Of a stretch of DNA of 64,000 nucleotides, positions 1-64,000 are shown piece by piece. The number at the start of each line of letters is the position of its first letter. Position 1 is the first letter of the stretch. The DNA is from Halostella pelagica (GTDB lineage Archaea > Halobacteriota > Halobacteria > Halobacteriales > Natronoarchaeaceae). Below the pieces are notes generated by a model. The model was given only the letters and a program-made list of their open reading frames with translations. It was not told the origin of the DNA and made no database searches. The DNA lies in contig CP040678.1 of the NCBI GenBank assembly GCA_005954745.1, positions 2,852,001 to 2,916,000 of the forward strand. Reading direction: 5' to 3'. The translations under genes and the position numbers were made by a program.

Positions 1-356
1 ACCGTCAGGTCGACAAGCGGCGGGACAGAGAGCAGGCCGCCGCTGTCCTGGTTGCCCTCGACCGATATGTCGATAGTGTCGCCGGAACGATCGACGGAGA
101 TCGACACCTCGTCTAGCGCGTCTTCGTCGGTGGCCCGCTTGATGCCCTCGACGCCGATGTCGTCACGGTCTTCGCCCCGAACGACGACGTTGCCCAGGTT
201 ACCAACGATGGAGGCCCCGTTCGCGTCGCGAATATCGACAGATCTACTCACGGTTTCTTCGGCGGTCCGTTCGCCGAACAGACAGCCGGCAATTCCTGCG
301 ATCATCGCACTCGCGCCGCCAGCGAGAACCTGACGGCGAGTCGTCGTGTGAACCAT
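1..356 (-). CDS. Tat-exported lipoprotein, DUF4097-like beta-repeat protein (3' end cut by window)
   Basis: The 118 visible residues begin with a twin-arginine signal (TTRRQVLAGG) followed by a lipobox (IAGIAGC), so the product is probably exported folded and lipid-anchored to the outer face of the membrane. The mature part has short repeating beta-strand units (SVDIRDANGASIVGNLG, GVEGIKRA, ISVDRSGDTIDISVEG) typical of DUF4097 'putative adhesin' proteins, which form a stacked beta solenoid. The C-terminus lies beyond the left edge. A TATA-like TTTTGTAA about 26 nt before the ATG suggests a leaderless transcript. The signal and lipobox are seen directly; the family is inferred from repeat style. 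Confidence 0.7.
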   Translation of the reverse strand, partial: MVHTTTRRQVLAGGASAMIAGIAGCLFGERTAEETVSRSVDIRDANGASIVGNLGNVVVRGEDRDDIGVEGIKRATDEDALDEVSISVDRSGDTIDISVEGNQDSGGLLSVPPLVDLT

Positions 357-473
357 ATCACACCTTGATCAACCGGTTACAAAAGGGCCGACCGACGGTT
401 ACACGGGCTGCCACTCTGAGCAAAGCATAAATAGGGGAAGGTGACGTTTTGGGCGACGGCCGACTCTCCGCGC

Positions 474-1286
474 CTACCAGTTCCACGGCCCGTGGTCGGG
501 GTCGATGAGTCGGCGTTCCGTTTCGATCCCGTCGATTCTGGCGATGTCCTCGTCGTCGAGCGGGAGGTCCTGCGCAGCGAGGTTGTCGCGCATGTGGTCT
601 CTGCTGCTGGATTTCGGGATGGTTGCGACGTTGTCCTTCGAGAGGAGCCATGCGAGGCTCACCTGTGCAGGAGAGGCGTCGTGTTTGTCGGCTATCTCCC
701 GGATCACAGGAACGTCGAACACGTCGCCCTGCGCGAGCGGTGAGTACGCGACCAGCCAGTGGTCGTGACGCTGGGCGTACTCGACAAGGTCGTCCTGCTG
801 GAGGAGCGGGTGCATCTCGACCTGATGGGCGAAAAGCGGCGCATCGAGCACGTCGCGCGCCTCGTCCAACAGTTCCGGCGTGAAGTTCGAGAGGCCGACG
901 TGGCGGACCTTCCCGGCGTCGCGAGCGGCGTCGAACGCCGGTAGAACGGCTTCGGCGTCGTACATTCCGGAGGGCCAGTGGACGTAGAGCAGGTCGACAG
1001 CGTCGACGCCGAGGCGGTCGAGGCAGCCGTCGATGGCTTCCCCGACCTCGTCAGGCGACGGCGGAACGTCGTGGTGGACGGTCTTGGTCGCGAGGAACAC
1101 GTCGTCGCGGTCCACGTTCGCGGCGGCGAGGCCTTCGCCGACGTACTGCTCGTTCTCGTACACCTGCGCGGTGTCGACGTGGCGGTAGCCGACATCGAGC
1201 GCGGTTTGGACGTTTTTGGCCCACTGGCTACGGTCGTCTTCGGAGTACGTTCCGAACCCGAGCCGCGGGAGGTCGTCGACGGTCAT
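474..1286 (-). CDS. Aldo/keto reductase
   Basis: A 270-residue cytosolic NAD(P)H-dependent oxidoreductase with the (beta/alpha)8 aldo/keto reductase fold. The catalytic tetrad is complete: Asp38 and Tyr43 (HVDTAQVYENE), Lys68 (LATKT) and His103 (YVHWP). The nucleotide-binding end carries the family signature VATIPKSSS before the C-terminal helix, and GLSNFTPE is the usual loop after strand 6. The length is that of a short prokaryotic AKR (about 265-280). The substrate cannot be read from the sequence. It stands alone between a lipoprotein gene and mcm. Confidence 0.93.
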   Translation of the reverse strand: MTVDDLPRLGFGTYSEDDRSQWAKNVQTALDVGYRHVDTAQVYENEQYVGEGLAAANVDRDDVFLATKTVHHDVPPSPDEVGEAIDGCLDRLGVDAVDLLYVHWPSGMYDAEAVLPAFDAARDAGKVRHVGLSNFTPELLDEARDVLDAPLFAHQVEMHPLLQQDDLVEYAQRHDHWLVAYSPLAQGDVFDVPVIREIADKHDASPAQVSLAWLLSKDNVATIPKSSSRDHMRDNLAAQDLPLDDEDIARIDGIETERRLIDPDHGPWNW

Positions 1287-1533
1287 AGGAACCAGATCCC
1301 GCCGGGTCTCCTTGGGAGTACGTGTTCCGGCAGGGCTGACGAAGTGACAAGCGTCAGTCGGCCGCGGATTCGAACGTCAGTCCCGCATCTGCGATTCGAG
1401 CAGGTGGCGCTGCCAGGCGACGAGACCGCGGGGCGAGTACGGTCACAGCGGCCGCATCGACGCGCTCGACGGCTTCACTTTCACTCTGCGGTTTGCCAAC
1501 CTTCATAGGGGATCCGGAACTACGGAGTTGTGA

Positions 1534-3630
1534 ATGGCCCAGGCGGAAAACACCGAACTCGTCGATGCGTTCGAGCAGTTCTACAGGAGTTACTACCGCG
1601 ACGAGATCGGGTCGCTTGCGCAGAACTATCCGAACGAGCAGCGTTCGCTGTACGTCGACTGGCAGGACCTCTACCGCTACGACCCGGACCTGGCCGACGA
1701 TTACCTCTCGAAGCCCGAGCAGTTACAGGAGTACGCAGAAGAGGCGCTCAGACTGTACGACCTCCCCGTCGACGTGAGCCTGGGACAGGCACACGTCCGA
1801 ATCCGAAACCTCCCCGAGACGACCGAGATCCGCCAGATCCGCTCCCGGCACGTCAACAAACTGGTCGCCGTCCGCGGTATCGTCCGGAAGGCGACGAACG
1901 TCCGCCCGAAGATCGAGGAGGCGGCGTTCGAGTGCCAGCGCTGCGGGACGCTCACGCGTGTCCCCCAGTCCAGCGGCGACTTTCAGGAACCCCACGAGTG
2001 CCAGGGCTGTGAGCGACAGGGCCCGTTCCAGATCAACTTCGACCAGTCCGAGTTCGTCGACGCTCAGAAGGTCCGGATCCAGGAGAGCCCCGAAGGCCTG
2101 CGCGGCGGCGAGACGCCCCAGGCGATCGACGTCCACATCGAGGACGACATCACCGGCGAGGTGACCCCCGGCGACCACGTCGCCGCGACCGGCGTCCTCC
2201 AGCTCGAACAGCAGGGCAACCAGCAGGAGAAATCCCCCATCTTCGACGTGTACATGGACGGCGTCTCCGTCGAGATAGAGGAAGAGCAGTTCGAGGACAT
2301 GGAGATCACCGAGGAGGACAAACAGGCGATCGTCGAACTCTCAAACGACCCGGACATCTACGAGAAGATGGTCGGGTCTATCGCCCCGTCGATATACGGT
2401 TACGAGCAGGAGAAACTGGCCATGATCCTCCAGTTGTTCTCCGGCGTTACGAAACACCTCCCCGACGAGTCCCGGATTCGTGGTGACTTGCACATGCTGC
2501 TGATAGGGGATCCGGGTACGGGGAAGTCCCAGCTGTTGTCGTATATCCAAAACATCGCCCCGCGCTCGGTGTACACGTCTGGCAAAGGGTCATCGAGTGC
2601 GGGACTTACCGCCGCTGCTGTGAGAGACGACTTCGGCGACGGCCAGCAGTGGACGCTTGAGGCGGGCGCGCTCGTCCTCGCCGACCAGGGGATCGCCGCG
2701 ATCGACGAACTCGACAAGATGGCCGCCGACGACCGGTCTGCGATGCACGAGGCGCTGGAGCAACAGAAGATCTCCGTGTCGAAAGCCGGTATCAACGCGA
2801 CGCTGAAATCCCGCTGTTCGCTGCTTGGGGCTGCGAACCCCAAATACGGGCGGTTCGACCAGTACGAGTCGATCAGCGAGCAGATCGACCTCGAACCCGC
2901 ACTGATCTCTCGGTTCGACCTCATCTTCACCGTCACGGACCAACCCGACGAAGAAGAGGACAAGAACCTCGCCGAGCACATACTGACGACGAACTACGCC
3001 GGCGAGTTGAACACGCAACGTACTGAGATGGCCTCGCCCGACATCACCAAACAGGAGGTCGACGACGTCACTGAAGAGGTCGACCCCATCATCGAGGCCG
3101 ACCTCCTCCGGAAGTACGTCGCCTACGCCAAGCAGAACTGCCACCCGCGGATGACCGACGACGCCCGGGAGGCGATCCAGAACTTCTACGTCGACCTTCG
3201 TTCGAAGGGTCAGGACGAGGACGCACCTGTCCCCGTCACCGCCCGGAAACTCGAAGCCCTGGTCCGTCTGGCCGAGGCCAGCGCGCGGGTTCGGCTCTCG
3301 GACACCGTCAACTCGGACGACGCCGAGCGCGTCATCGAGATCGTCCGGTCGACACTGCAAGACATCGGCGTCGACCCCGAAACGGGACAGTTCGACGCTG
3401 ACGTGGTCGAGACGGGGACCTCGAAGTCCCAGCGGGACCGGATCAAGAACCTGAAACAGCTCATCGGCGACATAGAGGACGAGTACGACGACGGCGCGCC
3501 GGTCGACGTGGTAATGGAACGCGCCGACGAGATAGGGATGGAGCAGTCGAAGGCCGAACACGAGATAGAGAAGTTGAAGCAGAAAGGGGAAGTGTACGAA
3601 CCGAAAACCGACCACCTCCGGACGACGTAG
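1534..3630 (+). CDS. mcm: MCM replicative DNA helicase
   Basis: A 698-residue minichromosome maintenance helicase, the hexameric 3'-5' motor of the archaeal replication fork. The N-terminal domain carries an OB fold and a C4 zinc knuckle (Cys134, Cys137, Cys156, Cys159). The AAA+ domain has Walker A GDPGTGKS at 325-332, Walker B ending in Asp391-Glu392 (AAIDELDKM), and the arginine finger SRFD near 459-462. The last ~80 residues form the usual winged helix. Many haloarchaeal mcm genes contain inteins; this one has none, since the P-loop is uninterrupted. The next gene's ATG follows the stop directly, suggesting co-translation. Confidence 0.98.
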   Translation: MAQAENTELVDAFEQFYRSYYRDEIGSLAQNYPNEQRSLYVDWQDLYRYDPDLADDYLSKPEQLQEYAEEALRLYDLPVDVSLGQAHVRIRNLPETTEIRQIRSRHVNKLVAVRGIVRKATNVRPKIEEAAFECQRCGTLTRVPQSSGDFQEPHECQGCERQGPFQINFDQSEFVDAQKVRIQESPEGLRGGETPQAIDVHIEDDITGEVTPGDHVAATGVLQLEQQGNQQEKSPIFDVYMDGVSVEIEEEQFEDMEITEEDKQAIVELSNDPDIYEKMVGSIAPSIYGYEQEKLAMILQLFSGVTKHLPDESRIRGDLHMLLIGDPGTGKSQLLSYIQNIAPRSVYTSGKGSSSAGLTAAAVRDDFGDGQQWTLEAGALVLADQGIAAIDELDKMAADDRSAMHEALEQQKISVSKAGINATLKSRCSLLGAANPKYGRFDQYESISEQIDLEPALISRFDLIFTVTDQPDEEEDKNLAEHILTTNYAGELNTQRTEMASPDITKQEVDDVTEEVDPIIEADLLRKYVAYAKQNCHPRMTDDAREAIQNFYVDLRSKGQDEDAPVPVTARKLEALVRLAEASARVRLSDTVNSDDAERVIEIVRSTLQDIGVDPETGQFDADVVETGTSKSQRDRIKNLKQLIGDIEDEYDDGAPVDVVMERADEIGMEQSKAEHEIEKLKQKGEVYEPKTDHLRTT

Positions 3631-3909
3631 ATGGACCGGATCGCCGCGCTCAGAAACATCGAGGACGCCCTCGCGGAGTACGAACGCGGGGAGACGGACC
3701 TGGAGAGCATGGAGCGGGCGGTGACCGGCGTTTTGCGGACGTACGCGACGGATTTCGACGACGAACTGGCGGCGTACCGGGCGAACGGGGACGGTCGGGC
3801 GGACGGTCTGATAGTGGTCGCCACGTCTCAGCGCCAGGCACGCGAGCGAGTACGGGAACTCGTCGACGACGACGTAGCCGTGACGGTCGATCGCGTGGCC
3901 GACCGGTGA
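3631..3909 (+). CDS. Conserved haloarchaeal protein of unknown function downstream of mcm
   Basis: A 92-residue acidic protein with predicted alpha/beta structure: an N-terminal helix pair (MDRIAALRNIEDALAEYERG) and a C-terminal strand-helix-strand unit (DGLIVVATSQRQARERVREL). There are no cysteines, membrane segments or catalytic motifs. Its ATG immediately follows the mcm stop codon and its stop abuts another ATG at 3910, so it is probably translated with mcm. I recall this family as DUF7854, but am not certain. A replication-related role is inferred only from position. Confidence 0.8.
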   Translation: MDRIAALRNIEDALAEYERGETDLESMERAVTGVLRTYATDFDDELAAYRANGDGRADGLIVVATSQRQARERVRELVDDDVAVTVDRVADR

Positions 3910-3966
3910 ATGGCCGGAAGCACTTTACGCGATCCGATAATCGTACCCAACAGCACGCACCGGTAC

Positions 3967-4557
3967 ATGACGGACCTCAACGAATCCCTCGACGGCGCGT
4001 CGTCAGTACTGTTTCTCACTCCGTCGATAGCCGACGGTACTGACGATACCTGCGTCGACCTTCTCGCGCCGTCGAACCCGGGTTCGACGAACGTTCTCTG
4101 GGTGTCGTTTACGGAGCTCCCGCAAGATCGGCTCGGTATCTGGATCGACCGGGCCGGCGGTCGACCGTCGACCGCACACGTGATCGCGGCCGGCGAGCCT
4201 GCAGGGTCGCCCGACAGCGACGGGCCGCGGCCGGACTCGATGGAACGCGTGGGAACGCCGAGCGACCTCACGGGGATCAGCATCCGAGTCAGCGAGGTGC
4301 TGAGCGAGTGGAACGAGGCCGGTTCGCGGAGCGTCGTCTGTTTCGATTCGATCACCGCGTTGCTCCAGTACGTGGACGTCGAGACGGCCTACGAGTTCCT
4401 GCACGTGTTGACCGGCCGCTTGCACGCGTTCGGAGCAACGGGCCATTTCCATCTCGACCCAGGCGCTCACTCCGATATGACCGTCGCTCGGATTCAGACG
4501 CTGTTCGACGCGATGATCGAGAGCGACGAGGGAGATATCACGGTCCGCCGGCAGTAG
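3967..4557 (+). CDS. RecA/KaiC-fold-like protein without a P-loop (DUF7504-like)
   Basis: A 196-residue protein. SSVLFLTPSI near the N-terminus occupies the place of a RecA/KaiC Walker A strand-loop but lacks GxxxxGK[ST]. VVCFDSITALLQYVDVETAYEFL matches the Walker B strand and following helix of KaiC/RadA proteins, and the segment after it (LHAFGATGHFHLDPGAH) matches the next strand. It therefore looks like a non-ATP-binding RecA-fold protein. An ATG at 3910 would extend it by 19 residues, but the start at 3967 (MTDLNESLDG) fits the conserved fold better. It lies in the mcm-to-minD series. Confidence 0.75.
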   Translation: MTDLNESLDGASSVLFLTPSIADGTDDTCVDLLAPSNPGSTNVLWVSFTELPQDRLGIWIDRAGGRPSTAHVIAAGEPAGSPDSDGPRPDSMERVGTPSDLTGISIRVSEVLSEWNEAGSRSVVCFDSITALLQYVDVETAYEFLHVLTGRLHAFGATGHFHLDPGAHSDMTVARIQTLFDAMIESDEGDITVRRQ

Positions 4558-4601
4558 AATTCAGTAGTAAGATACTAAAATTATAGCGACCAACCCCCAC
4601 T

Positions 4602-4940
4602 GTGTTGCTGATCGTCACCTACTCCAGGGGGGCCAGACAGACGCTACGTAACGTCTGTTCTACTCACACGTCCCCCGTGGTTCGGCGGTTCGGCCGCGCC
4701 GCGCTGTTCAACGAAACGGAGTTGGCTGCCTTCCTGGCGCTCCGTCTGCGCGAGAAACACGGCGATGACGTCCAGATAGAGCGTACACGCCCGTTCAACG
4801 AATTCACCGCCGTCCCCGACGACGTTCGATCCGCCGCGACCGCGTACGAGAACCGTGACTCGCCCAGTACGTCCTACGCGAAGTTCGCGGCCGGAACCGA
4901 ACACCCTTCCCCGAACGCCCTGCAGGACCGAGAACTGTGA
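4602..4940 (+). CDS. Conserved haloarchaeal protein of unknown function (DUF7855-like)
   Basis: A 112-residue protein starting at GTG. The compact, highly ordered N-terminal half (LLIVTYSRGARQTLRNVC, then VVRRFGRAALFNETELAAFL) is rich in basic residues for a haloarchaeal protein, which might indicate nucleic-acid contact. The C-terminus (AAGTEHPSPNALQDREL) is extended. No catalytic motif is recognised. Its stop overlaps the GTG of the next gene (GTGA at 4937-4940), so the two are translationally coupled. The family name is recalled from memory; any function would be guesswork beyond the link to the mcm/minD block. Confidence 0.78.
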   Translation: MLLIVTYSRGARQTLRNVCSTHTSPVVRRFGRAALFNETELAAFLALRLREKHGDDVQIERTRPFNEFTAVPDDVRSAATAYENRDSPSTSYAKFAAGTEHPSPNALQDREL

Positions 4941-5749
4941 ACGTAGACCTCGGCGAGACGATTCGAACGGGACGGGCCATCGACCTCCGCGACAGAGGTC
5001 TGGACGCACCGACCGTCGAACGAGCAGTCAGGGAGAGCGACTGGATCACCTGTCAGACACCGGGAGAAGTTCACGAGCGCGTTTCGCCGATCCGGGATGG
5101 ACTGTCGCTCGCGGTGCGGTCGGCCGTCGCCGAGGCCGCGCGAACGCGGGGGCTGTCCGCCCCACAGGACGAAACTATCGCGGCCGTTCGGCGAGAACTG
5201 CGCACTCTGGATCCTCCGGCCGCCGACTGCGAAGCGGCGCGGCGGCGAGTCGCGGAGACCGGCGAACGGGAGTCCGAACTCTCCGAGCGGGTCAGCGAAC
5301 TCCGGGGAACTATCGACGCGCTAGAGGGCGACGACGTAGACGAGGCGGTCGAGCAACGAGAAGCCGCCGCCCGACGGCTGTCGGAAGTTCGAACGGAACG
5401 TATCGCCGCGGAGCAGGCGCTAGCACACGCTCGCGGTCAGGCGCGGGAAGCGCGCGACGCTCGCGACCGCCGTCTCCGCCTCGAAGACCGGGAGAAGAAC
5501 CTCCGGCGCGCGGCCCGCGACCGTCTGGCGGCCGAGGTTCGGGACGCGTTCGCCGACGCCGTCGAAACCGTACCCGGCGAGGGAACCGTCGAATCGACGA
5601 CCGGCGATTTCGACGGCGACACGGTGACGGCCGCGCTCGCGGTGGTCCGGATCGCCGACGTCGACGCCCCCGTCGTCCTCGCGTGCGATCGTTTCGACTC
5701 GCCGTCGGACGCCGCAGCGGTTCTCGATGCACCCGTTCTGAGGGTTTAA
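4937..5749 (+). CDS. Coiled-coil haloarchaeal protein of unknown function (DUF7856-like)
   Basis: A 270-residue protein. Residues ~1-90 are globular (MNVDLGETIRTGRAIDLRDRG), with a conserved-looking SDWITCQTPGEVHERVSP segment. Residues ~95-195 form a long charged coiled coil rich in Glu, Arg and Ala (ETGERESELSERVSELRG). The C-terminal ~70 residues return to alpha/beta (VTAALAVVRIADVDAPVVL). The layout of globular ends around a coiled coil resembles proteins that dimerise or act as spacers in chromosome or cell-division complexes, but there is no ATPase motif. The GTG start overlaps the preceding stop by four bases. Confidence 0.78.
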   Translation: MNVDLGETIRTGRAIDLRDRGLDAPTVERAVRESDWITCQTPGEVHERVSPIRDGLSLAVRSAVAEAARTRGLSAPQDETIAAVRRELRTLDPPAADCEAARRRVAETGERESELSERVSELRGTIDALEGDDVDEAVEQREAAARRLSEVRTERIAAEQALAHARGQAREARDARDRRLRLEDREKNLRRAARDRLAAEVRDAFADAVETVPGEGTVESTTGDFDGDTVTAALAVVRIADVDAPVVLACDRFDSPSDAAAVLDAPVLRV

Positions 5750-5774
5750 GTACGAAAGCGGAACCAACGTCCCC

Positions 5775-6494
5775 ATGGTCGAGGTCGAATGCCGGACCCG
5801 ACGGGAAGACGGCGTGACGCTCGTGGCAGCAGTCGTGCGAAACGACACGGGTGTGCGACGGCGAGTACGGATAGAACACACCCTCGACGGTCCGACGTGG
5901 CCGCCGCGGCGACATGGCGTTCCGGTCGAGGGATGGGACGGGAACGGGTACGTCACCACTGTCGCGGCCGACAGCCAGACCGCCGTGGGGTTCGCGAGTC
6001 CCGCACCCCCGGAGTCACCGTCTGTCAGGGTCGCAAGCGACCGGCGAGCTATCCCGAAAGACGGTGAGAGAAGGCAGACAGCGGACGCGACAGCTGGGGG
6101 CGTGATCCGGCGTTTGGGCGACCCATCACCGCCGGTCGACGCCGTTCCGGCGGGGGATCCCGGTCCGTCCGCTGCCGACGACGGATCTGGCTCGGCGGCC
6201 GCTTGGCGTGACACGGGCGACGACGCTCTTCCCCCGCCCGTCGCGGAGTGGTTCCAGTCGGTCGCGTCACGCCTCGAAACGGCGGAGAACTGCGCCGATG
6301 CGACGACGCTCGGCGAGGCGACCGACGCGGTCGACCGCGCGGGAAGTCTCGGCGACGTCGAGTCGGCAGTCGACCGTCTAGAGGACGACGCCGCCGCCCT
6401 CCGGGCCGTCGAACGCCGGGCGGAAGCCCTCGGTGGCCGGATAGAGCGTGCCGCCGGGTCGGTTCCGGTCACGACCCTTCGGGCGCTTTCGTGA
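5775..6494 (+). CDS. Conserved haloarchaeal protein of unknown function (DUF7857-like)
   Basis: A 239-residue protein in two parts. Residues 1-90 read as a beta-sandwich (VTLVAAVVRNDTGVRRRVRIEHTL, then GYVTTVAADSQTAVGFASP). After a disordered Pro/Ala/Asp-rich linker, residues ~150-239 form an alpha-helical bundle with heptad character (VAEWFQSVASRLETAENC, VESAVDRLEDDAAAL). No enzyme motif is visible. It begins 25 nt after the coiled-coil gene and its stop overlaps the GTG of the MinD-like gene, placing it in the same transcription unit. Confidence 0.77.
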   Translation: MVEVECRTRREDGVTLVAAVVRNDTGVRRRVRIEHTLDGPTWPPRRHGVPVEGWDGNGYVTTVAADSQTAVGFASPAPPESPSVRVASDRRAIPKDGERRQTADATAGGVIRRLGDPSPPVDAVPAGDPGPSAADDGSGSAAAWRDTGDDALPPPVAEWFQSVASRLETAENCADATTLGEATDAVDRAGSLGDVESAVDRLEDDAAALRAVERRAEALGGRIERAAGSVPVTTLRALS

Positions 6495-7159
6495 TCGTCG
6501 CGGTCGCAGGCGGGAAAGGCGGCGTCGGTAAGTCGACGGTGTCACTGAACCTCGCCGCGGACCTGGACGCCGCGGTCATCGACGCCGACTTGGGCATGGC
6601 CGACCTGCCCGAGTCGCACGGTCCGGATCTGCACGACGTTCTCGCCGGACGGGCGGATCCGATCGAGGCGGTGTGCGAGGGTGGCGCTGTCGACATAGTG
6701 CCGTGTGGCCGGACGCTCGCCGGCGCACGGGCCAGCGACCCGGCAGAGCTGGTCGACGCCGTCGAGGCCGTTGCGAGTGCGTACGAAACAGTCGTGATCG
6801 ACTGCCCGGCGGGGATGGCCGCCGATGCGGGATTGCCGCTGTTCGCCGCGGACCGCTGTGTCCTCGTTGCCCTCCCCGACGCGTTCGCCGTGGCGGACGT
6901 GGTCAGGACGCGGGAACTCGCGCGCGAACTCGACGCCGGCGTTGCCCGCGTGGCGCTGAACCGTACTGGACCGTCGCCGCCGACCGACCGGGTCGAGCGC
7001 GTACTCGGCGCACCAGTGACGGCCATTCCGGACGCGGCGGTGGTCGAACAGGCGCAGCGTTCGGGGGTCCCGGTGTCGAACGTCGCACCGGACAGCAGTG
7101 CCGCAAGGCGGTTCGAGGAATTGGCGGCGACGGTTACAGCGGGGATAGAAGCACCGTAA
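6491..7159 (+). CDS. MinD/ParA-family P-loop ATPase
   Basis: A 222-residue deviant-Walker ATPase. GGKGGVGKST spans residues 7-16 with the signature lysine (Lys9) and the catalytic-loop lysine (Lys14). Walker A' is DADLGMADLP from residue 31, and Walker B is the strand ETVVIDCPAGM. Proteins of this class dimerise on ATP and position chromosomes, division proteins or motility complexes. There is no clear C-terminal amphipathic membrane helix (the end is AATVTAGIEAP), so it may not be a classical membrane-bound MinD. The start is the GTG that overlaps the previous stop (GTGA), since it gives the canonical MIVAVAGGKGG N-terminus. It ends in a 26-bp convergent overlap with the next gene. Confidence 0.93.
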   Translation: MIVAVAGGKGGVGKSTVSLNLAADLDAAVIDADLGMADLPESHGPDLHDVLAGRADPIEAVCEGGAVDIVPCGRTLAGARASDPAELVDAVEAVASAYETVVIDCPAGMAADAGLPLFAADRCVLVALPDAFAVADVVRTRELARELDAGVARVALNRTGPSPPTDRVERVLGAPVTAIPDAAVVEQAQRSGVPVSNVAPDSSAARRFEELAATVTAGIEAP

Positions 7160-8165
7160 GCGCCAGCGCGATGAAGACCACTTTCAGCCCCGTGTTTACC
7201 GCTATCACCTTCGATCCGAACTCCGACCCCCAGATGCCGTACTGGAACGGGATAGAGCGCTTGAACGTCGAGACGGTAAAGGAGACGATACCGCCGACGA
7301 GCATCGTCGCAACCGCCTCCCGCGGCGTGAACGTATTCTCCAGCAGCGGTACGATCGCGACTGCGCCGCTCGTCGTGTCGAACGCGAAGGTGGCGATGAC
7401 GGGGATGGCGGCACCAGGGAGCCCCAGAACCGTCGTAAGCGGTTCCGCCACGGCTGTCAGTTCCCTCAGGTCGGTGCGTGCGGTCAGAACGCTGACCAGC
7501 ACGTACACGACGAGGAGACGTGGGAGAACATCGACGACCTTCGACCGCGTGCTGTCGGCGGCGCTCCGGAGTTTCTCCGGGAGGGTGCTCTCCTCCGGGT
7601 CGGGGGGCTCAACGTCGTCGGGGACGGCAACGGCGTCGACGTTCTCTTCCGAGAGGAGGAACGCGCCGCCGATCACACCGACGACGGTGATCGCGAGTGC
7701 GATCGCGGCGCGGGTTCCGACGTACAGCAGACCGACTTCGAGACCGAGGATGGGGATCAGGACCGGAGCGTAGAACGTGAAGATGTGCTGGACGAAACCG
7801 AAGAACGTGTTGATGGTGATGGCGACGAGCGTCGCGCGGTCGTCTAGCGTCCCGGACTCGCGGAACTCCGCGAGCATCCCGTACCCCGCTGTGGTCGAGG
7901 CGGTGGTCGTGAGGATGGCGGTTCCGACTTCCCGCGGGAGGTTAGCGGGGCCCGTCAGCGGCGCGGCCAGCCCTGCGATGTACCGGACCGCCCCGAACTC
8001 GATCGCCAGATTGGCGAGGCCGACCCCTAACGCGATGAACAGGGTGATCTTCGCCACCCTGGGAACGACCGTTCCGAACAGCAGGTCGACGAGCCACTGC
8101 ACGGGAACTGGTGACGGCGGAGCGGGTAAATCTCCGTCGGTTGCGGGCCGTCGACGGCGTTCCAT
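7134..8165 (-). CDS. Nucleoside-recognition (Gate) domain membrane protein
   Basis: A 343-residue integral membrane protein with about eight membrane segments in two halves separated by an acidic cytoplasmic loop around residues 185-215 (DDVEPPDPEESTLPEKL). Each half carries a gate-like motif: TTTASTTAGYGMLAEF in the first, and FDTTSGAVAIVPLLEN with VSFTVSTFKRSIPFQYG in the second. These resemble the duplicated Gate domain of SpoIIIAE/FeoB-type and nucleoside-transporter-like proteins. The substrate is unknown. Its 3' end overlaps that of the MinD-like gene on the other strand. Close homologues are usually annotated only as 'nucleoside recognition domain protein'. Confidence 0.82.
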   Translation of the reverse strand: MERRRRPATDGDLPAPPSPVPVQWLVDLLFGTVVPRVAKITLFIALGVGLANLAIEFGAVRYIAGLAAPLTGPANLPREVGTAILTTTASTTAGYGMLAEFRESGTLDDRATLVAITINTFFGFVQHIFTFYAPVLIPILGLEVGLLYVGTRAAIALAITVVGVIGGAFLLSEENVDAVAVPDDVEPPDPEESTLPEKLRSAADSTRSKVVDVLPRLLVVYVLVSVLTARTDLRELTAVAEPLTTVLGLPGAAIPVIATFAFDTTSGAVAIVPLLENTFTPREAVATMLVGGIVSFTVSTFKRSIPFQYGIWGSEFGSKVIAVNTGLKVVFIALALTVLLSPL

Positions 8166-8283
8166 GCGCCCGCTGCGGCCGCCTGTTCCTCTCGGAGCCT
8201 ATCCCGTCCGCGGCGGCCTCCGCGCTCTTCGGAGAGTACTCAGCCGAACGGTGAGTCGCTGCTTAGCACGTCGGTGACGTGGA

Positions 8284-8853
8284 CTACAACACTAGCCGAA
8301 CGACGGCGAACAGGACCAACACTCCAAGAACGTCACAGGTGTTCGTCACCACGGGGATCACCACGTCGTCCGGGTCAAGACGGAGTCGATAGGCGGCGTA
8401 GGTCGCGACGAATGTGACGACGACGGCGAGAACGGCGAGAACGGCCCCGGAAAGCGTCGCGACGAGGACGACCGTTACGAACCCGAGGTCTGCACTGACG
8501 GTGATCGAGGTCACCAGCCACGCGGCCGCGCCGACGACAGGGAAAATGGTGACCGCAAGTCCGAACGTGGCGACGGCGTTGCCGAGCAGTCGGTCGTCGT
8601 CGGGCGCGAACGAGAGCGTTCCGAGGTGAAACGCCGTCGAGAGTCGCGCGGCGAGAATACTCCCCAGATTGCCGGCGGTGCCGATGGTGACGGGAACGAG
8701 GACCAAAAGCGACGGATAGCGGAGCAGTTGCTCCTCGAACGTGTCCAGAACGAGTCCGCTCCCCACCTCGACGACCGTCAGGACGGCGAGCAAGGGCAAC
8801 ATGGCCCGGGCGATCCCCTGGACGGTCCACGTGCTGCTTCGCGCTCCCGACAT
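8284..8853 (-). CDS. MgtE-type divalent-cation transporter half (SLC41-like membrane domain)
   Basis: A 189-residue membrane protein with about five transmembrane helices and the features of the MgtE membrane domain: PSLLVLVPVTIGTAGNLGSILAARLSTA (pore helix region with the GNLGS turn) and a C-terminal DPDDVVIPVVTNTCDVLGVL, where the conserved Asp of the Mg2+ pore lies. The cytoplasmic N and CBS domains of full MgtE are absent. Its start directly follows the stop of a second half-transporter, so the pair probably forms a heterodimeric channel for Mg2+ or similar ions. Promoter and start follow from this coupling. Confidence 0.85.
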   Translation of the reverse strand: MSGARSSTWTVQGIARAMLPLLAVLTVVEVGSGLVLDTFEEQLLRYPSLLVLVPVTIGTAGNLGSILAARLSTAFHLGTLSFAPDDDRLLGNAVATFGLAVTIFPVVGAAAWLVTSITVSADLGFVTVVLVATLSGAVLAVLAVVVTFVATYAAYRLRLDPDDVVIPVVTNTCDVLGVLVLFAVVRLVL

Positions 8854-9444
8854 TTAGCCCCCACCCAGTGCCAGAACCAGCCGTACGGCGACGAGCAGTG
8901 TCGCCATCCCGAACACGTCGCCGGTCGTCGTCACGACAGGGCCGACGAGGGTATCGGGGTTCAGTCCGCGGCGGTAGCCGACGAACACCGCGAAGACGAC
9001 GACGACGGTCAGTGCGATACCCGAGAGCAGTCCGGCAATGAAGGCGATGGTCGCGAGGGTGAGCAAGGACGCGGACGGGCGGGAGAGAACGAGGAGAACG
9101 GGGTACGCGACCACCGCCGCGAACACGCTAACGAGGACGCCGTTCGCCATCGCGGCGGCGATCGCCGCTCGCAACCGCTCGTCTTCCAGGTCGAACACGG
9201 GTGCGACCAACCCCTGATGGAGCGCGGAGGAGAGCTTTGCGCCGAGAGCGCCGTAGACGTTCCCGCGAGTGGCGAGCAGTGCCGGCACCAGCACGAGTAG
9301 TCCGGCGACTGCCTCCAGTTCCGCGCGCATCCCACCGAGGACGACGCCGGCGAAGAGCCCGCCGACCGCACTCGCCGCGAGGACCGGCAACGCCTCCCGA
9401 TAGGCATCGACCGCCACCTCGCGAACGCTCATGCCAATTCCCAC
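8854..9444 (-). CDS. MgtE-type divalent-cation transporter half (SLC41-like membrane domain)
   Basis: A 196-residue membrane protein paralogous to the adjacent downstream gene. The matching motifs are LLVLVPALLATRGNVYGALGAKLSSALHQG (here RGNVYG) and LNPDTLVGPVVTTTGDVFGM near the C-terminus. About five membrane helices are visible and no soluble domain. Gene order upstream half then downstream half, with no gap between stop and start, suggests a two-subunit transporter that replaces the homodimeric membrane domain of bacterial MgtE. Cation identity is inferred from the family. Confidence 0.85.
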   Translation of the reverse strand: MGIGMSVREVAVDAYREALPVLAASAVGGLFAGVVLGGMRAELEAVAGLLVLVPALLATRGNVYGALGAKLSSALHQGLVAPVFDLEDERLRAAIAAAMANGVLVSVFAAVVAYPVLLVLSRPSASLLTLATIAFIAGLLSGIALTVVVVFAVFVGYRRGLNPDTLVGPVVTTTGDVFGMATLLVAVRLVLALGGG

Positions 9445-9542
9445 ACGCCCGGATCTGATAAAAGCCGGCGGCTCCCCCGGAGCCGGTCGGACCGGCGAAC
9501 TACCGGAACGCTTACTCGAACGCGGTCTAAGCCACGAACACT

Positions 9543-10376
9543 GTGGTCGACATCCTCCTCACGAACGACGACGGTATCGACGGCGACGGTCTCCGTGCGC
9601 TCCGCGACGAACTACGGGCGCTCGGCGACGTGACCGTCGTCGCCCCCGCCGACAATCAGTCCGGCGTCGGCCGCAAGCGCTCGACGCACGCCACGCTGAC
9701 CGAACACGAGATGGGAGACGAACTGGCGGGCACGCCCGCCGACTGCGTCGCCTACGGCCTGCGCGGCATGGACCGGGAGTTCGACCTCGTGGTCTCGGGG
9801 TGTAACCACGGCCCGAACATGGGTGCGTACGTCATCGGCCGCTCCGGGACCGTCGGCGCGGCGCTGGAGGCGGCGTTTCTCGGTACTCCGGCCGTCGCGG
9901 TGTCTGCTTACCACAACGTCGAGTTCTTCCCGCACCCGCCCGCCGACTACGACTTCTCCGCCCCGGCGAGGGTCGCTCGCGAACTGGTCGAGCGGTCGCT
10001 CGACGCCGGCGTGTTCGATGACGTCGACCTGCTGAACGTGAACGCGCCGATAGACGCCGAGGACCCCCGGATTCGAGTGACCCGTCCGGACGACGACTTC
10101 GACGTGTTCGTCGACCACGACGCCGACGTTCCCGACGAACTGACCGTCGGCGACGGCGAGCGCCACGTCGCGCTCCGGGACAAGTTCTGGCCGCACACGG
10201 TCGGGTACGAGAACCCGTTCTCGGATATCGGTACCGTCCGCGAGCGCTACGAACGGGGGTCGGACCGCCGCGCCGTCATCGACGGCGAAGTGAGCGTCTC
10301 GCCGCTGACGGCCCCGCGGCAGGCGACCCACCACGAGGACCTCGACGTCATCGTGGAGACGCTGAACGCGCGGTAG
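9543..10376 (+). CDS. surE: 5'/3'-nucleotidase SurE
   Basis: A 277-residue metal-dependent phosphatase that removes phosphate from nucleoside monophosphates. The N-terminal signature ILLTNDDGIDGDG supplies the metal-binding Asp pair, APADNQSGVG the catalytic Ser/Asn region, and VVSGCNHGPNMGAYVIGRSGTVGAALE the conserved SGxNxGxN-type loop and SGTVGAA helix. The length is typical for archaeal SurE (about 260-280). The start is GTG at 9543, which gives the canonical MVDILLTNDDG. The gene is monocistronic and divergent from the MgtE-like pair. Confidence 0.96.
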   Translation: MVDILLTNDDGIDGDGLRALRDELRALGDVTVVAPADNQSGVGRKRSTHATLTEHEMGDELAGTPADCVAYGLRGMDREFDLVVSGCNHGPNMGAYVIGRSGTVGAALEAAFLGTPAVAVSAYHNVEFFPHPPADYDFSAPARVARELVERSLDAGVFDDVDLLNVNAPIDAEDPRIRVTRPDDDFDVFVDHDADVPDELTVGDGERHVALRDKFWPHTVGYENPFSDIGTVRERYERGSDRRAVIDGEVSVSPLTAPRQATHHEDLDVIVETLNAR

Positions 10377-10382
10377 ACGGCC

Positions 10383-10685
10383 CTACGTTGTGCTGTGCTC
10401 GTCCTGCAGGTCGATCGACTTCCCCTCGGCCGCGTTCGACAGGATCGTCCTGGCCTCTTCGTCCCTGATATCGTTGATAAGACACCCGATGAAATCGGAG
10501 AGGAGTTCCGGTCTGATCCGGAGGTCGACGTACTCGACATGCCCTCCGACGACGACCGCGTCGACGTCCCACTCCCCCTCCTCGGGGTCCTCCATTCGGA
10601 CGTCGACCCACTCTTCGCGCGTGGTCTCCGGATCTGTAAACTGGTTTTCAACCATATCTACAGAGTACACGCCCTCAAACAGCAT
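10383..10685 (-). CDS. Small acidic haloarchaeal protein of unknown function
   Basis: A 100-residue protein (MLFEGVYSVDMVENQFTDPE at the N-terminus) with predicted alternating strands followed by a helix (RIRPELLSDFIGCLINDIRDEEARTIL). It has one cysteine and no membrane segment or recognised motif. It ends six bases past the convergent surE stop. A start 30 nt downstream at MVENQFTDPE is also possible. I do not recognise the family; coding character (acidic composition, third-position GC) supports it being real. Confidence 0.65.
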   Translation of the reverse strand: MLFEGVYSVDMVENQFTDPETTREEWVDVRMEDPEEGEWDVDAVVVGGHVEYVDLRIRPELLSDFIGCLINDIRDEEARTILSNAAEGKSIDLQDEHSTT

Positions 10686-10835
10686 AAGTAGCTAGCGTGA
10701 GCTGAGAAGAACTGAGACCATCCGCACTCCACTGTTTGCCGTCAGCACGGAGAGGTTGCGAAGGGAGATCTGACTCGATATCCGAAGTGGCTCTTCGAGA
10801 CGGCCACGCGAGATTCCGAGCGTCGAAAAGGTCGT

Positions 10836-12230
10836 TTAGAACGGTCCCATACCGCCCATGCCGCCGCCACCGCCGCCGCCCTGGTTCTCCATCTTCTTCA
10901 TCATGCGCTGCATATCCATATCTCCCTGACCCATGCCCTGGAACTGCTTGATGGTGCGTTCCATCATCTTGTGCTGCTGGAGCAGTTCGCGCACCTTCTC
11001 TTCAGGCTGGCCGCTCCCGCGGGCGATGCGTTCCGTCCGGCTCTGGCCGATCTTGCGGGGGTTCTCCAGTTCGTCCTCGGACATCGAGTCCATGATGACC
11101 TCGAAACTACGCATGCGCTCCTGGGTGACGTCCATCGCGTCGTCCGGTAGCTGGTCTTTGATCCCGCCGCCCATGCCGGGGATCATGTCCATGACCTGAT
11201 CGAGCGGGCCCATGCGGTTCATCGCGTCCATCTGTTTTTTCATATCGCGGAGGGTGAACTGCCCCTGAAGCATGTCCTCGGGGTCCCACTCCTCGTCTTC
11301 CTCCTGGGTCTCCTGCATCGCCCGCTCGACGCGTTCGGTCAGCTGTTTCAGGTCGCCCATCCCCAGCAGGCGGGAGATGAAGCCGCTCGGTTCGAACCGC
11401 TCGACGTCTTTGACCTCCTCGCCGGTGCCGAGGAAGGCGATGGAGGAGCCGGTCTCGTTGACCGCAGTCAACGCACCGCCACCTTTCGCCGTCCCGTCGA
11501 GTTTGGTGATGACGACGCCGTCGATGCCGATCGATTCCTCGAACTGCTGGGCCTGGTCTTTCGCTCCCTGACCGATGGCGGCGTCTAACACGAGCAGGGA
11601 GCGGTCGGGCGCGGCGACGTCTTCGATCTGCTCGATCTCGTCGATGAGGTCGTCTTCGAGCGCGTGGCGACCGGCGGTGTCGACGATACGAACGTCGGCC
11701 TCTTCGGTCGCTTCGATACCGTTGCGGGCGATGTCGACCGGGTCGTCGTTGTCGGGGTTGCCGTAGAAGTCGACCTCGGCGCGTTCGGTCATCTGTTTCG
11801 CCTGGTCGTACGCTCCGGGCCGGAACGTGTCAGTCTGGATGACGGCGGGTTTCAGCCCCTTCTTCGAGAACCACCACGCCATCTTGGCGGCGGTGGTCGT
11901 CTTCCCCGACCCCTGGAGACCGGCGAGCATGATGGTCTGTTCTTCCAGCGGGAGCTCCGTGCTCTCGCCGACGAGATCCACCATCTCCTCGTAGACGATG
12001 CTGAGGACGTGCTCTCGGGCAGTCGTGCCTGCTGGCGGTTCCTCGTCCAGCGAGCGCTCCTTGATGCTGTCCGAGAGGTCCATCACGAGGGAAACGTCGA
12101 CGTCGGCCTGCAGAAGCGAGCGCTGGATCTCCTTGACGACCGCTTCGACGTCTTCCTCGCTGATGCGGGATTTCCCGCGGAGTTTGTCTAACGTACCCCG
12201 CAGCGAACTCCCGAGATCGTCGAGTACCAT
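10836..12230 (-). CDS. srp54: Signal recognition particle 54 kDa protein, SRP54/Ffh
   Basis: A 464-residue GTPase that, with 7S RNA and SRP19, targets ribosomes making membrane proteins to FtsY. The N domain is [20 protein letters not shown]. The G domain has P-loop [13 protein letters not shown], the insertion-box [23 protein letters not shown] and [13 protein letters not shown]. The M domain holds the signal-peptide-binding methionines ([19 protein letters not shown]) and ends in a Gly/Met tail. A GTG six bases upstream is possible, but ATG at 12230 matches the family N-terminus. The partner gene ftsY lies 4.7 kb upstream on the same strand, separated by an unrelated segment. Confidence 0.97.
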
Positions 12231-12374
12231 TTGCACGCTGGTAGGCGGCGGCGGGGTTAAAGCCTTGCCCGTCCGGTCCGCGTCTCCGCCGTCGCGACGC
12301 GTCGTCTACCGAGAACGGGAAAGCGAACAGCAGGGGGAGAAACGAACGACGGCAAACAGGGGGAGACGCAACTC

Positions 12375-12453
12375 ATACTATCGGCTGTAACTTCGTAAAG
12401 ATAATCGGTCCCCGAGGGTCCGATATTCTTCAAGGGATTACAGCCGACAGTAT
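12375..12453. repeat. 79-bp palindromic element, copy 1
   Basis: The two 16-bp ends form terminal inverted repeats matching at 15 of 16 positions: ATACTATCGGCTGTAA at the left and the complement of ATACTGTCGGCTGTAA at the right. An inner imperfect palindrome (ATCGGTCCCC g AGGGTCCGAT) sits at the centre, so nearly the whole element can fold into one hairpin. A second copy of identical length and the same orientation lies at 16643-16721. Its last base is the first base of the complement of the response-regulator stop codon. It resembles a MITE or a short non-autonomous repeat; no transposase is present here. Confidence 0.8.
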
Positions 12454-13013
12454 CAGGTCGTGCGACCTATCGCCTGAAACTCCTCGTCGACCTCGTCGAA
12501 GTCGGGGACGGAGTCTTCGAGCAATGACTCCAATCGCTGAGCCGTCGACTGAAGCTCCCCGTAGGTGGAACTGTTCGACAGTTCGTGTCTGGATTTCTCG
12601 GCTTCTAGCACGGCCAGTTTCGCACGGGCGACGGAATACTTCCGGAGCCTGTCATCGCGCCCCTGGACGGCGATCTGGTAGTCGATTGCGGCCGTCAGGT
12701 CGTCGTGCTGGACTGGCTTGCAGAGATAGTCGTCGAACGCCATATCGATGATGTCGAAGTCGGGTTCGACGGCCGTTATCATGATGACGCTAAACGGGGG
12801 ATCATCCGCGAACTCGTCGAGCAGGCGGTCGCCGGATATCCCTGGCATCCGTCGGTCGAGCAGGACCACGTCGACCGAATCATCGAGTTCGTCCACCGCC
12901 GCTTGCGCGTCGTAGGCGGTCCGAACCTCGTACTCTTGCCGAAGCCACAGCACGTACATATCCGCGAGTTTGTCCTCGTCGTCGACGACGAGGACGGTCG
13001 GCTCGTCCGTCAT
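12453..13013 (-). CDS. HalX-type response regulator
   Basis: A 186-residue two-component receiver protein. Residues 1-115 form the receiver: acidic pocket VDDED at 10-14, phosphoacceptor Asp53 (VVLLDRRMPG), Thr80 (MITA) and Lys99 (YLCKPV). Residues ~125-180 are the haloarchaeal HalX helix domain (ARAKLAVLEAEKSRHELSNS), which is not a DNA-binding fold known to me, so the output is probably protein-protein. An ATG four codons upstream (13025) is possible; MTDEPTVLVVDDE is the likelier start. No kinase gene is adjacent. It lies inside the segment bracketed by the 79-bp repeats, 102 nt downstream of the FrhB-like gene. Confidence 0.93.
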   Translation of the reverse strand: MTDEPTVLVVDDEDKLADMYVLWLRQEYEVRTAYDAQAAVDELDDSVDVVLLDRRMPGISGDRLLDEFADDPPFSVIMITAVEPDFDIIDMAFDDYLCKPVQHDDLTAAIDYQIAVQGRDDRLRKYSVARAKLAVLEAEKSRHELSNSSTYGELQSTAQRLESLLEDSVPDFDEVDEEFQAIGRTT

Positions 13014-13115
13014 TCGGTCGCGCACCCCATGTAGTTCTCATTGAGATTGAACCGTACTTATCAAAAGTCTAACGGAAACCCGCTGGGACCCGGTCTGAAA
13101 CGGGATATCAGTGCC

Positions 13116-14795
13116 TCAGTGGCCGGCCTCGTGGGGGTTCAGCTTTGTCCCGTAGTTCTCGGCGTGGTCGGTATAGTCGATGAACCGCGGTGCGTCAGGA
13201 TCGAAGGGACGGTCCAGCGATTCGAACGCCTTCTTCTTGTCCCAGGACTGGAGTCCACCGACGGCGCTGCGATCCTCCAGGTCGTGGTAGTCGAGGTCGT
13301 GCTCCGCGAGTTCCCACGCGACCATCCCCTGTTCCGTCCGAACGATGACGCTGGAGTACTCGTCTCCGGACCCGACGGAGCCGACAGTCAGGTCGGCGGC
13401 GTAGCCCGTGAAGTCGGCGCACTCGTCACAGCCTTTCAGCGCGGCGTCGTGGAACTCCTCGATATCCTCGACAAGGAGGGGTTCGCCGTCGTTGCCGTAG
13501 ACGCGCATCTCGCCGTCGAGGACGTCGAGTTTGCCGATTTCCTTGGGCGAGATGTCGCGTTTCTCCTCCAACTGCTCGCCGATGAGGCGGTGGTAGTTGA
13601 AGTTTTTCGTACACATCAGCGCGACCGTGTAGTCGACGGCGCGGACGCCCGCGTCCTGTGACTGATAGTCCCAGTCGAAATCTTGCAGGGCGCGGATGCC
13701 TTCGATCTCGCAGGGGGTGCCGACCATCGCGAGGCTGAGGTCTTCGGGATCTTTGTCCGGAAGCTTGTGCTCCCACTGGTCGAGGCCGAGGTTGCCAAGC
13801 GCCAGCGTCTGGTTGTAGAAGCTCCCGGCGTTTTCGACCAGGTCCTCGTGGCTCGTCGCGAGGAACGACTCCGCCTTCCACGGTTCGTCGTCGCTCTCGG
13901 TGGCAATGAGCGCGCCGTCTATCTCGCCCGCCTCAAGCAGGTGCGAGAGGACGCTGGTGACGACGCCGCCGTCCTGCGCACCCTCTCGCCAGTCGTCTTC
14001 CACCTTCGCGGAGAACTCAGTGATGGGGTCGCCCGCACCCGACACGTTGTCGTCGCCGCCGGTAATCTTCCACTGGCGCTCGTAGCGCAGGCCGCCGCGG
14101 GGACAGAAGTCCCAGCAGAGCGAACAGCCGGTACACATCTTCACGAGTTCCGGCAGGTCGTCGTCGCCGATACCGATGGAGTCCGAGGGGCAGGCCGCGA
14201 CGCACGTGCCGCACTGGATGCAACGGCCGTCGTTGATGACCGCCTCGTCCAGTTCCATGAACCACGTCTTGTCGTCGGGCGTCTCGATGTCGTTCATCTC
14301 GTCGCGGATCTCGTAGCCGGGCGTGTCCAGTTCGACGCCCTCGGGGACCTGAACGCGCTCGTCGGGTCGGCCGTTCTCCACGTTCTGGCTTCGGCCTTCT
14401 GCGGGCGGGGTGAACTCGATGTCCGTGAGGTTGCCCTCGCTGTCGACGTTTGCCGGGGTTGCGCCGCCGTCGGAGTAAATCTCCGACGAGCCCGTGTTCG
14501 CTTCGCTCATACCGACCCCGTCTGCCGCCACCTCGTCGCCGCCGCTTTCGCATCCGCACGCATCGTCGGAACACTCGCCGCTGTCCGCGCCAGCCTCGCC
14601 GACTGGCCCGCTCTCGGCCTCGTCGCCCGGACCGACCTGATCGCCGGGGATCGTGCGGTGCTCGGCGTCGGGCCGGTGGATGCGTACGCCGTCGGCCGGC
14701 GGGACCGACTCGCTCTCGTCGTCTCCCGTGTCCGGGACGCCCGGAAGGCGTTCGTCCGGCGGCCGGTTCTCGTCCGAGCCGCCCCGGTCAGTCAT
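13116..14795 (-). CDS. FrhB/FpoF-type F420-dependent flavoprotein with 2x[4Fe-4S] domain
   Basis: A 559-residue electron-transfer protein. After a disordered acidic extension (~1-180) holding a small Cys cluster (GECSDDACGCESGGDEV) comes a bacterial-type ferredoxin domain from about residue 190 with two four-Cys motifs (CIQCGTCVAACP and CTGCSLCWDFCP). This is followed by FrhB_FdhB N- and C-domains, recognised by VGTPCEIEGIRALQ, ALMCTKNFNYHRL and CDECADFTGYAADLTVGSVG. FrhB proteins bind FAD and oxidise or reduce coenzyme F420. The order ferredoxin then FrhB is that of FpoF/FqoF and of the N-terminal half of methanogen Fsr. The start at 14795 overlaps the upstream reductase stop by 8 nt, so the two are translationally coupled and probably form one enzyme. 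Confidence 0.9.
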   Translation of the reverse strand: MTDRGGSDENRPPDERLPGVPDTGDDESESVPPADGVRIHRPDAEHRTIPGDQVGPGDEAESGPVGEAGADSGECSDDACGCESGGDEVAADGVGMSEANTGSSEIYSDGGATPANVDSEGNLTDIEFTPPAEGRSQNVENGRPDERVQVPEGVELDTPGYEIRDEMNDIETPDDKTWFMELDEAVINDGRCIQCGTCVAACPSDSIGIGDDDLPELVKMCTGCSLCWDFCPRGGLRYERQWKITGGDDNVSGAGDPITEFSAKVEDDWREGAQDGGVVTSVLSHLLEAGEIDGALIATESDDEPWKAESFLATSHEDLVENAGSFYNQTLALGNLGLDQWEHKLPDKDPEDLSLAMVGTPCEIEGIRALQDFDWDYQSQDAGVRAVDYTVALMCTKNFNYHRLIGEQLEEKRDISPKEIGKLDVLDGEMRVYGNDGEPLLVEDIEEFHDAALKGCDECADFTGYAADLTVGSVGSGDEYSSVIVRTEQGMVAWELAEHDLDYHDLEDRSAVGGLQSWDKKKAFESLDRPFDPDAPRFIDYTDHAENYGTKLNPHEAGH

Positions 14796-16491
14796 CCGCA
14801 GCCACCCCCTTCGCAACGGGCGCGTCCGCCCGCTGCATGACCTGTCGCAGGTGGTCGTTGTCGACGCGACGACACCACTGGTAGAAGCGTTCGTCGCCCG
14901 TCTGCTCCTCAGCGTACGCATCGAACAGGCTTTCCAGCGCCGGTATCACCGCGTCCGCGGGCACTGCGTTTTCGACCCAGTCAAGGAACTCGTTGTCCGA
15001 GCCGAGACTCCCGCCGAGGCCGAAGTCCATCCCTTCGACCATCTCGTCCGCGTCGCCGTCCGTATCCAACTGCACCGTCTCGCCGCGGAAGCCGATGTCC
15101 GCGATCTGGGGCTGCGCGCACGACGCCGAGCAGCCGCTCATATGCATCCGGACCACGTCGAGATTGTCCGGCGTGTCGATGCGGTCGTCGAGTTCGCGCG
15201 CCCACCGCTTGACGCGGTTTTTCGTCTCGATGATGCCGTAGTTGCAGAACTCGCTGCCCGTACAGCCGACCGCGCCGCGGGCGAACGGGCCGGGGTCGGG
15301 CTGGTACGCCTCCGCGAACGGTTCCGCCAGTAGGTCGTCGACGTTCTCCTCGGGGACGTGGGTGATGAGGAAGTTCTGGTCGGTCGCGAGACGGACCGAG
15401 GCGTCGTCCGTGCCGTACTCCCTGGCGGCGCGGGCCGCCTCGGCGAACTCGTCGCCGCCCATCCGTCCCGCGACGACGTTAAAGCCGACGTACTTCAGCC
15501 CGTCTTGCTTCTGGTCGTGGACGCCGACGTGGTCGCCGAGGTAGCCCTCGGTGAGGTCGACGCCCTGCGACGGAAGTTCGACCGTACAGCGGTCCCGGAC
15601 CGCTTCCTCGAACGTCTCCGTTCCCATCTGCTCGACGAGGTAGCGCATCCGGCAGACGCCGCGGTTGTTCCGGTCGCCGAGTTCCTTGAACGTCTGGGCC
15701 ACCGCCCGCGTGAACTCGACGGCGTGTTCCGGCGGGACGAACACGTCCATCGTCGTCGCCATCCGCGGGCCGTCCGAGAGGCCGCCGCCGACCTTGACGT
15801 GGAATCCGTACTGGTCCGTGCCGTTGATCACCTTGCGGGCCGGCGTCAGCCCAACGTCGTTGATCTGCGACTGGCTACAGTCTTGCGAACAGCCAGTGAT
15901 GGTCATCTTGAACTTCCGCGGGAGGTTGGCGTACTCGCGGTTCTCCGTGAAGAAGTCCGAGACGGCGTCGATGACGGGTTGGGCGTCGAAACACTCGTGT
16001 CCGTCCAGCCCGGCCGCGGGACAGCCGAGTACGTTCCGCGCGGAGTCGCCGCAGCCCTGGATGGTGGTCAGTCCCACCTCGTCGTACTTCGCCCAGACCT
16101 CCGGCACGTCCGCGACCTCTATCCAGTGTTTCTGTATGTCCTGTCGCGTCGTGATGTCGAGGTACGCGTCGCCCCAGAGTTCGTTCTGGGTCTCGCCGCC
16201 GTGTTCCTCGGGCGCAGTAGCGTACTCCTCAGCCACCGCGCCGATAACTTCGGCCTGGTCCGGCGTCAGGTAGCCGCCGGGCACCTTCGTCCGCATCATG
16301 AAGTAGCCGCGCTGGCGACCGTGGCTGTACATGCCGGCCCACTTCAGGCGTTCCCACTCGCCGTCGCCGGCGCGCTCCTCTATCTCGTCGAACGACAGGT
16401 CCTCCTCTGCGTACTCCTTGACATCCTCGATAACGTCCAGCGGATGCTTGTTTTGCTTGTACTGTTCGACGGCGTTCACGGCGACCACCAT
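14788..16491 (-). CDS. Siroheme [4Fe-4S] nitrite/sulfite reductase
   Basis: A 567-residue assimilatory six-electron reductase of the NirA/SirA type with two homologous halves. The C-terminal half carries the cluster and siroheme ligands as C-X5-C (GCTGSEFCNYG, about residue 408) and C-X3-C (GCSASCAQPQIADIGF, about residue 452). The N-terminal half has the ferredoxin-type signatures GLTTIQGCGDSARNVLGCP and ANLPRKFKMTITGCSQDCSQ. Whether nitrite or sulfite is the substrate cannot be decided from sequence. Starting at ATG 16491 gives a family-like N-terminus (VEQYKQNKHPLDVIEDV); an ATG at 16545 would add 18 residues. It is the first gene of a two-gene unit with the FrhB-like protein. Confidence 0.92.
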   Translation of the reverse strand: MVVAVNAVEQYKQNKHPLDVIEDVKEYAEEDLSFDEIEERAGDGEWERLKWAGMYSHGRQRGYFMMRTKVPGGYLTPDQAEVIGAVAEEYATAPEEHGGETQNELWGDAYLDITTRQDIQKHWIEVADVPEVWAKYDEVGLTTIQGCGDSARNVLGCPAAGLDGHECFDAQPVIDAVSDFFTENREYANLPRKFKMTITGCSQDCSQSQINDVGLTPARKVINGTDQYGFHVKVGGGLSDGPRMATTMDVFVPPEHAVEFTRAVAQTFKELGDRNNRGVCRMRYLVEQMGTETFEEAVRDRCTVELPSQGVDLTEGYLGDHVGVHDQKQDGLKYVGFNVVAGRMGGDEFAEAARAAREYGTDDASVRLATDQNFLITHVPEENVDDLLAEPFAEAYQPDPGPFARGAVGCTGSEFCNYGIIETKNRVKRWARELDDRIDTPDNLDVVRMHMSGCSASCAQPQIADIGFRGETVQLDTDGDADEMVEGMDFGLGGSLGSDNEFLDWVENAVPADAVIPALESLFDAYAEEQTGDERFYQWCRRVDNDHLRQVMQRADAPVAKGVAADD

Positions 16492-16642
16492 CGGTGTTGA
16501 ACATCTGTGCTGTCTGTGGTCATCTATCGTGCCACTAGTACTCACCCGACACGAAGTGTTCGCGCAAAGTGGTCAATGGTGACGGGTCTGCCCCGTAGCG
16601 GAGAGTAATGCCTCTTTCTGGCGGGCATCTCCGCCAAAACTG

Positions 16643-16721
16643 ATACTGTCAGCTGTCACTTCGGAACGATACTCGGACCCTCAGGGTCCGAGGTTCCGCA
16701 AGGGATTACAGCCGACAGGAG
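16643..16721. repeat. 79-bp palindromic element, copy 2
   Basis: This element has the same length and orientation as copy 1 at 12375-12453. It shares the left end ATACTGTCAGCTGT (one or two changes), the internal CTTCG, the centre and the right end CAAGGGATTACAGCCGACAG. The inner palindrome is perfect: CTCGGACCCT, one base, AGGGTCCGAG. The outermost three bases at the right end have decayed (GAG instead of TAT). Together the two copies bracket the response regulator, FrhB-like and reductase genes. Confidence 0.8.
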
Positions 16722-16858
16722 GAGGAACGGGCCAGCTGTCCGGAGACAACGACGGTAAGCGGCCGACGCGGTGTCACAAATATTGCCGCTACCTCGTGGC
16801 GTTTCTGGCCGTACCTGGTCGGAACAGTCCGCCAGAACCGGGCGTCGAACCGCCGAGT

Positions 16859-16880
16859 GGGGAGTATCGAGTGTCTCCCC
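16859..16880 (-). terminator. Possible terminator hairpin after ftsY
   Basis: GGGGAG (16859-16864) pairs perfectly with CTCCCC (16875-16880) over a 10-nt loop, starting 23 nt beyond the ftsY stop codon. A short T-rich run on the transcript strand (GTTTTCC) precedes rather than follows the stem, so this is a weak call. It could equally be an RNA-stabilising 3' hairpin. Confidence 0.3.
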
Positions 16881-16902
16881 AGGGAAAACGAGTGCGGCTT
16901 CC

Positions 16903-18171
16903 CTACTCCTCGTCGCCGAGCAGACGGTCGACCATCTCCTCGGGGTCGAACCGTTCGAGGTCGTCGTACCCCTGCCCAACGCCGAGAAAGAGGATCGGCT
17001 TCCCGGTCACGTGAGAGATGGAGATAGCCGCGCCGCCCTGCGAGTCGGCGTCCGCCTTCGTCAGGATGGAGCCGTCTACCTCGGCGGCGTCGTCGAACTG
17101 CTTGGCGCGCTGGACCGCGTCCTGGCCCGCAACGGCCTCGTCGACGAACAGCGTCATGTCGGGACCGACGACGCGACCGATCTTCTCCAGTTGGTCCATC
17201 AGACCCTCGTTCGTGTGTAGGCGACCGGCGGTGTCGCCAAGTACCACATCTACGTCGTTCGCCTCGGCGTACTCCACCGCGTCGTAGATGACCGCGGCGG
17301 GGTCGCCGCCCTGCTCGTGGGCGATGATCTTCTTGTTCAGGTTATCCGCGTGTTCCTGGATCTGCTCGTTCGCGCCGGCGCGGTAGGTGTCGCCGTTCGC
17401 CAGCACCGAGGAGTACCCCCGCCGTTCGAGATACTGCGAGAGTTTCGCGATGCTGGTCGTCTTCCCGACGCCGTTGACGCCGGTGAAGATGATGACGAGC
17501 GGTTTCTCGGCCTCGGCCACGTGCTCGTCGAAGTCGAACTGCCCGACGTTGATGACATCGAGCAGGGCTTCGCCGAGCGCGTCCTCGACGACAGCGCCCG
17601 TACTCTCGGTGAACCGACGGGTCTCGCCGACGAGTTCGTCTCTGATGTTGTCGAGTATCTCCTCGGCGACGCTCATCTCGACGTCGCTTTCCAGGAGCGC
17701 CATCTTCAGCTCCCACAGCGGGTCTTCGAGGTCCTCCTCCTCGATGACGAACTTCCCCGTTGCCAGGGATTTGGCCTTGCGGGCGAACCCGGTTCCGCCG
17801 CTATCGTCGGTCTCGTCGGACGCCGCGTCGTCCTCGTCGGACGCATCGGCGTCAGCGTCCGGATCGGCGTCTTCGGAGACCGGAGCGTCCGGGCTCTCGC
17901 GAGGCACGGCCTCTGCGGCCGTCGCCGTCTCGGGGGATTCGGCCTCCGCGGCCGCGGCTTCACCCTCTTCGGCGGCCGCCGCTGATTCGGGGTCGGCGGT
18001 TACGTCGTCGGGTTCGGCGGTAGCGGCGTCGTCGGCTTCCGTCTCGGCGTCCGCCGCTTCCGTCTCGTCTCCCGCCTCCTCCTCATCCTCGGCCGCCTCG
18101 GCCTTCTCCTCGGCGACTTCCTCTGCGTCCTTGCGGAAGTTGCCGAGCTTGTCTTTCAGGCTATCGAACAT
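16903..18171 (-). CDS. ftsY: SRP receptor GTPase FtsY
   Basis: A 422-residue membrane-associated GTPase that receives the SRP-ribosome complex. Residues ~1-135 are an extremely acidic Ala/Glu/Asp low-complexity region typical of haloarchaeal FtsY, starting MFDSLKDKLGNFRKDAEEV. The N domain follows (FARKAKSLATGKFVIEEEDL). The G domain has P-loop FTGVNGVGKTTSIAKL, the ANGDTYRAGANEQ insertion box, DTAGRLHTNEGLM, TKADADSQGGAAI and the closing FLGVGQGYDDLERFDPEEMV. It lies nine bases after pfdA in the rpl39e-rpl31e-eif6-rpl18a-pfdA-ftsY series. Confidence 0.97.
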   Translation of the reverse strand: MFDSLKDKLGNFRKDAEEVAEEKAEAAEDEEEAGDETEAADAETEADDAATAEPDDVTADPESAAAAEEGEAAAAEAESPETATAAEAVPRESPDAPVSEDADPDADADASDEDDAASDETDDSGGTGFARKAKSLATGKFVIEEEDLEDPLWELKMALLESDVEMSVAEEILDNIRDELVGETRRFTESTGAVVEDALGEALLDVINVGQFDFDEHVAEAEKPLVIIFTGVNGVGKTTSIAKLSQYLERRGYSSVLANGDTYRAGANEQIQEHADNLNKKIIAHEQGGDPAAVIYDAVEYAEANDVDVVLGDTAGRLHTNEGLMDQLEKIGRVVGPDMTLFVDEAVAGQDAVQRAKQFDDAAEVDGSILTKADADSQGGAAISISHVTGKPILFLGVGQGYDDLERFDPEEMVDRLLGDEE

Positions 18172-18180
18172 CGTCGCCCG

Positions 18181-18639
18181 TTACTCGTCGGTTTCTTCTT
18201 CGCCCTGCATCTGCTGCATCTGCTGTTGCATCTGCTGTTGCTGCATCTGCTGTGCCTTCTGTTCGAGCTCCTCGCTTTCGGTTTCGAGCTCGGCGATTTC
18301 GGCGTTGACCTCGTCGATACGGTCGTCGACGTACTCCTTTTTGTTCTCCAGCGTCTCGACGGCGTCGCCCTCGGCCTGCTCCGCGGCGTAGCCGCCGCCG
18401 AGGCTGACGACGACCTCATCGATGTCCTGGACTTCCGCGCGGAGGTAGGCGTCGCCGCCGAGGGGAACCTGCACGGTCGAGCCGGTCTCGAGCGTCTGGA
18501 TGGCCTCGATGGCCTCGTCGATCTCGGTTTTCTCCGTCTGGAGGTCCGCGACCTCCTCTTCGAGCGCTTCGACCTGCTCCTGGATCTCCTGAATCTCCTG
18601 CGAGAGCTGTTGAAGCTCCTGCTGGCCACCACCCATCAT
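18181..18639 (-). CDS. pfdA: Prefoldin subunit alpha
   Basis: A 152-residue chaperone subunit. Two long coiled-coil helices (residues ~5-50, ELQQLSQEIQEIQEQVEALE, and ~90-140, KKEYVDDRIDEVNAEIAELE) flank a beta-hairpin region (STVQVPLGGDAYLRAEVQD, then VVSLGGGYAAEQ). This is the alpha-type prefoldin layout; two alpha and four beta subunits form the jellyfish-shaped hexamer that hands unfolded proteins to the thermosome. The C-terminus ends in a Gln/Met-rich repeat. The ATG overlaps the rpl18a stop by one base (TAATG). Confidence 0.95.
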   Translation of the reverse strand: MMGGGQQELQQLSQEIQEIQEQVEALEEEVADLQTEKTEIDEAIEAIQTLETGSTVQVPLGGDAYLRAEVQDIDEVVVSLGGGYAAEQAEGDAVETLENKKEYVDDRIDEVNAEIAELETESEELEQKAQQMQQQQMQQQMQQMQGEEETDE

Positions 18640-18812
18640 TATTTGCCGACCTCCTCGATTTCGATCTGCGTGCGCTTCAGACCGTGGTGGCTCCCGAGAC
18701 GGGAGTAGAGGTATTCGACCGCGACGTCCTCGTTCTCTGCGTCGAGCGTCTTCTCGAACGAAGCCCAGCCGTCCCGGGACTCGAACTCACCGCGTACAGT
18801 AAACTCACTCAT
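18639..18812 (-). CDS. rpl18a: 50S ribosomal protein L18Ae (LX/L20a)
   Basis: A 57-residue large-subunit protein. MSEFTVRGEFESRDGWASF and the C-terminal half (EYLYSRLGSHHGLKRTQIEI) match the archaeal LX family in sequence and length. Its place just before pfdA and ftsY is the usual archaeal order. The stop codon overlaps the ATG of pfdA by one base. The 263 bp between eif6 and this gene contain no supported gene, so it may have its own promoter. Confidence 0.93.
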   Translation of the reverse strand: MSEFTVRGEFESRDGWASFEKTLDAENEDVAVEYLYSRLGSHHGLKRTQIEIEEVGK

Positions 18813-19075
18813 GTCTCACTGTCCGACCTTGCGCCGGAAGAATCTTCCTACATGAACTTCCACGGTCGCGCTCGTTTCGAGCGAGCGATGCGACCGCCCG
18901 AGGGCAGATATCCATCGCCGGGCGGGACTCAGAGGGACCGTTGTAACTGTGTACCGGTATTCGCCGACAGAGGGTCGACGAAAGGCTGAAACGACTGACA
19001 ACAGTCCCTATCAGAGAAACGTGAGACGGGTGCCGGAGCGACTGTCCTCGTCCCGTGTTCCGGGACGGCGCGAAC

Positions 19076-19741
19076 TCAGTCGATGAACTGGAGTGCGTCC
19101 TCGATTCGCCCCAGTTCCGGACCGGTGGTGTCCTGCCCGGCGACGTATCCGTAGCTGTTTGCGATCAGTCCGGACCCGACCAGCGGCGCACCGTAGTTGA
19201 TAGTGCCGATGTCAGCTCTGACATCGAGCACCTCTTCGAGGAAGTCCAGTTCCTCGTCGGTCGTTTTGGGATGGCAAAGCACGCCGTCGTTCGTCGCGAC
19301 GGCGGCGGTGCCGACCGTGCGGACGCCGGCGAGTTCGCCGCGTTCGACCGGAACGTCGAGCGCGTCTGCCACGACTTGCACGGCTTCGCGCGGCAGGTCC
19401 GGGTGGACGTACGCGCCGGCGTCGTTCGCGAGAACGACGTTACCGGCGGCGTTGATCCGTCCCGGGAGTTCGTGAAGGGGGACATCGACGGCGTCCGCGA
19501 TTCGGTCGCGTTCGACATCGCGGAGGCGGCCGCTGACTAGCAATCCGTTCGAGTTACCGGTCGCGAGCGCACCGACCGTGCCCGACCCACCGACCGTCGT
19601 CGCCACTGCGGGGACATCGAGTTCGTCCTCGATGTCCGATAGCAGCGACTCCTCGACGTCCGGGCGGGCAAGCAGACAGTGGTCGGTCGCGCGTGCGAAT
19701 ACACCGACGTACGACGACCCGGAGAACGCGGCGCGGAGCAA
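19076..19741 (-). CDS. eif6: Translation initiation factor aIF6
   Basis: A 221-residue ribosome anti-association factor that binds the 50S subunit and blocks premature joining with 30S. The fivefold pseudo-symmetric pentein fold is visible as repeated units: [74 protein letters not shown] and [20 protein letters not shown]. The length is standard. It starts two bases after the rpl31e stop, within the same operon. Confidence 0.96.
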
Positions 19742-19743
19742 CG

Positions 19744-20022
19744 TTACTCTGCGTACTCTGCTTCGACGACCCCTCGGCCCTCTTCGTCGAAGCGGGCCGC
19801 GCGGACTCGAAGTTTGCTCGGGGGCTTCTTGCGGCCTCGGGACCAGACGGCCTCGTTGATCGAGGGGTCCAGGCGCACGTCCTCCTCCTCGACGGAGAAG
19901 TGCTGTGCCAGGTGCTCGCGCACGATAGTCATCGCCTTGTCGGCCCGTTTGTGTTTGGCCTCTGCCTTCGCGTCACGTAGCGGAACGGTGACGACCCGTT
20001 CCTCGAAATCGCTCGCGCTCAT
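19744..20022 (-). CDS. rpl31e: 50S ribosomal protein L31e
   Basis: A 92-residue large-subunit protein located near the polypeptide exit. The segments [34 protein letters not shown] and [20 protein letters not shown] match the archaeal L31e family over its full length. The C-terminus ([13 protein letters not shown]) is also typical. The ATG overlaps the rpl39e stop by one base, so the two are co-translated. Confidence 0.96.
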
Positions 20023-20174
20023 TATTCGTCAGTGTCGCTACGCCGCCAGTTGCGCCGCTTGGGGTTGCGCTGGACTTCCATGTCCGTTTTCATCATGACC
20101 CAGGCGGGCACCCGGCTGTTCTGGTTCTCGAGCTTTGCGAGACGCTTTTTCTTCGCCTTCGATTTCTTACCCAT
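20022..20174 (-). CDS. rpl39e: 50S ribosomal protein L39e
   Basis: A 50-residue, very basic protein that lines the ribosomal exit tunnel. [18 protein letters not shown], then [20 protein letters not shown] and NWRRSDTDE, is the archaeal L39e sequence from end to end. It is the first gene of the rpl39e-rpl31e-eif6 unit; the AT-rich stretch just upstream (about 20200-20215, on the minus strand a TTTTAAG-like box) is the likely promoter. Confidence 0.96.
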
Positions 20175-20232
20175 AGTGGCCCTAACTACCTTTCCGTGGC
20201 TTAAAATCTTGTTCCTTTGAAGCCGCCGCCCG

Positions 20233-20456
20233 CTACGACACGATGGGGACGGCGTCGGAGAGGAGTTCCCCGACGACGAACAACGCCGGGAACAGGGCCG
20301 CGAGGTACGCGAGAAACGCGGATCCCGTGCGGAGCGTCAGGCCGCTGTCCCGGCGACGACGAGAAGCAGGTAGCCGAGTATCGCCAGTACGTCCCCGAGC
20401 GTGACCTCGCCGAGGCCGCCGACGGAGACCGGTGCAAGCGTCGCTACTCCGTACAT
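20233..20456 (-). pseudogene. Small membrane protein gene broken by a frameshift
   Basis: Reading from the ATG at 20456 gives 39 residues (MYGVATLAPVSVGGLGEVTL, then a membrane helix LAILGYLLLVVAGTAA) ending at a TGA near 20338. In another frame, starting exactly there, the sequence continues with a second membrane helix ([20 protein letters not shown], then [15 protein letters not shown]) and stops at 20233. Adding one base would fuse the two into a 75-residue, two-helix protein, which looks like one ancestral gene with a 1-bp deletion, a programmed frameshift, or a sequence error. It lies 15 bp downstream of thpR on the same strand. Confidence 0.55.
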
Positions 20457-20471
20457 ACCGGACACGTGACG

Positions 20472-21029
20472 CTACAGCGGGAACGACTCCACCGTCGAGT
20501 ACTCCGGCCCGTCCTGCGTCAGGTCGCTTTCCGTTAGGCGGACCTCTTCGACGGCCATCTCGCCCACGGTGGGGTGGCGGTTCTCGACGACCTCCTGGAC
20601 CCGCTCTTTCCCGCCGGCGTGTTCCATTCGAGCGAGCGTGACGTGGGGCGTGAACTCGTTTTCCTCGGGTTCGAAGCCTATGTCGGTCGTCTCGTCCTCG
20701 ATGCACTCGTGTAGCGTCGTCATCTCCGCTTTCCCGACCTCGACCCCGAGCCACACCACGCTGATGTAGTCGAGGCTCGGAAACACGCCGAGACCGGCGA
20801 AACGCGCGGGGAAAGAGTTCTTGATGTCGGCGTGGTCGACGCCGCGCTCGACGGCCGCAGTCACCTCGTCGAGGCGGTCCTCGTCTACGTCCCCGAGGAA
20901 CTTCACCGTCACGTGGGCCTGCTCGGGGTCTGTGAAGTTCAACCCCGCAGCCTCCTCGAACAACTCCTGGACCTCCCGCACCGAATCCGCCAACTCGTCG
21001 GGCAGGTCGATGCTGACGAACAGTCGCAT
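20472..21029 (-). CDS. thpR: RNA 2',3'-cyclic phosphodiesterase ThpR (2H family)
   Basis: A 185-residue 2H phosphoesterase that hydrolyses 2',3'-cyclic phosphates, with in vitro 2'-5' RNA ligase activity known in the family. Both catalytic HxTx motifs are present: HVTVKFLG at about residue 40 and HVTLARM at about residue 125, preceded by FTP. MRLFVSIDLPDELADSV is the usual N-terminus. The length matches bacterial and archaeal ThpR. It is followed closely by the frameshifted membrane gene. Confidence 0.95.
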   Translation of the reverse strand: MRLFVSIDLPDELADSVREVQELFEEAAGLNFTDPEQAHVTVKFLGDVDEDRLDEVTAAVERGVDHADIKNSFPARFAGLGVFPSLDYISVVWLGVEVGKAEMTTLHECIEDETTDIGFEPEENEFTPHVTLARMEHAGGKERVQEVVENRHPTVGEMAVEEVRLTESDLTQDGPEYSTVESFPL

Positions 21030-21319
21030 AACGAAACTCCGACGGCTGAATCCTTGAAGATACTCCCGAGACGAGCGTCGAAACCACCGGCCGGCCGCGC
21101 TCAGATGCGCGAACGAAGTGAGCGCTCCGAGCGGACGGGGAACGGCAGGCGTTCGGAGCGTATCGCCACTACTGCGGCCTCTTCACGAGCGGAGCATGAC
21201 GACTCGAAGCGGCGACGCCGCTCCGGCGGACAGTGAAAGGGCGCAACAGCAGACGGCAGTCTGCTGCGAGGCATTTCTCGTTCGCAGGCCTTAACCCCCT
21301 TCCAGCAGTAGCAGAGAGT

Positions 21320-22057
21320 ATGACTGACGAACACGACGAGCCCAGCGACCACCGCTTCTCGGAGGGCGAAGGGTTCTCCGATACCCACGACGGGTTCGAC
21401 CTCGACCCGCCGGAACTCGACGTCGACCCGGACAAGGTCGACCCCGTCGACTCACGGGTCGTGTCCGACCTGCTGGACGACGAGGCCATCCCGGACGACC
21501 AGATAAACGCCGACAAACTCGTCGATGTCGGGCTGGAGTACATGCGTATCAACCGCTACGAGCAGGCGACCGACGCCCTCGAACGGGCGGCCCAGTACGC
21601 CGACGACGACCTCGTCGAACAGGAAGCCCGGACGAACAAGGGCGCGGCCCACGCCGAACTGGAGGAGTACGACGCGGCGATCGGCGCGTACCGCGAGGCC
21701 CTGCGAATCGACGACTCCAGCGAACACGCCGCGACCGCCCAGACCAACCTCGCGTACGCGCTCTGGGAGTCCGGCCAGAGCGAGCAGGCGCTAGAACACG
21801 CCGAAAAGGCCGTCGAGATCGACGAGCGCTTTGCGCGAGCCTGGTATAACCGCGGGTTCTTCCTCCTGGAGCGCGGTCTCCCGGAGGACGCGCTGAACAG
21901 CATCGACAACGCGATCCGTCTGGGGATGCGCAACTCGTCGATCTTAGAGGAGAAGGCGCGAGCGCTCGAAGAACTCGGCGAGTACGACCGCGCCGAGGAG
22001 ATAGTCGAGGAGGCCGAAGAGATGCGCAAGGAGGCAGAACAGGAGCTAGTGGAATGA
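21320..22057 (+). CDS. Tetratricopeptide repeat protein
   Basis: A 245-residue soluble acidic protein. After an acidic N-terminal segment (~1-65) there are about five TPR units, for example VDVGLEYMRINRYEQATDAL, NKGAAHAELEEYDAAIGAYR, TNLAYALWESGQSEQALEHA, AWYNRGFFLLERGLPEDALN and EEKARALEELGEYDRAEEIV. TPR arrays are protein-binding scaffolds. The start is ATG at 21320, which has a CTTAAC box 28 nt upstream and so is likely leaderless. The stop overlaps the DUF424 gene (ATGA). Confidence 0.88.
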   Translation: MTDEHDEPSDHRFSEGEGFSDTHDGFDLDPPELDVDPDKVDPVDSRVVSDLLDDEAIPDDQINADKLVDVGLEYMRINRYEQATDALERAAQYADDDLVEQEARTNKGAAHAELEEYDAAIGAYREALRIDDSSEHAATAQTNLAYALWESGQSEQALEHAEKAVEIDERFARAWYNRGFFLLERGLPEDALNSIDNAIRLGMRNSSILEEKARALEELGEYDRAEEIVEEAEEMRKEAEQELVE

Positions 22058-22347
22058 TTGTCAACGAGCGCCAGACTGACGAGGGGCTTCTGGTCGCAGT
22101 CTGCGACGACGGTGTTCTCGGCGAGACGTTCGAGGAGGGCGATATCTCGATCACCGTCTCCGAGGAGTTCTACGGCGGGGACGAGGTCGATGAGGCGGCC
22201 GTCGTCGACAGTCTCGCTCGCGCGACAGTCGCGAACATCGTCGGGCGTGAAGCCGTCGAACTCGCCGTCGACGAGGGGTTCGTCGACGAGGCGAACGTCC
22301 TCGAAGTCGAGACGACGCTGCACGCGCAGTTGCTCCAGATGGCCTGA
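22054..22347 (+). CDS. DUF424 family protein
   Basis: A 97-residue protein with the DUF424 pattern: MIVNERQTDEGLLVAVCDDG, LGETFEEGDISITVSEEFYGG and VANIVGREAVELAVDEGFVD. DUF424 is widespread in archaea and often sits near translation or RNA-processing genes, but no biochemical role is established to my knowledge. Its ATG overlaps the stop of the TPR gene (ATGA at 22054-22057), implying coupled translation. Confidence 0.9.
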   Translation: MIVNERQTDEGLLVAVCDDGVLGETFEEGDISITVSEEFYGGDEVDEAAVVDSLARATVANIVGREAVELAVDEGFVDEANVLEVETTLHAQLLQMA

Positions 22348-22414
22348 CAGGAAGTCTTCGAGAGTCGATGCGCACCTGATCGCACGACTGCTGTCCGATC
22401 AGTGTTAACCCGTT

Positions 22415-22633
22415 TCAGTTGTCACTGTAGTCGTCCCCGGACTCGTCGTCTCGCGGCGGCCCCGTGACGGAGACGTTTACGAGAACGATACCGAGCAGTG
22501 CCGCCGCGGCCACTCCAAGGCCGACGTACCGGAGGCCGCTATCGAACGCGAGCGCAGCGACCGCGTGGAACACGCCGGCGAACGCGACGCCGAGCAGGAG
22601 CAGGCTCACTCCGAGCGAACGTTTCGTCACCAT
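22415..22633 (-). CDS. Small two-helix membrane protein
   Basis: A 72-residue protein with two predicted transmembrane helices (LGVSLLLLGVAFAGVFHAVA and GLGVAAAALLGIVLVNVSVT) joined by a short loop, and an acidic cytoplasmic tail (PPRDDESGDDYSDN). I do not recognise the family. Composition and codon use match the neighbours, and the gene is convergent with the DUF424 gene. Confidence 0.65.
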   Translation of the reverse strand: MVTKRSLGVSLLLLGVAFAGVFHAVAALAFDSGLRYVGLGVAAAALLGIVLVNVSVTGPPRDDESGDDYSDN

Positions 22634-22870
22634 ACCCGTACCAGGGGCTATGGCGATTTAATGTCGGCGGTGAGAACGGCCGGACGGGCGGACGGGAACT
22701 CGCACTGTCGGACAGCGTGTAGTATCATGTGAGGTCGACAGGGGTGAGAAACCGACGCCGTTCTCCGTCGTGAGTGACTGGGTTTCTATCGCTACCAGTC
22801 CGTCTTTGAATGTTTGAACGTCCGTTGTAACCGATTGAGAGCAGTTTCATCGACTGAAACCGTGGGGGGT

Positions 22871-22879
22871 TTTATATTA
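22871..22879 (+). promoter_or_regulatory. TATA box of the HTH/DUF7521/sensor operon
   Basis: TTTATATTA is centred about 27 nt before the ATG at 22902, the classical spacing for a leaderless haloarchaeal transcript. The flanking region is unusually AT-rich for this genome. Confidence 0.7.
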
Positions 22880-22901
22880 TCGTTGCAAAACAAGCGAGCA
22901 A

Positions 22902-23243
22902 ATGCAACACGATGAGGAAACCGAGGTGCTCTCGTTGCTCGACGACGAGTGTGCCCGGACTATCCTCATCGCAACGAGCGAGGAACCGATGTCCGCCGAC
23001 GCGTTGACCGAGGCGTGCAACGCCTCGGCACCGACGATCTATCGGCGGATTGACCGCCTCGACGAGCACGACCTGCTCGAAGAACAACAGGAGATGGACC
23101 CGGACGGGCACCACTACAAGACCTACGCCGCACGTCTCGAACGGGTCGCAGTCGACATCGAGGACGGAACGATGGACATCGACGTGCACCGGCGCGGAGA
23201 GGACGCCGCCGACCGGTTCACCCGACTGTACGAGCGACTGTGA
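22902..23243 (+). CDS. Winged-helix (ArsR-like) transcriptional regulator
   Basis: A 113-residue DNA-binding protein. Residues ~8-70 form a winged helix (VLSLLDDECARTILIATSEE, then ADALTEACNASAPTIYRRID with recognition helix SAPTIYRRI, then DEHDLLEEQQ). The C-terminal half (GHHYKTYAARLERVAVDIED) is the beta-rich extension typical of this haloarchaeal HTH family. It is the first gene of a chain of overlapping genes encoding small membrane proteins, so it probably regulates its own operon. The transcript is probably leaderless. Confidence 0.88.
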   Translation: MQHDEETEVLSLLDDECARTILIATSEEPMSADALTEACNASAPTIYRRIDRLDEHDLLEEQQEMDPDGHHYKTYAARLERVAVDIEDGTMDIDVHRRGEDAADRFTRLYERL

Positions 23244-23245
23244 CC

Positions 23246-23578
23246 ATGACTGGCCAACCCCTCTCGACGTTCACCGGCGGCACGCCGTCCGTCGTAGCCC
23301 TGGTCGTCGTCGGACAGGTGGTGACGGCCGCGTTGGCGACCTGGATCGCCGTCAGGACGTACAGGGGGTATCAGCAGGCGGACGACGCCGCGTTGCTCTG
23401 GCTGGCAGTCGGCGTCGCCCTCCTCAGCGTCGGGGCGACGACGGTCGAGTTCCTGCTACCGAGTTTCGGCGGTGCACCGGTCATGACGACGCTTGTCGCC
23501 AGATCGAGCGAGCTATCGGGATTACTCGCGATACTGTACGCGATTTACGGAATTCCGCGACGACGGAGGCAACCATGA
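23246..23578 (+). CDS. Three-helix membrane protein (DUF7521-like), first paralogue
   Basis: A 110-residue membrane protein with three predicted helices: VVALVVVGQVVTAALATWIA, then after the polar YRGYQQADDAA loop ALLWLAVGVALLSVGATTVE, and a third hydrophobic segment near SGLLAILYAIYGI ending in RRRRQP. The same plan and the RGY motif recur in the gene at 23649. A GTG at 23240 overlapping the previous stop is an alternative start. I recall the family as DUF7521; its function is unknown, and signalling with the adjacent HTH and sensor genes is inferred. Confidence 0.8.
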   Translation: MTGQPLSTFTGGTPSVVALVVVGQVVTAALATWIAVRTYRGYQQADDAALLWLAVGVALLSVGATTVEFLLPSFGGAPVMTTLVARSSELSGLLAILYAIYGIPRRRRQP

Positions 23579-23652
23579 AAACGACAGACACCGACGACGA
23601 CCGAACCGGCCGACGAACCGAACGGACGCGTTCCGCGAGGTGGTCCCCGTGA
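23575..23652 (+). CDS. Putative 25-residue basic microprotein bridging two overlapping genes
   Basis: ATG at 23575 overlaps the preceding stop (ATGA) and its own TGA overlaps the next GTG (GTGA at 23649-23652). The product would be MKTTDTDDDRTGRRTERTRS plus five residues, strongly basic towards its end and unlike other proteins here. It could be a real microprotein, or simply a translated linker that carries terminating ribosomes across the 70-nt gap to the next start. Coding status is uncertain. Confidence 0.35.
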   Translation: MKTTDTDDDRTGRRTERTRSARWSP

Positions 23653-23990
23653 GCGTCGTCGCCGCAGTCGCACAGAGCGGCAGCGTCCCGGACGTGGGGG
23701 ACCTCTCGCTCGGGAGCGCCGAGGTCATCTTCCTCGCCGGGTTCGCGAGCGCCACGGTGGGAGTGTTCGTGGCGGCGCTCGCCTACCGCGGCTACGCCCG
23801 GCACGGAAGCCATAGGATGCTGTTTCTGTCGGCCGGCATCCTCTGTCTGACGACGCTCCCGTTCGCGCTGTCGTACGTGGTCGACCTTCTGACGGCGGCG
23901 ACGGACGCACAGGTCATCCTCTCGATAACGGCGTCGAATGTCGCGGGACTCGCGGCCGTCGCGCTCTCCCTGAGAGGTGGTCCCGGATGA
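23649..23990 (+). CDS. Three-helix membrane protein (DUF7521-like), second paralogue
   Basis: A 113-residue membrane protein similar in plan to the gene at 23246: helix 1 EVIFLAGFASATVGVFVAAL, then the shared polar motif YRGYARHGSH, helix 2 MLFLSAGILCLTTLPFALSY, and a third helix ILSITASNVAGLAAVALSL. The start is GTG at 23649, giving MSVVAAVAQSG; longer in-frame options would read through the overlapping ORF upstream. The stop overlaps the ATG of the sensor-domain gene (ATGA). The two paralogues may form a heteromeric complex. Confidence 0.8.
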   Translation: MSVVAAVAQSGSVPDVGDLSLGSAEVIFLAGFASATVGVFVAALAYRGYARHGSHRMLFLSAGILCLTTLPFALSYVVDLLTAATDAQVILSITASNVAGLAAVALSLRGGPG

Positions 23991-24733
23991 GCGGACACGG
24001 ACGCACCGTCGACAGCCGTCAGAGCGGCGGTCTGCGGTGGTTCTTCGGCGTCGTCGCCCGCCGACAGACGTACTACAACCTCGCGTACCTGCTGCTGGCG
24101 TTCCCGCTTGGGCTGACGTACTTCATCTTTCTCGTCACCGGCTTCTCGCTCGCACTCGCGCTCACGGTGATTCTGATCGGCATCCCGATAGTGGTGCTCG
24201 TCCTCTCGGTCACGACTCATCTCGCCGCGGTGGAACGAACGCTCGCCGACAGCCTGCTCGACGTGGACGTGCCCGCAGCGGAACCGGAAGAGACCGATGG
24301 GATCGTCGACTGGCTCAAGACGATGCTCCTCGACATCGGGACCTGGAAGGGACTGGTGTACCTGTTCAGCAAGTTCGTCACGGGCCTCGTCAGCTTCATC
24401 ATCAGCGTCGTCTTCGGCGCGGTCGTGTTCGCGTTCGTCAGCGCGCCGTTCCATTACCGCGACCCGACCACTGGAGTCCACCTGTCGGGTACGTCCTCGG
24501 TCGGGATCGACTACCAACACGACGTCTGGAACGTCGGGATCGAAGTACCGCTACAGCTCTCCGGGGAACTGATCTCGACGTACGCCGACACGCTTGTCGG
24601 GGCGCTGGCGTTTTCCGTCATCGGCCTCCTGCTCGCCGTGGTCTTGCTACACGTGCTCAACGGGATCGCGTGGCTGTACGGCAAGTACACCGAACTACTT
24701 TTGCGGGATACGCGGGCGCACTCGCCGAACTAA
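23987..24733 (+). CDS. Membrane sensor-domain protein (PF13796-like)
   Basis: A 248-residue membrane protein with four or five helices. It carries the hallmarks of the 'putative sensor' family: TYYNLAYLLLAFPLGLTYFI, IGIPIVVLVLSVTTHLAAVE near residue 80, a second module WKGLVYLFSKFVTGLVSFI, and a C-terminal helix with LNGIAWLYGKYTELLL. In bacteria this domain precedes histidine kinases; here it is free-standing, so partners must be supplied in trans, perhaps the DUF7521 proteins and the HTH. It is the last gene of the overlapping chain, 39 nt before sufS. Confidence 0.85.
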   Translation: MSGHGRTVDSRQSGGLRWFFGVVARRQTYYNLAYLLLAFPLGLTYFIFLVTGFSLALALTVILIGIPIVVLVLSVTTHLAAVERTLADSLLDVDVPAAEPEETDGIVDWLKTMLLDIGTWKGLVYLFSKFVTGLVSFIISVVFGAVVFAFVSAPFHYRDPTTGVHLSGTSSVGIDYQHDVWNVGIEVPLQLSGELISTYADTLVGALAFSVIGLLLAVVLLHVLNGIAWLYGKYTELLLRDTRAHSPN

Positions 24734-24772
24734 CCGAAGGAGTGTTTTGTCTCCAGAACCATTGAGTAACTA

Positions 24773-26020
24773 ATGAAAGCACGAGAGTCCGCGCCGCTCG
24801 ACGTCGAAACCATTCGAGAGGACTTTCCGATCCTCCAGCGGGAGTTCGACGGGGAACAGGTCGTCTATCTGGACAACGCCGCGACGACGCATACGCCCGA
24901 CCCGGTCGTCGACGCCATCGCTCACTACTATCGCCACACGAACGCAAACGTCCACCGCGGCCTGCATCACCTGAGCCAGGAAGCGTCTATCGCGTACGAG
25001 GACGCTCACGACAAACTCGCCGAGTTCGTGGGCGCGAGCGGCGGCCGCGAGGAGATGGTGTTTACGAAAAACACCACCGAATCAGAAAATCTCGTCGCCT
25101 ACGCCTGGGGTCTGAACGAACTCGGCCCGGGAGACGAGATCGTCCTCACCGAGATGGAACACCACGCGTCGCTCGTCACCTGGCAGCAGATCGGCAAGAA
25201 GACCGGTGCCGACGTGAAGTACATCCGGGTCGACGAGGACGGCCGCCTCGACATGGACCACGCGAAGGAGATCATCACCGACGACACCGAGATGGTGAGC
25301 GTGCTCCACGTCTCGAACACCCTCGGGACCGTGAACCCGGTCGGTGACCTTGCCGATATCGCTCACGACCACGGCTCGCTCATCTTCGTCGACGGCGCGC
25401 AGGCGGTGCCGAACCAGCCGGTCGACGTCGAGGCCATCGACGCCGACTTCTACGCCTTCTCCGGGCACAAGATGCTTGGGCCGACGGGGATCGGCGGTCT
25501 GTACGGCAAGAAGCATCTCCTCGAAGAGATGGAGCCGTTCAACTACGGCGGGATGATGATCGAGAAAGTCACCTACGAGGAGGCGTCGTGGCACGACCTG
25601 CCGTGGAAGTTCGAGGCGGGCACGCCCGTCATCGCGCAGGGCATCGCCCTCGCGGAGGCAGTGGACTACCTCGAAGACCTCGGGATGGATAACATCCAGC
25701 GCCACGAGGAGCAATTGGCCGCCTACGCCCAGGACCGCCTCACGGAGTTCGACGACATCGAGATCTACGGCCCGCCCGTCGGCGAGGAGCGGGCCGGTCT
25801 CGTCGCGTTCAACTTAGACAGCGTCCACGCCCACGACCTGGCGAGCATCCTCAACGACTTCGCCGTGGCGACCCGGGCCGGCGACCACTGCACCCAGCCA
25901 CTGCACGACAAACTCGGCGTCGCCGCCTCGGCCCGGGCTTCGTTCTACGTCTACAACACCCGAGAGGAGATCGACCGACTCATCGACGGGATCGACGCCG
26001 CTCGCGAACTGTTCGCCTGA
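24773..26020 (+). CDS. sufS: Cysteine desulfurase, SufS type
   Basis: A 415-residue PLP enzyme that takes sulfur from cysteine as a persulfide for Fe-S cluster and tRNA thiolation pathways. VYLDNAATTHTP is the N-terminal signature, MEHHASLVTWQQ the cofactor-stacking His region, FVDGAQAVPNQPVD the PLP-binding Asp, and FSGHKMLGPTG holds the Schiff-base lysine (Lys233). The persulfide Cys373 lies in ATRAGDHCTQPL, the group II (SufS) loop. A SufU/IscU-like scaffold is encoded 1.8 kb downstream. Confidence 0.95.
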   Translation: MKARESAPLDVETIREDFPILQREFDGEQVVYLDNAATTHTPDPVVDAIAHYYRHTNANVHRGLHHLSQEASIAYEDAHDKLAEFVGASGGREEMVFTKNTTESENLVAYAWGLNELGPGDEIVLTEMEHHASLVTWQQIGKKTGADVKYIRVDEDGRLDMDHAKEIITDDTEMVSVLHVSNTLGTVNPVGDLADIAHDHGSLIFVDGAQAVPNQPVDVEAIDADFYAFSGHKMLGPTGIGGLYGKKHLLEEMEPFNYGGMMIEKVTYEEASWHDLPWKFEAGTPVIAQGIALAEAVDYLEDLGMDNIQRHEEQLAAYAQDRLTEFDDIEIYGPPVGEERAGLVAFNLDSVHAHDLASILNDFAVATRAGDHCTQPLHDKLGVAASARASFYVYNTREEIDRLIDGIDAARELFA

Positions 26021-26036
26021 TCTGAACGCTCTCGCC

Positions 26037-27596
26037 TCATTCGTCCGTTCGTCTGACGTGCCGCCACAGACCGAGACCGCCGCCGACCAGCGCCGCGAGC
26101 GGACCGAACCCGGGCTGACCCCCGCCGTCGCTTCCATCGTCGCCATCTCCGTCGCTTCCGTCGGTGCCGTCGTTTCCGCCGCCCTCCGTCGTCGCCGTCG
26201 TTTCGTCGGGGGAGGTAGTCGACGGCGTGGTCGTCGCGGAGCCGTCAGGCTGCGTGGTAGTCGTCGTCTCATCCGACGGCGGGTCGGGGAACTCGCGCCG
26301 CTCCATCGTCGGGGCGGCCGTCGCGTCCGACCCGTCCGGGTCAGGGAACACGTACAGTTTCGCCCCGTCGCCGTTCCTCTCCGCTTCGTCGGCGTTTCGC
26401 GGGTCGATATAGCTCCCGGCGACGAACCCGTCGGACAGCGGCTTGGCGCTCCAGAACACCGACCGCGCGGGTGCCCGCCACTCGCCCAGTAGCTCCGGGG
26501 CTGCGAGATCGCTCACGTCGTACACGCGGACGCCGCCGCCGTACCACGAGGTGTAGAGGCGGTCGCCCCGAACGCCGAAGTTGTGAGATGTCCACCCGCC
26601 TTCCTGTTCGGGACCGGGCTCGGGCGGCGCGAGCACGCTCTGGAGGTCCGGATCCTCGTCTCCGTCCCACAGTTCGATACCGCCGGGACCGCCGTCTATG
26701 TCGGTCTCGTCGCGGTTCCACGCCTCCTTACCCACGAACAACGCACTGGCGTCGTCGTTCGGTTGTACGTAGTGGCTGTTACCCGGTAGTTCGAAGAACT
26801 CCGCTGACGGGGCCCGGCCCAGCGAGGCCAGATACTCTGAATCGTGGCCGCCGATCTGCGAGCGCGGTTCCGGGTTCGCCGGGTCAGAGACGTCGAGGAC
26901 CCACGTTCCGGTGTCCCAGTAGGCGACGTACAGCGTATCGCCGTCCCCGTAGAGGTCGTGGCAGTTGGCGTAGTTGCGGGACACGTCCGACCACCCGCCC
27001 TCGTCCGTAACGGCCCATCGTCCGACTTCCTCCGGGTCGTCGTCCGCCACGTCGTAGATCACGACGGGGGAGTCCGGTAGCCCGGAGCCGGTGAGATACA
27101 GCCGGTCGCCGTCGAACGAACAGTTGTGGATGCCGTGTTCGGTCGGCTGGAACGTGACGCGTTCCGGGTTTGCCGGGTCCGAGACGTCGTAGAGGAAGAA
27201 TCCGGAGAACGTGTCGCCGCGCGTGGGGGTGTTCGGCCCGACGACAGCGAGGCGGTCGCCGGCGACTTTCACGTCTCTGATGTGGTCCATCGGGCCGTCG
27301 CCGTCGTGTTCGAGGCCGCGTTCCTCGTACAACACCGTCGGATCCGACGGGTCGCTCGCGTCCACGACGCCGAACCCGTCGTTCAGCGAACAGTAGACGG
27401 TCGTGCCGTCGTCGTCGACGACAACCTCCGCGAGACCGTTCAGCGGGAGTTCGCCGGCCGGTTCGACCGTCTGAGCGGCGGACTGGGCGGTGGTGGCCGT
27501 AGATAGAGACGTCGCGCCGACGACCGATACGGCGGCCATCCCGGACAGGACGGATCGCCGGGCGATTCTATTTGGGGCGGAGGGCTGTTGAACCAT
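26037..27596 (-). CDS. Exported LVIVD-repeat protein with Tat signal and PGF-CTERM-like tail
   Basis: A 519-residue secreted protein. A Tat signal (NRIARRSVLSGMAAVSVVGA) precedes a beta-propeller-like region with LVIVD-type repeats such as LYDVSDPANPERV, VLDVSDPANPEPRS and VYDVSDLAAPELLGEW. Each repeat pairs a Val-Tyr-Asp-Val strand with an Asp-Pro loop. A Thr/Asp/Gly-rich linker leads to PGFGPLAALVGGGLGLWRH and a basic end, matching the PGF-CTERM sorting signal processed by archaeosortase A. The mature protein is therefore probably lipid-linked to the S-layer side. The TATA box TTTTTATA lies 28 nt upstream. Confidence 0.88.
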   Translation of the reverse strand: MVQQPSAPNRIARRSVLSGMAAVSVVGATSLSTATTAQSAAQTVEPAGELPLNGLAEVVVDDDGTTVYCSLNDGFGVVDASDPSDPTVLYEERGLEHDGDGPMDHIRDVKVAGDRLAVVGPNTPTRGDTFSGFFLYDVSDPANPERVTFQPTEHGIHNCSFDGDRLYLTGSGLPDSPVVIYDVADDDPEEVGRWAVTDEGGWSDVSRNYANCHDLYGDGDTLYVAYWDTGTWVLDVSDPANPEPRSQIGGHDSEYLASLGRAPSAEFFELPGNSHYVQPNDDASALFVGKEAWNRDETDIDGGPGGIELWDGDEDPDLQSVLAPPEPGPEQEGGWTSHNFGVRGDRLYTSWYGGGVRVYDVSDLAAPELLGEWRAPARSVFWSAKPLSDGFVAGSYIDPRNADEAERNGDGAKLYVFPDPDGSDATAAPTMERREFPDPPSDETTTTTQPDGSATTTPSTTSPDETTATTEGGGNDGTDGSDGDGDDGSDGGGQPGFGPLAALVGGGLGLWRHVRRTDE

Positions 27597-27619
27597 GCGT
27601 TACTATCATAAGTAGGGAG

Positions 27620-27627
27620 TATAAAAA
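27620..27627 (-). promoter_or_regulatory. TATA box of the LVIVD-protein gene
   Basis: On the minus strand TTTTTATA is centred about 28 nt before the ATG at 27596, consistent with a leaderless transcript. The GTGTCG palindrome (27676-27690) lies about 50 bp further upstream. Confidence 0.65.
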
Positions 27628-27675
27628 TCTTTGACCGGTCTCACTTGCACGAAAGTCACACTGCAGGCGCAACCA

Positions 27676-27715
27676 GTGTCGCACCGACACCCGTGCTGTC
27701 GGCGATGCGCGACAG
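27676..27715. promoter_or_regulatory. Pair of palindromes between divergent genes
   Basis: GTGTCG CAC CGACAC (27676-27690) is a perfect 6-bp inverted repeat. A second inverted repeat, CTGTCG and CGACAG with an 8-base spacer, follows at 27696-27715. Both share the half-site TGTCG/CGACA. They lie between the LVIVD gene and the sufU-like gene, which are transcribed divergently, so a dimeric regulator could act on either. No regulator has been identified. Confidence 0.4.
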
Positions 27716-27868
27716 CGCCGCATCCGAGAGCCGAGTGACGATCCACCGCACACCGGCGAAGAACGCTCTCGACCCCGACACGGCCGAAACCGCTGCGTCC
27801 TGCCCGCACACGTGGGAGATAGTCCCGCGGAACCCTTTTGACGCGCTGTCACATAGTCGAGAGCAACA

Positions 27869-28294
27869 ATGGGAATGGGCTCGGACATGTACCGACAGCA
27901 GATCCTCGATCACTACAAGAACCCCCGTAATTACGGGGAGATCGAGGACGCGACGTACACGCACGTCGGCGAGAACCCGATGTGCGGCGACGAGATCCGC
28001 ATGGACGTGAAACTCGACGAGGACGACGAGACTATCGAGGCAGTGGCGTTCCAGGGCGACGGCTGCGCCATCAGCCAGGCCTCTGCGAGCATGCTCTCCG
28101 GCGAACTCCGCGGCAAGACGCTGTCCGAACTCCAGGAGATGGACACGGACACCGTCACCGAAATGCTCGGCGTCGACATCAGTCCCATGCGCGTGAAATG
28201 CGCCGTTCTCGCCGAGAAAGTCGCGCAGGACGGCGCGGAGATCTACCTCGGCGAGAAGGACATCGACAAAACGACGACCGAAGACGACGACTGA
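27869..28294 (+). CDS. sufU: Fe-S cluster scaffold, SufU/IscU type
   Basis: A 141-residue scaffold on which nascent iron-sulfur clusters are built or sulfur is relayed. The N-terminus YRQQILDHYKNPRNYG is diagnostic of the family, and the three conserved cysteines are in place: Cys39 (NPMCGDE), Cys66 (GDGCAISQAS) and Cys111 (RVKCAVL). The spacing between the second and third Cys and the ISQASASML motif fit SufU better than bacterial IscU. It pairs functionally with sufS at 24773. Starts at internal Met3 or Met7 are possible. Confidence 0.93.
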   Translation: MGMGSDMYRQQILDHYKNPRNYGEIEDATYTHVGENPMCGDEIRMDVKLDEDDETIEAVAFQGDGCAISQASASMLSGELRGKTLSELQEMDTDTVTEMLGVDISPMRVKCAVLAEKVAQDGAEIYLGEKDIDKTTTEDDD

Positions 28295-28338
28295 GTTTCC
28301 CCACACCTTTTTATCCCATAGCGCGGCCACACCCGGCC

Positions 28339-28989
28339 GTGATCCCGTTCAGCGACCTCCGGACGGCGGCCTACTGCCCGCGGAAGCTGTACTACGAGCG
28401 CCGTAGCGACCGCAATCCGCCGCCGGCCGTCGCCGAGCGCCGCGACCTGGCGTATCGCTACGAGGAGTTAGTCGACGCACCGGACGCCGCGTTCGCCGGC
28501 CTGCCGACCGAGGTGCCGCCGGAGCGGTACCGCCGAAACCTCCGCCGGGCGCGGGACCGATTCGACGACTGGGCCGCCGTCGCGGACCCGCCCCGCCGCG
28601 ACGTGTTCCTCTCGGGCAAGGACTGCCGCGGGATCGCGCACAAGGTTGTCGAGGACCCGCCGCGGCCGTCGCTCGTCTCGCCGGGCAGTCCACCGGAAAA
28701 CGGGGTATGGGAGCCCCACGCCGTCCACGCCGTCGCCGCGGCGAAGGCGCTGGCCTGGGAGCGAGAGCGGCCGGTCGAACGGGCGTACGTGGAGTATCCG
28801 ACCCACGGCGTGATCCGAGAGGTCGGGCTGACGACCCGCAAGAAGGCGGACTACCGCACCGCGGTCCGGACCGTCGAGACGCTGGACGGACCGCCGCCGC
28901 GACTACAGAACCGGGAGAAGTGCGACCCCTGCGAGTACTCCGACGAGTGCGGCGTCAAAACCCGGACGCTGCGTTCGCTGCTCTCGTAG
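28339..28989 (+). CDS. Stand-alone Cas4-like (Dna2/Cas4 family) Fe-S protein
   Basis: A 216-residue protein with the Cas4/Dna2 layout: one Cys near the N-terminus (DLRTAAYCPRKLYYERR, Cys13) and three near the C-terminus (CDPCEYSDEC, Cys195, Cys198, Cys204), which together would ligate a [4Fe-4S] cluster. The central PD-(D/E)xK nuclease motifs are not clear; GIAHKVV and VEYPTHGVIREVGLTTRKK occupy their positions without the expected Asp and Glu-x-Lys. There are no CRISPR repeats or other cas genes in the window. The start is GTG, with TTTTTATC 28 nt upstream. Confidence 0.82.
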   Translation: MIPFSDLRTAAYCPRKLYYERRSDRNPPPAVAERRDLAYRYEELVDAPDAAFAGLPTEVPPERYRRNLRRARDRFDDWAAVADPPRRDVFLSGKDCRGIAHKVVEDPPRPSLVSPGSPPENGVWEPHAVHAVAAAKALAWERERPVERAYVEYPTHGVIREVGLTTRKKADYRTAVRTVETLDGPPPRLQNREKCDPCEYSDECGVKTRTLRSLLS

Positions 28990-29016
28990 CCGCGCCCGTC
29001 GCGCGACTCCGTCCGT

Positions 29017-29598
29017 TCACGGCGTCCGAAGCCACGCTTCGATCTCGTCGGCCGCCGCCCCGCGGCGGATGACCTCGCCGGCAGCCACATCGACGACGGT
29101 GCTTTCGGTTCCGCCCGTCAGTCCGCCGTCGAGGACTGCGTCTGCGGCCTCGCGGATCTCCGGGTCCAGGTCGCTGACGCGCGTGACGCTCTCCCGGCCG
29201 CTGACGTTCGCGCTCGTTGCCGTGAGCGGCCCCGCTTCGGCCAGTAGCTCCCGCGCCAGGTCGTGGTCCGGGACGCGCACGCCGACGCGGTCCCGACCGG
29301 CAGTGAGAACGTCGGGCACGTCGTCGGTCCGCTCGCAGACGACCGTCACTGGTCCCGGCAGGAACTCGCGCATGAACCGCTCCTCGCGGTCGGTCTGTCG
29401 GACGTACGGGAGCGCGGTGTCGACGTCCGGGACGCCAAGCGAGAGGGGTTTCGAGCGGTCGCGCCGCTTGGCCTCGAACGCTCGCTCGACAGCGGCGGGG
29501 TCGAGCGCGTCGGCACCGAGACCGTACACCGTCTCGGTCGGGTAGACGACGAGACCGCCGTCCCGTGCGGCGTCCGCGGCGTTCGCTACGTCGTTCAT
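29017..29598 (-). CDS. L-threonylcarbamoyladenylate synthase (Sua5/YrdC family)
   Basis: A 193-residue enzyme that makes threonylcarbamoyl-AMP from Thr, bicarbonate and ATP, the first step of the universal tRNA t6A37 modification. YPTETVYGLGADA, KRRDRSKPLSLGV (the KRxxxxP-type ATP site), FLPGPVTVV and TATSANVSGRES are the family signatures. The length is that of the single-domain YrdC form, without the extra Sua5 domain. It runs convergent with the Cas4-like gene. Confidence 0.95.
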   Translation of the reverse strand: MNDVANAADAARDGGLVVYPTETVYGLGADALDPAAVERAFEAKRRDRSKPLSLGVPDVDTALPYVRQTDREERFMREFLPGPVTVVCERTDDVPDVLTAGRDRVGVRVPDHDLARELLAEAGPLTATSANVSGRESVTRVSDLDPEIREAADAVLDGGLTGGTESTVVDVAAGEVIRRGAAADEIEAWLRTP

Positions 29599-29677
29599 CG
29601 TTCGTGATTCGCATCGGTCGCGGGAAAAACGTGTCGCCCGCGGTCCGGCGTGTCCTGTCTCGCGCGGTAACGCGGCG

Positions 29678-30190
29678 TTACAGGTCGGCGAGCGCAGCCT
29701 CGACCTCGTCGTAGTCGGGGAAGTCGGGCCACTCGCTCGCGACCCAGGCGTACTCGACGGTGCGGTCCTCGTCGAGCAGGTAGACGGCGGGCCGGGGTTC
29801 GCTGACTCCCGCCATCCCGTCGAGGTCGTTTACGATGCCGTACGCCTCGGCAACGCCGTTCGCAGGGTCGCTGAACAGCCGGTAGTCGATCCCGCGTTCC
29901 TCGATCAGCGTCTTGTGCTCGTACGGCGACGAGATGGAGAGACCGACGACGGTGACGTCGTGGTCGCTGTCCCACGAACGGTCGCGGATCTCGTTCCAGA
30001 TGTACGTCGCCGGGAACGCGCCGTCCATCGTGTAGAACACGAGCAGGACCGGTCCTTCCTCGGCGAGGTCGGAGAGCGCGGCGTCCTCCCAGTACTCCTC
30101 GTTCACAAGCGGGCGGGTGAAGTCGGGCGCGGTGTCGCCCTCATCGACGTGGTCGGTCTCCGGAAGGTCGACAACCTCGAAATCGACCAT
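29678..30190 (-). CDS. Redoxin-fold protein lacking the peroxidatic cysteine
   Basis: A 170-residue protein of the AhpC/TSA (peroxiredoxin) fold: DTAPDFTRPL near residue 20, LLVFYTMDGAFPATYIWNEI where active members have a Thr-x-x-Cys motif, TVVGLSISSPYEHKTLIEER, and YRLFSDPANGVAEAYGI. There is no cysteine anywhere in the protein, so it cannot act as a thiol peroxidase. It is translationally coupled (TGATG overlap) to a glutaredoxin/GST-N-like gene, so a binding or regulatory role in the same redox pathway is plausible. Confidence 0.82.
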   Translation of the reverse strand: MVDFEVVDLPETDHVDEGDTAPDFTRPLVNEEYWEDAALSDLAEEGPVLLVFYTMDGAFPATYIWNEIRDRSWDSDHDVTVVGLSISSPYEHKTLIEERGIDYRLFSDPANGVAEAYGIVNDLDGMAGVSEPRPAVYLLDEDRTVEYAWVASEWPDFPDYDEVEAALADL

Positions 30191-30495
30191 CAGTCGGCCC
30201 CTCCGTCAGCCGATTCCGACGCAGTTCGAGACGGGTCACTTCCCTCGGTCCCGTACGTCCGGTCCAGATACTCCACGATGTTCCCGCTCTCGCTCATCGT
30301 GACTCCCGTGTTCCGGTCGACGATGGCCGGAACCGTTCGTTTCCCGCTGATCCGCTTGACGACGTTGCGGTCCGAGTGCATCGGTTCGATGAACCGCGAC
30401 TGGTAGTCGAGGTCGTACTGAGCGAGCTTTCGCGTGACCCGCTCGCAGAACGGACACGCCTGTAGTCGATAGAACGTGATGTCTGGATCGCTCAT
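30190..30495 (-). CDS. Glutaredoxin/GST N-terminal-domain protein
   Basis: A 101-residue thioredoxin-fold protein. ITFYRLQACPFCERVTRKL has the CPFC active-site motif of glutaredoxins, followed by GKRTVPAIVDRNTGVTMSES with the cis-Pro and the SESGNIVEYLDRTYG element of GST N-terminal domains. Haloarchaea generally use gamma-glutamylcysteine rather than glutathione, so that is a likely thiol partner (inference). The start is ATG at 30495; the upstream in-frame extension is low-complexity and unlikely. It overlaps the following redoxin-like gene by one base. Confidence 0.88.
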   Translation of the reverse strand: MSDPDITFYRLQACPFCERVTRKLAQYDLDYQSRFIEPMHSDRNVVKRISGKRTVPAIVDRNTGVTMSESGNIVEYLDRTYGTEGSDPSRTASESADGGAD

Positions 30496-30619
30496 GAGAG
30501 ACAGTTGGGTCGGTCGAGGTGTAAGCGCTTCGCTCACGGGGGGATCAGCGGCGGACGGCCGCGGGTTCGCAAAAAAACGTGACAAGAGTTAATTCGGAGG
30601 GATGGTAACTACGGTGGTG

Positions 30620-32011
30620 ATGGGTATACCTGGGCTCGTGAACTCCCCGAGACCGGCAGCAGTGGTGTACGAGGTGTTCGGTGTCGCCATCGACCAGACG
30701 ACGACGGCCGTGGCGGGCGCCATCGTCATCGTGTTTCTGATGGGGCTGTCGGCGTTTTTCTCCTCCTCGGAGATCGCCATGTTCTCGCTTGCGAAACACC
30801 GCATCGAGGCGCTCGTAGAGGAGGGGCATACGGGCGCGAAGACGCTTCGAAGCCTAAAAGAGGACCCTCATCGGCTGCTGGTAACGATCCTCGTCGGAAA
30901 CAACATCGTCAACATCGCGATGTCCTCCATCGCGACTGGGCTTTTGGCGCTGTATCTCAGCCAGGGCGAGGCCGTCGCGGTCGCGACATTCGGCATTACG
31001 GCGCTAGTCCTCTTGTTCGGCGAGAGCGCGCCGAAGTCCTACGCGGTCGAGAACACGGAGTCGTGGGCGCTTCGGATCGCGAAGCCGCTGAAGGCGTCCG
31101 AATACGTCCTCCTGCCGCTGATCGTCACGTTCGACTATCTCACGCGCATCGTGAACAAGGTAACCGGCGGGCGCTCTGCCATCGAGACGTCCTACGTGAC
31201 CCGGGACGAGATCCAGGACATGATCGAGACGGGCGAGCGCGAGGGCGTCATCGAAGAGGACGAACGCGAGATGCTCCAGCGGATCTTCCGCTTCAACAAC
31301 ACCATCGCGAAGGAGGTGATGACGCCCCGACTCGACGTGACCGGGATCCCCACGGAGGCCAGCATCGAGGAGGCGATTCAGACCTGCGTCCAGTGCGGTC
31401 ACGCCCGCCTCCCCGTGTACGAGGGGAGCCTCGACAACGTTATCGGGGTGGTCCACATCCGTGACCTGGTTCGCGACCTCAACTACGGCGAGATGGACGC
31501 CGACGACCTCGAACTGGAGGAGTTCATCCAGCCGACCCTGCACGTTCCCGAATCGAAAAACGTCGACGAACTCCTGACGGAGATGCGGGAGAACCGCATG
31601 CACATGGTCATCGTCATCGACGAGTTCGGGACCACCGAGGGGCTGGTGACGATGGAGGACATGATAGAGGAGATCGTCGGCGAGATACTGGAAGGCGGCG
31701 AGGAAGAACCGATCGAGTATCTCGACGACGAGTCGGTCATCGTCCGCGGCGAGGTCAACATCGACGAGGTCAACGAGGCCATGGAGATCGACCTCCCGGA
31801 AGGCGAGGAGTTCGAAACGATCGCCGGGTTCATCTTCAACCGGGCCGGTCGGCTGGTCGAAGAGGGCGAATCCATCGAGTACGACGGCATCCGTATCACC
31901 GTCGAACAGGTCGAGAACACCCGTATCATGAGCGCCCGTCTCACCGAACTGGAGACGGAAGACGGCGTGGAGATGGACACGGAACCGGACGAGCTGTCGC
32001 CCGAGGAGTAG
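30620..32011 (+). CDS. CNNM/CorC (HlyC-type) transporter with DUF21, CBS pair and CorC domain
   Basis: A 463-residue membrane protein of the CNNM/CorB family, linked to Mg2+ transport. The DUF21 domain (residues ~20-200) contains FLMGLSAFFSSSEIAMFSLA and LVGNNIVNIAMSSIATGLLA. Next come the conserved TRDEIQDMIETGEREGVIEE helix, two CBS motifs (AKEVMTPRLDVTGIP; HVPESKNVDELLTEM with IDEFGTTEGLVTMEDMIEEI) and a CorC_HlyC domain (VIVRGEVNIDEVNEAMEIDL). ATG at 30602 would add six residues, but a TTAATT box ~27 nt upstream of 30614-30620 favours the start used here. Confidence 0.9.
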   Translation: MGIPGLVNSPRPAAVVYEVFGVAIDQTTTAVAGAIVIVFLMGLSAFFSSSEIAMFSLAKHRIEALVEEGHTGAKTLRSLKEDPHRLLVTILVGNNIVNIAMSSIATGLLALYLSQGEAVAVATFGITALVLLFGESAPKSYAVENTESWALRIAKPLKASEYVLLPLIVTFDYLTRIVNKVTGGRSAIETSYVTRDEIQDMIETGEREGVIEEDEREMLQRIFRFNNTIAKEVMTPRLDVTGIPTEASIEEAIQTCVQCGHARLPVYEGSLDNVIGVVHIRDLVRDLNYGEMDADDLELEEFIQPTLHVPESKNVDELLTEMRENRMHMVIVIDEFGTTEGLVTMEDMIEEIVGEILEGGEEEPIEYLDDESVIVRGEVNIDEVNEAMEIDLPEGEEFETIAGFIFNRAGRLVEEGESIEYDGIRITVEQVENTRIMSARLTELETEDGVEMDTEPDELSPEE

Positions 32012-32080
32012 CGGCGACCGCCGGCGGTTTCCGCCGGTCCCAAAGGAAGCTATTTTCGTTTTATACCCCGAACGACAGGT

Positions 32081-33211
32081 ATGTCGAATCGCTACGACGT
32101 GATCGTCGTCGGCGTCGGTGGAATGGGGAGCGCCGCGACCGCTCGCCTCGCGGCCCGGGGCCTGAATGTCCTCGGCCTCGAACGGTACGACGTTCCGCAC
32201 GACATGGGGTCGTCCCACGGCGTCACGCGCATCATCAGGAAGGCGCAGTACGAGGACCCGGCGTACGTTCCGCTCGTCCGGCGAGCGTACGACCGCTGGC
32301 GCGACCTGGAGGAGCGGACCGGTCGCGACCTGCTGCACGTCACCGGCGGTATCGACGCGGGGTCGCCCGACAGCCGGGTGTTCGAGGGGTCCCGGCGGTC
32401 CTGCGAGGCCCACGGCATCGAACACGAGGTACTCGACGCGAGCGAGGTGAACGAACGGTTCCCGGGCTACGACCTCCCGGAGCACCACCGGGCGGTGTAT
32501 CAGCCCGACGGCGGCTTCCTCGTCCCCGAGCAGTGCATCATCGCCCACGTCGAGACGGCGCAGGCCGACGGTGCGGAGATCCGCGCCCGCGAACCGGTCG
32601 CTGACGTCTCGCCGCTGGGCGAGGACGGGGTGCGCGTGACGACGCGCAAGGGGACGTACGAGGCGGACAGTCTCGTCGTCACTGCGGGTGCGTGGACGCG
32701 GAAGATCCTACCCGAACTCGCGGACCTCGCCGTCCCCGAACGGCAGGTGCTCGCGTGGCTCCAGCCCGACCGGCCCGGTGACTTCGACCCCGATAGCTTC
32801 CCGGTGTTCGTCCACGCGGACGACGACGGCCACTACTACGGGTTCCCACGGTACGACGTTCCGGGGTTCAAGTTCGGGAAGTTCAACCACTTCGGTGAAA
32901 CCGTCGACCCGGACGCGATGGACCGGGAGCCCCGTGCCGAGGACGAGGCGATGCTCCGGGCGTACGCGGAGCGGCGGTTCCCCGACGGTGCGGGGCCGAC
33001 GATGCGACTCGCCACCTGCCTGTTCACGAACACGCCGGACGAACACTTCATCCTCGATACACATCCCGACCACCCTCAGATCGTCGTCGGTGCCGGGTTC
33101 TCGGGACACGGGTTCAAGTTCGCCAGCGCCGTCGGCGAGGTACTTGCGGACCTGGCCGTCGACGGCAAGACGGACCTCGATATCGACCTGTTCCGCATCG
33201 ACCGGTTCTGA
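32081..33211 (+). CDS. FAD-dependent oxidoreductase, monomeric sarcosine oxidase/N-methyltryptophan oxidase family
   Basis: A 376-residue flavoenzyme that would oxidise N-methyl amino acids to the amino acid, formaldehyde and H2O2. The Rossmann FAD motif is DVIVVGVGGMGSAATARLAA, followed by the family motif DMGSSHGVTRIIR. Cys313 in TCLFTNTPDEHFILD aligns with the cysteine that binds FAD covalently in monomeric sarcosine oxidase, and VGAGFSGHGFKFASAVGEVL is the second FAD-contact motif. The precise substrate is unknown. TATTTT/TTTATA boxes lie 20-30 nt upstream. Confidence 0.9.
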   Translation: MSNRYDVIVVGVGGMGSAATARLAARGLNVLGLERYDVPHDMGSSHGVTRIIRKAQYEDPAYVPLVRRAYDRWRDLEERTGRDLLHVTGGIDAGSPDSRVFEGSRRSCEAHGIEHEVLDASEVNERFPGYDLPEHHRAVYQPDGGFLVPEQCIIAHVETAQADGAEIRAREPVADVSPLGEDGVRVTTRKGTYEADSLVVTAGAWTRKILPELADLAVPERQVLAWLQPDRPGDFDPDSFPVFVHADDDGHYYGFPRYDVPGFKFGKFNHFGETVDPDAMDREPRAEDEAMLRAYAERRFPDGAGPTMRLATCLFTNTPDEHFILDTHPDHPQIVVGAGFSGHGFKFASAVGEVLADLAVDGKTDLDIDLFRIDRF

Positions 33212-33230
33212 GATCCGGGGGTCCGGCCGG

Positions 33231-34412
33231 TCACACCACCGCGTCGACGGCGAGGAAGCCGACGTAGCCGACGACGAGCGCCGCGGCGAGCGACGCGATC
33301 CAAGCGAGGACAGTAAAGAGCATCTTCCGGCCGCTGACGCCGCTTCCGCCGGCCGCGTAACCGCTACCGATGATCGCCGAGACGATGATCTCGTTGAACG
33401 AGACGGGGATGCCGAAGAAGACGGCGGCCTGCGCGATGGCGAACGAGGGGATGAGCGCCGCGATGGACCGCCGTGGCCCGAGCGACGAGTAGTCCTGCGA
33501 CAGCGCCTTTATCATCCGGGGAGCGCCGGTCCACGAGCCAAGCAGGAGACCGATCCCGCCGCCGAGCAGCGCCGCGGTCAGCGGCACGGCGAACGGCTCC
33601 AGAAGGGGGAGCATCGGCCCGATTGCGAGACCGACCTGGCTGCCGCCCGCGGAGAAGGCAACGAGTCCGCCGAGCACCAACAGGAACCGACGCTGGGCGG
33701 CCTCGGGATCCGACCGCATTCCGTAGGCGAGGACGCCGGCGACTGCGAGCGCGATGCCGAGAGTCACGAGCGCCTGCCCGACGGCGGGAGCCAGCGGCAG
33801 TCGACCGGCGGCCGTCATCGCGATAGACGCGCTCTCACCCGTCGGCCCCAGAACAGCGAACTCGATCTGGGCGACGAGCAGGCCTACGATGCCGGCGAGC
33901 GCCGGGATAGTGACGATCTCCGGGAGCCGTTCGTTCCGAAGCAGTTTCGCCGTAGCGAACGCCACGCCGCCGCCGACGAACGGCGTCAGCGTCCACAGCG
34001 CAGCGATCTCGCGGTATTTCGCCCACGCGGGGTCGCCGCCCATCGCCAGACCGACGCCGATCACCGCCCCGGTGACGGTGAAGGCGGTGGCGATGGGGTA
34101 GCCTTTGAACACGCCCATCGCGACGAGGACGGCGGCGATAGTCAGGCCGACAGTCGCCGCAACCGGCGACAGCGTCACGCCGCCGATCAGTTCGCGTCCG
34201 ACCGCCTCGGAGACGTTCGCGCCCTGCAACACCGCGCCGGCGAATCCGAGAATGCCGACGAAAAAGCCCGCTCGCATCACGGAGATAGCGTTCGCCCCGA
34301 CCGCCGGAGCGAACGGTGTCGAACCGCTCGATCCGGCGCCGATAGCCCACGCCATGAACAGACTCGCGAGTCCGGCAACGACAACCGTCGCCAACGTCGC
34401 GGCATCCACCAT
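33231..34412 (-). CDS. PiT-family inorganic phosphate transporter
   Basis: A 393-residue membrane protein with about eleven helices and the inverted repeat typical of Na+ or H+/phosphate symporters. Repeat one has AIGAGSSGSTPFAPAVGAN, where family members have a GANDVANA-like motif; repeat two has IPSFAIAQAAVFFGIPVSFNEI. Central hydrophobic segments (LVTLGIALAVAGVLAYGM) and an interrupted loop complete the fold. It is more divergent than the tandem pair at 54921-57408. It is convergent with the sarcosine-oxidase gene, 19 bp away. Confidence 0.85.
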   Translation of the reverse strand: MVDAATLATVVVAGLASLFMAWAIGAGSSGSTPFAPAVGANAISVMRAGFFVGILGFAGAVLQGANVSEAVGRELIGGVTLSPVAATVGLTIAAVLVAMGVFKGYPIATAFTVTGAVIGVGLAMGGDPAWAKYREIAALWTLTPFVGGGVAFATAKLLRNERLPEIVTIPALAGIVGLLVAQIEFAVLGPTGESASIAMTAAGRLPLAPAVGQALVTLGIALAVAGVLAYGMRSDPEAAQRRFLLVLGGLVAFSAGGSQVGLAIGPMLPLLEPFAVPLTAALLGGGIGLLLGSWTGAPRMIKALSQDYSSLGPRRSIAALIPSFAIAQAAVFFGIPVSFNEIIVSAIIGSGYAAGGSGVSGRKMLFTVLAWIASLAAALVVGYVGFLAVDAVV

Positions 34413-34539
34413 TCGCTCACACGCTACTCGGGGGTCCTACAAGTGACTACCGTCTCGTGGAAACAGCCGGGAAAACAGCGGTCAACTCGGAAATCTCTCT
34501 TTCCATGCCGTTCTCACGGACGCGGAGATGAAACGCCGC

Positions 34540-35298
34540 TCAGTTCGAAGACGGTTTGGACCGCTCTTCCGGCTCCGGTGCCTCCACGCCCTCGATGGCC
34601 TCGACGTTCTCCGTCTCTTTCTCGGTGTCGACGTGCCAGCGGTCGACGGTGTCTTCGTACTCGGTCAGGATCTCGGAGACGGCTTCCTTCAGTTCGTCGT
34701 CGTTGACGTTGATCTCGAAGGTAAACGTCTCCTCCTCGCCGTTGGTGTTGTGCTGGAGGTTGGCGCTGACGAGTTCGTTGTCGAAGTAGTACGGCGCTAT
34801 CTGGGTCATCACGCGCTGATAGACAGTGTCCTCGACAGCCCGGAGCGCCTTGCGACCGGCGGAGTCGGCCGCGCGGGCGACGTACTCTATCGACTCCCCC
34901 CACTTGTCGACAGCGCCCTCCGCGTCGTCATCTCCGAGTTTCTCGTATGACTCGGTCAGCTTCTCGCCGGCGGTCTGGATGTCCTCGTCGGGATCTTTTC
35001 CGGCTTTCTCTCCTTTCCCCTCGTTAACGCTCGCCTTCTCGGCGGTTTTCTCACTGACGTCGGCCTCGATCCGTTCGTGGGCTTTCGGCCGCCACTCGTT
35101 CCACTCGTCGAAGGCGTCGATGTAGTCGTCGACGGTGTCGGCCACACCGTCGTTGACGTGCTTGCCGTCGTCGTCATCATCGGCGTCACCGGGTTCGTTG
35201 ACGTCGAGGTCACGTAGCGCACGGGTGATCCGCTCACCGTGCTCGACGATGTCCCCCCACGTCCCTCGGACTTTGAACCCCGAGATGCTCTCTTCCAT
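34540..35298 (-). CDS. Acidic haloarchaeal protein of unknown function (DUF5828-like)
   Basis: A 252-residue soluble protein. The N-terminus (MEESISGFKVRGTWGDIVEH) is followed by an Asp-rich insertion (DDDDDGKHVNDG). Long amphipathic helices dominate residues 60-200 (EKLGDDDAEGAVDKWGESIE), a beta region (EETFTFEINVNDDELKEAVS) follows, and the tail is disordered. No catalytic motif, cysteine or membrane segment is seen. I recall the family as DUF5828 without certainty. The gene is monocistronic and highly acidic even for this genome. Confidence 0.75.
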   Translation of the reverse strand: MEESISGFKVRGTWGDIVEHGERITRALRDLDVNEPGDADDDDDGKHVNDGVADTVDDYIDAFDEWNEWRPKAHERIEADVSEKTAEKASVNEGKGEKAGKDPDEDIQTAGEKLTESYEKLGDDDAEGAVDKWGESIEYVARAADSAGRKALRAVEDTVYQRVMTQIAPYYFDNELVSANLQHNTNGEEETFTFEINVNDDELKEAVSEILTEYEDTVDRWHVDTEKETENVEAIEGVEAPEPEERSKPSSN

Positions 35299-35345
35299 AC
35301 GGTAGAGTCGGCTAAGCGCGGCAGGCTTTATACCCTTTGCGGGCG

Positions 35346-35558
35346 TCAGCGGCCGTACGTCAGACGCGTTGCGAACTCGTCGAGGCGACGCTTGATTCGA
35401 CTGAGCAGGATAGCCGGGCGGGCAACGGTGCGCATCTCGTCGTCGTCGACTTCGATGCGGTCCCCGTCGAACGGGTCACGTCCGCCCTCGCCATCCGTGG
35501 CACCGACGACGGCGGTCATGCTGCAGCGGCCGCAGGCCTCGCTCTTGTCGCTGTCCAT
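35346..35558 (-). CDS. Small protein with CxxC motif
   Basis: A 70-residue protein with one CGRC motif near the N-terminus (MDSDKSEACGRCSMTAVVGA), an acidic middle and a basic C-terminal helix (RPAILLSRIKRRLDEFATRL). The single CxxC could bind metal as a dimer or be redox active. I do not recognise it. Composition fits a real gene, and it is oriented like the DUF5828-like gene upstream. Confidence 0.6.
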   Translation of the reverse strand: MDSDKSEACGRCSMTAVVGATDGEGGRDPFDGDRIEVDDDEMRTVARPAILLSRIKRRLDEFATRLTYGR

Positions 35559-35680
35559 GAGTGGTTCGTGCAGAATATTCGTGAGGAATCCGGATAAAGG
35601 TTTCTCGCGAGGGCGCGACCGCCGGCCGGTCGTCGACCGGGCCGACAGTGTATTTTACCCGCACCCTGTGACAATCAAAC

Positions 35681-36049
35681 ATGGGATATCATCACATCGG
35701 CGTAGACGGGATAGAGCCGACGCCGGATCGACCGTGTACGCGACGGTCGATAAGCGAAGCCGCGGGTCTGGAAAACGTCGCCCTGAACGTGTACGAACCA
35801 TCGCCCGGTGAGTCCATCCCGCTCGCGTACCACTACCACGACAAGCAAGAGGAGGTGTTCTACGTGCTCTCCGGCGAACTGAGCGTCGAGACGCCCGAGG
35901 AGACGTACACCGTCGGCGTTGACGAGGCGTTCGTCGTCGAAGCCGAGAGCCCGCAGCGGGCGTACGTCGACGAGAATGTCGAGGAGGGAGCGAGGGTACT
36001 CGTCCTCGGTGCCCCCGCGATAGACGACGTGCATCCCTACGAGCCATGA
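35681..36049 (+). CDS. Cupin-domain protein
   Basis: A 122-residue single-domain cupin. Motif 1 is PLAYHYHDKQEEVFYVLSGE, with the His, His and Glu metal ligands in HYHDKQEE, and motif 2 is VGVDEAFVVEAESPQRAYV, where the last ligand His is replaced. Such proteins bind small molecules or act as metal-dependent isomerases and dioxygenases; no substrate can be assigned. Its stop overlaps the ATG of the following gene (ATGA), so they probably act together. Confidence 0.88.
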   Translation: MGYHHIGVDGIEPTPDRPCTRRSISEAAGLENVALNVYEPSPGESIPLAYHYHDKQEEVFYVLSGELSVETPEETYTVGVDEAFVVEAESPQRAYVDENVEEGARVLVLGAPAIDDVHPYEP

Positions 36050-36666
36050 GTGGGGACTCGGCCGAGACGAGGGCGGACCCCGATACGGAAGCGGGTCCGG
36101 CCCTCGACGTTCCGGAGTGGGACGACGACTACGTCGACCGCCTGAGCGACCGCTTGATGTACAACTACGACCTGGAGAAAGACGTCAGCGAACGCGGCGA
36201 GCGGTTCTCGCTGTACGGTCGCCTCTCGATGGAGAGCGAGAAACACTTCTTCTCGCCGTTGCTCTCCTACGCCCACCACGAGACCCACGAACACCTCTAC
36301 CTCCGCCGCCGTGACTCGGTGACGACTGGAGACCTCGACGCGCTCGTCAAACTCGGTCACGACCTCGCCGACGACCGGATCGAGGCCGACGAGGAGCATT
36401 ACGGGACGGAGTTCACGTTCGTCACCGTCGTCCCCGAGATCGCCGACGAGATTCGCGGGTACGTCGACGGGTTCCGCGACCGTACGCTGCTGAAGTACGG
36501 CTACTTCGGGCACTACGAGATCAATCTCGCCGTGGTCGCGCCGACTGAGAACGATGTCGTGACGAGCGAGGTAGCGGACATCGAGGAGGCGCTGACGACG
36601 TGGGACCAGATCGAACGGGAGGAACCTGGTCTGCTCGGTCTCATCGCGCGGCGGTTACAGATCTGA
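36046..36666 (+). CDS. Conserved haloarchaeal protein of unknown function coupled to a cupin
   Basis: A 206-residue soluble protein. A disordered N-terminus (~1-25) precedes a mixed alpha/beta domain containing DDYVDRLSDRLMYNYDLEKD, HFFSPLLSYAHHETHEHLYL, and later VDGFRDRTLLKYGYFGHYEI followed by NLAVVAPTENDVVTSEVADI. The His-rich YAHHETHEH stretch could bind a metal. I do not know its family with confidence. Four-base overlap with the cupin gene suggests a shared function. Confidence 0.72.
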   Translation: MSGDSAETRADPDTEAGPALDVPEWDDDYVDRLSDRLMYNYDLEKDVSERGERFSLYGRLSMESEKHFFSPLLSYAHHETHEHLYLRRRDSVTTGDLDALVKLGHDLADDRIEADEEHYGTEFTFVTVVPEIADEIRGYVDGFRDRTLLKYGYFGHYEINLAVVAPTENDVVTSEVADIEEALTTWDQIEREEPGLLGLIARRLQI

Positions 36667-36758
36667 CTTCCGCCCGCAAGAACTGCGTGCAGCCCTCGTA
36701 CCGGGCGAGCAGGCACCGCCTCGCGAACCCGTGAAAAACGGCGGCAACGGCGTTGGCG

Positions 36759-38564
36759 TCAGTCGTCGGACGGTTCAGTCTCGGTGACCGCCGTTCCACC
36801 TCTTGCTTTCCTGACGTTCTCGTAGCCCATCTTGACGAGGGCTAACGCAAGGCCGACCAGGACCAGCGCGATGAGGATCTGGATCCCCGAGGAAACCATG
36901 TCCAGGGTCGACGCGCCTTCCATCCAGGTGCTGTCGAGGAACTTATCCCGGAAGTTCTGGATGAACGCCAGATACAGCAGGGCGAGCACCGTGATGGTCG
37001 TCATGATCGCCATCGGAACGCCGGTACTGATCAGCTGTTTCGTGTCCGACCAGTTGGCGAGCCACACCGTCGCCGTCAGCAGCGCAAGCGCGGCGAGCAA
37101 CTGGTTCGCGCCGCCGAACAGCGGCCAGAGGTCGGCCCATCGGCCGCTGGCTACGAGCGCGTACGCGAGGACGCCCTGGACGCCGGCGTTTACGTAGCGG
37201 TTGGTCGCGGCTTCCTGTACGTTTGACTCCGGCGTCTCGACGATCTCCTCTAACATGTACCGACCGAGTCGCATCGCGGTGTCGGTGCTCGTCAGGAGGA
37301 AACTCACCAGCACGAGCGCCATGAACGGAGCACCGATTTCAGTCGGGATGCCGAAGCTAGTAAGGAAGATGCCGCCGCCGGTCGCGAAGTTCGGTAGCGC
37401 CTGACCGATACCGCCGCCCTCGACGGTGATGCCGACGAGCGCCACCGTCGAGAGCGCCACCGTCGCCAGTAGCCCTTCGCCGAGCATGCCGCCGTACCCG
37501 ATCAGGCGGGCGTCAGTCTCCTTATTGAGCTGTTTCGCCGTCGTTCCGGAGGAGACCAGCGAGTGGAACCCGCTGATCGTCCCGCACGCGATGGTGACGA
37601 AAAGCAGCGGGAACAGCGGCAGTCCGGTCGTCCCCATGAACCCGTAGTACGCGTCGATGTTGACCACGAGCGGCTCGCTCGCCGACCCTAACACGGTCCC
37701 GACGATGATCGCCAGCAGCGTTCCACCGACCCCGGTGTACAGCAGGAACGACGAAAGGTAGTCGCGCGGTTGGAGTAGCGTCCACACCGGCAGAACGCTG
37801 GCGATAAACGCGTAGATGATGACGACTGGTATCCACGCGGCCGTGTTCGCGCCGAACAGTTCCGACCCGGGAACGGCGGACCCACCCGACAACAACACGA
37901 TAGTCCCCGCGGGGTAGTCGCCGGGGAACAGCGCGAGCGGGAACTCGATGCCTACGAACACGCCGGCGAACACGCCGGAGACGAAGATGACGGTCCCGGC
38001 GATAAAGGGGAGGTCCAACTGGTAGAGCCAGACCCCGAACACCAGTGCCAGCGCGATGTAGATCAGGCTCGCGGTCGCCGCTTGCGGATACGCGTTGAAC
38101 ACGATGGCGACCACCAGCGCGAACACCGCGACGACGAGGATGATCGTCAGGAACGCGAACCACAGCAGCATGTCCTTCCCGCGGTTCCCAACGTACTCGC
38201 CGATGATGTACCCGATCGACTTCCCCTCGTGGCGCAAACTGCCGGATAGCGACACGAAGTCGTGGACGCTTCCCATCAGCGGATTACCGATGGCGATCCA
38301 CAGCAGTGCGGGAACCCATCCCCACACCACGCCGGCGGTGATCGGCCCGACGATGGGCGCACCGCCGGCGATACTCGAATAGTGATGCCCCAGTAGTACC
38401 GGTTTCTTCGACGGTACGTACTCCTGTCCGTCTTCGTACTTGTGGGCTGGAGTCTCGTTCGTCTCGTCGAGTTCGACGAAGTTGGCGAGATAGCGGGAGT
38501 ACCCGAGATACCCCGCGCTGAACATCGCCAGCACCCCAAGCACCAGCCAGATTACCTGGACCAT
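36759..38564 (-). CDS. cstA: Carbon starvation protein CstA (peptide/pyruvate transporter family)
   Basis: A 601-residue membrane protein with about 16 helices. Diagnostic CstA segments are GHHYSSIAGGAPIVGPITAG near residue 60, VHDFVSLSGSLRHEGKSIGY, FVTIACGTISGFHSLVSSGT and LFGGANQLLAALALLTATVW. The family imports peptides or pyruvate during carbon limitation. The promoter region contains TTTAAA framed by the inverted repeat GGAACAA/TTGTTCC, so expression is probably controlled by a dimeric regulator. Monocistronic. Confidence 0.95.
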   Translation of the reverse strand: MVQVIWLVLGVLAMFSAGYLGYSRYLANFVELDETNETPAHKYEDGQEYVPSKKPVLLGHHYSSIAGGAPIVGPITAGVVWGWVPALLWIAIGNPLMGSVHDFVSLSGSLRHEGKSIGYIIGEYVGNRGKDMLLWFAFLTIILVVAVFALVVAIVFNAYPQAATASLIYIALALVFGVWLYQLDLPFIAGTVIFVSGVFAGVFVGIEFPLALFPGDYPAGTIVLLSGGSAVPGSELFGANTAAWIPVVIIYAFIASVLPVWTLLQPRDYLSSFLLYTGVGGTLLAIIVGTVLGSASEPLVVNIDAYYGFMGTTGLPLFPLLFVTIACGTISGFHSLVSSGTTAKQLNKETDARLIGYGGMLGEGLLATVALSTVALVGITVEGGGIGQALPNFATGGGIFLTSFGIPTEIGAPFMALVLVSFLLTSTDTAMRLGRYMLEEIVETPESNVQEAATNRYVNAGVQGVLAYALVASGRWADLWPLFGGANQLLAALALLTATVWLANWSDTKQLISTGVPMAIMTTITVLALLYLAFIQNFRDKFLDSTWMEGASTLDMVSSGIQILIALVLVGLALALVKMGYENVRKARGGTAVTETEPSDD

Positions 38565-38592
38565 GCTAACTTACCTCACGAATAAACCATGT

Positions 38593-38618
38593 GGAACAAT
38601 GATTTAAACTTTTGTTCC
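38593..38618 (-). promoter_or_regulatory. Inverted-repeat operator spanning the cstA TATA-like box
   Basis: A perfect 7-bp inverted repeat, GGAACAA (38593-38599) and TTGTTCC (38612-38618), has a 12-bp spacer that contains TTTAAA (38603-38608). The box is about 40 nt before the cstA ATG, so transcription would begin roughly 15 nt before the gene. A regulator bound here would compete directly with TBP. Confidence 0.55.
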
Positions 38619-38728
38619 TGTTATTTACGGATCAGTACGGGAAGACTGCGGCTACGCGGCCTCTACACTCAATTGAGACTGGAAACCGGCGAGAATCGAG
38701 GGACGAACGTCCGATAAGTGTTTTGTGG

Positions 38729-39694
38729 TCAGGACGGTGACGCAGCGATCTCGATTTCGAGTTCGTCGGCGACATCAGCGAGAAGGTCCCCTTTGACCTC
38801 CTCTATCCGGGTCTCTATCTCGGCGACGACGGGTTCGGTAAAGGTTTCTCTGACCGTCGCGATACGCTCGCGGTCCGTCTCGTATCGCCGGCGGAGATAT
38901 CTGGCACCGCGGCCGCTCTCGTCGTCGTCGGGCGGCGGCGTGACCTTGTTGATCACGAGGCCTCTGACCGACAGTCCGTACTCGGTCAGGTCATCGATGG
39001 CCCGGTCAGTCTCGCGGATAGAGAGTTCGTCCGGGTTAAGGATAAGAAAGAAGGCGGCCTGGTTGCGCAGGACGTTCCCCGCGAACTCGAACATCTCCTT
39101 TCGCTCGCTAAGACGCTTGATGATCGGGTCGTCCTCCGCCTTTCGGCGGGCGTTCTTGTCGCCGATTGCGGCCTTCTCGTAGAGGTCGATGCTTTTCGCT
39201 CGCTTGTCGACGAGGCGGTCGATCCACGATTCGAGGAACTCCGGAAGCGCAAGCAGACGAAGCGTCCCTCCAGTCGGAGAGGTGTCGAAGACGACGCGGT
39301 CGTACGACTCCGAGTCGCGCATGACATCGATAAACCGGTCGAAAAGCGCCGCCTCGTACGCGCCGGGCGTCCGGTGAGCGAGTTCGATCTGACGGTCGAT
39401 CTCGTTGACGATGCTCGGGCTAACCTGGTCGCTCATCGTTCGCTTTATCTCCTGCATGTGCGCCTCGACCTCCTCCTCGGGGTCGAGTTCCATCGCCCAC
39501 AGGCCGTCGTACCCGTCGACGCGTTGCGGGTCGTCGTCGAACGCCTGGTCGAACACGTCGGACGTGCTGTGTGCGGGGTCGGTCGAAACGATCAGCGTCC
39601 GCAGGCCGGCGTCGGCACACTGAGTCGCGTAAGCGGACGAGACGGTGGTTTTCCCGACCCCACCCTTGCCGCCGAAGAAGACGAATTTCTCCAC
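38729..39694 (-). CDS. ArsA/Get3-family ATPase
   Basis: A 321-residue deviant-Walker ATPase. The N-terminus KFVFFGGKGGVGKTTVSSAY has both lysines of the motif, followed by VSTDPAHSTSDVFDQAF (A-type switch), VFDTSPTGGTLRLLALP (Walker B/switch II) and VINKVTPPPDDDESG. In archaea such proteins resemble Get3, which handles tail-anchored membrane proteins; there is only one ATPase half and no clear arsenite-binding Cys triad. The start is GTG at 39694, which gives the family N-terminus and follows the stop of the upstream gene by one base. Confidence 0.92.
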   Translation of the reverse strand: MEKFVFFGGKGGVGKTTVSSAYATQCADAGLRTLIVSTDPAHSTSDVFDQAFDDDPQRVDGYDGLWAMELDPEEEVEAHMQEIKRTMSDQVSPSIVNEIDRQIELAHRTPGAYEAALFDRFIDVMRDSESYDRVVFDTSPTGGTLRLLALPEFLESWIDRLVDKRAKSIDLYEKAAIGDKNARRKAEDDPIIKRLSERKEMFEFAGNVLRNQAAFFLILNPDELSIRETDRAIDDLTEYGLSVRGLVINKVTPPPDDDESGRGARYLRRRYETDRERIATVRETFTEPVVAEIETRIEEVKGDLLADVADELEIEIAASPS

Positions 39695-39695
39695 G

Positions 39696-39992
39696 TTAGA
39701 AGTGGTACTGCTGACCCTTGCGTTCGACGAGCGATTCGCGGTCCCACATCCGGCGTTCCCACTGCTCGAACTCCTCCCCGAGATACGGGAGGAGTTCGGC
39801 GGTGTAGTACGAGATCGGACTCGGGATGCCGAAGGCATCCGCGAAACAGGCGAAGAGGAACACGTCGTCGGTGTCCTCGGCCTCCTTCTCTATCAGTTCG
39901 TAGGCGGGATGCTCTATCATCCCGTGGTAGAGGCCGTGTAACACCTCCATCAGGGACTCCCGGTACGACTCGATCCGTTCCGGTAGCGTCAT
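39696..39992 (-). CDS. Small alpha-helical protein coupled to the ArsA/Get3-like ATPase
   Basis: A 98-residue helical protein: LPERIESYRESLMEVLHGLY, HGMIEHPAYELIEKEAEDTD, VFLFACFADAFGIPSPISYY and a C-terminal EEFEQWERRMWDRESLVERK. No membrane segment spans 20 residues. It ends one base before the GTG of the ATPase, so the two are co-translated. I do not know a function; an adaptor or chaperone role for the ATPase is a guess based on adjacency. Confidence 0.78.
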   Translation of the reverse strand: MTLPERIESYRESLMEVLHGLYHGMIEHPAYELIEKEAEDTDDVFLFACFADAFGIPSPISYYTAELLPYLGEEFEQWERRMWDRESLVERKGQQYHF

Positions 39993-40056
39993 GGTAGCAC
40001 GTCACGGGGGTCGAGTTGAAAAGCATGGCGGCGCTGTCGACGCGCGTCGGTCCCGT

Positions 40057-40377
40057 CTACCTGAAAACGAAGGGGAGCGACAGCAGGAGCGAGAGCGCGA
40101 CGAGTATCAGGAGACCGTACCACAACCGGCCGAAACGTTGCCCCGCGGTGACTATACCCCGGCGTTCCGGCCGGTGCGTCCAGACGAACTGGTAGTACGC
40201 GGCGACCGCCGTCGGTATGAAGACGGCAGTACAGACAACGAGGCCGTGGTCGACGGACACCCCGAACGCCTGCAGGTAGAGCGGACCGAACGCGTAGATG
40301 AGAAGGAACGCGAGCAGGGTGACGACGAGAAACGGGACCGGGTCGACAGGTTGCCCCTCACTGTTCCGGAGGTCCAT
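40057..40377 (-). CDS. Three-helix membrane protein of unknown function
   Basis: A 106-residue membrane protein with three or four hydrophobic segments: PFLVVTLLAFLLIYAFGPLY, LVVCTAVFIPTAVAAYYQFV and WYGLLILVALSLLLSLPFVF, with a basic loop (THRPERRGIV) between the second and third. No family is recognised. The AT-rich stretch before the start (about 40390-40415) may hold its promoter and that of the divergent small gene at 40439. Confidence 0.72.
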   Translation of the reverse strand: MDLRNSEGQPVDPVPFLVVTLLAFLLIYAFGPLYLQAFGVSVDHGLVVCTAVFIPTAVAAYYQFVWTHRPERRGIVTAGQRFGRLWYGLLILVALSLLLSLPFVFR

Positions 40378-40438
40378 ACTTGACCAAGGCGGTTTTGCAC
40401 ATTATACTTGTAAGGTGATCGCGTTGTCACGAAACGCT

Positions 40439-40621
40439 ATGGCTCCCTCGACGGACGGGAATCCGCTCGTGTTACTGGTCATGAACGCGATACTGTCGGG
40501 TGCGTTTAGCTACGTGGTTCTCCGCGGATACGCGTTCGTCGGCGGGGCCCCCTTCTCGTGGCGGAACGTCGCGCTGTTGACGCTCGTACTGATGGCGCTT
40601 ACCTTCGTCGTCGTCCGCTAA
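40439..40621 (+). CDS. Small two-helix membrane protein
   Basis: A 60-residue protein with two predicted helices (LVLLVMNAILSGAFSYVVLR and NVALLTLVLMALTFVVV). An N-terminal extension upstream of ATG 40439 is possible but would start inside the divergent neighbour. ATTATACTTGT about 30 nt upstream is a fair TATA candidate. The function is unknown. Confidence 0.6.
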   Translation: MAPSTDGNPLVLLVMNAILSGAFSYVVLRGYAFVGGAPFSWRNVALLTLVLMALTFVVVR

Positions 40622-40633
40622 TGCATGGTTACG

Positions 40634-40858
40634 CTAGCACGCACAGCCAGTCGATCCGACGGAGCGCTCGAACTCCATCGCCTCGCCACACTCGGGGCAG
40701 TCAGGTGTCCCGTCGCCCGCGGCGTCGACATCGCGGATCCGCTCGTCGCAGTCGTGACACCAGTACGCCCCGTCTGACGAGTCCCCGTCGGCGCCGCCGC
40801 GATGCGGGGACTCCGACGAGGCTTCGAGAACGTCCGCGATACTGTCAATCACACCCAT
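40634..40858 (-). CDS. Small zinc-ribbon protein
   Basis: A 74-residue protein. An N-terminal helix (MGVIDSIADVLEASSES) is joined by an acidic linker to a zinc ribbon with two knuckles, WCHDCDERI and CPECGEAMEF, and the tail STGCAC adds two more cysteines. Zinc ribbons of this size act in protein-protein or nucleic-acid contacts. The start is ATG at 40858; the extension upstream is Arg/Ser-rich and unlikely. Confidence 0.78.
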   Translation of the reverse strand: MGVIDSIADVLEASSESPHRGGADGDSSDGAYWCHDCDERIRDVDAAGDGTPDCPECGEAMEFERSVGSTGCAC

Positions 40859-40949
40859 GAGAAACTGTTGGGTACTGCTCGGCTTAAATCCCAACGCGGG
40901 TGTGCGAGCCGATCGCACGCTCGCGGTCGACAGCACGTGACCCGTCCCG

Positions 40950-41360
40950 TCAGTCGAGGTCCGCTGCCAGCGCGTCGAGCGCGCGCTTCAGTTCCCCCTT
41001 GCGCTTCCAGGCCGCGAGTCGGTCGGTGAGCGGCGACAGCGGCATGCCCGCCTCGACCGTCGAACGGGCGGTGACGCGGGTCCCCTCGTTTTCCGGCGCC
41101 AGCGACAGCGTCGTCTCCATTCGGTCCAGCGGGCCGGAGTCACCGGCCTGTTCGTAGTACAGGCCGTCCTCGGTTCGCTCGAACCGCAGCGACAACTCGA
41201 CGCCGGCCCGTCCGACGGTGACGACCCACTCGTCGTCGGTTTCGGTCACGTCGCGCACCCGGAAACTCCCCTCGTATTCGACGACGGAAGTCGGGGTGAG
41301 CGCCCGTTCCACCTCGGCCGGGAGCGCCGGGACGAACCGCGAAACCTCGACAGTGCTCAT
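40950..41360 (-). CDS. SRPBCC/CoxG-like lipid- or ligand-binding protein
   Basis: A 136-residue protein with the START/Bet v1-like pattern: an N-terminal strand [20 protein letters not shown], a long beta-sheet ([20 protein letters not shown], then [20 protein letters not shown]) and a C-terminal helix [20 protein letters not shown]. Such domains bind hydrophobic ligands in a cavity under the long helix. No ligand can be inferred. ATG at 41363 is one codon earlier and equally possible. It is divergent from upp. Confidence 0.75.
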
Positions 41361-41415
41361 CACGGAGGGGTTCGAACCGGTACCTTATAATCCTCGGCGG
41401 ACGCTGTTCCGACCA

Positions 41416-42090
41416 ATGACTATCGAAGACCGCGACGACGCGTACGTCGTCGACCACGCACTCGCGAAAGACACACTCTCGCAGCTTCGAGACGTCGAAA
41501 CCGAACAGGTCGCGTTCCGCAAGGGGCTGGTGAAACTCGGCCGCCTCTGCGGGTACGAGATCATCGACGGCCGGATGGAAACCGAGTACGTCTCGATCCA
41601 GACGCCGCTCGAAGAGACGATGGGCGAGCGCGTGAAAGGACTCGACAACGTGGTTATCATCAACGTCCTCCGCGCCGCGACCCCGTTCGTGGAAGGGTTG
41701 CTCAAGGCGTTCCCGCGCGCCCGGCAGGGCGTCATCAGCGCCTCCCGCGACGAGAGCGCCGGCATGGAGGGCGGCGAGTTCCCCATCTCCATCGACTACG
41801 TGAAACTGCCCGAGATCCACGAGGAAGACACCGTCATCATCGCCGATCCGATGCTCGCCACCGGGAGCACGATGTGTGCCGTCCTCGACCACGTCATCGA
41901 GAACTCGGCCGACCCCGAACACCTCATCGTCCTCTCGGCGGTCAGCGCCCCGGACGGTCTGCTCCGCGTAGGCGATGCGTACCCCGAGGCCGACCTCCTG
42001 ACGGTCAGCATCGACGACCACCTCGACGACGACGGCTTCATCGTCCCCGGCCTCGGCGACGCCGGCGACCGCGCGTTCCGGACGACGTGA
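41416..42090 (+). CDS. upp: Uracil phosphoribosyltransferase
   Basis: A 224-residue pyrimidine-salvage enzyme converting uracil and PRPP to UMP. The PRPP-binding loop is [20 protein letters not shown], the uracil site is in [20 protein letters not shown] with [18 protein letters not shown] at the C-terminus, and [18 protein letters not shown] is the conserved flexible region. The length is standard (about 208-225). CTTATAAT lies 27 nt before the ATG, so the transcript is leaderless. Confidence 0.97.
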
Positions 42091-42154
42091 CTCACCGGGT
42101 TTCGGGCGGGAACGGGCACAAGGATATATTGTCACGGGCCGCCAGAGTCATCGC

Positions 42155-42358
42155 ATGACAGATGGCTGTGACGCCTGCGGGGAGGACGTGACCGACGCGC
42201 TCGCACGGACAGTCCGACTGACCGTCGACCGGTCGCAGATCGATTCCCAGCGGCTCTGCCCGGAGTGTTTCGCCGACTGGATCGACCGGTACGAGACGGA
42301 GATGCGAACCGGGACGAAGACGATAGACGACGGCGACGACGAGATAATCGTCGACTGA
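42155..42358 (+). CDS. Small zinc-finger protein (DUF7569-like)
   Basis: A 67-residue protein with two Cys pairs, MTDGCDACGEDV and RLCPECFADWIDRYE, spaced like a small treble-clef or zinc ribbon. The rest is acidic and ends DDGDDEIIVD. I recall the family as a haloarchaeal DUF, and the function is unknown. A perfect hairpin directly after the stop codon probably terminates or stabilises the transcript. Confidence 0.75.
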   Translation: MTDGCDACGEDVTDALARTVRLTVDRSQIDSQRLCPECFADWIDRYETEMRTGTKTIDDGDDEIIVD

Positions 42359-42376
42359 GTTCGACGCCCGTCGAAC
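42359..42376 (+). terminator. Hairpin directly after the small zinc-finger gene
   Basis: GTTCGACG and CGTCGAAC form an uninterrupted inverted repeat with only CC between them (42359-42376), starting at the base after the stop codon. The next T-run (TTCTTTTTAC) lies about 90 bp further on, near 42470. Together they separate this gene from the TRAP operon. Confidence 0.45.
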
Positions 42377-42570
42377 CCCTGTATTTCGGGTCGAAACCGC
42401 AAAAGTGCGGAGCGATAGCTGGTGCGAACCTCCTGTCGAAACGTACCTCTACAGCCCATCAGGTTGTTCTTTTTACATCTATTACCTTCCTCCCCCTATT
42501 GGTTAGATATTATTCACATCATTCACGCATTCGTGTGCAATCATATCATTCTGGACGAGGAATAGGTGGA

Positions 42571-42578
42571 TATTTAAT
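42571..42578 (+). promoter_or_regulatory. TATA box of the TAXI-TRAP operon
   Basis: TATTTAAT is centred about 26 nt before the ATG of the solute-binding protein, in a 120-bp AT-rich stretch that is unusual for this genome. This predicts a leaderless transcript for the three-gene operon. Confidence 0.7.
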
Positions 42579-42599
42579 TGTGTATGGGTACGTACCACT

Positions 42600-43556
42600 A
42601 TGAAGTCCGACTTACAACGGCGGCGGTTCCTGAAAGCGACCGGTATCGCGGGTATCACCGGCATCGCAGGCTGTCTTGGCGGCGAGGAAGGCGACGAGGA
42701 AACCGACCTCTCGTGGCACGCAGGCGGGACGGGTGGGACGTACTACCCCCTGTCCAACGAGTTTAAGACGATCGTCGATGGCAACACCGACTACTCTCTG
42801 ACGGTGCAGTCGACGGGGGCGAGCGTGGAAAACGTCGGGAGTCTCGCCAGCGGGGACGCCGACTTCGCGCTGATCCAGAACGACATCGCGTACTTCGCGA
42901 AGAACGGTACCGGTCTCGACACGTTCGAGGGCGAGGCCATCGAGAGCCTCATGGGCCTCGCGACGCTGTATCCGGAGACTATCACTATCGTCACGCAGGC
43001 CGACAGCGGCATCGAGACGCTCGAAGACCTCGAAGGCGCGCGGATCAACACAGGCGACCTCGGTAGCGGGACGCAGGTCAACGCTCTGCAGATCCTGCAG
43101 GCGGTCGGCATCGAGGAGGGGGACTTCGAGGAGGAAAACAGCGACTTCGAGAGCGCGAGCGACCAGATCCGCAACGGCGACATCGACGCGGCGTTCGTCG
43201 TCGGCGGCTGGCCGGTCGGCGCTATCGAGGAACTGGCGACGACGACTGACATCAACATCGTCGAAGTCAGCGGCGACACGCGCGAGGCCGTCAAGGAGCA
43301 GGCGCAGTGGTTCGCCGACGACACCATCCCGGCCGGGACGTACGAAGGCGTCGGCGACGACGTCGAAACCGTCTCCGTTCAGGCGATGATCGCCACCCAC
43401 GACGGCGTCGAGGACGACATCGTCGAGAACGTGACCGCCGCAATCTTCGACAACGTCGACGACCTCACCATCAAGACAGACTTCATCAGCGCCGACAGCG
43501 CACAGGACGGGATGTCGATCGAGCTTCACCCCGGCGCACAGGCCTACTTCGGATAG
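42600..43556 (+). CDS. TAXI-family TRAP transporter solute-binding lipoprotein
   Basis: A 318-residue periplasmic-type receptor anchored outside the cell: the Tat motif RRRFLKATGIAGITGIAGC ends at the lipobox cysteine. The mature part has TAXI signatures WHAGGTGGTYYPLSNEFKTI, the ligand loop SGDADFALIQNDIAYFA and the second lobe VQAMIATHDGVEDDIVENVT. TAXI proteins deliver carboxylates or amino acids to fused TRAP permeases. Ten bases separate it from the DUF1850 gene, and the permease follows. Confidence 0.93.
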   Translation: MKSDLQRRRFLKATGIAGITGIAGCLGGEEGDEETDLSWHAGGTGGTYYPLSNEFKTIVDGNTDYSLTVQSTGASVENVGSLASGDADFALIQNDIAYFAKNGTGLDTFEGEAIESLMGLATLYPETITIVTQADSGIETLEDLEGARINTGDLGSGTQVNALQILQAVGIEEGDFEEENSDFESASDQIRNGDIDAAFVVGGWPVGAIEELATTTDINIVEVSGDTREAVKEQAQWFADDTIPAGTYEGVGDDVETVSVQAMIATHDGVEDDIVENVTAAIFDNVDDLTIKTDFISADSAQDGMSIELHPGAQAYFG

Positions 43557-43565
43557 CACGACACG

Positions 43566-44081
43566 ATGCGTACGCCCCAGCGACGACAGATATTCGCGAT
43601 ACTCGTCGTCGTAACCCTGGTTACCGGCGGTGCCGTCGCCGTGGCGGTTCCGGTCGACCGAACGCTCGTCGTCAGTGACGCCGGGACCGGCGACAGACTG
43701 CTCGTCGTGCCTGTCGAGGACGGGACGACAGTCGACATCGAATACACCCACAGCGTCGAGAAGACCCCAGTGGTCGACGCCTACGAGGTTCGAGAGGAGA
43801 AACTCGACAACGTCCGTATGGAGTTCTCCTCATACGGGGCCGGGCTTCCGGCGAACCAGGAGATAGAGCGCGAAAACGGCTCGTTCGTCTTCGATCCTGA
43901 CCGGGCGTACGAACGACTCGTCGTCAATCCGGGCGCCGTCGCGGGGCACACGCTCACCGTCGGAGACGAACAGTACGACCTCGTCACCCTCGCCGGCGGC
44001 GAGGCGGTCGTCTTCACGGTCGAACGCCGGACTACTGCAGAGATAATCGTACAGCGAATCCAGAATGACGCTGAACTCTGA
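43566..44081 (+). CDS. DUF1850 protein of the TAXI-TRAP operon
   Basis: A 171-residue protein with an N-terminal signal or anchor helix (IFAILVVVTLVTGGAVAVAV) followed by the DUF1850 domain: VEDGTTVDIEYTHSVEKTPV, DAYEVREEKLDNVRMEFSSY and GAGLPANQEIE. DUF1850 genes are regularly found between the TAXI receptor and the fused permease, so a small accessory role in binding or gating is likely. It starts ten bases after the receptor gene and ends three bases before the permease gene. Confidence 0.88.
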   Translation: MRTPQRRQIFAILVVVTLVTGGAVAVAVPVDRTLVVSDAGTGDRLLVVPVEDGTTVDIEYTHSVEKTPVVDAYEVREEKLDNVRMEFSSYGAGLPANQEIERENGSFVFDPDRAYERLVVNPGAVAGHTLTVGDEQYDLVTLAGGEAVVFTVERRTTAEIIVQRIQNDAEL

Positions 44082-44084
44082 CGC

Positions 44085-46841
44085 ATGACCAGTGACACCA
44101 CAGGCGGCATCGACACGGACGAAGCACCGGTTCCAGAGGAGGAGCAACAGGAACTCATCGAGGAGTTGGAGCGAAAGCGGTCGCTTACAGGCGTAGCGAC
44201 GCTCGCCGTCTCGGCCGTCGCGATCCTCTTTTCGACCTTTCAGCTGTACCTCGCGGCGCGGAGTTCTCGCATCTCCGTCCCCATCCCGTTCACTGGCGAG
44301 GAGATCCACATCATCTCGCTCCAGTCGCTGCAGACCCACTCGATCCACGTCGCGTTCGCGCTCGTTCTCGCGTTCCTTCTGTTTCCGACATCCACGGGCG
44401 ATGGCTTCCTCTCGCGACGGCTGGGACGGATCCCGCCGTTCGTCCGTTCCCGGTTCGGCGAGGCGAACCCGGCGACGCGGACTGTCGAACGAATCGCGGA
44501 CGGCGTCCGCTGGCTGGCGCTCGACCCTGACCGGGACCGAATCACGCCGCTCGATATCGGACTGATCGTACTCGCTGTCCTGGGGCCGGTGTACATGCTC
44601 AGGCACTTCGAGGAGATACGGGATATGCGGGTGTTCGGCCTCCAGCGCGGCGAGACGATCCCCGAACTGGTCCCGCTTCTGGAAGTGCCCGTAAGCGTGC
44701 TCTCGGCGCTCGGCCTCCCGCTCGAATCGCGGTCGTACGCCTTCTTGCTGGGTGCCGTTGGCATCCTGCTCGTGCTGGAAGCGACGCGGCGGGCGCTCGG
44801 GTTCTATCTGATGACTATCGTCGGGAGTTTCGTCGTCTACGCGCGCTGGGGGTATCTTATCCCCGGCAACGGCCAGTTCTCGTTCGGGGTCGGACCGATC
44901 GTCAGGGTTCCCTTCGTCGGCATCCTCTCGATCAAGGAACTGACGTGGGAGCAGATCGTCCGCAACCTCTGGTACACGACGGAGGGCATCTTCGGCGTCC
45001 CCGTCCGGGTGAGCGTCGCGTTCATCTTCGTGTTCATCCTCTTCGGCGCGTTCTTGGAGATGAGCGGCGCGGGCGAGTGGTTCATCGAACTCGCGTACGG
45101 GCTGACCGGCCGGCGGAAGGGTGGCCCGGCGAAGGCGAGTATCGTCGCCAGCGGGTTCATGGGGATGATAAGCGGGTCGTCGATCGCCAACACGGTGACG
45201 ACCGGCGCGTTCACCATCCCGCTGATGAAGCGGTCGGGATACGACCCCGAGTTCTCCGGCGCAGTCGAGGCATCGGCCTCCTCGGGCGGGCAGATCCTCC
45301 CGCCGGTGATGGGCGCGGCCGCATTCCTCATCGTCGAATTCACCGGGATAGCGTACGCGGAAGTGATCATCGCCGCCGCCATCCCCGCCATCGTGTTCTT
45401 CTTCGGCGTCTGGGTGATGGTCCACCTGAAGGCGTCACAGCAAGGGATCACGGGTCTGGGCGACGAAGACATCGTCAACGTCCGCGACCACCTGAAACAC
45501 GGCTGGTTCTACCTCCTGCCGATCGGCGTCCTGCTGTATTTCATCCTCATCGACCGCCTCACCATCGACCGCGCCGCGTGGTACTCGCTGATCGCGATCA
45601 CCGCACTCATCGCCTTTGCGGCGGCGTACTCCGAACGCGACCGCGGACCGCTCGTCGGCGGCATCGTCGGCCTCTTCGGCTTGACGGTCGTCTCGTACCT
45701 ATTCGCCGGACGGGGACCGGTCGCCGCACTGGTCGCCTTCGCGACCGGCGGCAGTCCGGGCGGCCTCCCCTTCGACGCGGCCGTCGGCACCGCTCTCTTG
45801 CAGTTATCGTGGATAACGCTGTTCATCAGCCTCGCTGTGATTCTCGCGCGGCCGTTCGGCAACTCGCCGCTGCTCGAACTCGACGGTGCGGTCGACACGG
45901 CGACGGAGCGCGCCGCGAACGCGCTCTCGCGGGAGCGCCTCGCGGAGAACCGGGCGTTCCGCGTCGGGTCGTTCGTCGTCAAGTCGATGGACAACGGCGC
46001 GCGAACGGCCACCGAAGTCGTCATCGCCGTCGCCGCGGCGGGGATCATCCCCGGCGTTATCGGCGTCAGTGGTCTGGGACCGAACCTCACGCAGGTCATC
46101 TTGCAGGCGAGCGGCGAATCGACTATCCTCCTGTTGGTGTTGACCGCAGTCTCTTCGATCATCCTGGGGATGGGGATGCCGACGACCGTGACGTACATCA
46201 TCCTCGTCTCGATGCTTGGCGGGGCGATCGAAGGGGCCGGTCTCCCCCTGCTCGCCGGCCACCTCTTCATCCTCTACTTCGGCGTCATCGCGGACATCAC
46301 GCCGCCGGTCGCCGTTGCGGCGTATGCGGCCTCCGGCGTGGCGAAGTCCGACCAGTTCGTCACCGGTATCAAGGCGTTTACGCTGTCGCTGAACAAGGCG
46401 ATGGTCCCCTTCGCCTTCGTGTTCGCACCCGGTATCCTGCTTATGCGTGTCACGAACGGCGGGGAGGGGACGCTCATCGGCTGGGCCGACGTGACTGACA
46501 TCGGCTACTTCGTTCCCGAAGTAGTGATCCCCGTCATCGGCCTCTTCCTCGGCGTGCTCGCGCTCGGGCCGACGGTTATCGGCTACTATTACACGGACGT
46601 GTCGGGTGTCGTCCGAGCGCTGCTCGCCGTCGCATCGGTCCTGTTGATGGTGCCGCTCGCACTGTTCGACGTGGCGCAGGGGCTACTGACTCTGGCCGGT
46701 ACCGGGATCGCGGTCGACCCGCTCGTCGTGGACCTGACGCTCCGCGCGGTCGGCCTCGCACTCTTCCTGGCACTGACTGTGAAAAACCGGCGGGCGATGA
46801 CGGCGGAACCGAGCGAAGACGCCGCGACGCCGACGGCGTAA
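44085..46841 (+). CDS. TRAP transporter fused permease (DctQM type, TAXI partner)
   Basis: A 918-residue membrane protein combining the small (DctQ-like) and large (DctM-like) TRAP subunits. The N-terminal ~330 residues hold the 4-helix and linker part (GVATLAVSAVAILFSTFQLY onwards). Residues ~330-800 form the DctM ion-transporter domain with GFMGMISGSSIANTVTTGAF, GGQILPPVMGAAAFLIVEFT and ILGMGMPTTVTYIILVSMLG. The C-terminal ~120 residues add further helices. It uses a Na+ or H+ gradient to move the ligand captured by the receptor at 42600. The ligand is unknown. Confidence 0.94.
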   Translation: MTSDTTGGIDTDEAPVPEEEQQELIEELERKRSLTGVATLAVSAVAILFSTFQLYLAARSSRISVPIPFTGEEIHIISLQSLQTHSIHVAFALVLAFLLFPTSTGDGFLSRRLGRIPPFVRSRFGEANPATRTVERIADGVRWLALDPDRDRITPLDIGLIVLAVLGPVYMLRHFEEIRDMRVFGLQRGETIPELVPLLEVPVSVLSALGLPLESRSYAFLLGAVGILLVLEATRRALGFYLMTIVGSFVVYARWGYLIPGNGQFSFGVGPIVRVPFVGILSIKELTWEQIVRNLWYTTEGIFGVPVRVSVAFIFVFILFGAFLEMSGAGEWFIELAYGLTGRRKGGPAKASIVASGFMGMISGSSIANTVTTGAFTIPLMKRSGYDPEFSGAVEASASSGGQILPPVMGAAAFLIVEFTGIAYAEVIIAAAIPAIVFFFGVWVMVHLKASQQGITGLGDEDIVNVRDHLKHGWFYLLPIGVLLYFILIDRLTIDRAAWYSLIAITALIAFAAAYSERDRGPLVGGIVGLFGLTVVSYLFAGRGPVAALVAFATGGSPGGLPFDAAVGTALLQLSWITLFISLAVILARPFGNSPLLELDGAVDTATERAANALSRERLAENRAFRVGSFVVKSMDNGARTATEVVIAVAAAGIIPGVIGVSGLGPNLTQVILQASGESTILLLVLTAVSSIILGMGMPTTVTYIILVSMLGGAIEGAGLPLLAGHLFILYFGVIADITPPVAVAAYAASGVAKSDQFVTGIKAFTLSLNKAMVPFAFVFAPGILLMRVTNGGEGTLIGWADVTDIGYFVPEVVIPVIGLFLGVLALGPTVIGYYYTDVSGVVRALLAVASVLLMVPLALFDVAQGLLTLAGTGIAVDPLVVDLTLRAVGLALFLALTVKNRRAMTAEPSEDAATPTA

Positions 46842-47441
46842 TTACTCTATCCGCGCCCGCCCGCTCGTCGCGCTCCGGATCCGGTCGCGCAGGTCCGCCG
46901 CCTCGGCGACTGGCACCCGCATTTCGAGCGTCACCTCCTCCTCGTACTCAGCCTCGAACTCGACGTCCGCGCTCTCGACGATGCCGCGGACCGTTCCGGA
47001 GTCGTCGTAGTCGACGGTGACCGAAACGGACTCGTGCGGCCGTCGCTCGACGATCCCGGCCTCGTCGACCGCGTCTTTCACGGCTTTGCTGTAGGCCCTC
47101 GCCAGGCCGCCGACGCCGAGGTTCGTGCCGCCGTAGTACCGCGTCACCACGACGGCGACGTTTTCCACGTCGCGCTGCTGGAGAACGTTCAGCGCGGGTT
47201 TGCCGGCTGAACCCGTCGGTTCGCCGTCGTCACTGGAGTACTCCCGAAACGGGTCCGCCCGGACGCGGTAGGCGGGCACGTTGTGAGTGGCGTCTTCGTA
47301 CTCGTCGCTTACCGCGTCGACGAACGCCTCGGCCTCGGCGACGTCCGGAACCGGGGCCGCGTGGCCGATGAACTCCGAACCCTGTACCTCGAAGGCCGCA
47401 GATGCTCGCTCGGCGACGGTGCTGTAAATGTCGTCGGTCAT
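46842..47441 (-). CDS. IMPACT/YigZ-family (UPF0029) protein
   Basis: A 199-residue protein with the IMPACT fold: EVQGSEFIGHAAPVPDVAEA, a Ser/Asp-rich loop YSSDDGEPTGSAGKPALNVL and VVVTRYYGGTNLGVGGLARA, which are diagnostic. The C-terminal ~70 residues form the DUF1949-like domain (VSVTVDYDDSGTVRGIVESA). YigZ proteins are linked to translation or stress control but are not well defined in archaea. ATG at 47441 is preferred over an upstream start that adds ten atypical residues. It is convergent with the TRAP permease, with no gap. Confidence 0.9.
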   Translation of the reverse strand: MTDDIYSTVAERASAAFEVQGSEFIGHAAPVPDVAEAEAFVDAVSDEYEDATHNVPAYRVRADPFREYSSDDGEPTGSAGKPALNVLQQRDVENVAVVVTRYYGGTNLGVGGLARAYSKAVKDAVDEAGIVERRPHESVSVTVDYDDSGTVRGIVESADVEFEAEYEEEVTLEMRVPVAEAADLRDRIRSATSGRARIE

Positions 47442-47467
47442 TGGGTAGTTGTTGTCGGCCGCCGCGT

Positions 47468-48073
47468 TCAACGGGCCGCGTCGGCGGTGGCGTGAGAGTT
47501 CGCGTCGGTCGACGCGACGCGGTCTCCGTCGGCCGGTTCCGCGCGGCCCTCACCGGCCTCGGTCGGTCTTTCGTCGTTCGGTCGGTCGTCGTCCGCACCG
47601 GTGTCGTTCGGTCGGTCGTCGACCGTACCGCCGTTCGTCCTGGCGTCGTAAAGGAGGAGGATCAGGATGCCGAGGAGAGTTAGCTCGATCACTTTCGTCG
47701 CGAACAGCGTTATCTCTTCAGTGACGTGCTCGTACAGACCGACGAGAGGGCTGCCGCCGTGGTGGCCGGCCTCCCAGGCGTACTGACCTTCGTGACCGCC
47801 GAGGAACAGCCATCCGACGAGGTAGCCGAGCATGAGCAAGATACCGGCGGCGTACACCACGTCGCGGCGAAGGCCGCGATACCAGAGCGTGACCCCGAGA
47901 AAGATGGCCGCTCCGGAGAGGACGAACAGGGCCTGTCGCGGGTCGGCCAACGGTCTCGACGCCATCAGGTAGTACGTCAGTCGCTCCACGCCGAGCATCA
48001 GGTGGATGCCTGCGGTGGTCGCGGCCAGCAACACCCCCGCAGACTCCAGCGTCTCACGTGTCCGCTGCTCCAT
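47468..48073 (-). CDS. Four-helix membrane protein with disordered C-terminus
   Basis: A 201-residue membrane protein. Four helices are visible (GVLLAATTAGIHLMLGVERL, ALFVLSGAAIFLGVTLWYRG, VVYAAGILLMLGYLVGWLFL, VIELTLLGILILLLYDA). His residues sit in helix 1 and in the GGHEGQYAWEAGHHGG loop, which could bind metal or haem. The last ~55 residues are low complexity (DDRPNDTGADDDRPND). The start used is MEQRTRET. Two 14-bp direct repeats lie just upstream. The family is not recognised with confidence. Confidence 0.75.
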   Translation of the reverse strand: MEQRTRETLESAGVLLAATTAGIHLMLGVERLTYYLMASRPLADPRQALFVLSGAAIFLGVTLWYRGLRRDVVYAAGILLMLGYLVGWLFLGGHEGQYAWEAGHHGGSPLVGLYEHVTEEITLFATKVIELTLLGILILLLYDARTNGGTVDDRPNDTGADDDRPNDERPTEAGEGRAEPADGDRVASTDANSHATADAAR

Positions 48074-48088
48074 ACGCTCCCGTTTCGG

Positions 48089-48130
48089 CGGCGCGTTCAA
48101 TAGCGCGTCGGTTCGACGGCGCGTTCAATA
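48089..48130 (-). repeat. Two 14-bp direct repeats upstream of the four-helix membrane gene
   Basis: CGGCGCGTTCAATA occurs exactly at 48089-48102 and 48117-48130. The repeat period is 28 bp and the nearer copy is 15 bp before the ATG at 48073. On the gene's strand the unit reads TATTGAACGCGCCG, each starting with a TATTGAA box, so this may be a duplicated promoter or operator. Confidence 0.6.
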
Positions 48131-48170
48131 CCGCACCGAGTCGGGGCGTCGGACGGCGAACTGGACGCGG

Positions 48171-48674
48171 TCACTGCAGTTCGATCTTCCGGACGAACTC
48201 CAGGTCCCGGATCTCGTTGATGAGGTCGCCGGGCAGCGCCTCGTCGGTGATGATGTACAGTTTCGGGTCGACGGCGAACTCGGGGTCCTCGCTGACGGTC
48301 TGGCGCATGGAGATCCCGCGGTCGGAGATACGACCCGTCACCTCGGCGACGATACCCGGTTCCTCCGTGTCGTTGACGTCGACCGTGAGGACGGTGAGAT
48401 CCAGCACCGGCGCGAGGTCCATCAGGCTCGGGATCTGGGAGATGTTCTGGAAGATCCGCCGGAGTTCGGCGTCTTCGAGGATCGCGTCCGTCGTCGAGTC
48501 GACGACCCGTCGGTCCACGTCTATCTCGCGGGCGATGCCCGTGTTCGGGATCTCGATCCCACCGGAGACCACCCGTCCCTCGTCGTTGACGGAGAACCCC
48601 CGCTCGAGTAACAGTCTGATGACAGCCTGCTGGCTCGGACTGCCCTCGAACTTCTCCATGATGACGTCGAACAT
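48171..48674 (-). CDS. ACT-domain regulator of amino-acid metabolism
   Basis: A 167-residue protein. Residues ~1-75 form a winged-helix-like region (SPSQQAVIRLLLERGFSVND, then IEIPNTGIAREIDVDRRVVD). The C-terminal ~75 residues are an ACT domain (DLTVLTVDVNDTEEPGIVAE, then RISDRGISMRQTVSEDPEFA), which binds amino acids. This HTH-plus-ACT plan is that of archaeal regulators proposed to sense amino acids. It faces away from the sensor kinase downstream and is probably monocistronic. Confidence 0.88.
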   Translation of the reverse strand: MFDVIMEKFEGSPSQQAVIRLLLERGFSVNDEGRVVSGGIEIPNTGIAREIDVDRRVVDSTTDAILEDAELRRIFQNISQIPSLMDLAPVLDLTVLTVDVNDTEEPGIVAEVTGRISDRGISMRQTVSEDPEFAVDPKLYIITDEALPGDLINEIRDLEFVRKIELQ

Positions 48675-48760
48675 AGGCGAAAGTACTGGTGTCCGGTCCT
48701 TAGTCGTGTGGATCGCGGCCGGTGGATTGATGGCATCCCGACCGCGTACGTACGGTCGTC

Positions 48761-51700
48761 GTGGGTCACGGTACTGACGTATTGTACGTCCGACATCCGG
48801 AACGAGCGTCGGCCCCGGAGTTCGAGGACAGCCTCGCTCCCGTACGCGAGGCCGCGTCGCTAGACGCGGTCTTCGCGACGCTCGACGAGGCGTCGGTCGA
48901 CTGCATCGTCTGCGAGTCTCGGCTCGACGGTACCGACGGTCTCGACGTTCTCTCGGCGGTTCGTGAGCGCTCCCGGTCAGTCCCGTTTCTCCTCGTCGCC
49001 GACAGGGCGGACGGCCTGGAGGCCGCCGAGGCCACCCGTCTCGACGTGACCGAGTACGTCCCCCGCGACTCGCTTGGGGACGAAACGCTGGCGGACCGCG
49101 TCACGGAAGTGCTCGAAACGGGAGCAACTGATCCCCCGCTCGATTCGCTCCACGCTGTCGCTGACAGCATTTCGAACGCCGTGATCGCGATGACTGAAGA
49201 CAGCGAGGTCGTGTTCGCCAACGAGGCGGTGAGCGACCTGACCGGGTACGACCACGAGGAACTGGTCGGCAAATCGCTGACCACGATCATCCCCGAGCGT
49301 TTGGAGGAACCCCACCACACGGGCATCGCGCAGTACCTCGAGACGGGCGAGCGCGGCCTTGACTGGAACTACGTCGAACTACCGATGGAACGCGCCGACG
49401 GGAGCGAACGAACCGTTGCCGTTTCGTTCGGGGAGTTCACCCGCAACGGAGAGCGGTACTTCACGGGGTCGCTCCGGGACATCACCGACCGCAAGGAGCG
49501 CGAGGAGATGCTGAGTAGCCTGCTCGAATCCAGCAACGCGCTCATCGATGCGGAGACCCGAGAATCGATCGCCGACCTCGTCGCGGAGACCACCACGGAG
49601 GTGTTCGGATACGGCCTCAACGCCGTGTTCCTCCACAACGAAGCGACCGACACCCTCGTCCCGACCGCCACGACCGACGAGACGCGCGAGATGCTCGGCG
49701 GCGTGGATAGCTTCGGAACCGACAACAATCACATCGGCGAGGCGTTCACCGCGGGCGAGTCCCTGATCGTAAACGACCTGGACTACGGTTCGCTCAGGTC
49801 GCTACTGGTGTTGCCGCTGGGATCGCACGGCGCCCTGGCGGTCGGCGCGGAGTCGGCGGGCGCGTTCGACGAGGCCGACCGTCAGTTGGTGGAACTGCTG
49901 TCGACCGCCGCTACGTCCGCGCTCAACCGGATGGAACGCGTCGACAGCATCGAGCGACTCCACCAGCAGACGCGCTCGATGCTGCGGGCCGACGGGAAAG
50001 AGGCAGTCTGCCGCGTGGTTCTGGACGCCGCTCGGGACGTGCTCGGCCATCGTATCACCGGCGTCCACCTGTACGACTCCGACAGAGAAAGCCTCGTTCC
50101 GACGGTCTGGACGGACGAAGTGGAAGCACGTATCGGTGAGCCCCCGCCGTTCGACCGCGACGAGGGGCTCGTCTGGGACGCCTATCGAAGCGGCGAACCC
50201 AGGGTGTACGACGACGTCACCGAGCACGATGCGTACAACCCCGAGAGCCCGTTCACGAGCGAGTTACATCTGCCCCTCGGCGACCACGGCGTCCTCCTCG
50301 CCAGCGAACCGGACCCGGCGGCGTTCGACAGCACCGACCTGCAACTGGCCCGCCTCCTCGCGGCGAACGCCGCCGTCGCCCTAGACCGCGTCGACCGGGA
50401 AACGGAACTCCAGCGCTTCGAAGCCGTCTTCGAAAACGTGCAAGACATGTTGTTCGTCGTCAACGACGAGGGGCAGTTCACCCACGTCACGCAACCGCTC
50501 GCCGAACGATTCGGTCGAGAGCGCGACGACCTCGTTGGCAAACACATCTCTGCGGTGTTAGACGAAGAGAACATCGAGCGGGGACGGGAACTGACCGAGG
50601 CGCTGCTGTCGGACGACGGGCGGACGAGCAGGACGTTCCAGACGGCCTTGCAGACGGACACCGGCGGCCGCTTCTCCGTCGAAGTGGAACTCACCCCGCT
50701 TCCGACGGCGGACCAGTTCAAGGGTACCGTCGGAACCGTCCGCGACCTCTCCGACCTGGAGCGGGCGCGCACCAAATTGCGCGAGGAGCGCAACCGGTTC
50801 GAATACCTCTTCGACAACATCCCCGACGCCGTCGTTGAGGTGGAGTTCATCGACGGCGACCCGATCGTCCAGTCGGTCAATCCCGCCTTCGAGGACGTTT
50901 TCGGGTACGATCCGCGAGCCGTCATCGGCGACTCGCTCAACGATTACATCCTCCTCCCGGAACAGCGCAAGAGCGCCGAAGCGCTTGACCGTCGGGCGGG
51001 GGACGAAATGATCCGCGAGGAGTTGCGTCGCCTCACCGCGGATGGCCCCCGGCAGTTCCTGTTCCGGGGACTGACTTTCACCGACCAGAACGGGGACGAG
51101 TACGGGTTCGGCATCTACACGGATATCACCGAACAGCAGATGCGGCACCGTCAGTTGGAGGTGCTGAACCGCGTCCTCAGACACAACCTCCGGAACGACG
51201 TGAACGTCATCGTCGGATACGCCGACCAGATAGCCGCCGAAACGTCGTCGGAAACGGTCGTCGAGTACGCCGGGGCGCTCGCCACGACCGCAGAGGATCT
51301 GGTCGACCTGAGCAACAAGGCGCGGGAGGCGGAACAACTGCTGGACCGGGCGAACGACTCGTCGTGGGTCGATGCCTGCGAGGTGGTCGAAGCCGTCGCC
51401 GCGACGGCCCGCGAACAGTACGACACCGCAACCATCGAGACCGACGCGCCGGGCAAGGTTCGCGTCACCGGCGACGAACGCCTCCGCGTCGCCGTCGAGA
51501 ACCTGCTGGAGAACGCGGTCGAACACAACGACGGCGACAGTCCACACGTCAGGATGACCGTCGACGCGTCCGTGGGCGGGGAGCGCGCTGCCATCCGAGT
51601 CGCCGACGACGGGGACGGGATTCCGGACCACGAGCGTGCGGTCGTCGCCGGAGAAGCGGAGATAACCCCGCTCCAGCACGCGAGCGGTCTCGGACTGTGG

Positions 51701-51832
51701 CTCGTCTCCTGGATAGTCGACGCCTACGGCGGCAGCGTCGTATTCGGTAACAGCGACCTCGGCGGCGCGGAAGTCTCGTTGTCACTGCCGCGGGTGACAG
51801 AGAGCGGAGACCGAGATGCGGATCAGGAGTAG
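48761..51832 (+). CDS. Multidomain PAS/GAF sensor histidine kinase with degenerate receiver
   Basis: A 1023-residue cytoplasmic sensor kinase. The order is receiver-like domain (~1-125, lacking the phosphoacceptor Asp), PAS (~128-245, EDSEVVFANEAVSDLTGYDH), GAF (~255-390), GAF (~395-540), PAS (~545-660, VNDEGQFTHVTQPLAERFGR), PAS (~665-790, NPAFEDVFGYDPRAVIGDSL), and a haloarchaeal kinase core with His808 (RVLRHNLRNDVNVIVGYAD), N box LLENAVEHND and G boxes VADDGDGIPDH and GLGLWLVSWIVDAYGGSV. There is no membrane segment, so the signals are internal, such as redox, light or small ligands. The start is GTG at 48761. It overlaps the convergent gene by 10 bp. Confidence 0.92.
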   Translation: MGHGTDVLYVRHPERASAPEFEDSLAPVREAASLDAVFATLDEASVDCIVCESRLDGTDGLDVLSAVRERSRSVPFLLVADRADGLEAAEATRLDVTEYVPRDSLGDETLADRVTEVLETGATDPPLDSLHAVADSISNAVIAMTEDSEVVFANEAVSDLTGYDHEELVGKSLTTIIPERLEEPHHTGIAQYLETGERGLDWNYVELPMERADGSERTVAVSFGEFTRNGERYFTGSLRDITDRKEREEMLSSLLESSNALIDAETRESIADLVAETTTEVFGYGLNAVFLHNEATDTLVPTATTDETREMLGGVDSFGTDNNHIGEAFTAGESLIVNDLDYGSLRSLLVLPLGSHGALAVGAESAGAFDEADRQLVELLSTAATSALNRMERVDSIERLHQQTRSMLRADGKEAVCRVVLDAARDVLGHRITGVHLYDSDRESLVPTVWTDEVEARIGEPPPFDRDEGLVWDAYRSGEPRVYDDVTEHDAYNPESPFTSELHLPLGDHGVLLASEPDPAAFDSTDLQLARLLAANAAVALDRVDRETELQRFEAVFENVQDMLFVVNDEGQFTHVTQPLAERFGRERDDLVGKHISAVLDEENIERGRELTEALLSDDGRTSRTFQTALQTDTGGRFSVEVELTPLPTADQFKGTVGTVRDLSDLERARTKLREERNRFEYLFDNIPDAVVEVEFIDGDPIVQSVNPAFEDVFGYDPRAVIGDSLNDYILLPEQRKSAEALDRRAGDEMIREELRRLTADGPRQFLFRGLTFTDQNGDEYGFGIYTDITEQQMRHRQLEVLNRVLRHNLRNDVNVIVGYADQIAAETSSETVVEYAGALATTAEDLVDLSNKAREAEQLLDRANDSSWVDACEVVEAVAATAREQYDTATIETDAPGKVRVTGDERLRVAVENLLENAVEHNDGDSPHVRMTVDASVGGERAAIRVADDGDGIPDHERAVVAGEAEITPLQHASGLGLWLVSWIVDAYGGSVVFGNSDLGGAEVSLSLPRVTESGDRDADQE

Positions 51833-52164
51833 TTAGTCGGTTGGGTGTCGCCGACCTGCTTGTCGATCCACCGACGGACGTCCGCGACGAACAGACGGAC
51901 TCCGTCGCGACGGGTCATTGTGACAGCGTCGCTCGGCGACCGCACGACTGCGATGAGAGACCACATCGAACCGGCGGCGAACGCGCCGAGGGCGGAAAAC
52001 GTCATGCCGAGCGTGGTGAACGTCAGGCCGTACGCCAGTCCGATGATCATCGACGGGAGACTCGTCCCGAGGGGGACGCGCGCCTCGGCGTCGCGAAGCG
52101 TGGGCGCGAGAAAGAAAATAGAGAGCGAACTTCCGAGCATAAACACGAAGTCCTGCCACATCAT
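51823..52164 (-). CDS. Small membrane protein of unknown function
   Basis: A 113-residue membrane protein with three predicted helices (FVFMLGSSLSIFFLAPTLRD, LPSMIIGLAYGLTFTTLGMT, FSALGAFAAGSMWSLIAVVR) and a basic-aromatic tail (GVRLFVADVRRWIDKQVGDT). The 3' end overlaps the kinase gene by 10 bp on the opposite strand. I recall similar small haloarchaeal membrane proteins but no function. Confidence 0.75.
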   Translation of the reverse strand: MMWQDFVFMLGSSLSIFFLAPTLRDAEARVPLGTSLPSMIIGLAYGLTFTTLGMTFSALGAFAAGSMWSLIAVVRSPSDAVTMTRRDGVRLFVADVRRWIDKQVGDTQPTNYS

Positions 52165-52475
52165 TCTTCGCGCACCGCCGTTGGACCGGTCGTCGGGAAG
52201 TCGTATGCGATACCTTCGGGAGTAGGGGTGGAACTCATCTTACCCTTACTAGTCGTGCCGAGTGGATAGTCAGAACGGCTAGACGCGTAGATACGGGGCG
52301 AGGGGGGAGGGCTATACTGATACGTGTGAGACGCGCCACCGAACGTTCCGAAGAGGCGGTTGCGGGCCGGTGTTGTCGGAATCCGCGGGACCGGCGACGA
52401 ACGGAAGCCGGAGTAACGCGCCGGTAACGGTCTCGTACGACCGACAGGTCCGCCGGCGAGGGCGGTAACTCGGAC
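52165..52475. other. 311-bp stretch without a supported gene
   Basis: No convincing reading frame, RNA gene or hairpin is visible between the small membrane protein and hisB. Part of it (about 52240-52330) is relatively AT-rich, with CTTACCCTTACTAG and CTATACTGATACG. These could be promoter elements for the leftward gene at 51823 or remnants of lost sequence. Confidence 0.5.
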
Positions 52476-53063
52476 CTACAGTTCGCCTTTCGTGCTCGGC
52501 GTCCCGGCGCGTCGGTCGTCGATCCGCGTCGCATCGTCCAGCGCGCGGGCCGTGGCCTTAAACAGCGCCTCTATCTCGTGATGGGCGTTCTCACCCGTCA
52601 CGTCCGCGTGAAGCGTCAGGCCGGCGTTCGTCGACAGCGTTCGCAGGAAGTGTTTCGCCATGTGACTGGTCATCCCGCCCACGGACGCCTGTGAGAACGC
52701 GCCGTCGAACCGGAAGACCGGACGGCCGCTTACGTCGACGACGATGGACGCGACCGCCTCGTCGAGCGGCACTCTCCTGTCGGCGAACCGTTCGATCCGG
52801 GCCCGGTCGCCGAGCGCCTCGTCGAACGCGTCGCCGAGGACGATGGCGACATCCTCGACAGTGTGGTGGTCGTCGATCTCCAGGTCGCCGTCACAACGCA
52901 CCGTCAGGTCGAACAGGCCGTGTTTGGCGAACGATTCGAGCATGTGGTCGAAAAAGCCGATCCCCGTGTCGACGGTGGCGTCGCCGTCGCCGTCGATGTC
53001 GACGGTTACCTCGATGTCCGTCTCCGCCGTCTTGCGGGTGGCGGCGGCCGTGCGGTCGGTCAT
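52476..53063 (-). CDS. hisB: Imidazoleglycerol-phosphate dehydratase
   Basis: A 195-residue Mn2+ enzyme of histidine biosynthesis (imidazole glycerol phosphate to imidazole acetol phosphate). The duplicated metal motifs are present: [18 protein letters not shown] with [20 protein letters not shown] in the first half, and [18 protein letters not shown] with [18 protein letters not shown] in the second. The length equals the monofunctional enzyme, with no phosphatase domain. hisA and hisI lie 1 and 8 kb away, so the pathway genes are loosely grouped. Confidence 0.97.
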
Positions 53064-53334
53064 ACGGAAATCATGACGCGGACACTACAAGGGAATTCCG
53101 CCTCTGCACGATGCGGGAACCGATCTATCGTCGCCTGCGGACCCGGCGGCCACCGGCCCGAACCGGGCAGGGGACGAAGCGGACGTCCCCGACCCGATGC
53201 TCTCCCGGTATCGGCTGATTACCGGCATAAACTGCCGAAAGGTATTCAGTCGTAGACGGCGTAGAGATCGGGATGGGAGTGATAGCCCTCTGTCATTTTC
53301 CAGCCGGCGGTTCGCTCACCGGCGGAGGAACGCC

Positions 53335-53922
53335 GTGACGACACCGCCGGGTGACGACCGATTGCCGGATGCCGAACGAGTGCGAAACGGCACTCGCCTC
53401 CGAGCAGAATACGCGGTAAACAGGATAGCGGACGCGCTACGGGTGCCGTCCGAAGTCACCGAGGACGCGACTGACCTCCTACACGGCGCGCTGGAGGCCG
53501 ACGCGTCCCCCGACTGTTGTCCGGAGACGGTCGGAGCGGCGGCCGCGTACGCCGCCGTTCGCCGCGCCGAATACCCGCGAACGATAGCGGAAGTCGCCGA
53601 CGCAGTCGACGGCGACCGCTCGGAAGTCTGCGGCGCGTACCACGACATGGTCCGAACCTTTGGGCTCTGTCTCGATCCGCCCGATCCCGCGCTGTTTGTC
53701 GCCCGTATCGTCAGCGAGTACGACCTACCGGACGCCGTCGAACGCCGCGCCCACGAGCGCCTGGAAACGACCGAGTTCCACGACTCGGACTCGGCGCTGG
53801 GAGTCGCCGCGGCGGCGGTCGTCCTGGAGAGCGACGCGTCCCCGGCCGACATCGCCGAATCGCTTCCCCTGTCGACGCTGACGGTCCGGTCGCGGTACGT
53901 GCCGCGGTTTGGCGAGCGATAG
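53335..53922 (+). CDS. TFIIB-like cyclin-fold protein lacking the zinc ribbon
   Basis: A 195-residue protein made of cyclin-like repeats. Repeat one spans LRAEYAVNRIADALRVPSEV to CPETVGAAAAYAAVRRAEYP and TIAEVADAVDGDRSEVCGAY; repeat two spans VARIVSEYDLPDAVERRAHE to SALGVAAAAVVLESDASPAD and IAESLPLSTLTVRSRY. These match the two cyclin folds of archaeal TFB, with the helix-turn-helix (VRSRY) at the end, but the N-terminal zinc ribbon and B-finger that recruit RNA polymerase are missing. GTG at 53335 is the start. It might compete with TFB at promoters. A 44-bp repeat overlaps its last codons. Confidence 0.85.
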   Translation: MTTPPGDDRLPDAERVRNGTRLRAEYAVNRIADALRVPSEVTEDATDLLHGALEADASPDCCPETVGAAAAYAAVRRAEYPRTIAEVADAVDGDRSEVCGAYHDMVRTFGLCLDPPDPALFVARIVSEYDLPDAVERRAHERLETTEFHDSDSALGVAAAAVVLESDASPADIAESLPLSTLTVRSRYVPRFGER

Positions 53923-54055
53923 CGAGCCAAACCTCGTTGTGGAGCCCCGCGGAACGACGGCGGTTTGACGAACGGATGTGAGTCAACTCTCTCACGAAGT
54001 GACGGTGAGTCGGCGAGCGATAGAGAGCCAAACCTCGTCGTGGAGCTCTGCGGAA
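53911..54055. repeat. Two 44-bp direct repeats, one overlapping the TFB-like gene end
   Basis: A 44-bp unit starting GGCGAGCGATAG occurs at 53911-53954 and at 54012-54055, matching at 40 of 44 positions, with centres 101 bp apart. The first copy includes the last four codons and stop of the TFB-like gene (Gly-Glu-Arg-stop); the second lies in the non-coding stretch before hisA and repeats that stop. This indicates a local duplication of the gene's 3' end. Confidence 0.7.
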
Positions 54056-54083
54056 TTCACGATAACAGCCCGCACACGACCAT

Positions 54084-54815
54084 TTACTCCTCGACTGCGT
54101 CCATCGCTTCGCCCAGCGTGAACCGCCCCTCGTACAACGCGCTCCCGACGACGACAGCGGCAGCGCCCGCTTCGCGGAGCGCGCGCACGTCGTCGATAGT
54201 CGCCACGCCACCGCTCGCGACGACCGGGATGTCGACGGCTTCTACGACCCGACGGACGGGATCGGTCTGGACGCCGTCCAGTTGGCCCTCGACGTCGACA
54301 TCGGTGAACAGGATAGCGCCGGCACCCAGTTCCTCGTAGCGTTCGGCGGCCTCAGCGGGGTCGAGACCGGTGCCCTCGGTCCAGCCGGAAACCACGACTT
54401 CGCCGTCTTTCGCGTCCAGACTGACCATCACCGAGTCGGGATATGTCTCGCTGATCTCCGCGACGATGTCGGGGTTCTCGACGGCCGCGGTGCCGAGAAT
54501 GACACGGTCGACGCCCCGCTTTAGCAGGTCGGTCGCGTCGTCGACAGTGCGGATGCCGCCGCCGAGTTGTACGTCCACGCCGACAGCACCGAGGACGCGA
54601 CCCACGGCGTCCGCGTTCGCGCGTTCGCCCTCGAAGGCACCGTCGAGGTCGACCATGTGGAGCGTCGACGCGCCCTGGTCGACCCAGCGCTTTGCCGACT
54701 CGACGGGGTCGCCGTAGCGCTTTTCCGTGCCGCGCTCGCCCTGAACGAGTTGGACAACCTCGCCGTCCTGTACGTCGACGGCGGGGATCACTGAAAAGGT
54801 GGGAAACGGATCCAT
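54084..54815 (-). CDS. hisA: ProFAR isomerase HisA
   Basis: A 243-residue (beta/alpha)8 enzyme of histidine biosynthesis. FSVIPAVDVQDGEVVQLVQG carries the catalytic base Asp at the end of strand 1, VQLGGGIRTVDDATDLL the first phosphate-binding loop, ILFTDVDVEGQLDGVQTDPV the second catalytic Asp, and VASGGVATIDDVRAL the second phosphate site. The start is ATG at 54815; the longer open frame upstream is the antisense of the PiT gene and is not coding. Confidence 0.97.
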   Translation of the reverse strand: MDPFPTFSVIPAVDVQDGEVVQLVQGERGTEKRYGDPVESAKRWVDQGASTLHMVDLDGAFEGERANADAVGRVLGAVGVDVQLGGGIRTVDDATDLLKRGVDRVILGTAAVENPDIVAEISETYPDSVMVSLDAKDGEVVVSGWTEGTGLDPAEAAERYEELGAGAILFTDVDVEGQLDGVQTDPVRRVVEAVDIPVVASGGVATIDDVRALREAGAAAVVVGSALYEGRFTLGEAMDAVEE

Positions 54816-54920
54816 ACGGTCGCTCGGAGTGGAGAGAGCGTAAAGCCACCGAGTCGGCCACGTCGCCGATCTCTCCGGAGACCTACAAGAGTTAAACCGT
54901 TCAGCGCCGTTTGTTCCTCT

Positions 54921-56153
54921 GTGTCTCTTGTACTTCTTGCCGTCGGGTTGGCTGTCGCCGCGTTCGTCGGGTTCAATATCGGGGGGTCCTCCACGGGCGT
55001 CGCCTTCGGACCGGCGGTCGGTAGCGGTGTCATGTCGAAGCTCGCGGCCGGCATCCTGATGGCCGGGTTCGCGCTTCTGGGCGGGTGGACGGTCGGCCGA
55101 AACGTCGTCGAGACGATGGGGGGACAGATCGTCCCGTCGGGGCTGTTCACGCTGGAGGTAAGCATCACGGTTCTTTTCTTCATCGGCTTCGCTCTCTTCC
55201 TCTCGAACGTCGTCGGCGTGCCTGCTTCCACGTCGATGACTGCGGTCGGCGCGATAGCCGGCCTCGGCGTCGCGACGGGAACGCTCAACGCGGCCGTGAT
55301 GCTGGAGATAGTCTCCTGGTGGATCGTCGCGCCGGTCATCGCGTTCTGGGTCTCGGGCGTCATCGGCCGGTACTTCTACCCCGCGCTGGTCCACCGGTTC
55401 GAGGTGACACAGACGGAAGGGAGACTGGTCGCTCTCGACAGGTCGGGGACGTTCCCCCGACCGGAGTTCGGCCCGAACACGACGGTCAGGGAGTTCGTCG
55501 GGACGGCGCTCGTGATCGTCATCGGCTGTTACATGGCCTTCGCCGCGGGCGCGTCGAACGTCGCCAACGCCGTCGCGCCGCTGGTCGGCAACGGCTCGCT
55601 CTCGATGAACGCCGGCATCCTGCTCGGCGGTGGTGCGATAGGCGTCGGCGCGATAACAATCGCGCGGCGGACGCTCGACACTATCGGCAACGACCTGACC
55701 GAACTCCCGCTTCTCGCCGCGCTCGTCGTCGAGGTTGTGAGCGCGTCGCTCATCACCGTGCTGTCGGAACTCGGCATTCCGGCGAGTTTCGTCGTCGTGG
55801 CGACGATGAGCATTCTCGGCCTCGGTTGGGGTCGGGCGACACGAACGGCGACCATCTCCGATACCGTCCACGGCGAAGCACCGGAGCGTATCTCCGTCGG
55901 CGCGCTCGCGGCCGATTCCGCGGACGAAGGGGCCGCGACCGTCGGAAATCCGACGCCGGAGCCCGCACAGAACGGTGGCCAACGCGAGGTGCCGCCTATC
56001 GGCGACGAGGACGCCGAGGACATCCCCAGCGCTTCGGACCTGTTCGAACCGGCGACGACGGCACGAGTCATCGCGCTCCAGAACGTCGTCCCCGCCATCG
56101 CGACCATCGCCGCCTTTCTCGTCTTTCAGTTCGTCCCCGGACTGGCCGGGTAG
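54921..56153 (+). CDS. PiT-family phosphate transporter, first of a tandem pair
   Basis: A 410-residue Na+ or H+/phosphate symporter with about ten helices. The inverted-repeat motifs are FVGFNIGGSSTGVAFGPAVG near the N-terminus and CYMAFAAGASNVANAVAPLV in the second half, both corresponding to the GANDVANA region. A hydrophilic acidic loop (~305-375, PPIGDEDAEDIPSASDLF) separates the last helices. The gene begins with GTG 26 nt after a GTTAAAC box. It shares a 106-bp identical block with its neighbour. Confidence 0.9.
   Translation: MSLVLLAVGLAVAAFVGFNIGGSSTGVAFGPAVGSGVMSKLAAGILMAGFALLGGWTVGRNVVETMGGQIVPSGLFTLEVSITVLFFIGFALFLSNVVGVPASTSMTAVGAIAGLGVATGTLNAAVMLEIVSWWIVAPVIAFWVSGVIGRYFYPALVHRFEVTQTEGRLVALDRSGTFPRPEFGPNTTVREFVGTALVIVIGCYMAFAAGASNVANAVAPLVGNGSLSMNAGILLGGGAIGVGAITIARRTLDTIGNDLTELPLLAALVVEVVSASLITVLSELGIPASFVVVATMSILGLGWGRATRTATISDTVHGEAPERISVGALAADSADEGAATVGNPTPEPAQNGGQREVPPIGDEDAEDIPSASDLFEPATTARVIALQNVVPAIATIAAFLVFQFVPGLAG
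55521..55626 (+). repeat. 106-bp block identical in both tandem PiT genes (copy 1)
   Basis: This block codes for the second phosphate-transport motif (IGCYMAFAAGASNVANAVAP and following). It is identical base for base to 56812-56917 in the next gene, including all synonymous positions, while sequence on both sides diverges. This indicates recent gene conversion. Confidence 0.8.
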
Positions 56154-56211
56154 ACGGGTCCCATCCGGCCGGATAAGCGGACTTTTACGCTGACACGTCA
56201 TCGGAATCGGT

Positions 56212-57408
56212 ATGGTCGAAGCGCTGCTCGTCGTGGGAATAGCGGTGGCCGTGTTCGTCGGCTTCAACATCGGCGGGTCCTCTACTGGCGTCGCGTTCGG
56301 TCCGTCCGTCGGCAGCCGCGTCGTCTCAAAGATCGGGGCAGCGGCGTTAATGGCCGGGTTCGCGCTTCTGGGCGGGTGGACGGTCGGTCGGAACGTCATC
56401 GAGACGATGGGGGGCCAGATAGTCCCGAGCGACCAGTTCACGCTCGCGGCGAGCGTCGGCGTCCTCTTTTTCGTCGGCCTCGCGCTGCTCGTCTCGAACC
56501 TGTTCGGCGTGCCCGCCTCCACGTCGATGACTGCGGTCGGTGCGATAGCCGGCCTCGGCGTCGCGACTGACTCGATCAACTGGGAGGTCATGGGGCAGAT
56601 CGTCTCCTGGTGGCTCATAGCCCCGATCGCCGCCTTCTGGGTGTGTGCGATCATCGGGCGGTACTTCTACCCGTACCTCTCCGTGGCGTTCGCCATCGAC
56701 CGCTCGGACGGCCCGCTACTGGCGGTCGACAGGAGCGGGGTCGTTCCCCTGCCGACCCCCGCGCCGTCAGTCACCGCGCGGGAACTCGTCGGGAGCGGGC
56801 TAGTCGTCGGGATCGGCTGTTACATGGCCTTCGCCGCGGGCGCGTCGAACGTCGCCAACGCCGTCGCGCCGCTGGTCGGCAACGGCTCGCTCTCGATGAA
56901 CGCCGGCATCCTGCTCGCCGGCGGGGCGATCGGTCTCGGCGCGTTCACCATCGCGCGCCGGACGCTCGACACCGTCGGCAACGACCTGACTGACCTGCCG
57001 CTACTGGCGGCGCTCATCGTCGAAGTGGTGAGCGCGTCGCTCATTACCGTGCTGTCGGAACTCGGCATTCCCGCCAGTCTCGCCGTGAGTGCGACGATGA
57101 GCATCGTCGGCCTCGGCTGGGGTCGGGCGACCCGGACGACGACGATTTCGAACGCCGCGACGGAGGCGATCCGCAGCAAAGCGGACGCCTCCCCCCGACA
57201 GGGAGAGGCCGGAACGCTCGTCGGCGCGCTCGGCGCGGACGAGCGCGGCGACGAGGTTACGCCCATCGGGGAGGAGGAACCGGAGGAGTTGGCTGCGAGC
57301 GACCTCTTCGATCCGGCGACGACCGGGCGAGTCATCATGCTGTGGATACTCACCCCCACGATTTCCGGGGTACTGTCGTACCTGCTGTTCGAATTCGTAG
57401 CAGTTTGA
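56212..57408 (+). CDS. PiT-family phosphate transporter, second of a tandem pair
   Basis: A 398-residue paralogue of the preceding gene with the same helices and motifs: FVGFNIGGSSTGVAFGPSVG, GWTVGRNVIETMGGQIVPSD and FAAGASNVANAVAPLVGNGS. The two proteins differ most in the cytoplasmic loop (EEEPEELAASDLFDPATTGR) and at the ends. It starts at ATG, 58 bp after the first copy, with CTTTTACG about 30 nt before it, so it may be transcribed separately. Confidence 0.9.
   Translation: MVEALLVVGIAVAVFVGFNIGGSSTGVAFGPSVGSRVVSKIGAAALMAGFALLGGWTVGRNVIETMGGQIVPSDQFTLAASVGVLFFVGLALLVSNLFGVPASTSMTAVGAIAGLGVATDSINWEVMGQIVSWWLIAPIAAFWVCAIIGRYFYPYLSVAFAIDRSDGPLLAVDRSGVVPLPTPAPSVTARELVGSGLVVGIGCYMAFAAGASNVANAVAPLVGNGSLSMNAGILLAGGAIGLGAFTIARRTLDTVGNDLTDLPLLAALIVEVVSASLITVLSELGIPASLAVSATMSIVGLGWGRATRTTTISNAATEAIRSKADASPRQGEAGTLVGALGADERGDEVTPIGEEEPEELAASDLFDPATTGRVIMLWILTPTISGVLSYLLFEFVAV
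56812..56917 (+). repeat. 106-bp block identical in both tandem PiT genes (copy 2)
   Basis: This is identical to 55521-55626. Shorter identical runs (38 bp starting ATGGCCGGGTTCGCG near the N-terminus of both genes) also occur, so conversion has probably happened more than once. Confidence 0.8.
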
Positions 57409-57460
57409 TCCGCGGAAAAACAGCAAGGTCTAACAGTTAGGGGGTCGAACCTTCGGGGTG

Positions 57461-57850
57461 ATGCCCACGGTAGAATACCTCAACTACGAAGTACTGGACG
57501 ACCACGGTTGGGAGATGGACGACGACGACCTCTTCGATCAGGCTGCCGACGCGGACCTCGGTGACGAGGACTACGGTACGCTCGACGTGAACGAGGGCGA
57601 GTACATCCTCGAAGCCGCCGAGGCACAGGGCTACGACTGGCCCTTCTCGTGTCGCGCCGGCGCGTGTGCGAACTGCGCCGCGATCGTCAAAGAGGGCGAG
57701 ATCGACATGGACATGCAGCAGATCCTCAGCGACGAGGAGGTCGAGGAGAAGAACGTTCGACTGACCTGCATCGGCAGCCCCGCCGCCGACGAGGTGAAGA
57801 TCGTCTACAACGCAAAGCACCTCGACTACCTGCAGAACCGCGTCATATAA
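57461..57850 (+). CDS. fer: 2Fe-2S halo-ferredoxin
   Basis: A 129-residue plant-type ferredoxin with the acidic haloarchaeal insertion in its N-terminal half (~20-40, [20 protein letters not shown]). The [2Fe-2S] ligands are Cys64, Cys69 and Cys72 ([11 protein letters not shown]) and Cys103 (RLTCIGSP). This is the main one-electron carrier of haloarchaea for pyruvate and 2-oxoglutarate oxidoreductases, and a possible donor to nitrite or sulfite reductase. GTG three bases earlier could also serve, but ATG at 57461 gives the known [10 protein letters not shown] end. Two hairpins follow the gene. Confidence 0.97.
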
Positions 57851-57856
57851 GCAACA

Positions 57857-57896
57857 GCGCAGAAACTGCGCGGAATAGATGCCCCTCTCACGGGGC
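57857..57896 (+). terminator. Tandem hairpins after the ferredoxin gene
   Basis: GCGCAG AAA CTGCGC (57857-57871) is a perfect 6-bp stem with a 3-nt loop, seven bases after the stop codon. A second stem, GCCCC/GGGGC with a 6-nt loop (57881-57896), is followed by TGATTTTA. This looks like a transcription end or a 3' stabilising structure for a highly expressed mRNA. Confidence 0.55.
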
Positions 57897-58136
57897 TGAT
57901 TTTACGCGGTCGAGTCAATCTGTCTACAAGGTGTAGTCCTGTCTCCGGCTTTCGATCCGTCAGGCGGTTAGATCTCTGTGGCACCGAACACCATCTTTTC
58001 GACGGGTCTACGCTCAGATCCCGCTCCTTGAGGGTCGAGCGCGCAGGGCGGTGATCGTCGCTCGTTCCCCTGATACGTCCGGCAGGACTCATCGCCCGGG
58101 GAAAACACCATACGCGCCGCACCCGTTGGAAACGGT

Positions 58137-58511
58137 ATGACAGAGACAGACAGGCCTACGGTCGAAGACGTGATGTCTACACCACTGGAGACGATTTCGA
58201 AGGACGCGACCGTGATGGAGGCGGCACAGCGGATGGAGGAAAAAGAGATCAGCGCGCTGGTCGTCCCGACCTCGCCGCGGTCGATCATCAGCAGCACGGA
58301 CGTGCTCAGTGCCGTCGCCGCGGGACGAGATACCTCAGAACTACAGGTCTCGGACGTAATGACGACAGACGTCGAAACCGCCACGCCGGACCTCTACATG
58401 GAGGAGGTCGCCGCGATGATGACTAACTACGGTATCAAACACCTCCCGGTCGTCGACGACGATTACGTCGGGATGGTCTCTTCGACCGACGTCGCGGCCC
58501 ACCTATCGTAA
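58137..58511 (+). CDS. CBS-domain-pair protein
   Basis: A 124-residue protein consisting only of two CBS motifs: VEDVMSTPLETISKDATVME to ISALVVPTSPRSIISSTDVL, and VSDVMTTDVETATPDLYMEE to IKHLPVVDDDYVGMVSSTDV. A CBS pair binds adenosine nucleotides or S-adenosyl compounds and normally regulates a partner enzyme or transporter in trans. No partner is obvious next to it. The length is standard for stand-alone archaeal CBS proteins. Confidence 0.93.
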   Translation: MTETDRPTVEDVMSTPLETISKDATVMEAAQRMEEKEISALVVPTSPRSIISSTDVLSAVAAGRDTSELQVSDVMTTDVETATPDLYMEEVAAMMTNYGIKHLPVVDDDYVGMVSSTDVAAHLS

Positions 58512-58607
58512 ACTGCCGCCGAACCGGTCACTGCTCCCTCTCACCCAGCAGAAGGACAGCATAGCGCTTCTCCGCCGCGGTCCCCGGCCCTCGCCGTTCG
58601 CAGCGGA

Positions 58608-58615
58608 ATATATAT
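58608..58615 (+). promoter_or_regulatory. TATA box of the prepilin-type peptidase gene
   Basis: TATATATA is centred about 30 nt before the GTG start at 58642. It is the longest pure alternating AT run I noticed in a promoter position in this window. Confidence 0.65.
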
Positions 58616-58641
58616 CACGCAGACGGCATCGATTATCGAAC

Positions 58642-59715
58642 GTGCTCCAAGCCGTCATCACCGTCTTCCTCGACTCGCCGACCGCCGACCTCCTGCGGTT
58701 GCTCGCGGTGCCCGTATTCGCCTGGGCCGCTTACCGAGACGTGGCGACCCGCCGAGTCCCGAACTGGACGTGGGCACCGCTCGCGCTCCTCGCGCTGGCG
58801 TTGCTGGGCTGGGAGGCCTGGACAGCCTGGACCGCGAGCGAGTTCGCCTGGCGGCGCTTTCTCGTCCCGGCGGCGGTAAGCGCCGGCCTCGTGATCCCGA
58901 TAGCCTACCTGTTCTGGCGCACGGGCGGGTTCGGCGGGGCCGACGCCAAGGCGCTGATGGTGATCGCCTTGCTCTTTCCTGTCTATCCAGTCTATCTGCT
59001 GCCGAGTGGCACGCTCCCGCTTCAGGCGACGAACATCCGGGTGTTTTCCTTCACGGTGCTTACGAACACGGTGCTTTTCGGCCTCGCCGCACCGCTCCTG
59101 CTCGCCGCGCGGAACGCCGCTGCCGGGCGAGTGTCGTCGGTGATGTTCGTCGGCCGTCCCGTCGCTGTCGGGAACATCCCCGAGACTCACGGCCGACTGC
59201 TCGACGGCCCGGCGGGCGCGACTCGGCGCGGGCTCGACCTGGACGCTCTCAGGATGTATCTCCGGTGGCGTGGGATCGACTTCGAGACGCTCCGGTCCCG
59301 TGCCGACGCGCTACGCGACCCGGCGACGCTCCCGGACGAACCGAACCCGCCGACGGACGGCGCAGTCAGCGCCGTACCGACCGACGACCCGGCGGCTAGT
59401 GACGACCCGCTTGACGGTGCCGCCGACGGTGCGACGCGTGACTGCGCGGCTGAAGACTCCGGGGGCGATAGCCCCGAAGACGCCGACGCGTTCGACGACC
59501 CGTGGGGCGCAGAGGCGTTCCTGACGGACGTCGACAGCGCGTACGGTGCGACGGCCGAGGACCTGCGCGACGGCCTCGACGTTCTCGCGGCCGAGGACTC
59601 GGTGTGGGTGTCGCCCGGCATCCCGTTTATCGTCCCCATGTTCGTCGGCCTCGTGGTGGCACTGACCTACGGTGACGTGCTGTTCGGCCTGTTCGCGCTC
59701 GTCGGTACCGTGTAG
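58642..59715 (+). CDS. A24-family prepilin/preflagellin peptidase (PibD-like)
   Basis: A 357-residue membrane aspartyl protease that cleaves class III signal peptides of archaellins and pilins. The first catalytic Asp is in AAYRDVATRRVPNWTWAPLA and the second in the GxGD-like FGGADAKALMVIALLF. About six helices lie at residues 1-165 and two more at the C-terminus (SPGIPFIVPMFVGLVVALTY). Between them is a soluble, acidic and partly disordered insertion of about 160 residues (~170-330, DAFDDPWGAEAFLTDVDSAY), longer than in most archaeal PibD proteins. The start is GTG at 58642. Confidence 0.88.
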   Translation: MLQAVITVFLDSPTADLLRLLAVPVFAWAAYRDVATRRVPNWTWAPLALLALALLGWEAWTAWTASEFAWRRFLVPAAVSAGLVIPIAYLFWRTGGFGGADAKALMVIALLFPVYPVYLLPSGTLPLQATNIRVFSFTVLTNTVLFGLAAPLLLAARNAAAGRVSSVMFVGRPVAVGNIPETHGRLLDGPAGATRRGLDLDALRMYLRWRGIDFETLRSRADALRDPATLPDEPNPPTDGAVSAVPTDDPAASDDPLDGAADGATRDCAAEDSGGDSPEDADAFDDPWGAEAFLTDVDSAYGATAEDLRDGLDVLAAEDSVWVSPGIPFIVPMFVGLVVALTYGDVLFGLFALVGTV

Positions 59716-59838
59716 CGAGCGGATCGGCTCGGTACCCACTGTGTCGTCTCTTTCTGATCCTCCAAACAGCGAGAGCGCCGCGGCCGCCCCGGTAACCATC
59801 ATGGTTTATTGTGATCGAGAGACTACGTTAGGGAAGTC

Positions 59839-60357
59839 ATGAGCAGTGAACGACCATCCGAAACCGGAACGTTACCTGCCGAAGAGATGGGGGTCGCAGC
59901 GGAGATCCCGATCACGCTCCGTCTGATCGGGACGGCCATGCTCAGTGGATTAGTCGGGATGGTTCTGATGATCCCCGTACTGGTCGGACTGCCGGTGGCG
60001 CTCGACCTGTTCCAGACCGAGCCGATCGTGCGGTTCGCGTCGTTCGCGTCCTTCCTCGGGTTCGAACCGAGCCTGGCGGTGGGCGTCGCGCTATTCGTCC
60101 TCGGTGGGACGCTGTTCCTCCCGGTCCAGTTCCTCGTCGTCGGCGCGTTCCTCCCGCCGGAATCGCCTCGGTACGCCCGCGGCGCTAGCTTCGGACTCAT
60201 CTACTGGATCGGCTTCCTGATGGCGTTCTGGCCCCCCGGTGGCACGCTCGCGGTCGGACTGTTCGTCGTGGTTTCGTTCCTCTATCACCTGTTCTACGGC
60301 CTCGCGCTGGGCTACCTGATCGACAGGTGGGCTGAGATACCGCAACACGGGGTGTGA
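59839..60357 (+). CDS. Four-helix membrane protein of unknown function (DUF6789-like)
   Basis: A 172-residue membrane protein: a short hydrophilic N-terminus and helices LIGTAMLSGLVGMVLMIPVL, LAVGVALFVLGGTLFLPVQF, ASFGLIYWIGFLMAFWPPGG and VGLFVVVSFLYHLFYGLALG. The order and the FYGLALGYL end resemble haloarchaeal DUF6789-type proteins found near copper-oxidase genes, but no such gene is near. A TTTATT box lies about 33 nt upstream. Confidence 0.72.
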   Translation: MSSERPSETGTLPAEEMGVAAEIPITLRLIGTAMLSGLVGMVLMIPVLVGLPVALDLFQTEPIVRFASFASFLGFEPSLAVGVALFVLGGTLFLPVQFLVVGAFLPPESPRYARGASFGLIYWIGFLMAFWPPGGTLAVGLFVVVSFLYHLFYGLALGYLIDRWAEIPQHGV

Positions 60358-60403
60358 CCGCCACGTTCCCGGCCGCGATAGAATTCGCGCGGGGGCCTCG
60401 ATA

Positions 60404-60673
60404 TTATAACGCGTCGTAGACGGGATAGACGAGGGTCCAGAGCGCCGCGAACGCCGCGCCGACGACCACGACGGCGGCCAGGATGTCCGTCGACGCGCGG
60501 GGACCGGAGAGGAGCGCCCAAAACGTCGCGATGGGGAGACAGACCGTGACGGCGAGACTCCCGAGTTCGACCGCCGCGATCGTCGGGTTCGCCCGCAGTT
60601 CCGCCAGGATCCCGTCAGTGTCGGCCGCGCCGTCGTCGGCCGTCCCGTCCGCCGCGCTCGCCTCGTCGTCCAT
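60404..60673 (-). CDS. Small two-helix membrane protein
   Basis: An 89-residue protein with an acidic N-terminal third ([20 protein letters not shown]) and two helices ([20 protein letters not shown] and [20 protein letters not shown]). No family is recognised. The start MDDEAS is preferred because longer frames run into the divergent hisI promoter. Confidence 0.65.
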
Positions 60674-60761
60674 ATCGTCCCGTGCGCGCCAGACCACTAA
60701 AACAGTCCCGGCGTCGGCACGAACAAAAGACCTATTCGCCGCAACGACGTGTTTCCCGGAT

Positions 60762-61136
60762 ATGACCGCCGCCACCGCCGTGGAGATGGATTTCGGCGAG
60801 AACGGCCGTATTCCGGCCGTTGCCCAGGACGCCGAAACGCGCGAGGTGTTGATGCTCGCGTACGTCACGCCCGAGGCCCTCGAACGCACCCGCGAGACGG
60901 GGCGCGCTCACTACTACTCGCGGAGCAGGGACGAACTCTGGGAGAAAGGGGCGACCAGCGGCCACGTGCAACGCGTCGAGGAGGTACGCGTCGACTGCGA
61001 CGGGGACAGCGTCCTCTATCTCGTCGAACAGGAGGGCGGCGCGTGCCACACCGGCTTCGCCTCGTGTTTCTACCGCACCGCCGACGGCGAGCGCGTCGGC
61101 GAGAAGGTGTTCGATCCCGACGATGTCTACGAGTAA
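60762..61136 (+). CDS. hisI: Phosphoribosyl-AMP cyclohydrolase
   Basis: A 124-residue Zn2+/Mg2+ enzyme of histidine biosynthesis that opens the purine ring of [25 protein letters not shown] and [20 protein letters not shown] are diagnostic, [20 protein letters not shown] supplies the Asp and Cys metal ligands, and [11 protein letters not shown] holds the last cysteine. It is monofunctional, without a PR-ATP pyrophosphatase domain. It is followed after nine bases by the coiled-coil gene. Confidence 0.97.
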
Positions 61137-61145
61137 CACTTGTTC

Positions 61146-62261
61146 ATGAGTGAGAACCCCATCGCCGCGCTCGAATCCGCCGACGAAACGGTTCGATCCG
61201 TGGAGCGAGAGATCGAAGCGTTCGGCGAATCGAGCGTGACGACCGTCGCGGACGCGTACGGCGACATGGTCGACCTGTTCGAGCGCTACGAGGACCGCGC
61301 GACCGGCACCGGCGACTTCCAGGCGTTCGTGGAGTTTCAGGACGCCGTTGCCCAACTGGTCGAAGGGCTCCCGGACGACATGACCCACCGCGACGCCTTC
61401 GAGGAGACGCTCGACGTGCTCGACAAGCGCCGCCTGAGCGAGAGCGATTTCGCCGCCGCGCGCGAGACGCTCGCCGACGTCGCGTCCGTCGCGGAACTGC
61501 CGGAAGAGCGCGCGAACGCGCTCGAAACGTACCGCGACGCCCGAAAGGCGGCGGCCCGCAGGAAAGGGACAGTCGAAGACCGGATCGACCACCTCGAACG
61601 CCTGCTCGAACTCGGCGACGCCGACCTCGACGCGCCCGTCGATACGCTCCGCGACCCGATCGAGGCGTACAACGAGGCCGTCCGCGACGCGTTCCGGACG
61701 TTCCGGAGCGAGGAGAGCGCCCGCACGGTGCTCGGACTCGCCGTCGACGCCGACAAGTACCCGCTGGTCGACCTCGACCCGCCGCCGTCGGACCTTCTCG
61801 ACTACGTCCGCGAATCACCGGCCGGCGAGGAGCCGATACCGACGCTGCTCTCGTACGCCGACTACTCGAAGTCGAAACTCGACCACTACGTCGACGACGC
61901 CGCGACGCTCAAACGGCAGGTCGCAACGCGCCAGACCTACCTCGAACGCTTCGACGCTGACCCGCTCACGGTGGAGTGGCCGCCGACGGACGCCGACCGA
62001 CTGTGGTGGCGTACCCGGGAACTGATCTCGCTCGTCTCGCGGTTCGCATCCGAAGAGGTCGTGGCGCGGCTCCGCGACGTGCGTACGTTGACCCGCGAGG
62101 ACGACTACGAACGCCTCCGGAACGCCGCCGTCGCACGAGAACGACTCGGCCCCGAGGAACGCGACCGCCTCGCCTCCGGCGACGTCGCCGACGAACTGGC
62201 GGACCTGCGCGAGGAGCGCGACGCCCTCGCCGACGCGCTCGGCGAGTATCCGGACCGCTAG
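61146..62261 (+). CDS. Coiled-coil haloarchaeal protein of unknown function (DUF7118-like)
   Basis: A 371-residue, almost wholly alpha-helical acidic protein. Examples of its helices are ALESADETVRSVEREIEAFG, VTTVADAYGDMVDLFERYED, KGTVEDRIDHLERLLELGDA and VVARLRDVRTLTREDDYERL. Heptad patterns suggest several antiparallel coiled coils. A short Pro-rich motif (VDLDPPPSDLLDYVRESPAG) lies near the middle. There is no catalytic or nucleotide-binding motif. It is directly downstream of hisI and may be co-transcribed, without an obvious functional link. Confidence 0.8.
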   Translation: MSENPIAALESADETVRSVEREIEAFGESSVTTVADAYGDMVDLFERYEDRATGTGDFQAFVEFQDAVAQLVEGLPDDMTHRDAFEETLDVLDKRRLSESDFAAARETLADVASVAELPEERANALETYRDARKAAARRKGTVEDRIDHLERLLELGDADLDAPVDTLRDPIEAYNEAVRDAFRTFRSEESARTVLGLAVDADKYPLVDLDPPPSDLLDYVRESPAGEEPIPTLLSYADYSKSKLDHYVDDAATLKRQVATRQTYLERFDADPLTVEWPPTDADRLWWRTRELISLVSRFASEEVVARLRDVRTLTREDDYERLRNAAVARERLGPEERDRLASGDVADELADLREERDALADALGEYPDR

Positions 62262-62384
62262 TCCTCGCTACGCCGGGGCAGTTCAAACGCGCCGCACTCC
62301 ACGCCTTTGGCCTCACTCATGCGTCAGCCTTCGCTGTGTCGAGCGCTCTGGCACGCACTCCGCTCCACTACTCGAACACGACGC

Positions 62385-63749
62385 TCACGCGTCGGTTCTC
62401 GCTGCGTCGAGTGCGGCGCGCATCCCCTCTGCCAACTCCTCCGCTCGCGCCTGCTCGCGGGCTTCAGCGTATATCCGGACCAGCGGTTCGGTGCCGCTCG
62501 GGCGGGCGAGCACCCAGGCGTCGCCGTAGTCGAGGCGGTATCCGTCGGTCGCGTCGAGCGCCGCTTCGGACCCCTGAGCGCGGGCCTCGGCGGCCGTTAG
62601 CATCGCACGGCACTCGTCGTCGGTGTCGTACTCGATGTTCAGCCGGACGTTGTAGTAGTCGTCGTAGGGTGAAACGAGTTCACTCAACGGGCGCTCCGCG
62701 ACGAGTTCGAGAAATCGCGCGCCGATGTACGCGCCGTCGCGGGCGAGGCGGTAATCCGGGAAGAAGACGCCGCCGTTGCCCTCCCCCGCGATGGGCACCG
62801 TTGCGCCCTCGGCGCGCAGGTCACGGATGCGCGAGATGATGTTCGTCGAACCGATGGGCGTGAGTTCGAGGGTCGCGCCGACCGACTGAACCACGTCGAC
62901 GAGGCGCTGGGAGACGTTGACCGCCGACACCGTCGTGTCGTCCTGAGAGAGCTCCGCGGCGGCCAGCGCGGCGAAGGTCGCGTCGCCCTCGACGTACTCG
63001 CCGCGTTCGTCGTAGAAGATGGCGCGGTCCGCGTCGCCGTCGTGAGCGATTCCGATGTCGGCGTCCGTCGACGCGACGAGGCGGCCGAGGTCGTCCAGGT
63101 TCTCCGGCACCGGCTCGGGGTCGCGTCCCGGAAAGTGCCCGTCCGGCTGCGAGTTGACCGTGACGACGCGACAGCCCAGTTCGCGGAAGAACTCCGGGCT
63201 GGTGAGTGCACCTGCACCGTGGCCCGGGTCGAGGGCGACGGTCAGGTCGGCGTCGGCGATCAGGTCGCCGTCGACGGCGGCGTGGAGCTGGTCGATGTAC
63301 TCGCGCTGAGCGCCGTCGACGGACCGCGCTCGGCCGGTCCGGTCCCACGACACCGTCTCGAAGCGCTCGGCGAGGAGATGTTCCTCGACGCGTTCGAGGT
63401 CGGCGACCGATAGCTCGACGCCGTCGGGACCGATCAGTTTCATGCCGTTGAACTCTGGCGGGTTGTGCGAGGCCGTGATCATCAGCGCCGGAACGCCCTC
63501 CCGCTCCGCGTACGCCTGCAGTCCCGGCGTCGGGACGATACCGAGACGGTCGACGTCAGTGCCGACACTCGCCAGGCCGCTGGCGGCGGCGTCTGCGAGC
63601 ATCCGGCCCGTCTTCCGCGTGTCCCGAGCGATAGCGACCCTGTCAGCGTTCCAAACCGTCCCCGCCGCTTTGGCGACCCGAAGGAGGAACTCGGGCCCCA
63701 GCGACTCGTTGACCACGCCCCGCGTTCCGCTCGACCCGAACACTTCCAT
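62385..63749 (-). CDS. glmM: Phosphohexomutase (phosphoglucosamine/phosphomannomutase family)
   Basis: A 454-residue alpha-D-phosphohexomutase, probably converting glucosamine-6-P to glucosamine-1-P or the mannose equivalents for glycan synthesis. The start motif is MEVFGSSGTRGVVNESLGPE, the phosphorylated Ser94 is in MITASHNPPEFNG, the metal loop is IAHDGDADRAIFYDERGE, the sugar-binding motif is AGEGNGGVFFPDYRLARDGA, and the phosphate-binding end is VLARPSGTEPLVRIYAEA. The symbol glmM is the usual archaeal annotation; manB activity is possible. It is divergent from the truncated gene at the right edge. Confidence 0.92.
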   Translation of the reverse strand: MEVFGSSGTRGVVNESLGPEFLLRVAKAAGTVWNADRVAIARDTRKTGRMLADAAASGLASVGTDVDRLGIVPTPGLQAYAEREGVPALMITASHNPPEFNGMKLIGPDGVELSVADLERVEEHLLAERFETVSWDRTGRARSVDGAQREYIDQLHAAVDGDLIADADLTVALDPGHGAGALTSPEFFRELGCRVVTVNSQPDGHFPGRDPEPVPENLDDLGRLVASTDADIGIAHDGDADRAIFYDERGEYVEGDATFAALAAAELSQDDTTVSAVNVSQRLVDVVQSVGATLELTPIGSTNIISRIRDLRAEGATVPIAGEGNGGVFFPDYRLARDGAYIGARFLELVAERPLSELVSPYDDYYNVRLNIEYDTDDECRAMLTAAEARAQGSEAALDATDGYRLDYGDAWVLARPSGTEPLVRIYAEAREQARAEELAEGMRAALDAARTDA

Positions 63750-63833
63750 TACCTGTATCTATCTGTATGCGTTCCCAAAGTGGTTCCGAAGAACGCCGGA
63801 ACGCTTTCCGTGGTGGCACGCCACGCCACCCAC

Positions 63834-64000
63834 ATGGTCAGCATCGACGAGAAGCGGGTGTACGGCGACAAGACCGGGCAGACGACGGCCTACGTCGCCG
63901 CCGGCCAGGGGGTCGCCAGCGTGTCCGTCTCCGCCGACCGGGTCGGACAGTACGGCATCGACCACGAGTGTACCGCGCTCGACGTTGCCGCGACGGACGG
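63834..64000 (+). CDS. Haloarchaeal protein of unknown function, 5' part (DUF7112-like)
   Basis: The first 55 codons are visible (MVSIDEKRVYGDKTGQTTAY, then VAAGQGVASVSVSADRVGQY); the rest lies beyond the window. The pattern of short strands suggests a beta-rich domain. I recall a DUF7112 family with a similar N-terminus, but this is uncertain. It is divergent from glmM across an 84-bp gap. Confidence 0.65.
   Translation, partial: MVSIDEKRVYGDKTGQTTAYVAAGQGVASVSVSADRVGQYGIDHECTALDVAATD

Follow-up and report, generated by a model that had tools for sequence, protein, structure and literature searches.

Palindromic MITE-like elements on either side of a redox operon between ftsY and srp54 in Halostella pelagica

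Two palindromic elements and the genes they bracket

Three genes lie between srp54 and ftsY in Halostella pelagica, bracketed by two short palindromic repeats. Was the operon carried in by the repeats, or did each repeat insert on its own beside genes that were already present? The window that we have analyzed is a stretch of 64,000 nt (assembly GCA_005954745.1, contig CP040678.1, positions 2,852,001-2,916,000, forward strand), and coordinates are given within it. An earlier note on this DNA had placed two repeats of exactly 79 bp, equal in orientation, at 12375-12453 and 16643-16721. The places and orientation are confirmed, but the element proper is 77 bp long at each site (Table 1). We conclude that each very probably inserted on its own, as a member of a haloarchaeal family of fully palindromic, non-autonomous MITE-like elements, and that the operon is resident.

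The two elements have 81% identity across 88 aligned bases. Both hairpins fold far better than shuffled sequences, with z = −6.2 for element 1 and −5.6 for element 2. Within the window the 17-base core GGGATTACAGCCGACAG is found only at elements 1 and 2, where 0.06 occurrences are expected even if three mismatches are allowed. The 3-bp flanks of element 1 are identical. Those of element 2 differ, and judging from the sequence GGA is probably a mutated copy of the target-site duplication (TSD), leaving a single intact copy. Element 2 lies upstream of the reductase leader, which is conserved in the relative G001. Elsewhere in the window there is a 30-bp tandem repeat at 47573-47630, with two copies and 92% matches.

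The gene identities given in the earlier note are borne out by Pfam. The genes for the FrhB-type protein and the NirA-like reductase (13116-16491, minus strand) overlap by 8 bp, and the pair is kept beside ftsY in several lineages. PDB relatives of the two proteins include the N-terminal and C-terminal parts of Fsr (7np8), a coenzyme F420-dependent sulfite reductase made of a single chain. From these sequence relationships it is possible that in haloarchaea the pair forms an F420-dependent nitrite or sulfite reductase encoded by two genes.

Table 1. Features of the srp54-ftsY interval, in window coordinates
Feature	Position	Strand	Basis
srp54, flank; SRP54 GTPase	10836..12230	-	Pfam
Left TSD copy of element 1, TCA	12373..12375	.	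Sequence; pairs with right TCA
Element 1, 77-bp palindromic MITE-like, subfamily A, ends TACTATCGGCTGT / ACAGCCGACAGTA	12376..12452	+	Sequence, alignment, fold, genome census
Right TSD copy of element 1, TCA = TGA stop codon of the HalX gene	12453..12455	-	Sequence, gene context
Response regulator with HalX domain; resident in G001-G004, not cargo	12453..13013	-	Pfam, relatives
FrhB/FpoF-type F420 flavoprotein, FrhB_FdhB N + C and 4Fe-4S domains; resident	13116..14795	-	Pfam, relatives
Siroheme nitrite/sulfite reductase, NirA-like, NIR_SIR + NIR_SIR_ferr; resident	14788..16491	-	Pfam, relatives
Left flank of element 2, TGA (target duplication)	16641..16643	.	Sequence
Element 2, 77-bp palindromic MITE-like, subfamily A, between ftsY and the reductase gene	16644..16720	+	Sequence, alignment, fold, relatives
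Right flank of element 2, GGA, probably a decayed TSD	16721..16723	.	Sequence
ftsY, flank; FtsY GTPase	16903..18171	-	Pfam, relatives

The ftsY-srp54 junction in related genomes

The earlier note proposed that a 4.3-kb cargo had been captured by composite mobilization or by recombination between the copies. As a composite transposon, the two copies would be the ends of a larger element carrying the HalX, FrhB and reductase genes into the ftsY-srp54 interval. The bracketing of three genes by two copies of the same orientation fits such an event, as do relatives in which ftsY and srp54 have nothing between them (for example G017 and G029) or HalX alone (G002 and G004). But the wider comparison contradicts it. 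In four out of four relatives of the same genus (G001-G004) the ftsY-srp54 interval contains the HalX gene. In G001 the reductase, FrhB and HalX genes are all present there, with 90%, 86% and 68% identity respectively, and G003 keeps an FrhB remnant at the junction. The reductase adjoins ftsY also in G008, which is of another genus in the same family, and in G014 and G030, of another family. In the sequences read we found no element at the HalX-srp54 joint of G001-G004, nor upstream of the G001 reductase. The earlier note had set residence of the genes in relatives free of the repeats against its own proposal, and in the key respect that is what is seen, for HalX in all four relatives and for all three genes in G001. 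Since HalX is present throughout the genus sample, all three genes occur in one relative free of the elements and the reductase stands beside ftsY elsewhere, the operon is not cargo. G002 and G004 seem to have lost the reductase and FrhB genes.

It was also anticipated that ftsY and srp54 would be found as neighbors without the cargo. This is true of other genomes, but it reflects several lineage-specific changes at a variable junction. Among the loci compared (L077-L091) the two genes may be adjacent, separated by HalX alone or separated by 3-17 kb of other genes.

The elements themselves give the same answer. The outer 3-bp flanks of the pair are different, TCA and GGA, whereas element 1 has its own matching TCA/TCA and was therefore inserted alone. 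The HalX stop codon is at the homologous position in the relatives, so the gene was not truncated by element 1. Nor is the spacing unusual; 4.3 pairs of copies 4.3 kb apart are expected by chance in the Halostella pelagica genome, and one is seen. A composite transposon is thus rejected as extremely improbable, given that neither a shared outer TSD nor absence of the cargo from element-free relatives holds. Dispersed repeats on both sides of an operon are not proof that it was carried in. The relatives lack both elements, and we found no exact empty site for either in them because their intergenic DNA is too diverged.

A dispersed family with a TNA target

Comparison of the 79 bases with the whole genome (G000; 3.94 Mb in four contigs) gave 42 matches; being palindromic, the element matches many of the loci on each strand. 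Alignment of the copies with their flanks places the boundary at TACTGTCGGCTGT ... ACAGCCGACAGTA, with the same T-N-A on both sides. The terminal inverted repeat (TIR) is TACTGTCGGCTGT, 13-14 bp in length. The TNA plus end, TNATACTGTCGGCTGT, has 49 exact matches in the genome, against none for the reversed control. Using shorter ends, with pattern and BLAST searches plus fetched stretches, the genome-wide search that the earlier note proposed as a check finds 59 elements rather than two, 58 of them on the 3.2-Mb contig. Internal sequence divides them into five subfamilies (34 A, 10 D, 9 C, 3 E and 3 B). Nearly all are 74-81 bp long, with 77-79 bp in 41 of the 59; three are shorter, and the three of 108 bp make up subfamily B, with few lengths between this and the 77-79-bp class. 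The elements have no coding capacity, being too short for a transposase and having no gene predicted inside.

The family extends well beyond this species. Of 392 genomes of the order, 67 contain the exact 16-mer of TNA plus end; they belong to several families and 26 genera including Halovenus, Halomicrobium, Haloarcula and Haloplanus, and the control gave about two matches in total. Both length classes, 77-79 bp and ~107 bp, are found repeatedly in different families. A class of ~105-109 bp that is less palindromic, with the same ends and a TNA TSD, was seen in several families (L132, L133, L149 and L150), and the long class is also found in loci L038:4314-4421, L040:4054-4161 and L041:4338-4445. 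The family is an old one, found widely among haloarchaea, and provides clean markers of insertion. As far as the open literature shows it has not been described previously; we found there neither a description of the family nor its end sequence in a relevant context, subscription journals and ISfinder lying outside the search.

Insertion duplicates the target. The 3-bp flanks are identical in 41 of the 59 elements; when right flanks were exchanged among copies, 10,000 trials gave a mean of 13.7 and a highest count of 25. Of the 42 elements with TNA on both sides, 40 have matching flanks. A precise empty site is provided by Halomicrobium. The occupied site on a plasmid of Halomicrobium sp. LC1Hm reads ...GTCATCAGCGGAGACTTCTGA-(78-bp element)-TGAGCGTACTCGGG, i.e. 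...CTTCTGA(78 bp)TGAGCGTACTC, while in H. mukohataei DSM 12286 the site is ...GTCATCATCGGGGATCACTGAGCGTACTCAGG (...ATCACTGAGCGTACTC). The difference is exactly one element and one duplicated TGA. In both records the TGA is an annotated stop codon (LC1Hm CDS 11720-12940; HMUK_RS16855). A TA duplication of the IS630/Tc1 type is rejected, because the N outside the TA is identical on both sides and the empty site has a single TGA. The earlier description of the copies as MITE-like thus holds; they are short (<500 bp), non-coding, multicopy and dispersed, with TIRs, a TSD of fixed length and a precise empty site.

Two further observations concern individual sites. In Haloarcula hispanica ATCC 33960 and Haloarcula sp. 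CBA1115 very different elements (L277:1949-2026 and L278:4615-4690) are found at the same stop codon of an M48-protease gene, which suggests that this site has been struck more than once. At stop-codon insertions with unequal TSD copies the changed copy is the non-stop one, for example TCG against TCA, which is partly true by definition; the count of decay at the unconstrained copy comes from loci L006, L032, L033, L035, L060, L062 and L075.

With TNA as the target, stop codons are often hit. In Halostella pelagica the TSD falls exactly at the stop codon of a neighboring gene in 21 of 59 elements and none lies inside a gene; in other genomes the corresponding figures are 20 and 0 of 42. Genes in unannotated genomes were called with a codon-usage caller made for this analysis. 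In the NCBI annotation CDSs end exactly at no fewer than nine elements (at least 9) in four species. Taken together, the target was the stop codon of a neighbor in 41 of 89 usable insertions. We compared this with alternative non-coding TNA sites of the same intergenic region, using CTNAG weights learned from non-stop insertions. The expectation is 23 from TNA alone and 31.5 with CTNAG weighting, leaving an excess with P = 4e-4; a joint model gives odds of 3.4. The residue is significant in the other genomes (P = 0.0015) but not in Halostella pelagica alone (P = 0.058). Special targeting of stop codons is therefore rejected as the main cause, since most of the apparent enrichment vanishes once the CTNAG preference is modeled. 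Most of the effect is the target rule together with absence from coding DNA, and a modest residue is left. That absence is probably due to purging by selection.

Palindrome, mobilization and origin

Is the palindrome a property of the DNA or of a transcript? With an outer stem of 14 bp and a central stem of 9 bp taken together, 92.8% of cells are paired across 35 sequences from many genera, every slid control being far lower. The outer stem (helix 1) has 96% of its cells paired, and seven of the nine pairs of the central stem have changed on both sides across genera. This covariation, the strong fold of both elements and the fact that nearly half of the copies begin directly after a stop codon might suggest an RNA hairpin conserved at gene ends as a regulator or terminator. 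Yet an RNA hairpin would leave the TSDs and the empty site unaccounted for, and the elements are absent from the orthologous sites in relatives. On the gene-sense strand G-T is not favored over A-C mispairs (52 vs 62), and the elements show no bias in the way they face with respect to the gene at whose stop they lie (13 vs 17). We found no credible Rfam match in 11500-17800. An RNA regulator as the primary nature of the elements is rejected as very unlikely, although single copies may have been co-opted secondarily as regulatory or terminator hairpins. The lack of both a G-T preference and an orientation bias points to constraint or correction at the level of DNA rather than of a transcript. 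We infer that the palindrome is kept at the DNA level, either as a transposition substrate or by hairpin-templated correction.

The MITE-like elements most likely insert by a mechanism of the following kind. A putative transposase, probably of DDE type and acting in trans by cut-and-paste, would recognize the ~13-bp inverted ends. It would make a 3-base staggered cut at T-N-A, preferably CTNAG, and insert the 77-81-bp hairpin, with gap repair then duplicating the TNA. Because TGA and TAA both fit TNA, insertion at a stop codon would recreate the stop and leave the protein intact. Insertions at stop codons or between genes would persist, and those within genes would presumably be lost. At the present locus element 1 landed exactly on the HalX stop and element 2 between ftsY and the reductase gene, the genes between them being already there. 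How to integrate without harm is a problem that mobile DNA faces in general, and a 3-bp TGA or TAA duplication that rebuilds the stop codon it strikes is one solution.

What enzyme might move the family? None of the six PF01609 (DDE_Tnp_1) matches in Halostella pelagica has ends of the TACTGTCGG type, and no parent insertion sequence (IS) was found among the 30 best PF01609 loci in 18 element-rich genomes. A scan of ~2 Mb of loci revealed no IS-sized pairs of ends (250-5000 bp apart with equal TNA flanks), and each wide-spaced pair close to the family ends proved to be the ends of separate mini-elements. Inspection of ORFs near unpaired ends in Halostella pelagica gave no obvious transposase gene. 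No viral carrier was found in the phage collection; where viral contigs match the end pattern the ends are not paired, and the matches are apparently due to chance. The IS1031 group of IS5 typically makes a 3-bp TNA duplication, as the present family does. IS1031-group ends begin with GAG, unlike the TAC of our elements, and in the loci tested there was no IS5-like transposase with the family ends. The family seems to be without an obvious transposase, and what moves it is a testable question.

The origin of the family can be read in two ways. The first is a narrower version of the MITE-like explanation and concerns origin only. The elements would be ordinary MITEs derived by internal deletion from a haloarchaeal IS (an IS5/IS1031-type element, for example) that duplicates TNA and is missing from the sampled genomes. 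This we judge close to an even prospect, though just short of it. The short TIRs, the 3-bp TNA TSD, the absence of coding capacity and the many copies all agree with it, and some MITEs of Haloquadratum likewise persist in a genome in which no functional copy of the matching transposase was found (PMC3119063). An IS deletion derivative would not be expected to show a palindrome of almost the whole length whose central stem covaries; the recurrence of both length classes across families also counts against this origin. The second reading is that the hairpins are an old, independently evolving lineage of obligate palindromes across Halobacteria, and not recent deletion derivatives of an IS. The hairpin and the ~77- and ~107-bp classes would then have been selected as a DNA substrate of a transposase acting in trans, and the CTNAG target would make stop codons near-cost-free landing sites that are regenerated on insertion. 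We put this forward tentatively, as possible but clearly short of an even chance.

Comparison with known elements sets the family apart. Like MITEs in general, the elements are short, non-coding and dispersed, with TIRs and a TSD, and mostly intergenic. They differ in having no related IS in the PF01609 loci and ~2 Mb searched, in being a near-whole palindrome with a covarying core and in a TNA target that makes insertion at stop codons common. SMR-A and SMR-B of Haloquadratum walsbyi are similar in length (80-110 bp), with prominent TIRs unrelated to known transposons, many copies and a haloarchaeal host, but SMRs make no TSD and target other mobile elements (PMC3119063), whereas the present family makes a TNA TSD and sits between genes. 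The IS605-derived PATEs of Haloquadratum are also palindromic, non-coding and haloarchaeal, but have subterminal palindromes and neither TIR nor TSD (PMC3119063). With both TIRs and a TSD, our family is neither SMR nor PATE. Bacterial RUP, Correia/NEMIS and ERIC are likewise intergenic palindromic MITE-like repeats, of ~100-200 bp; their termini and duplications are of the 5'-TA-3' kind (PMC2229807), and by that description they are distinct from the family found here.
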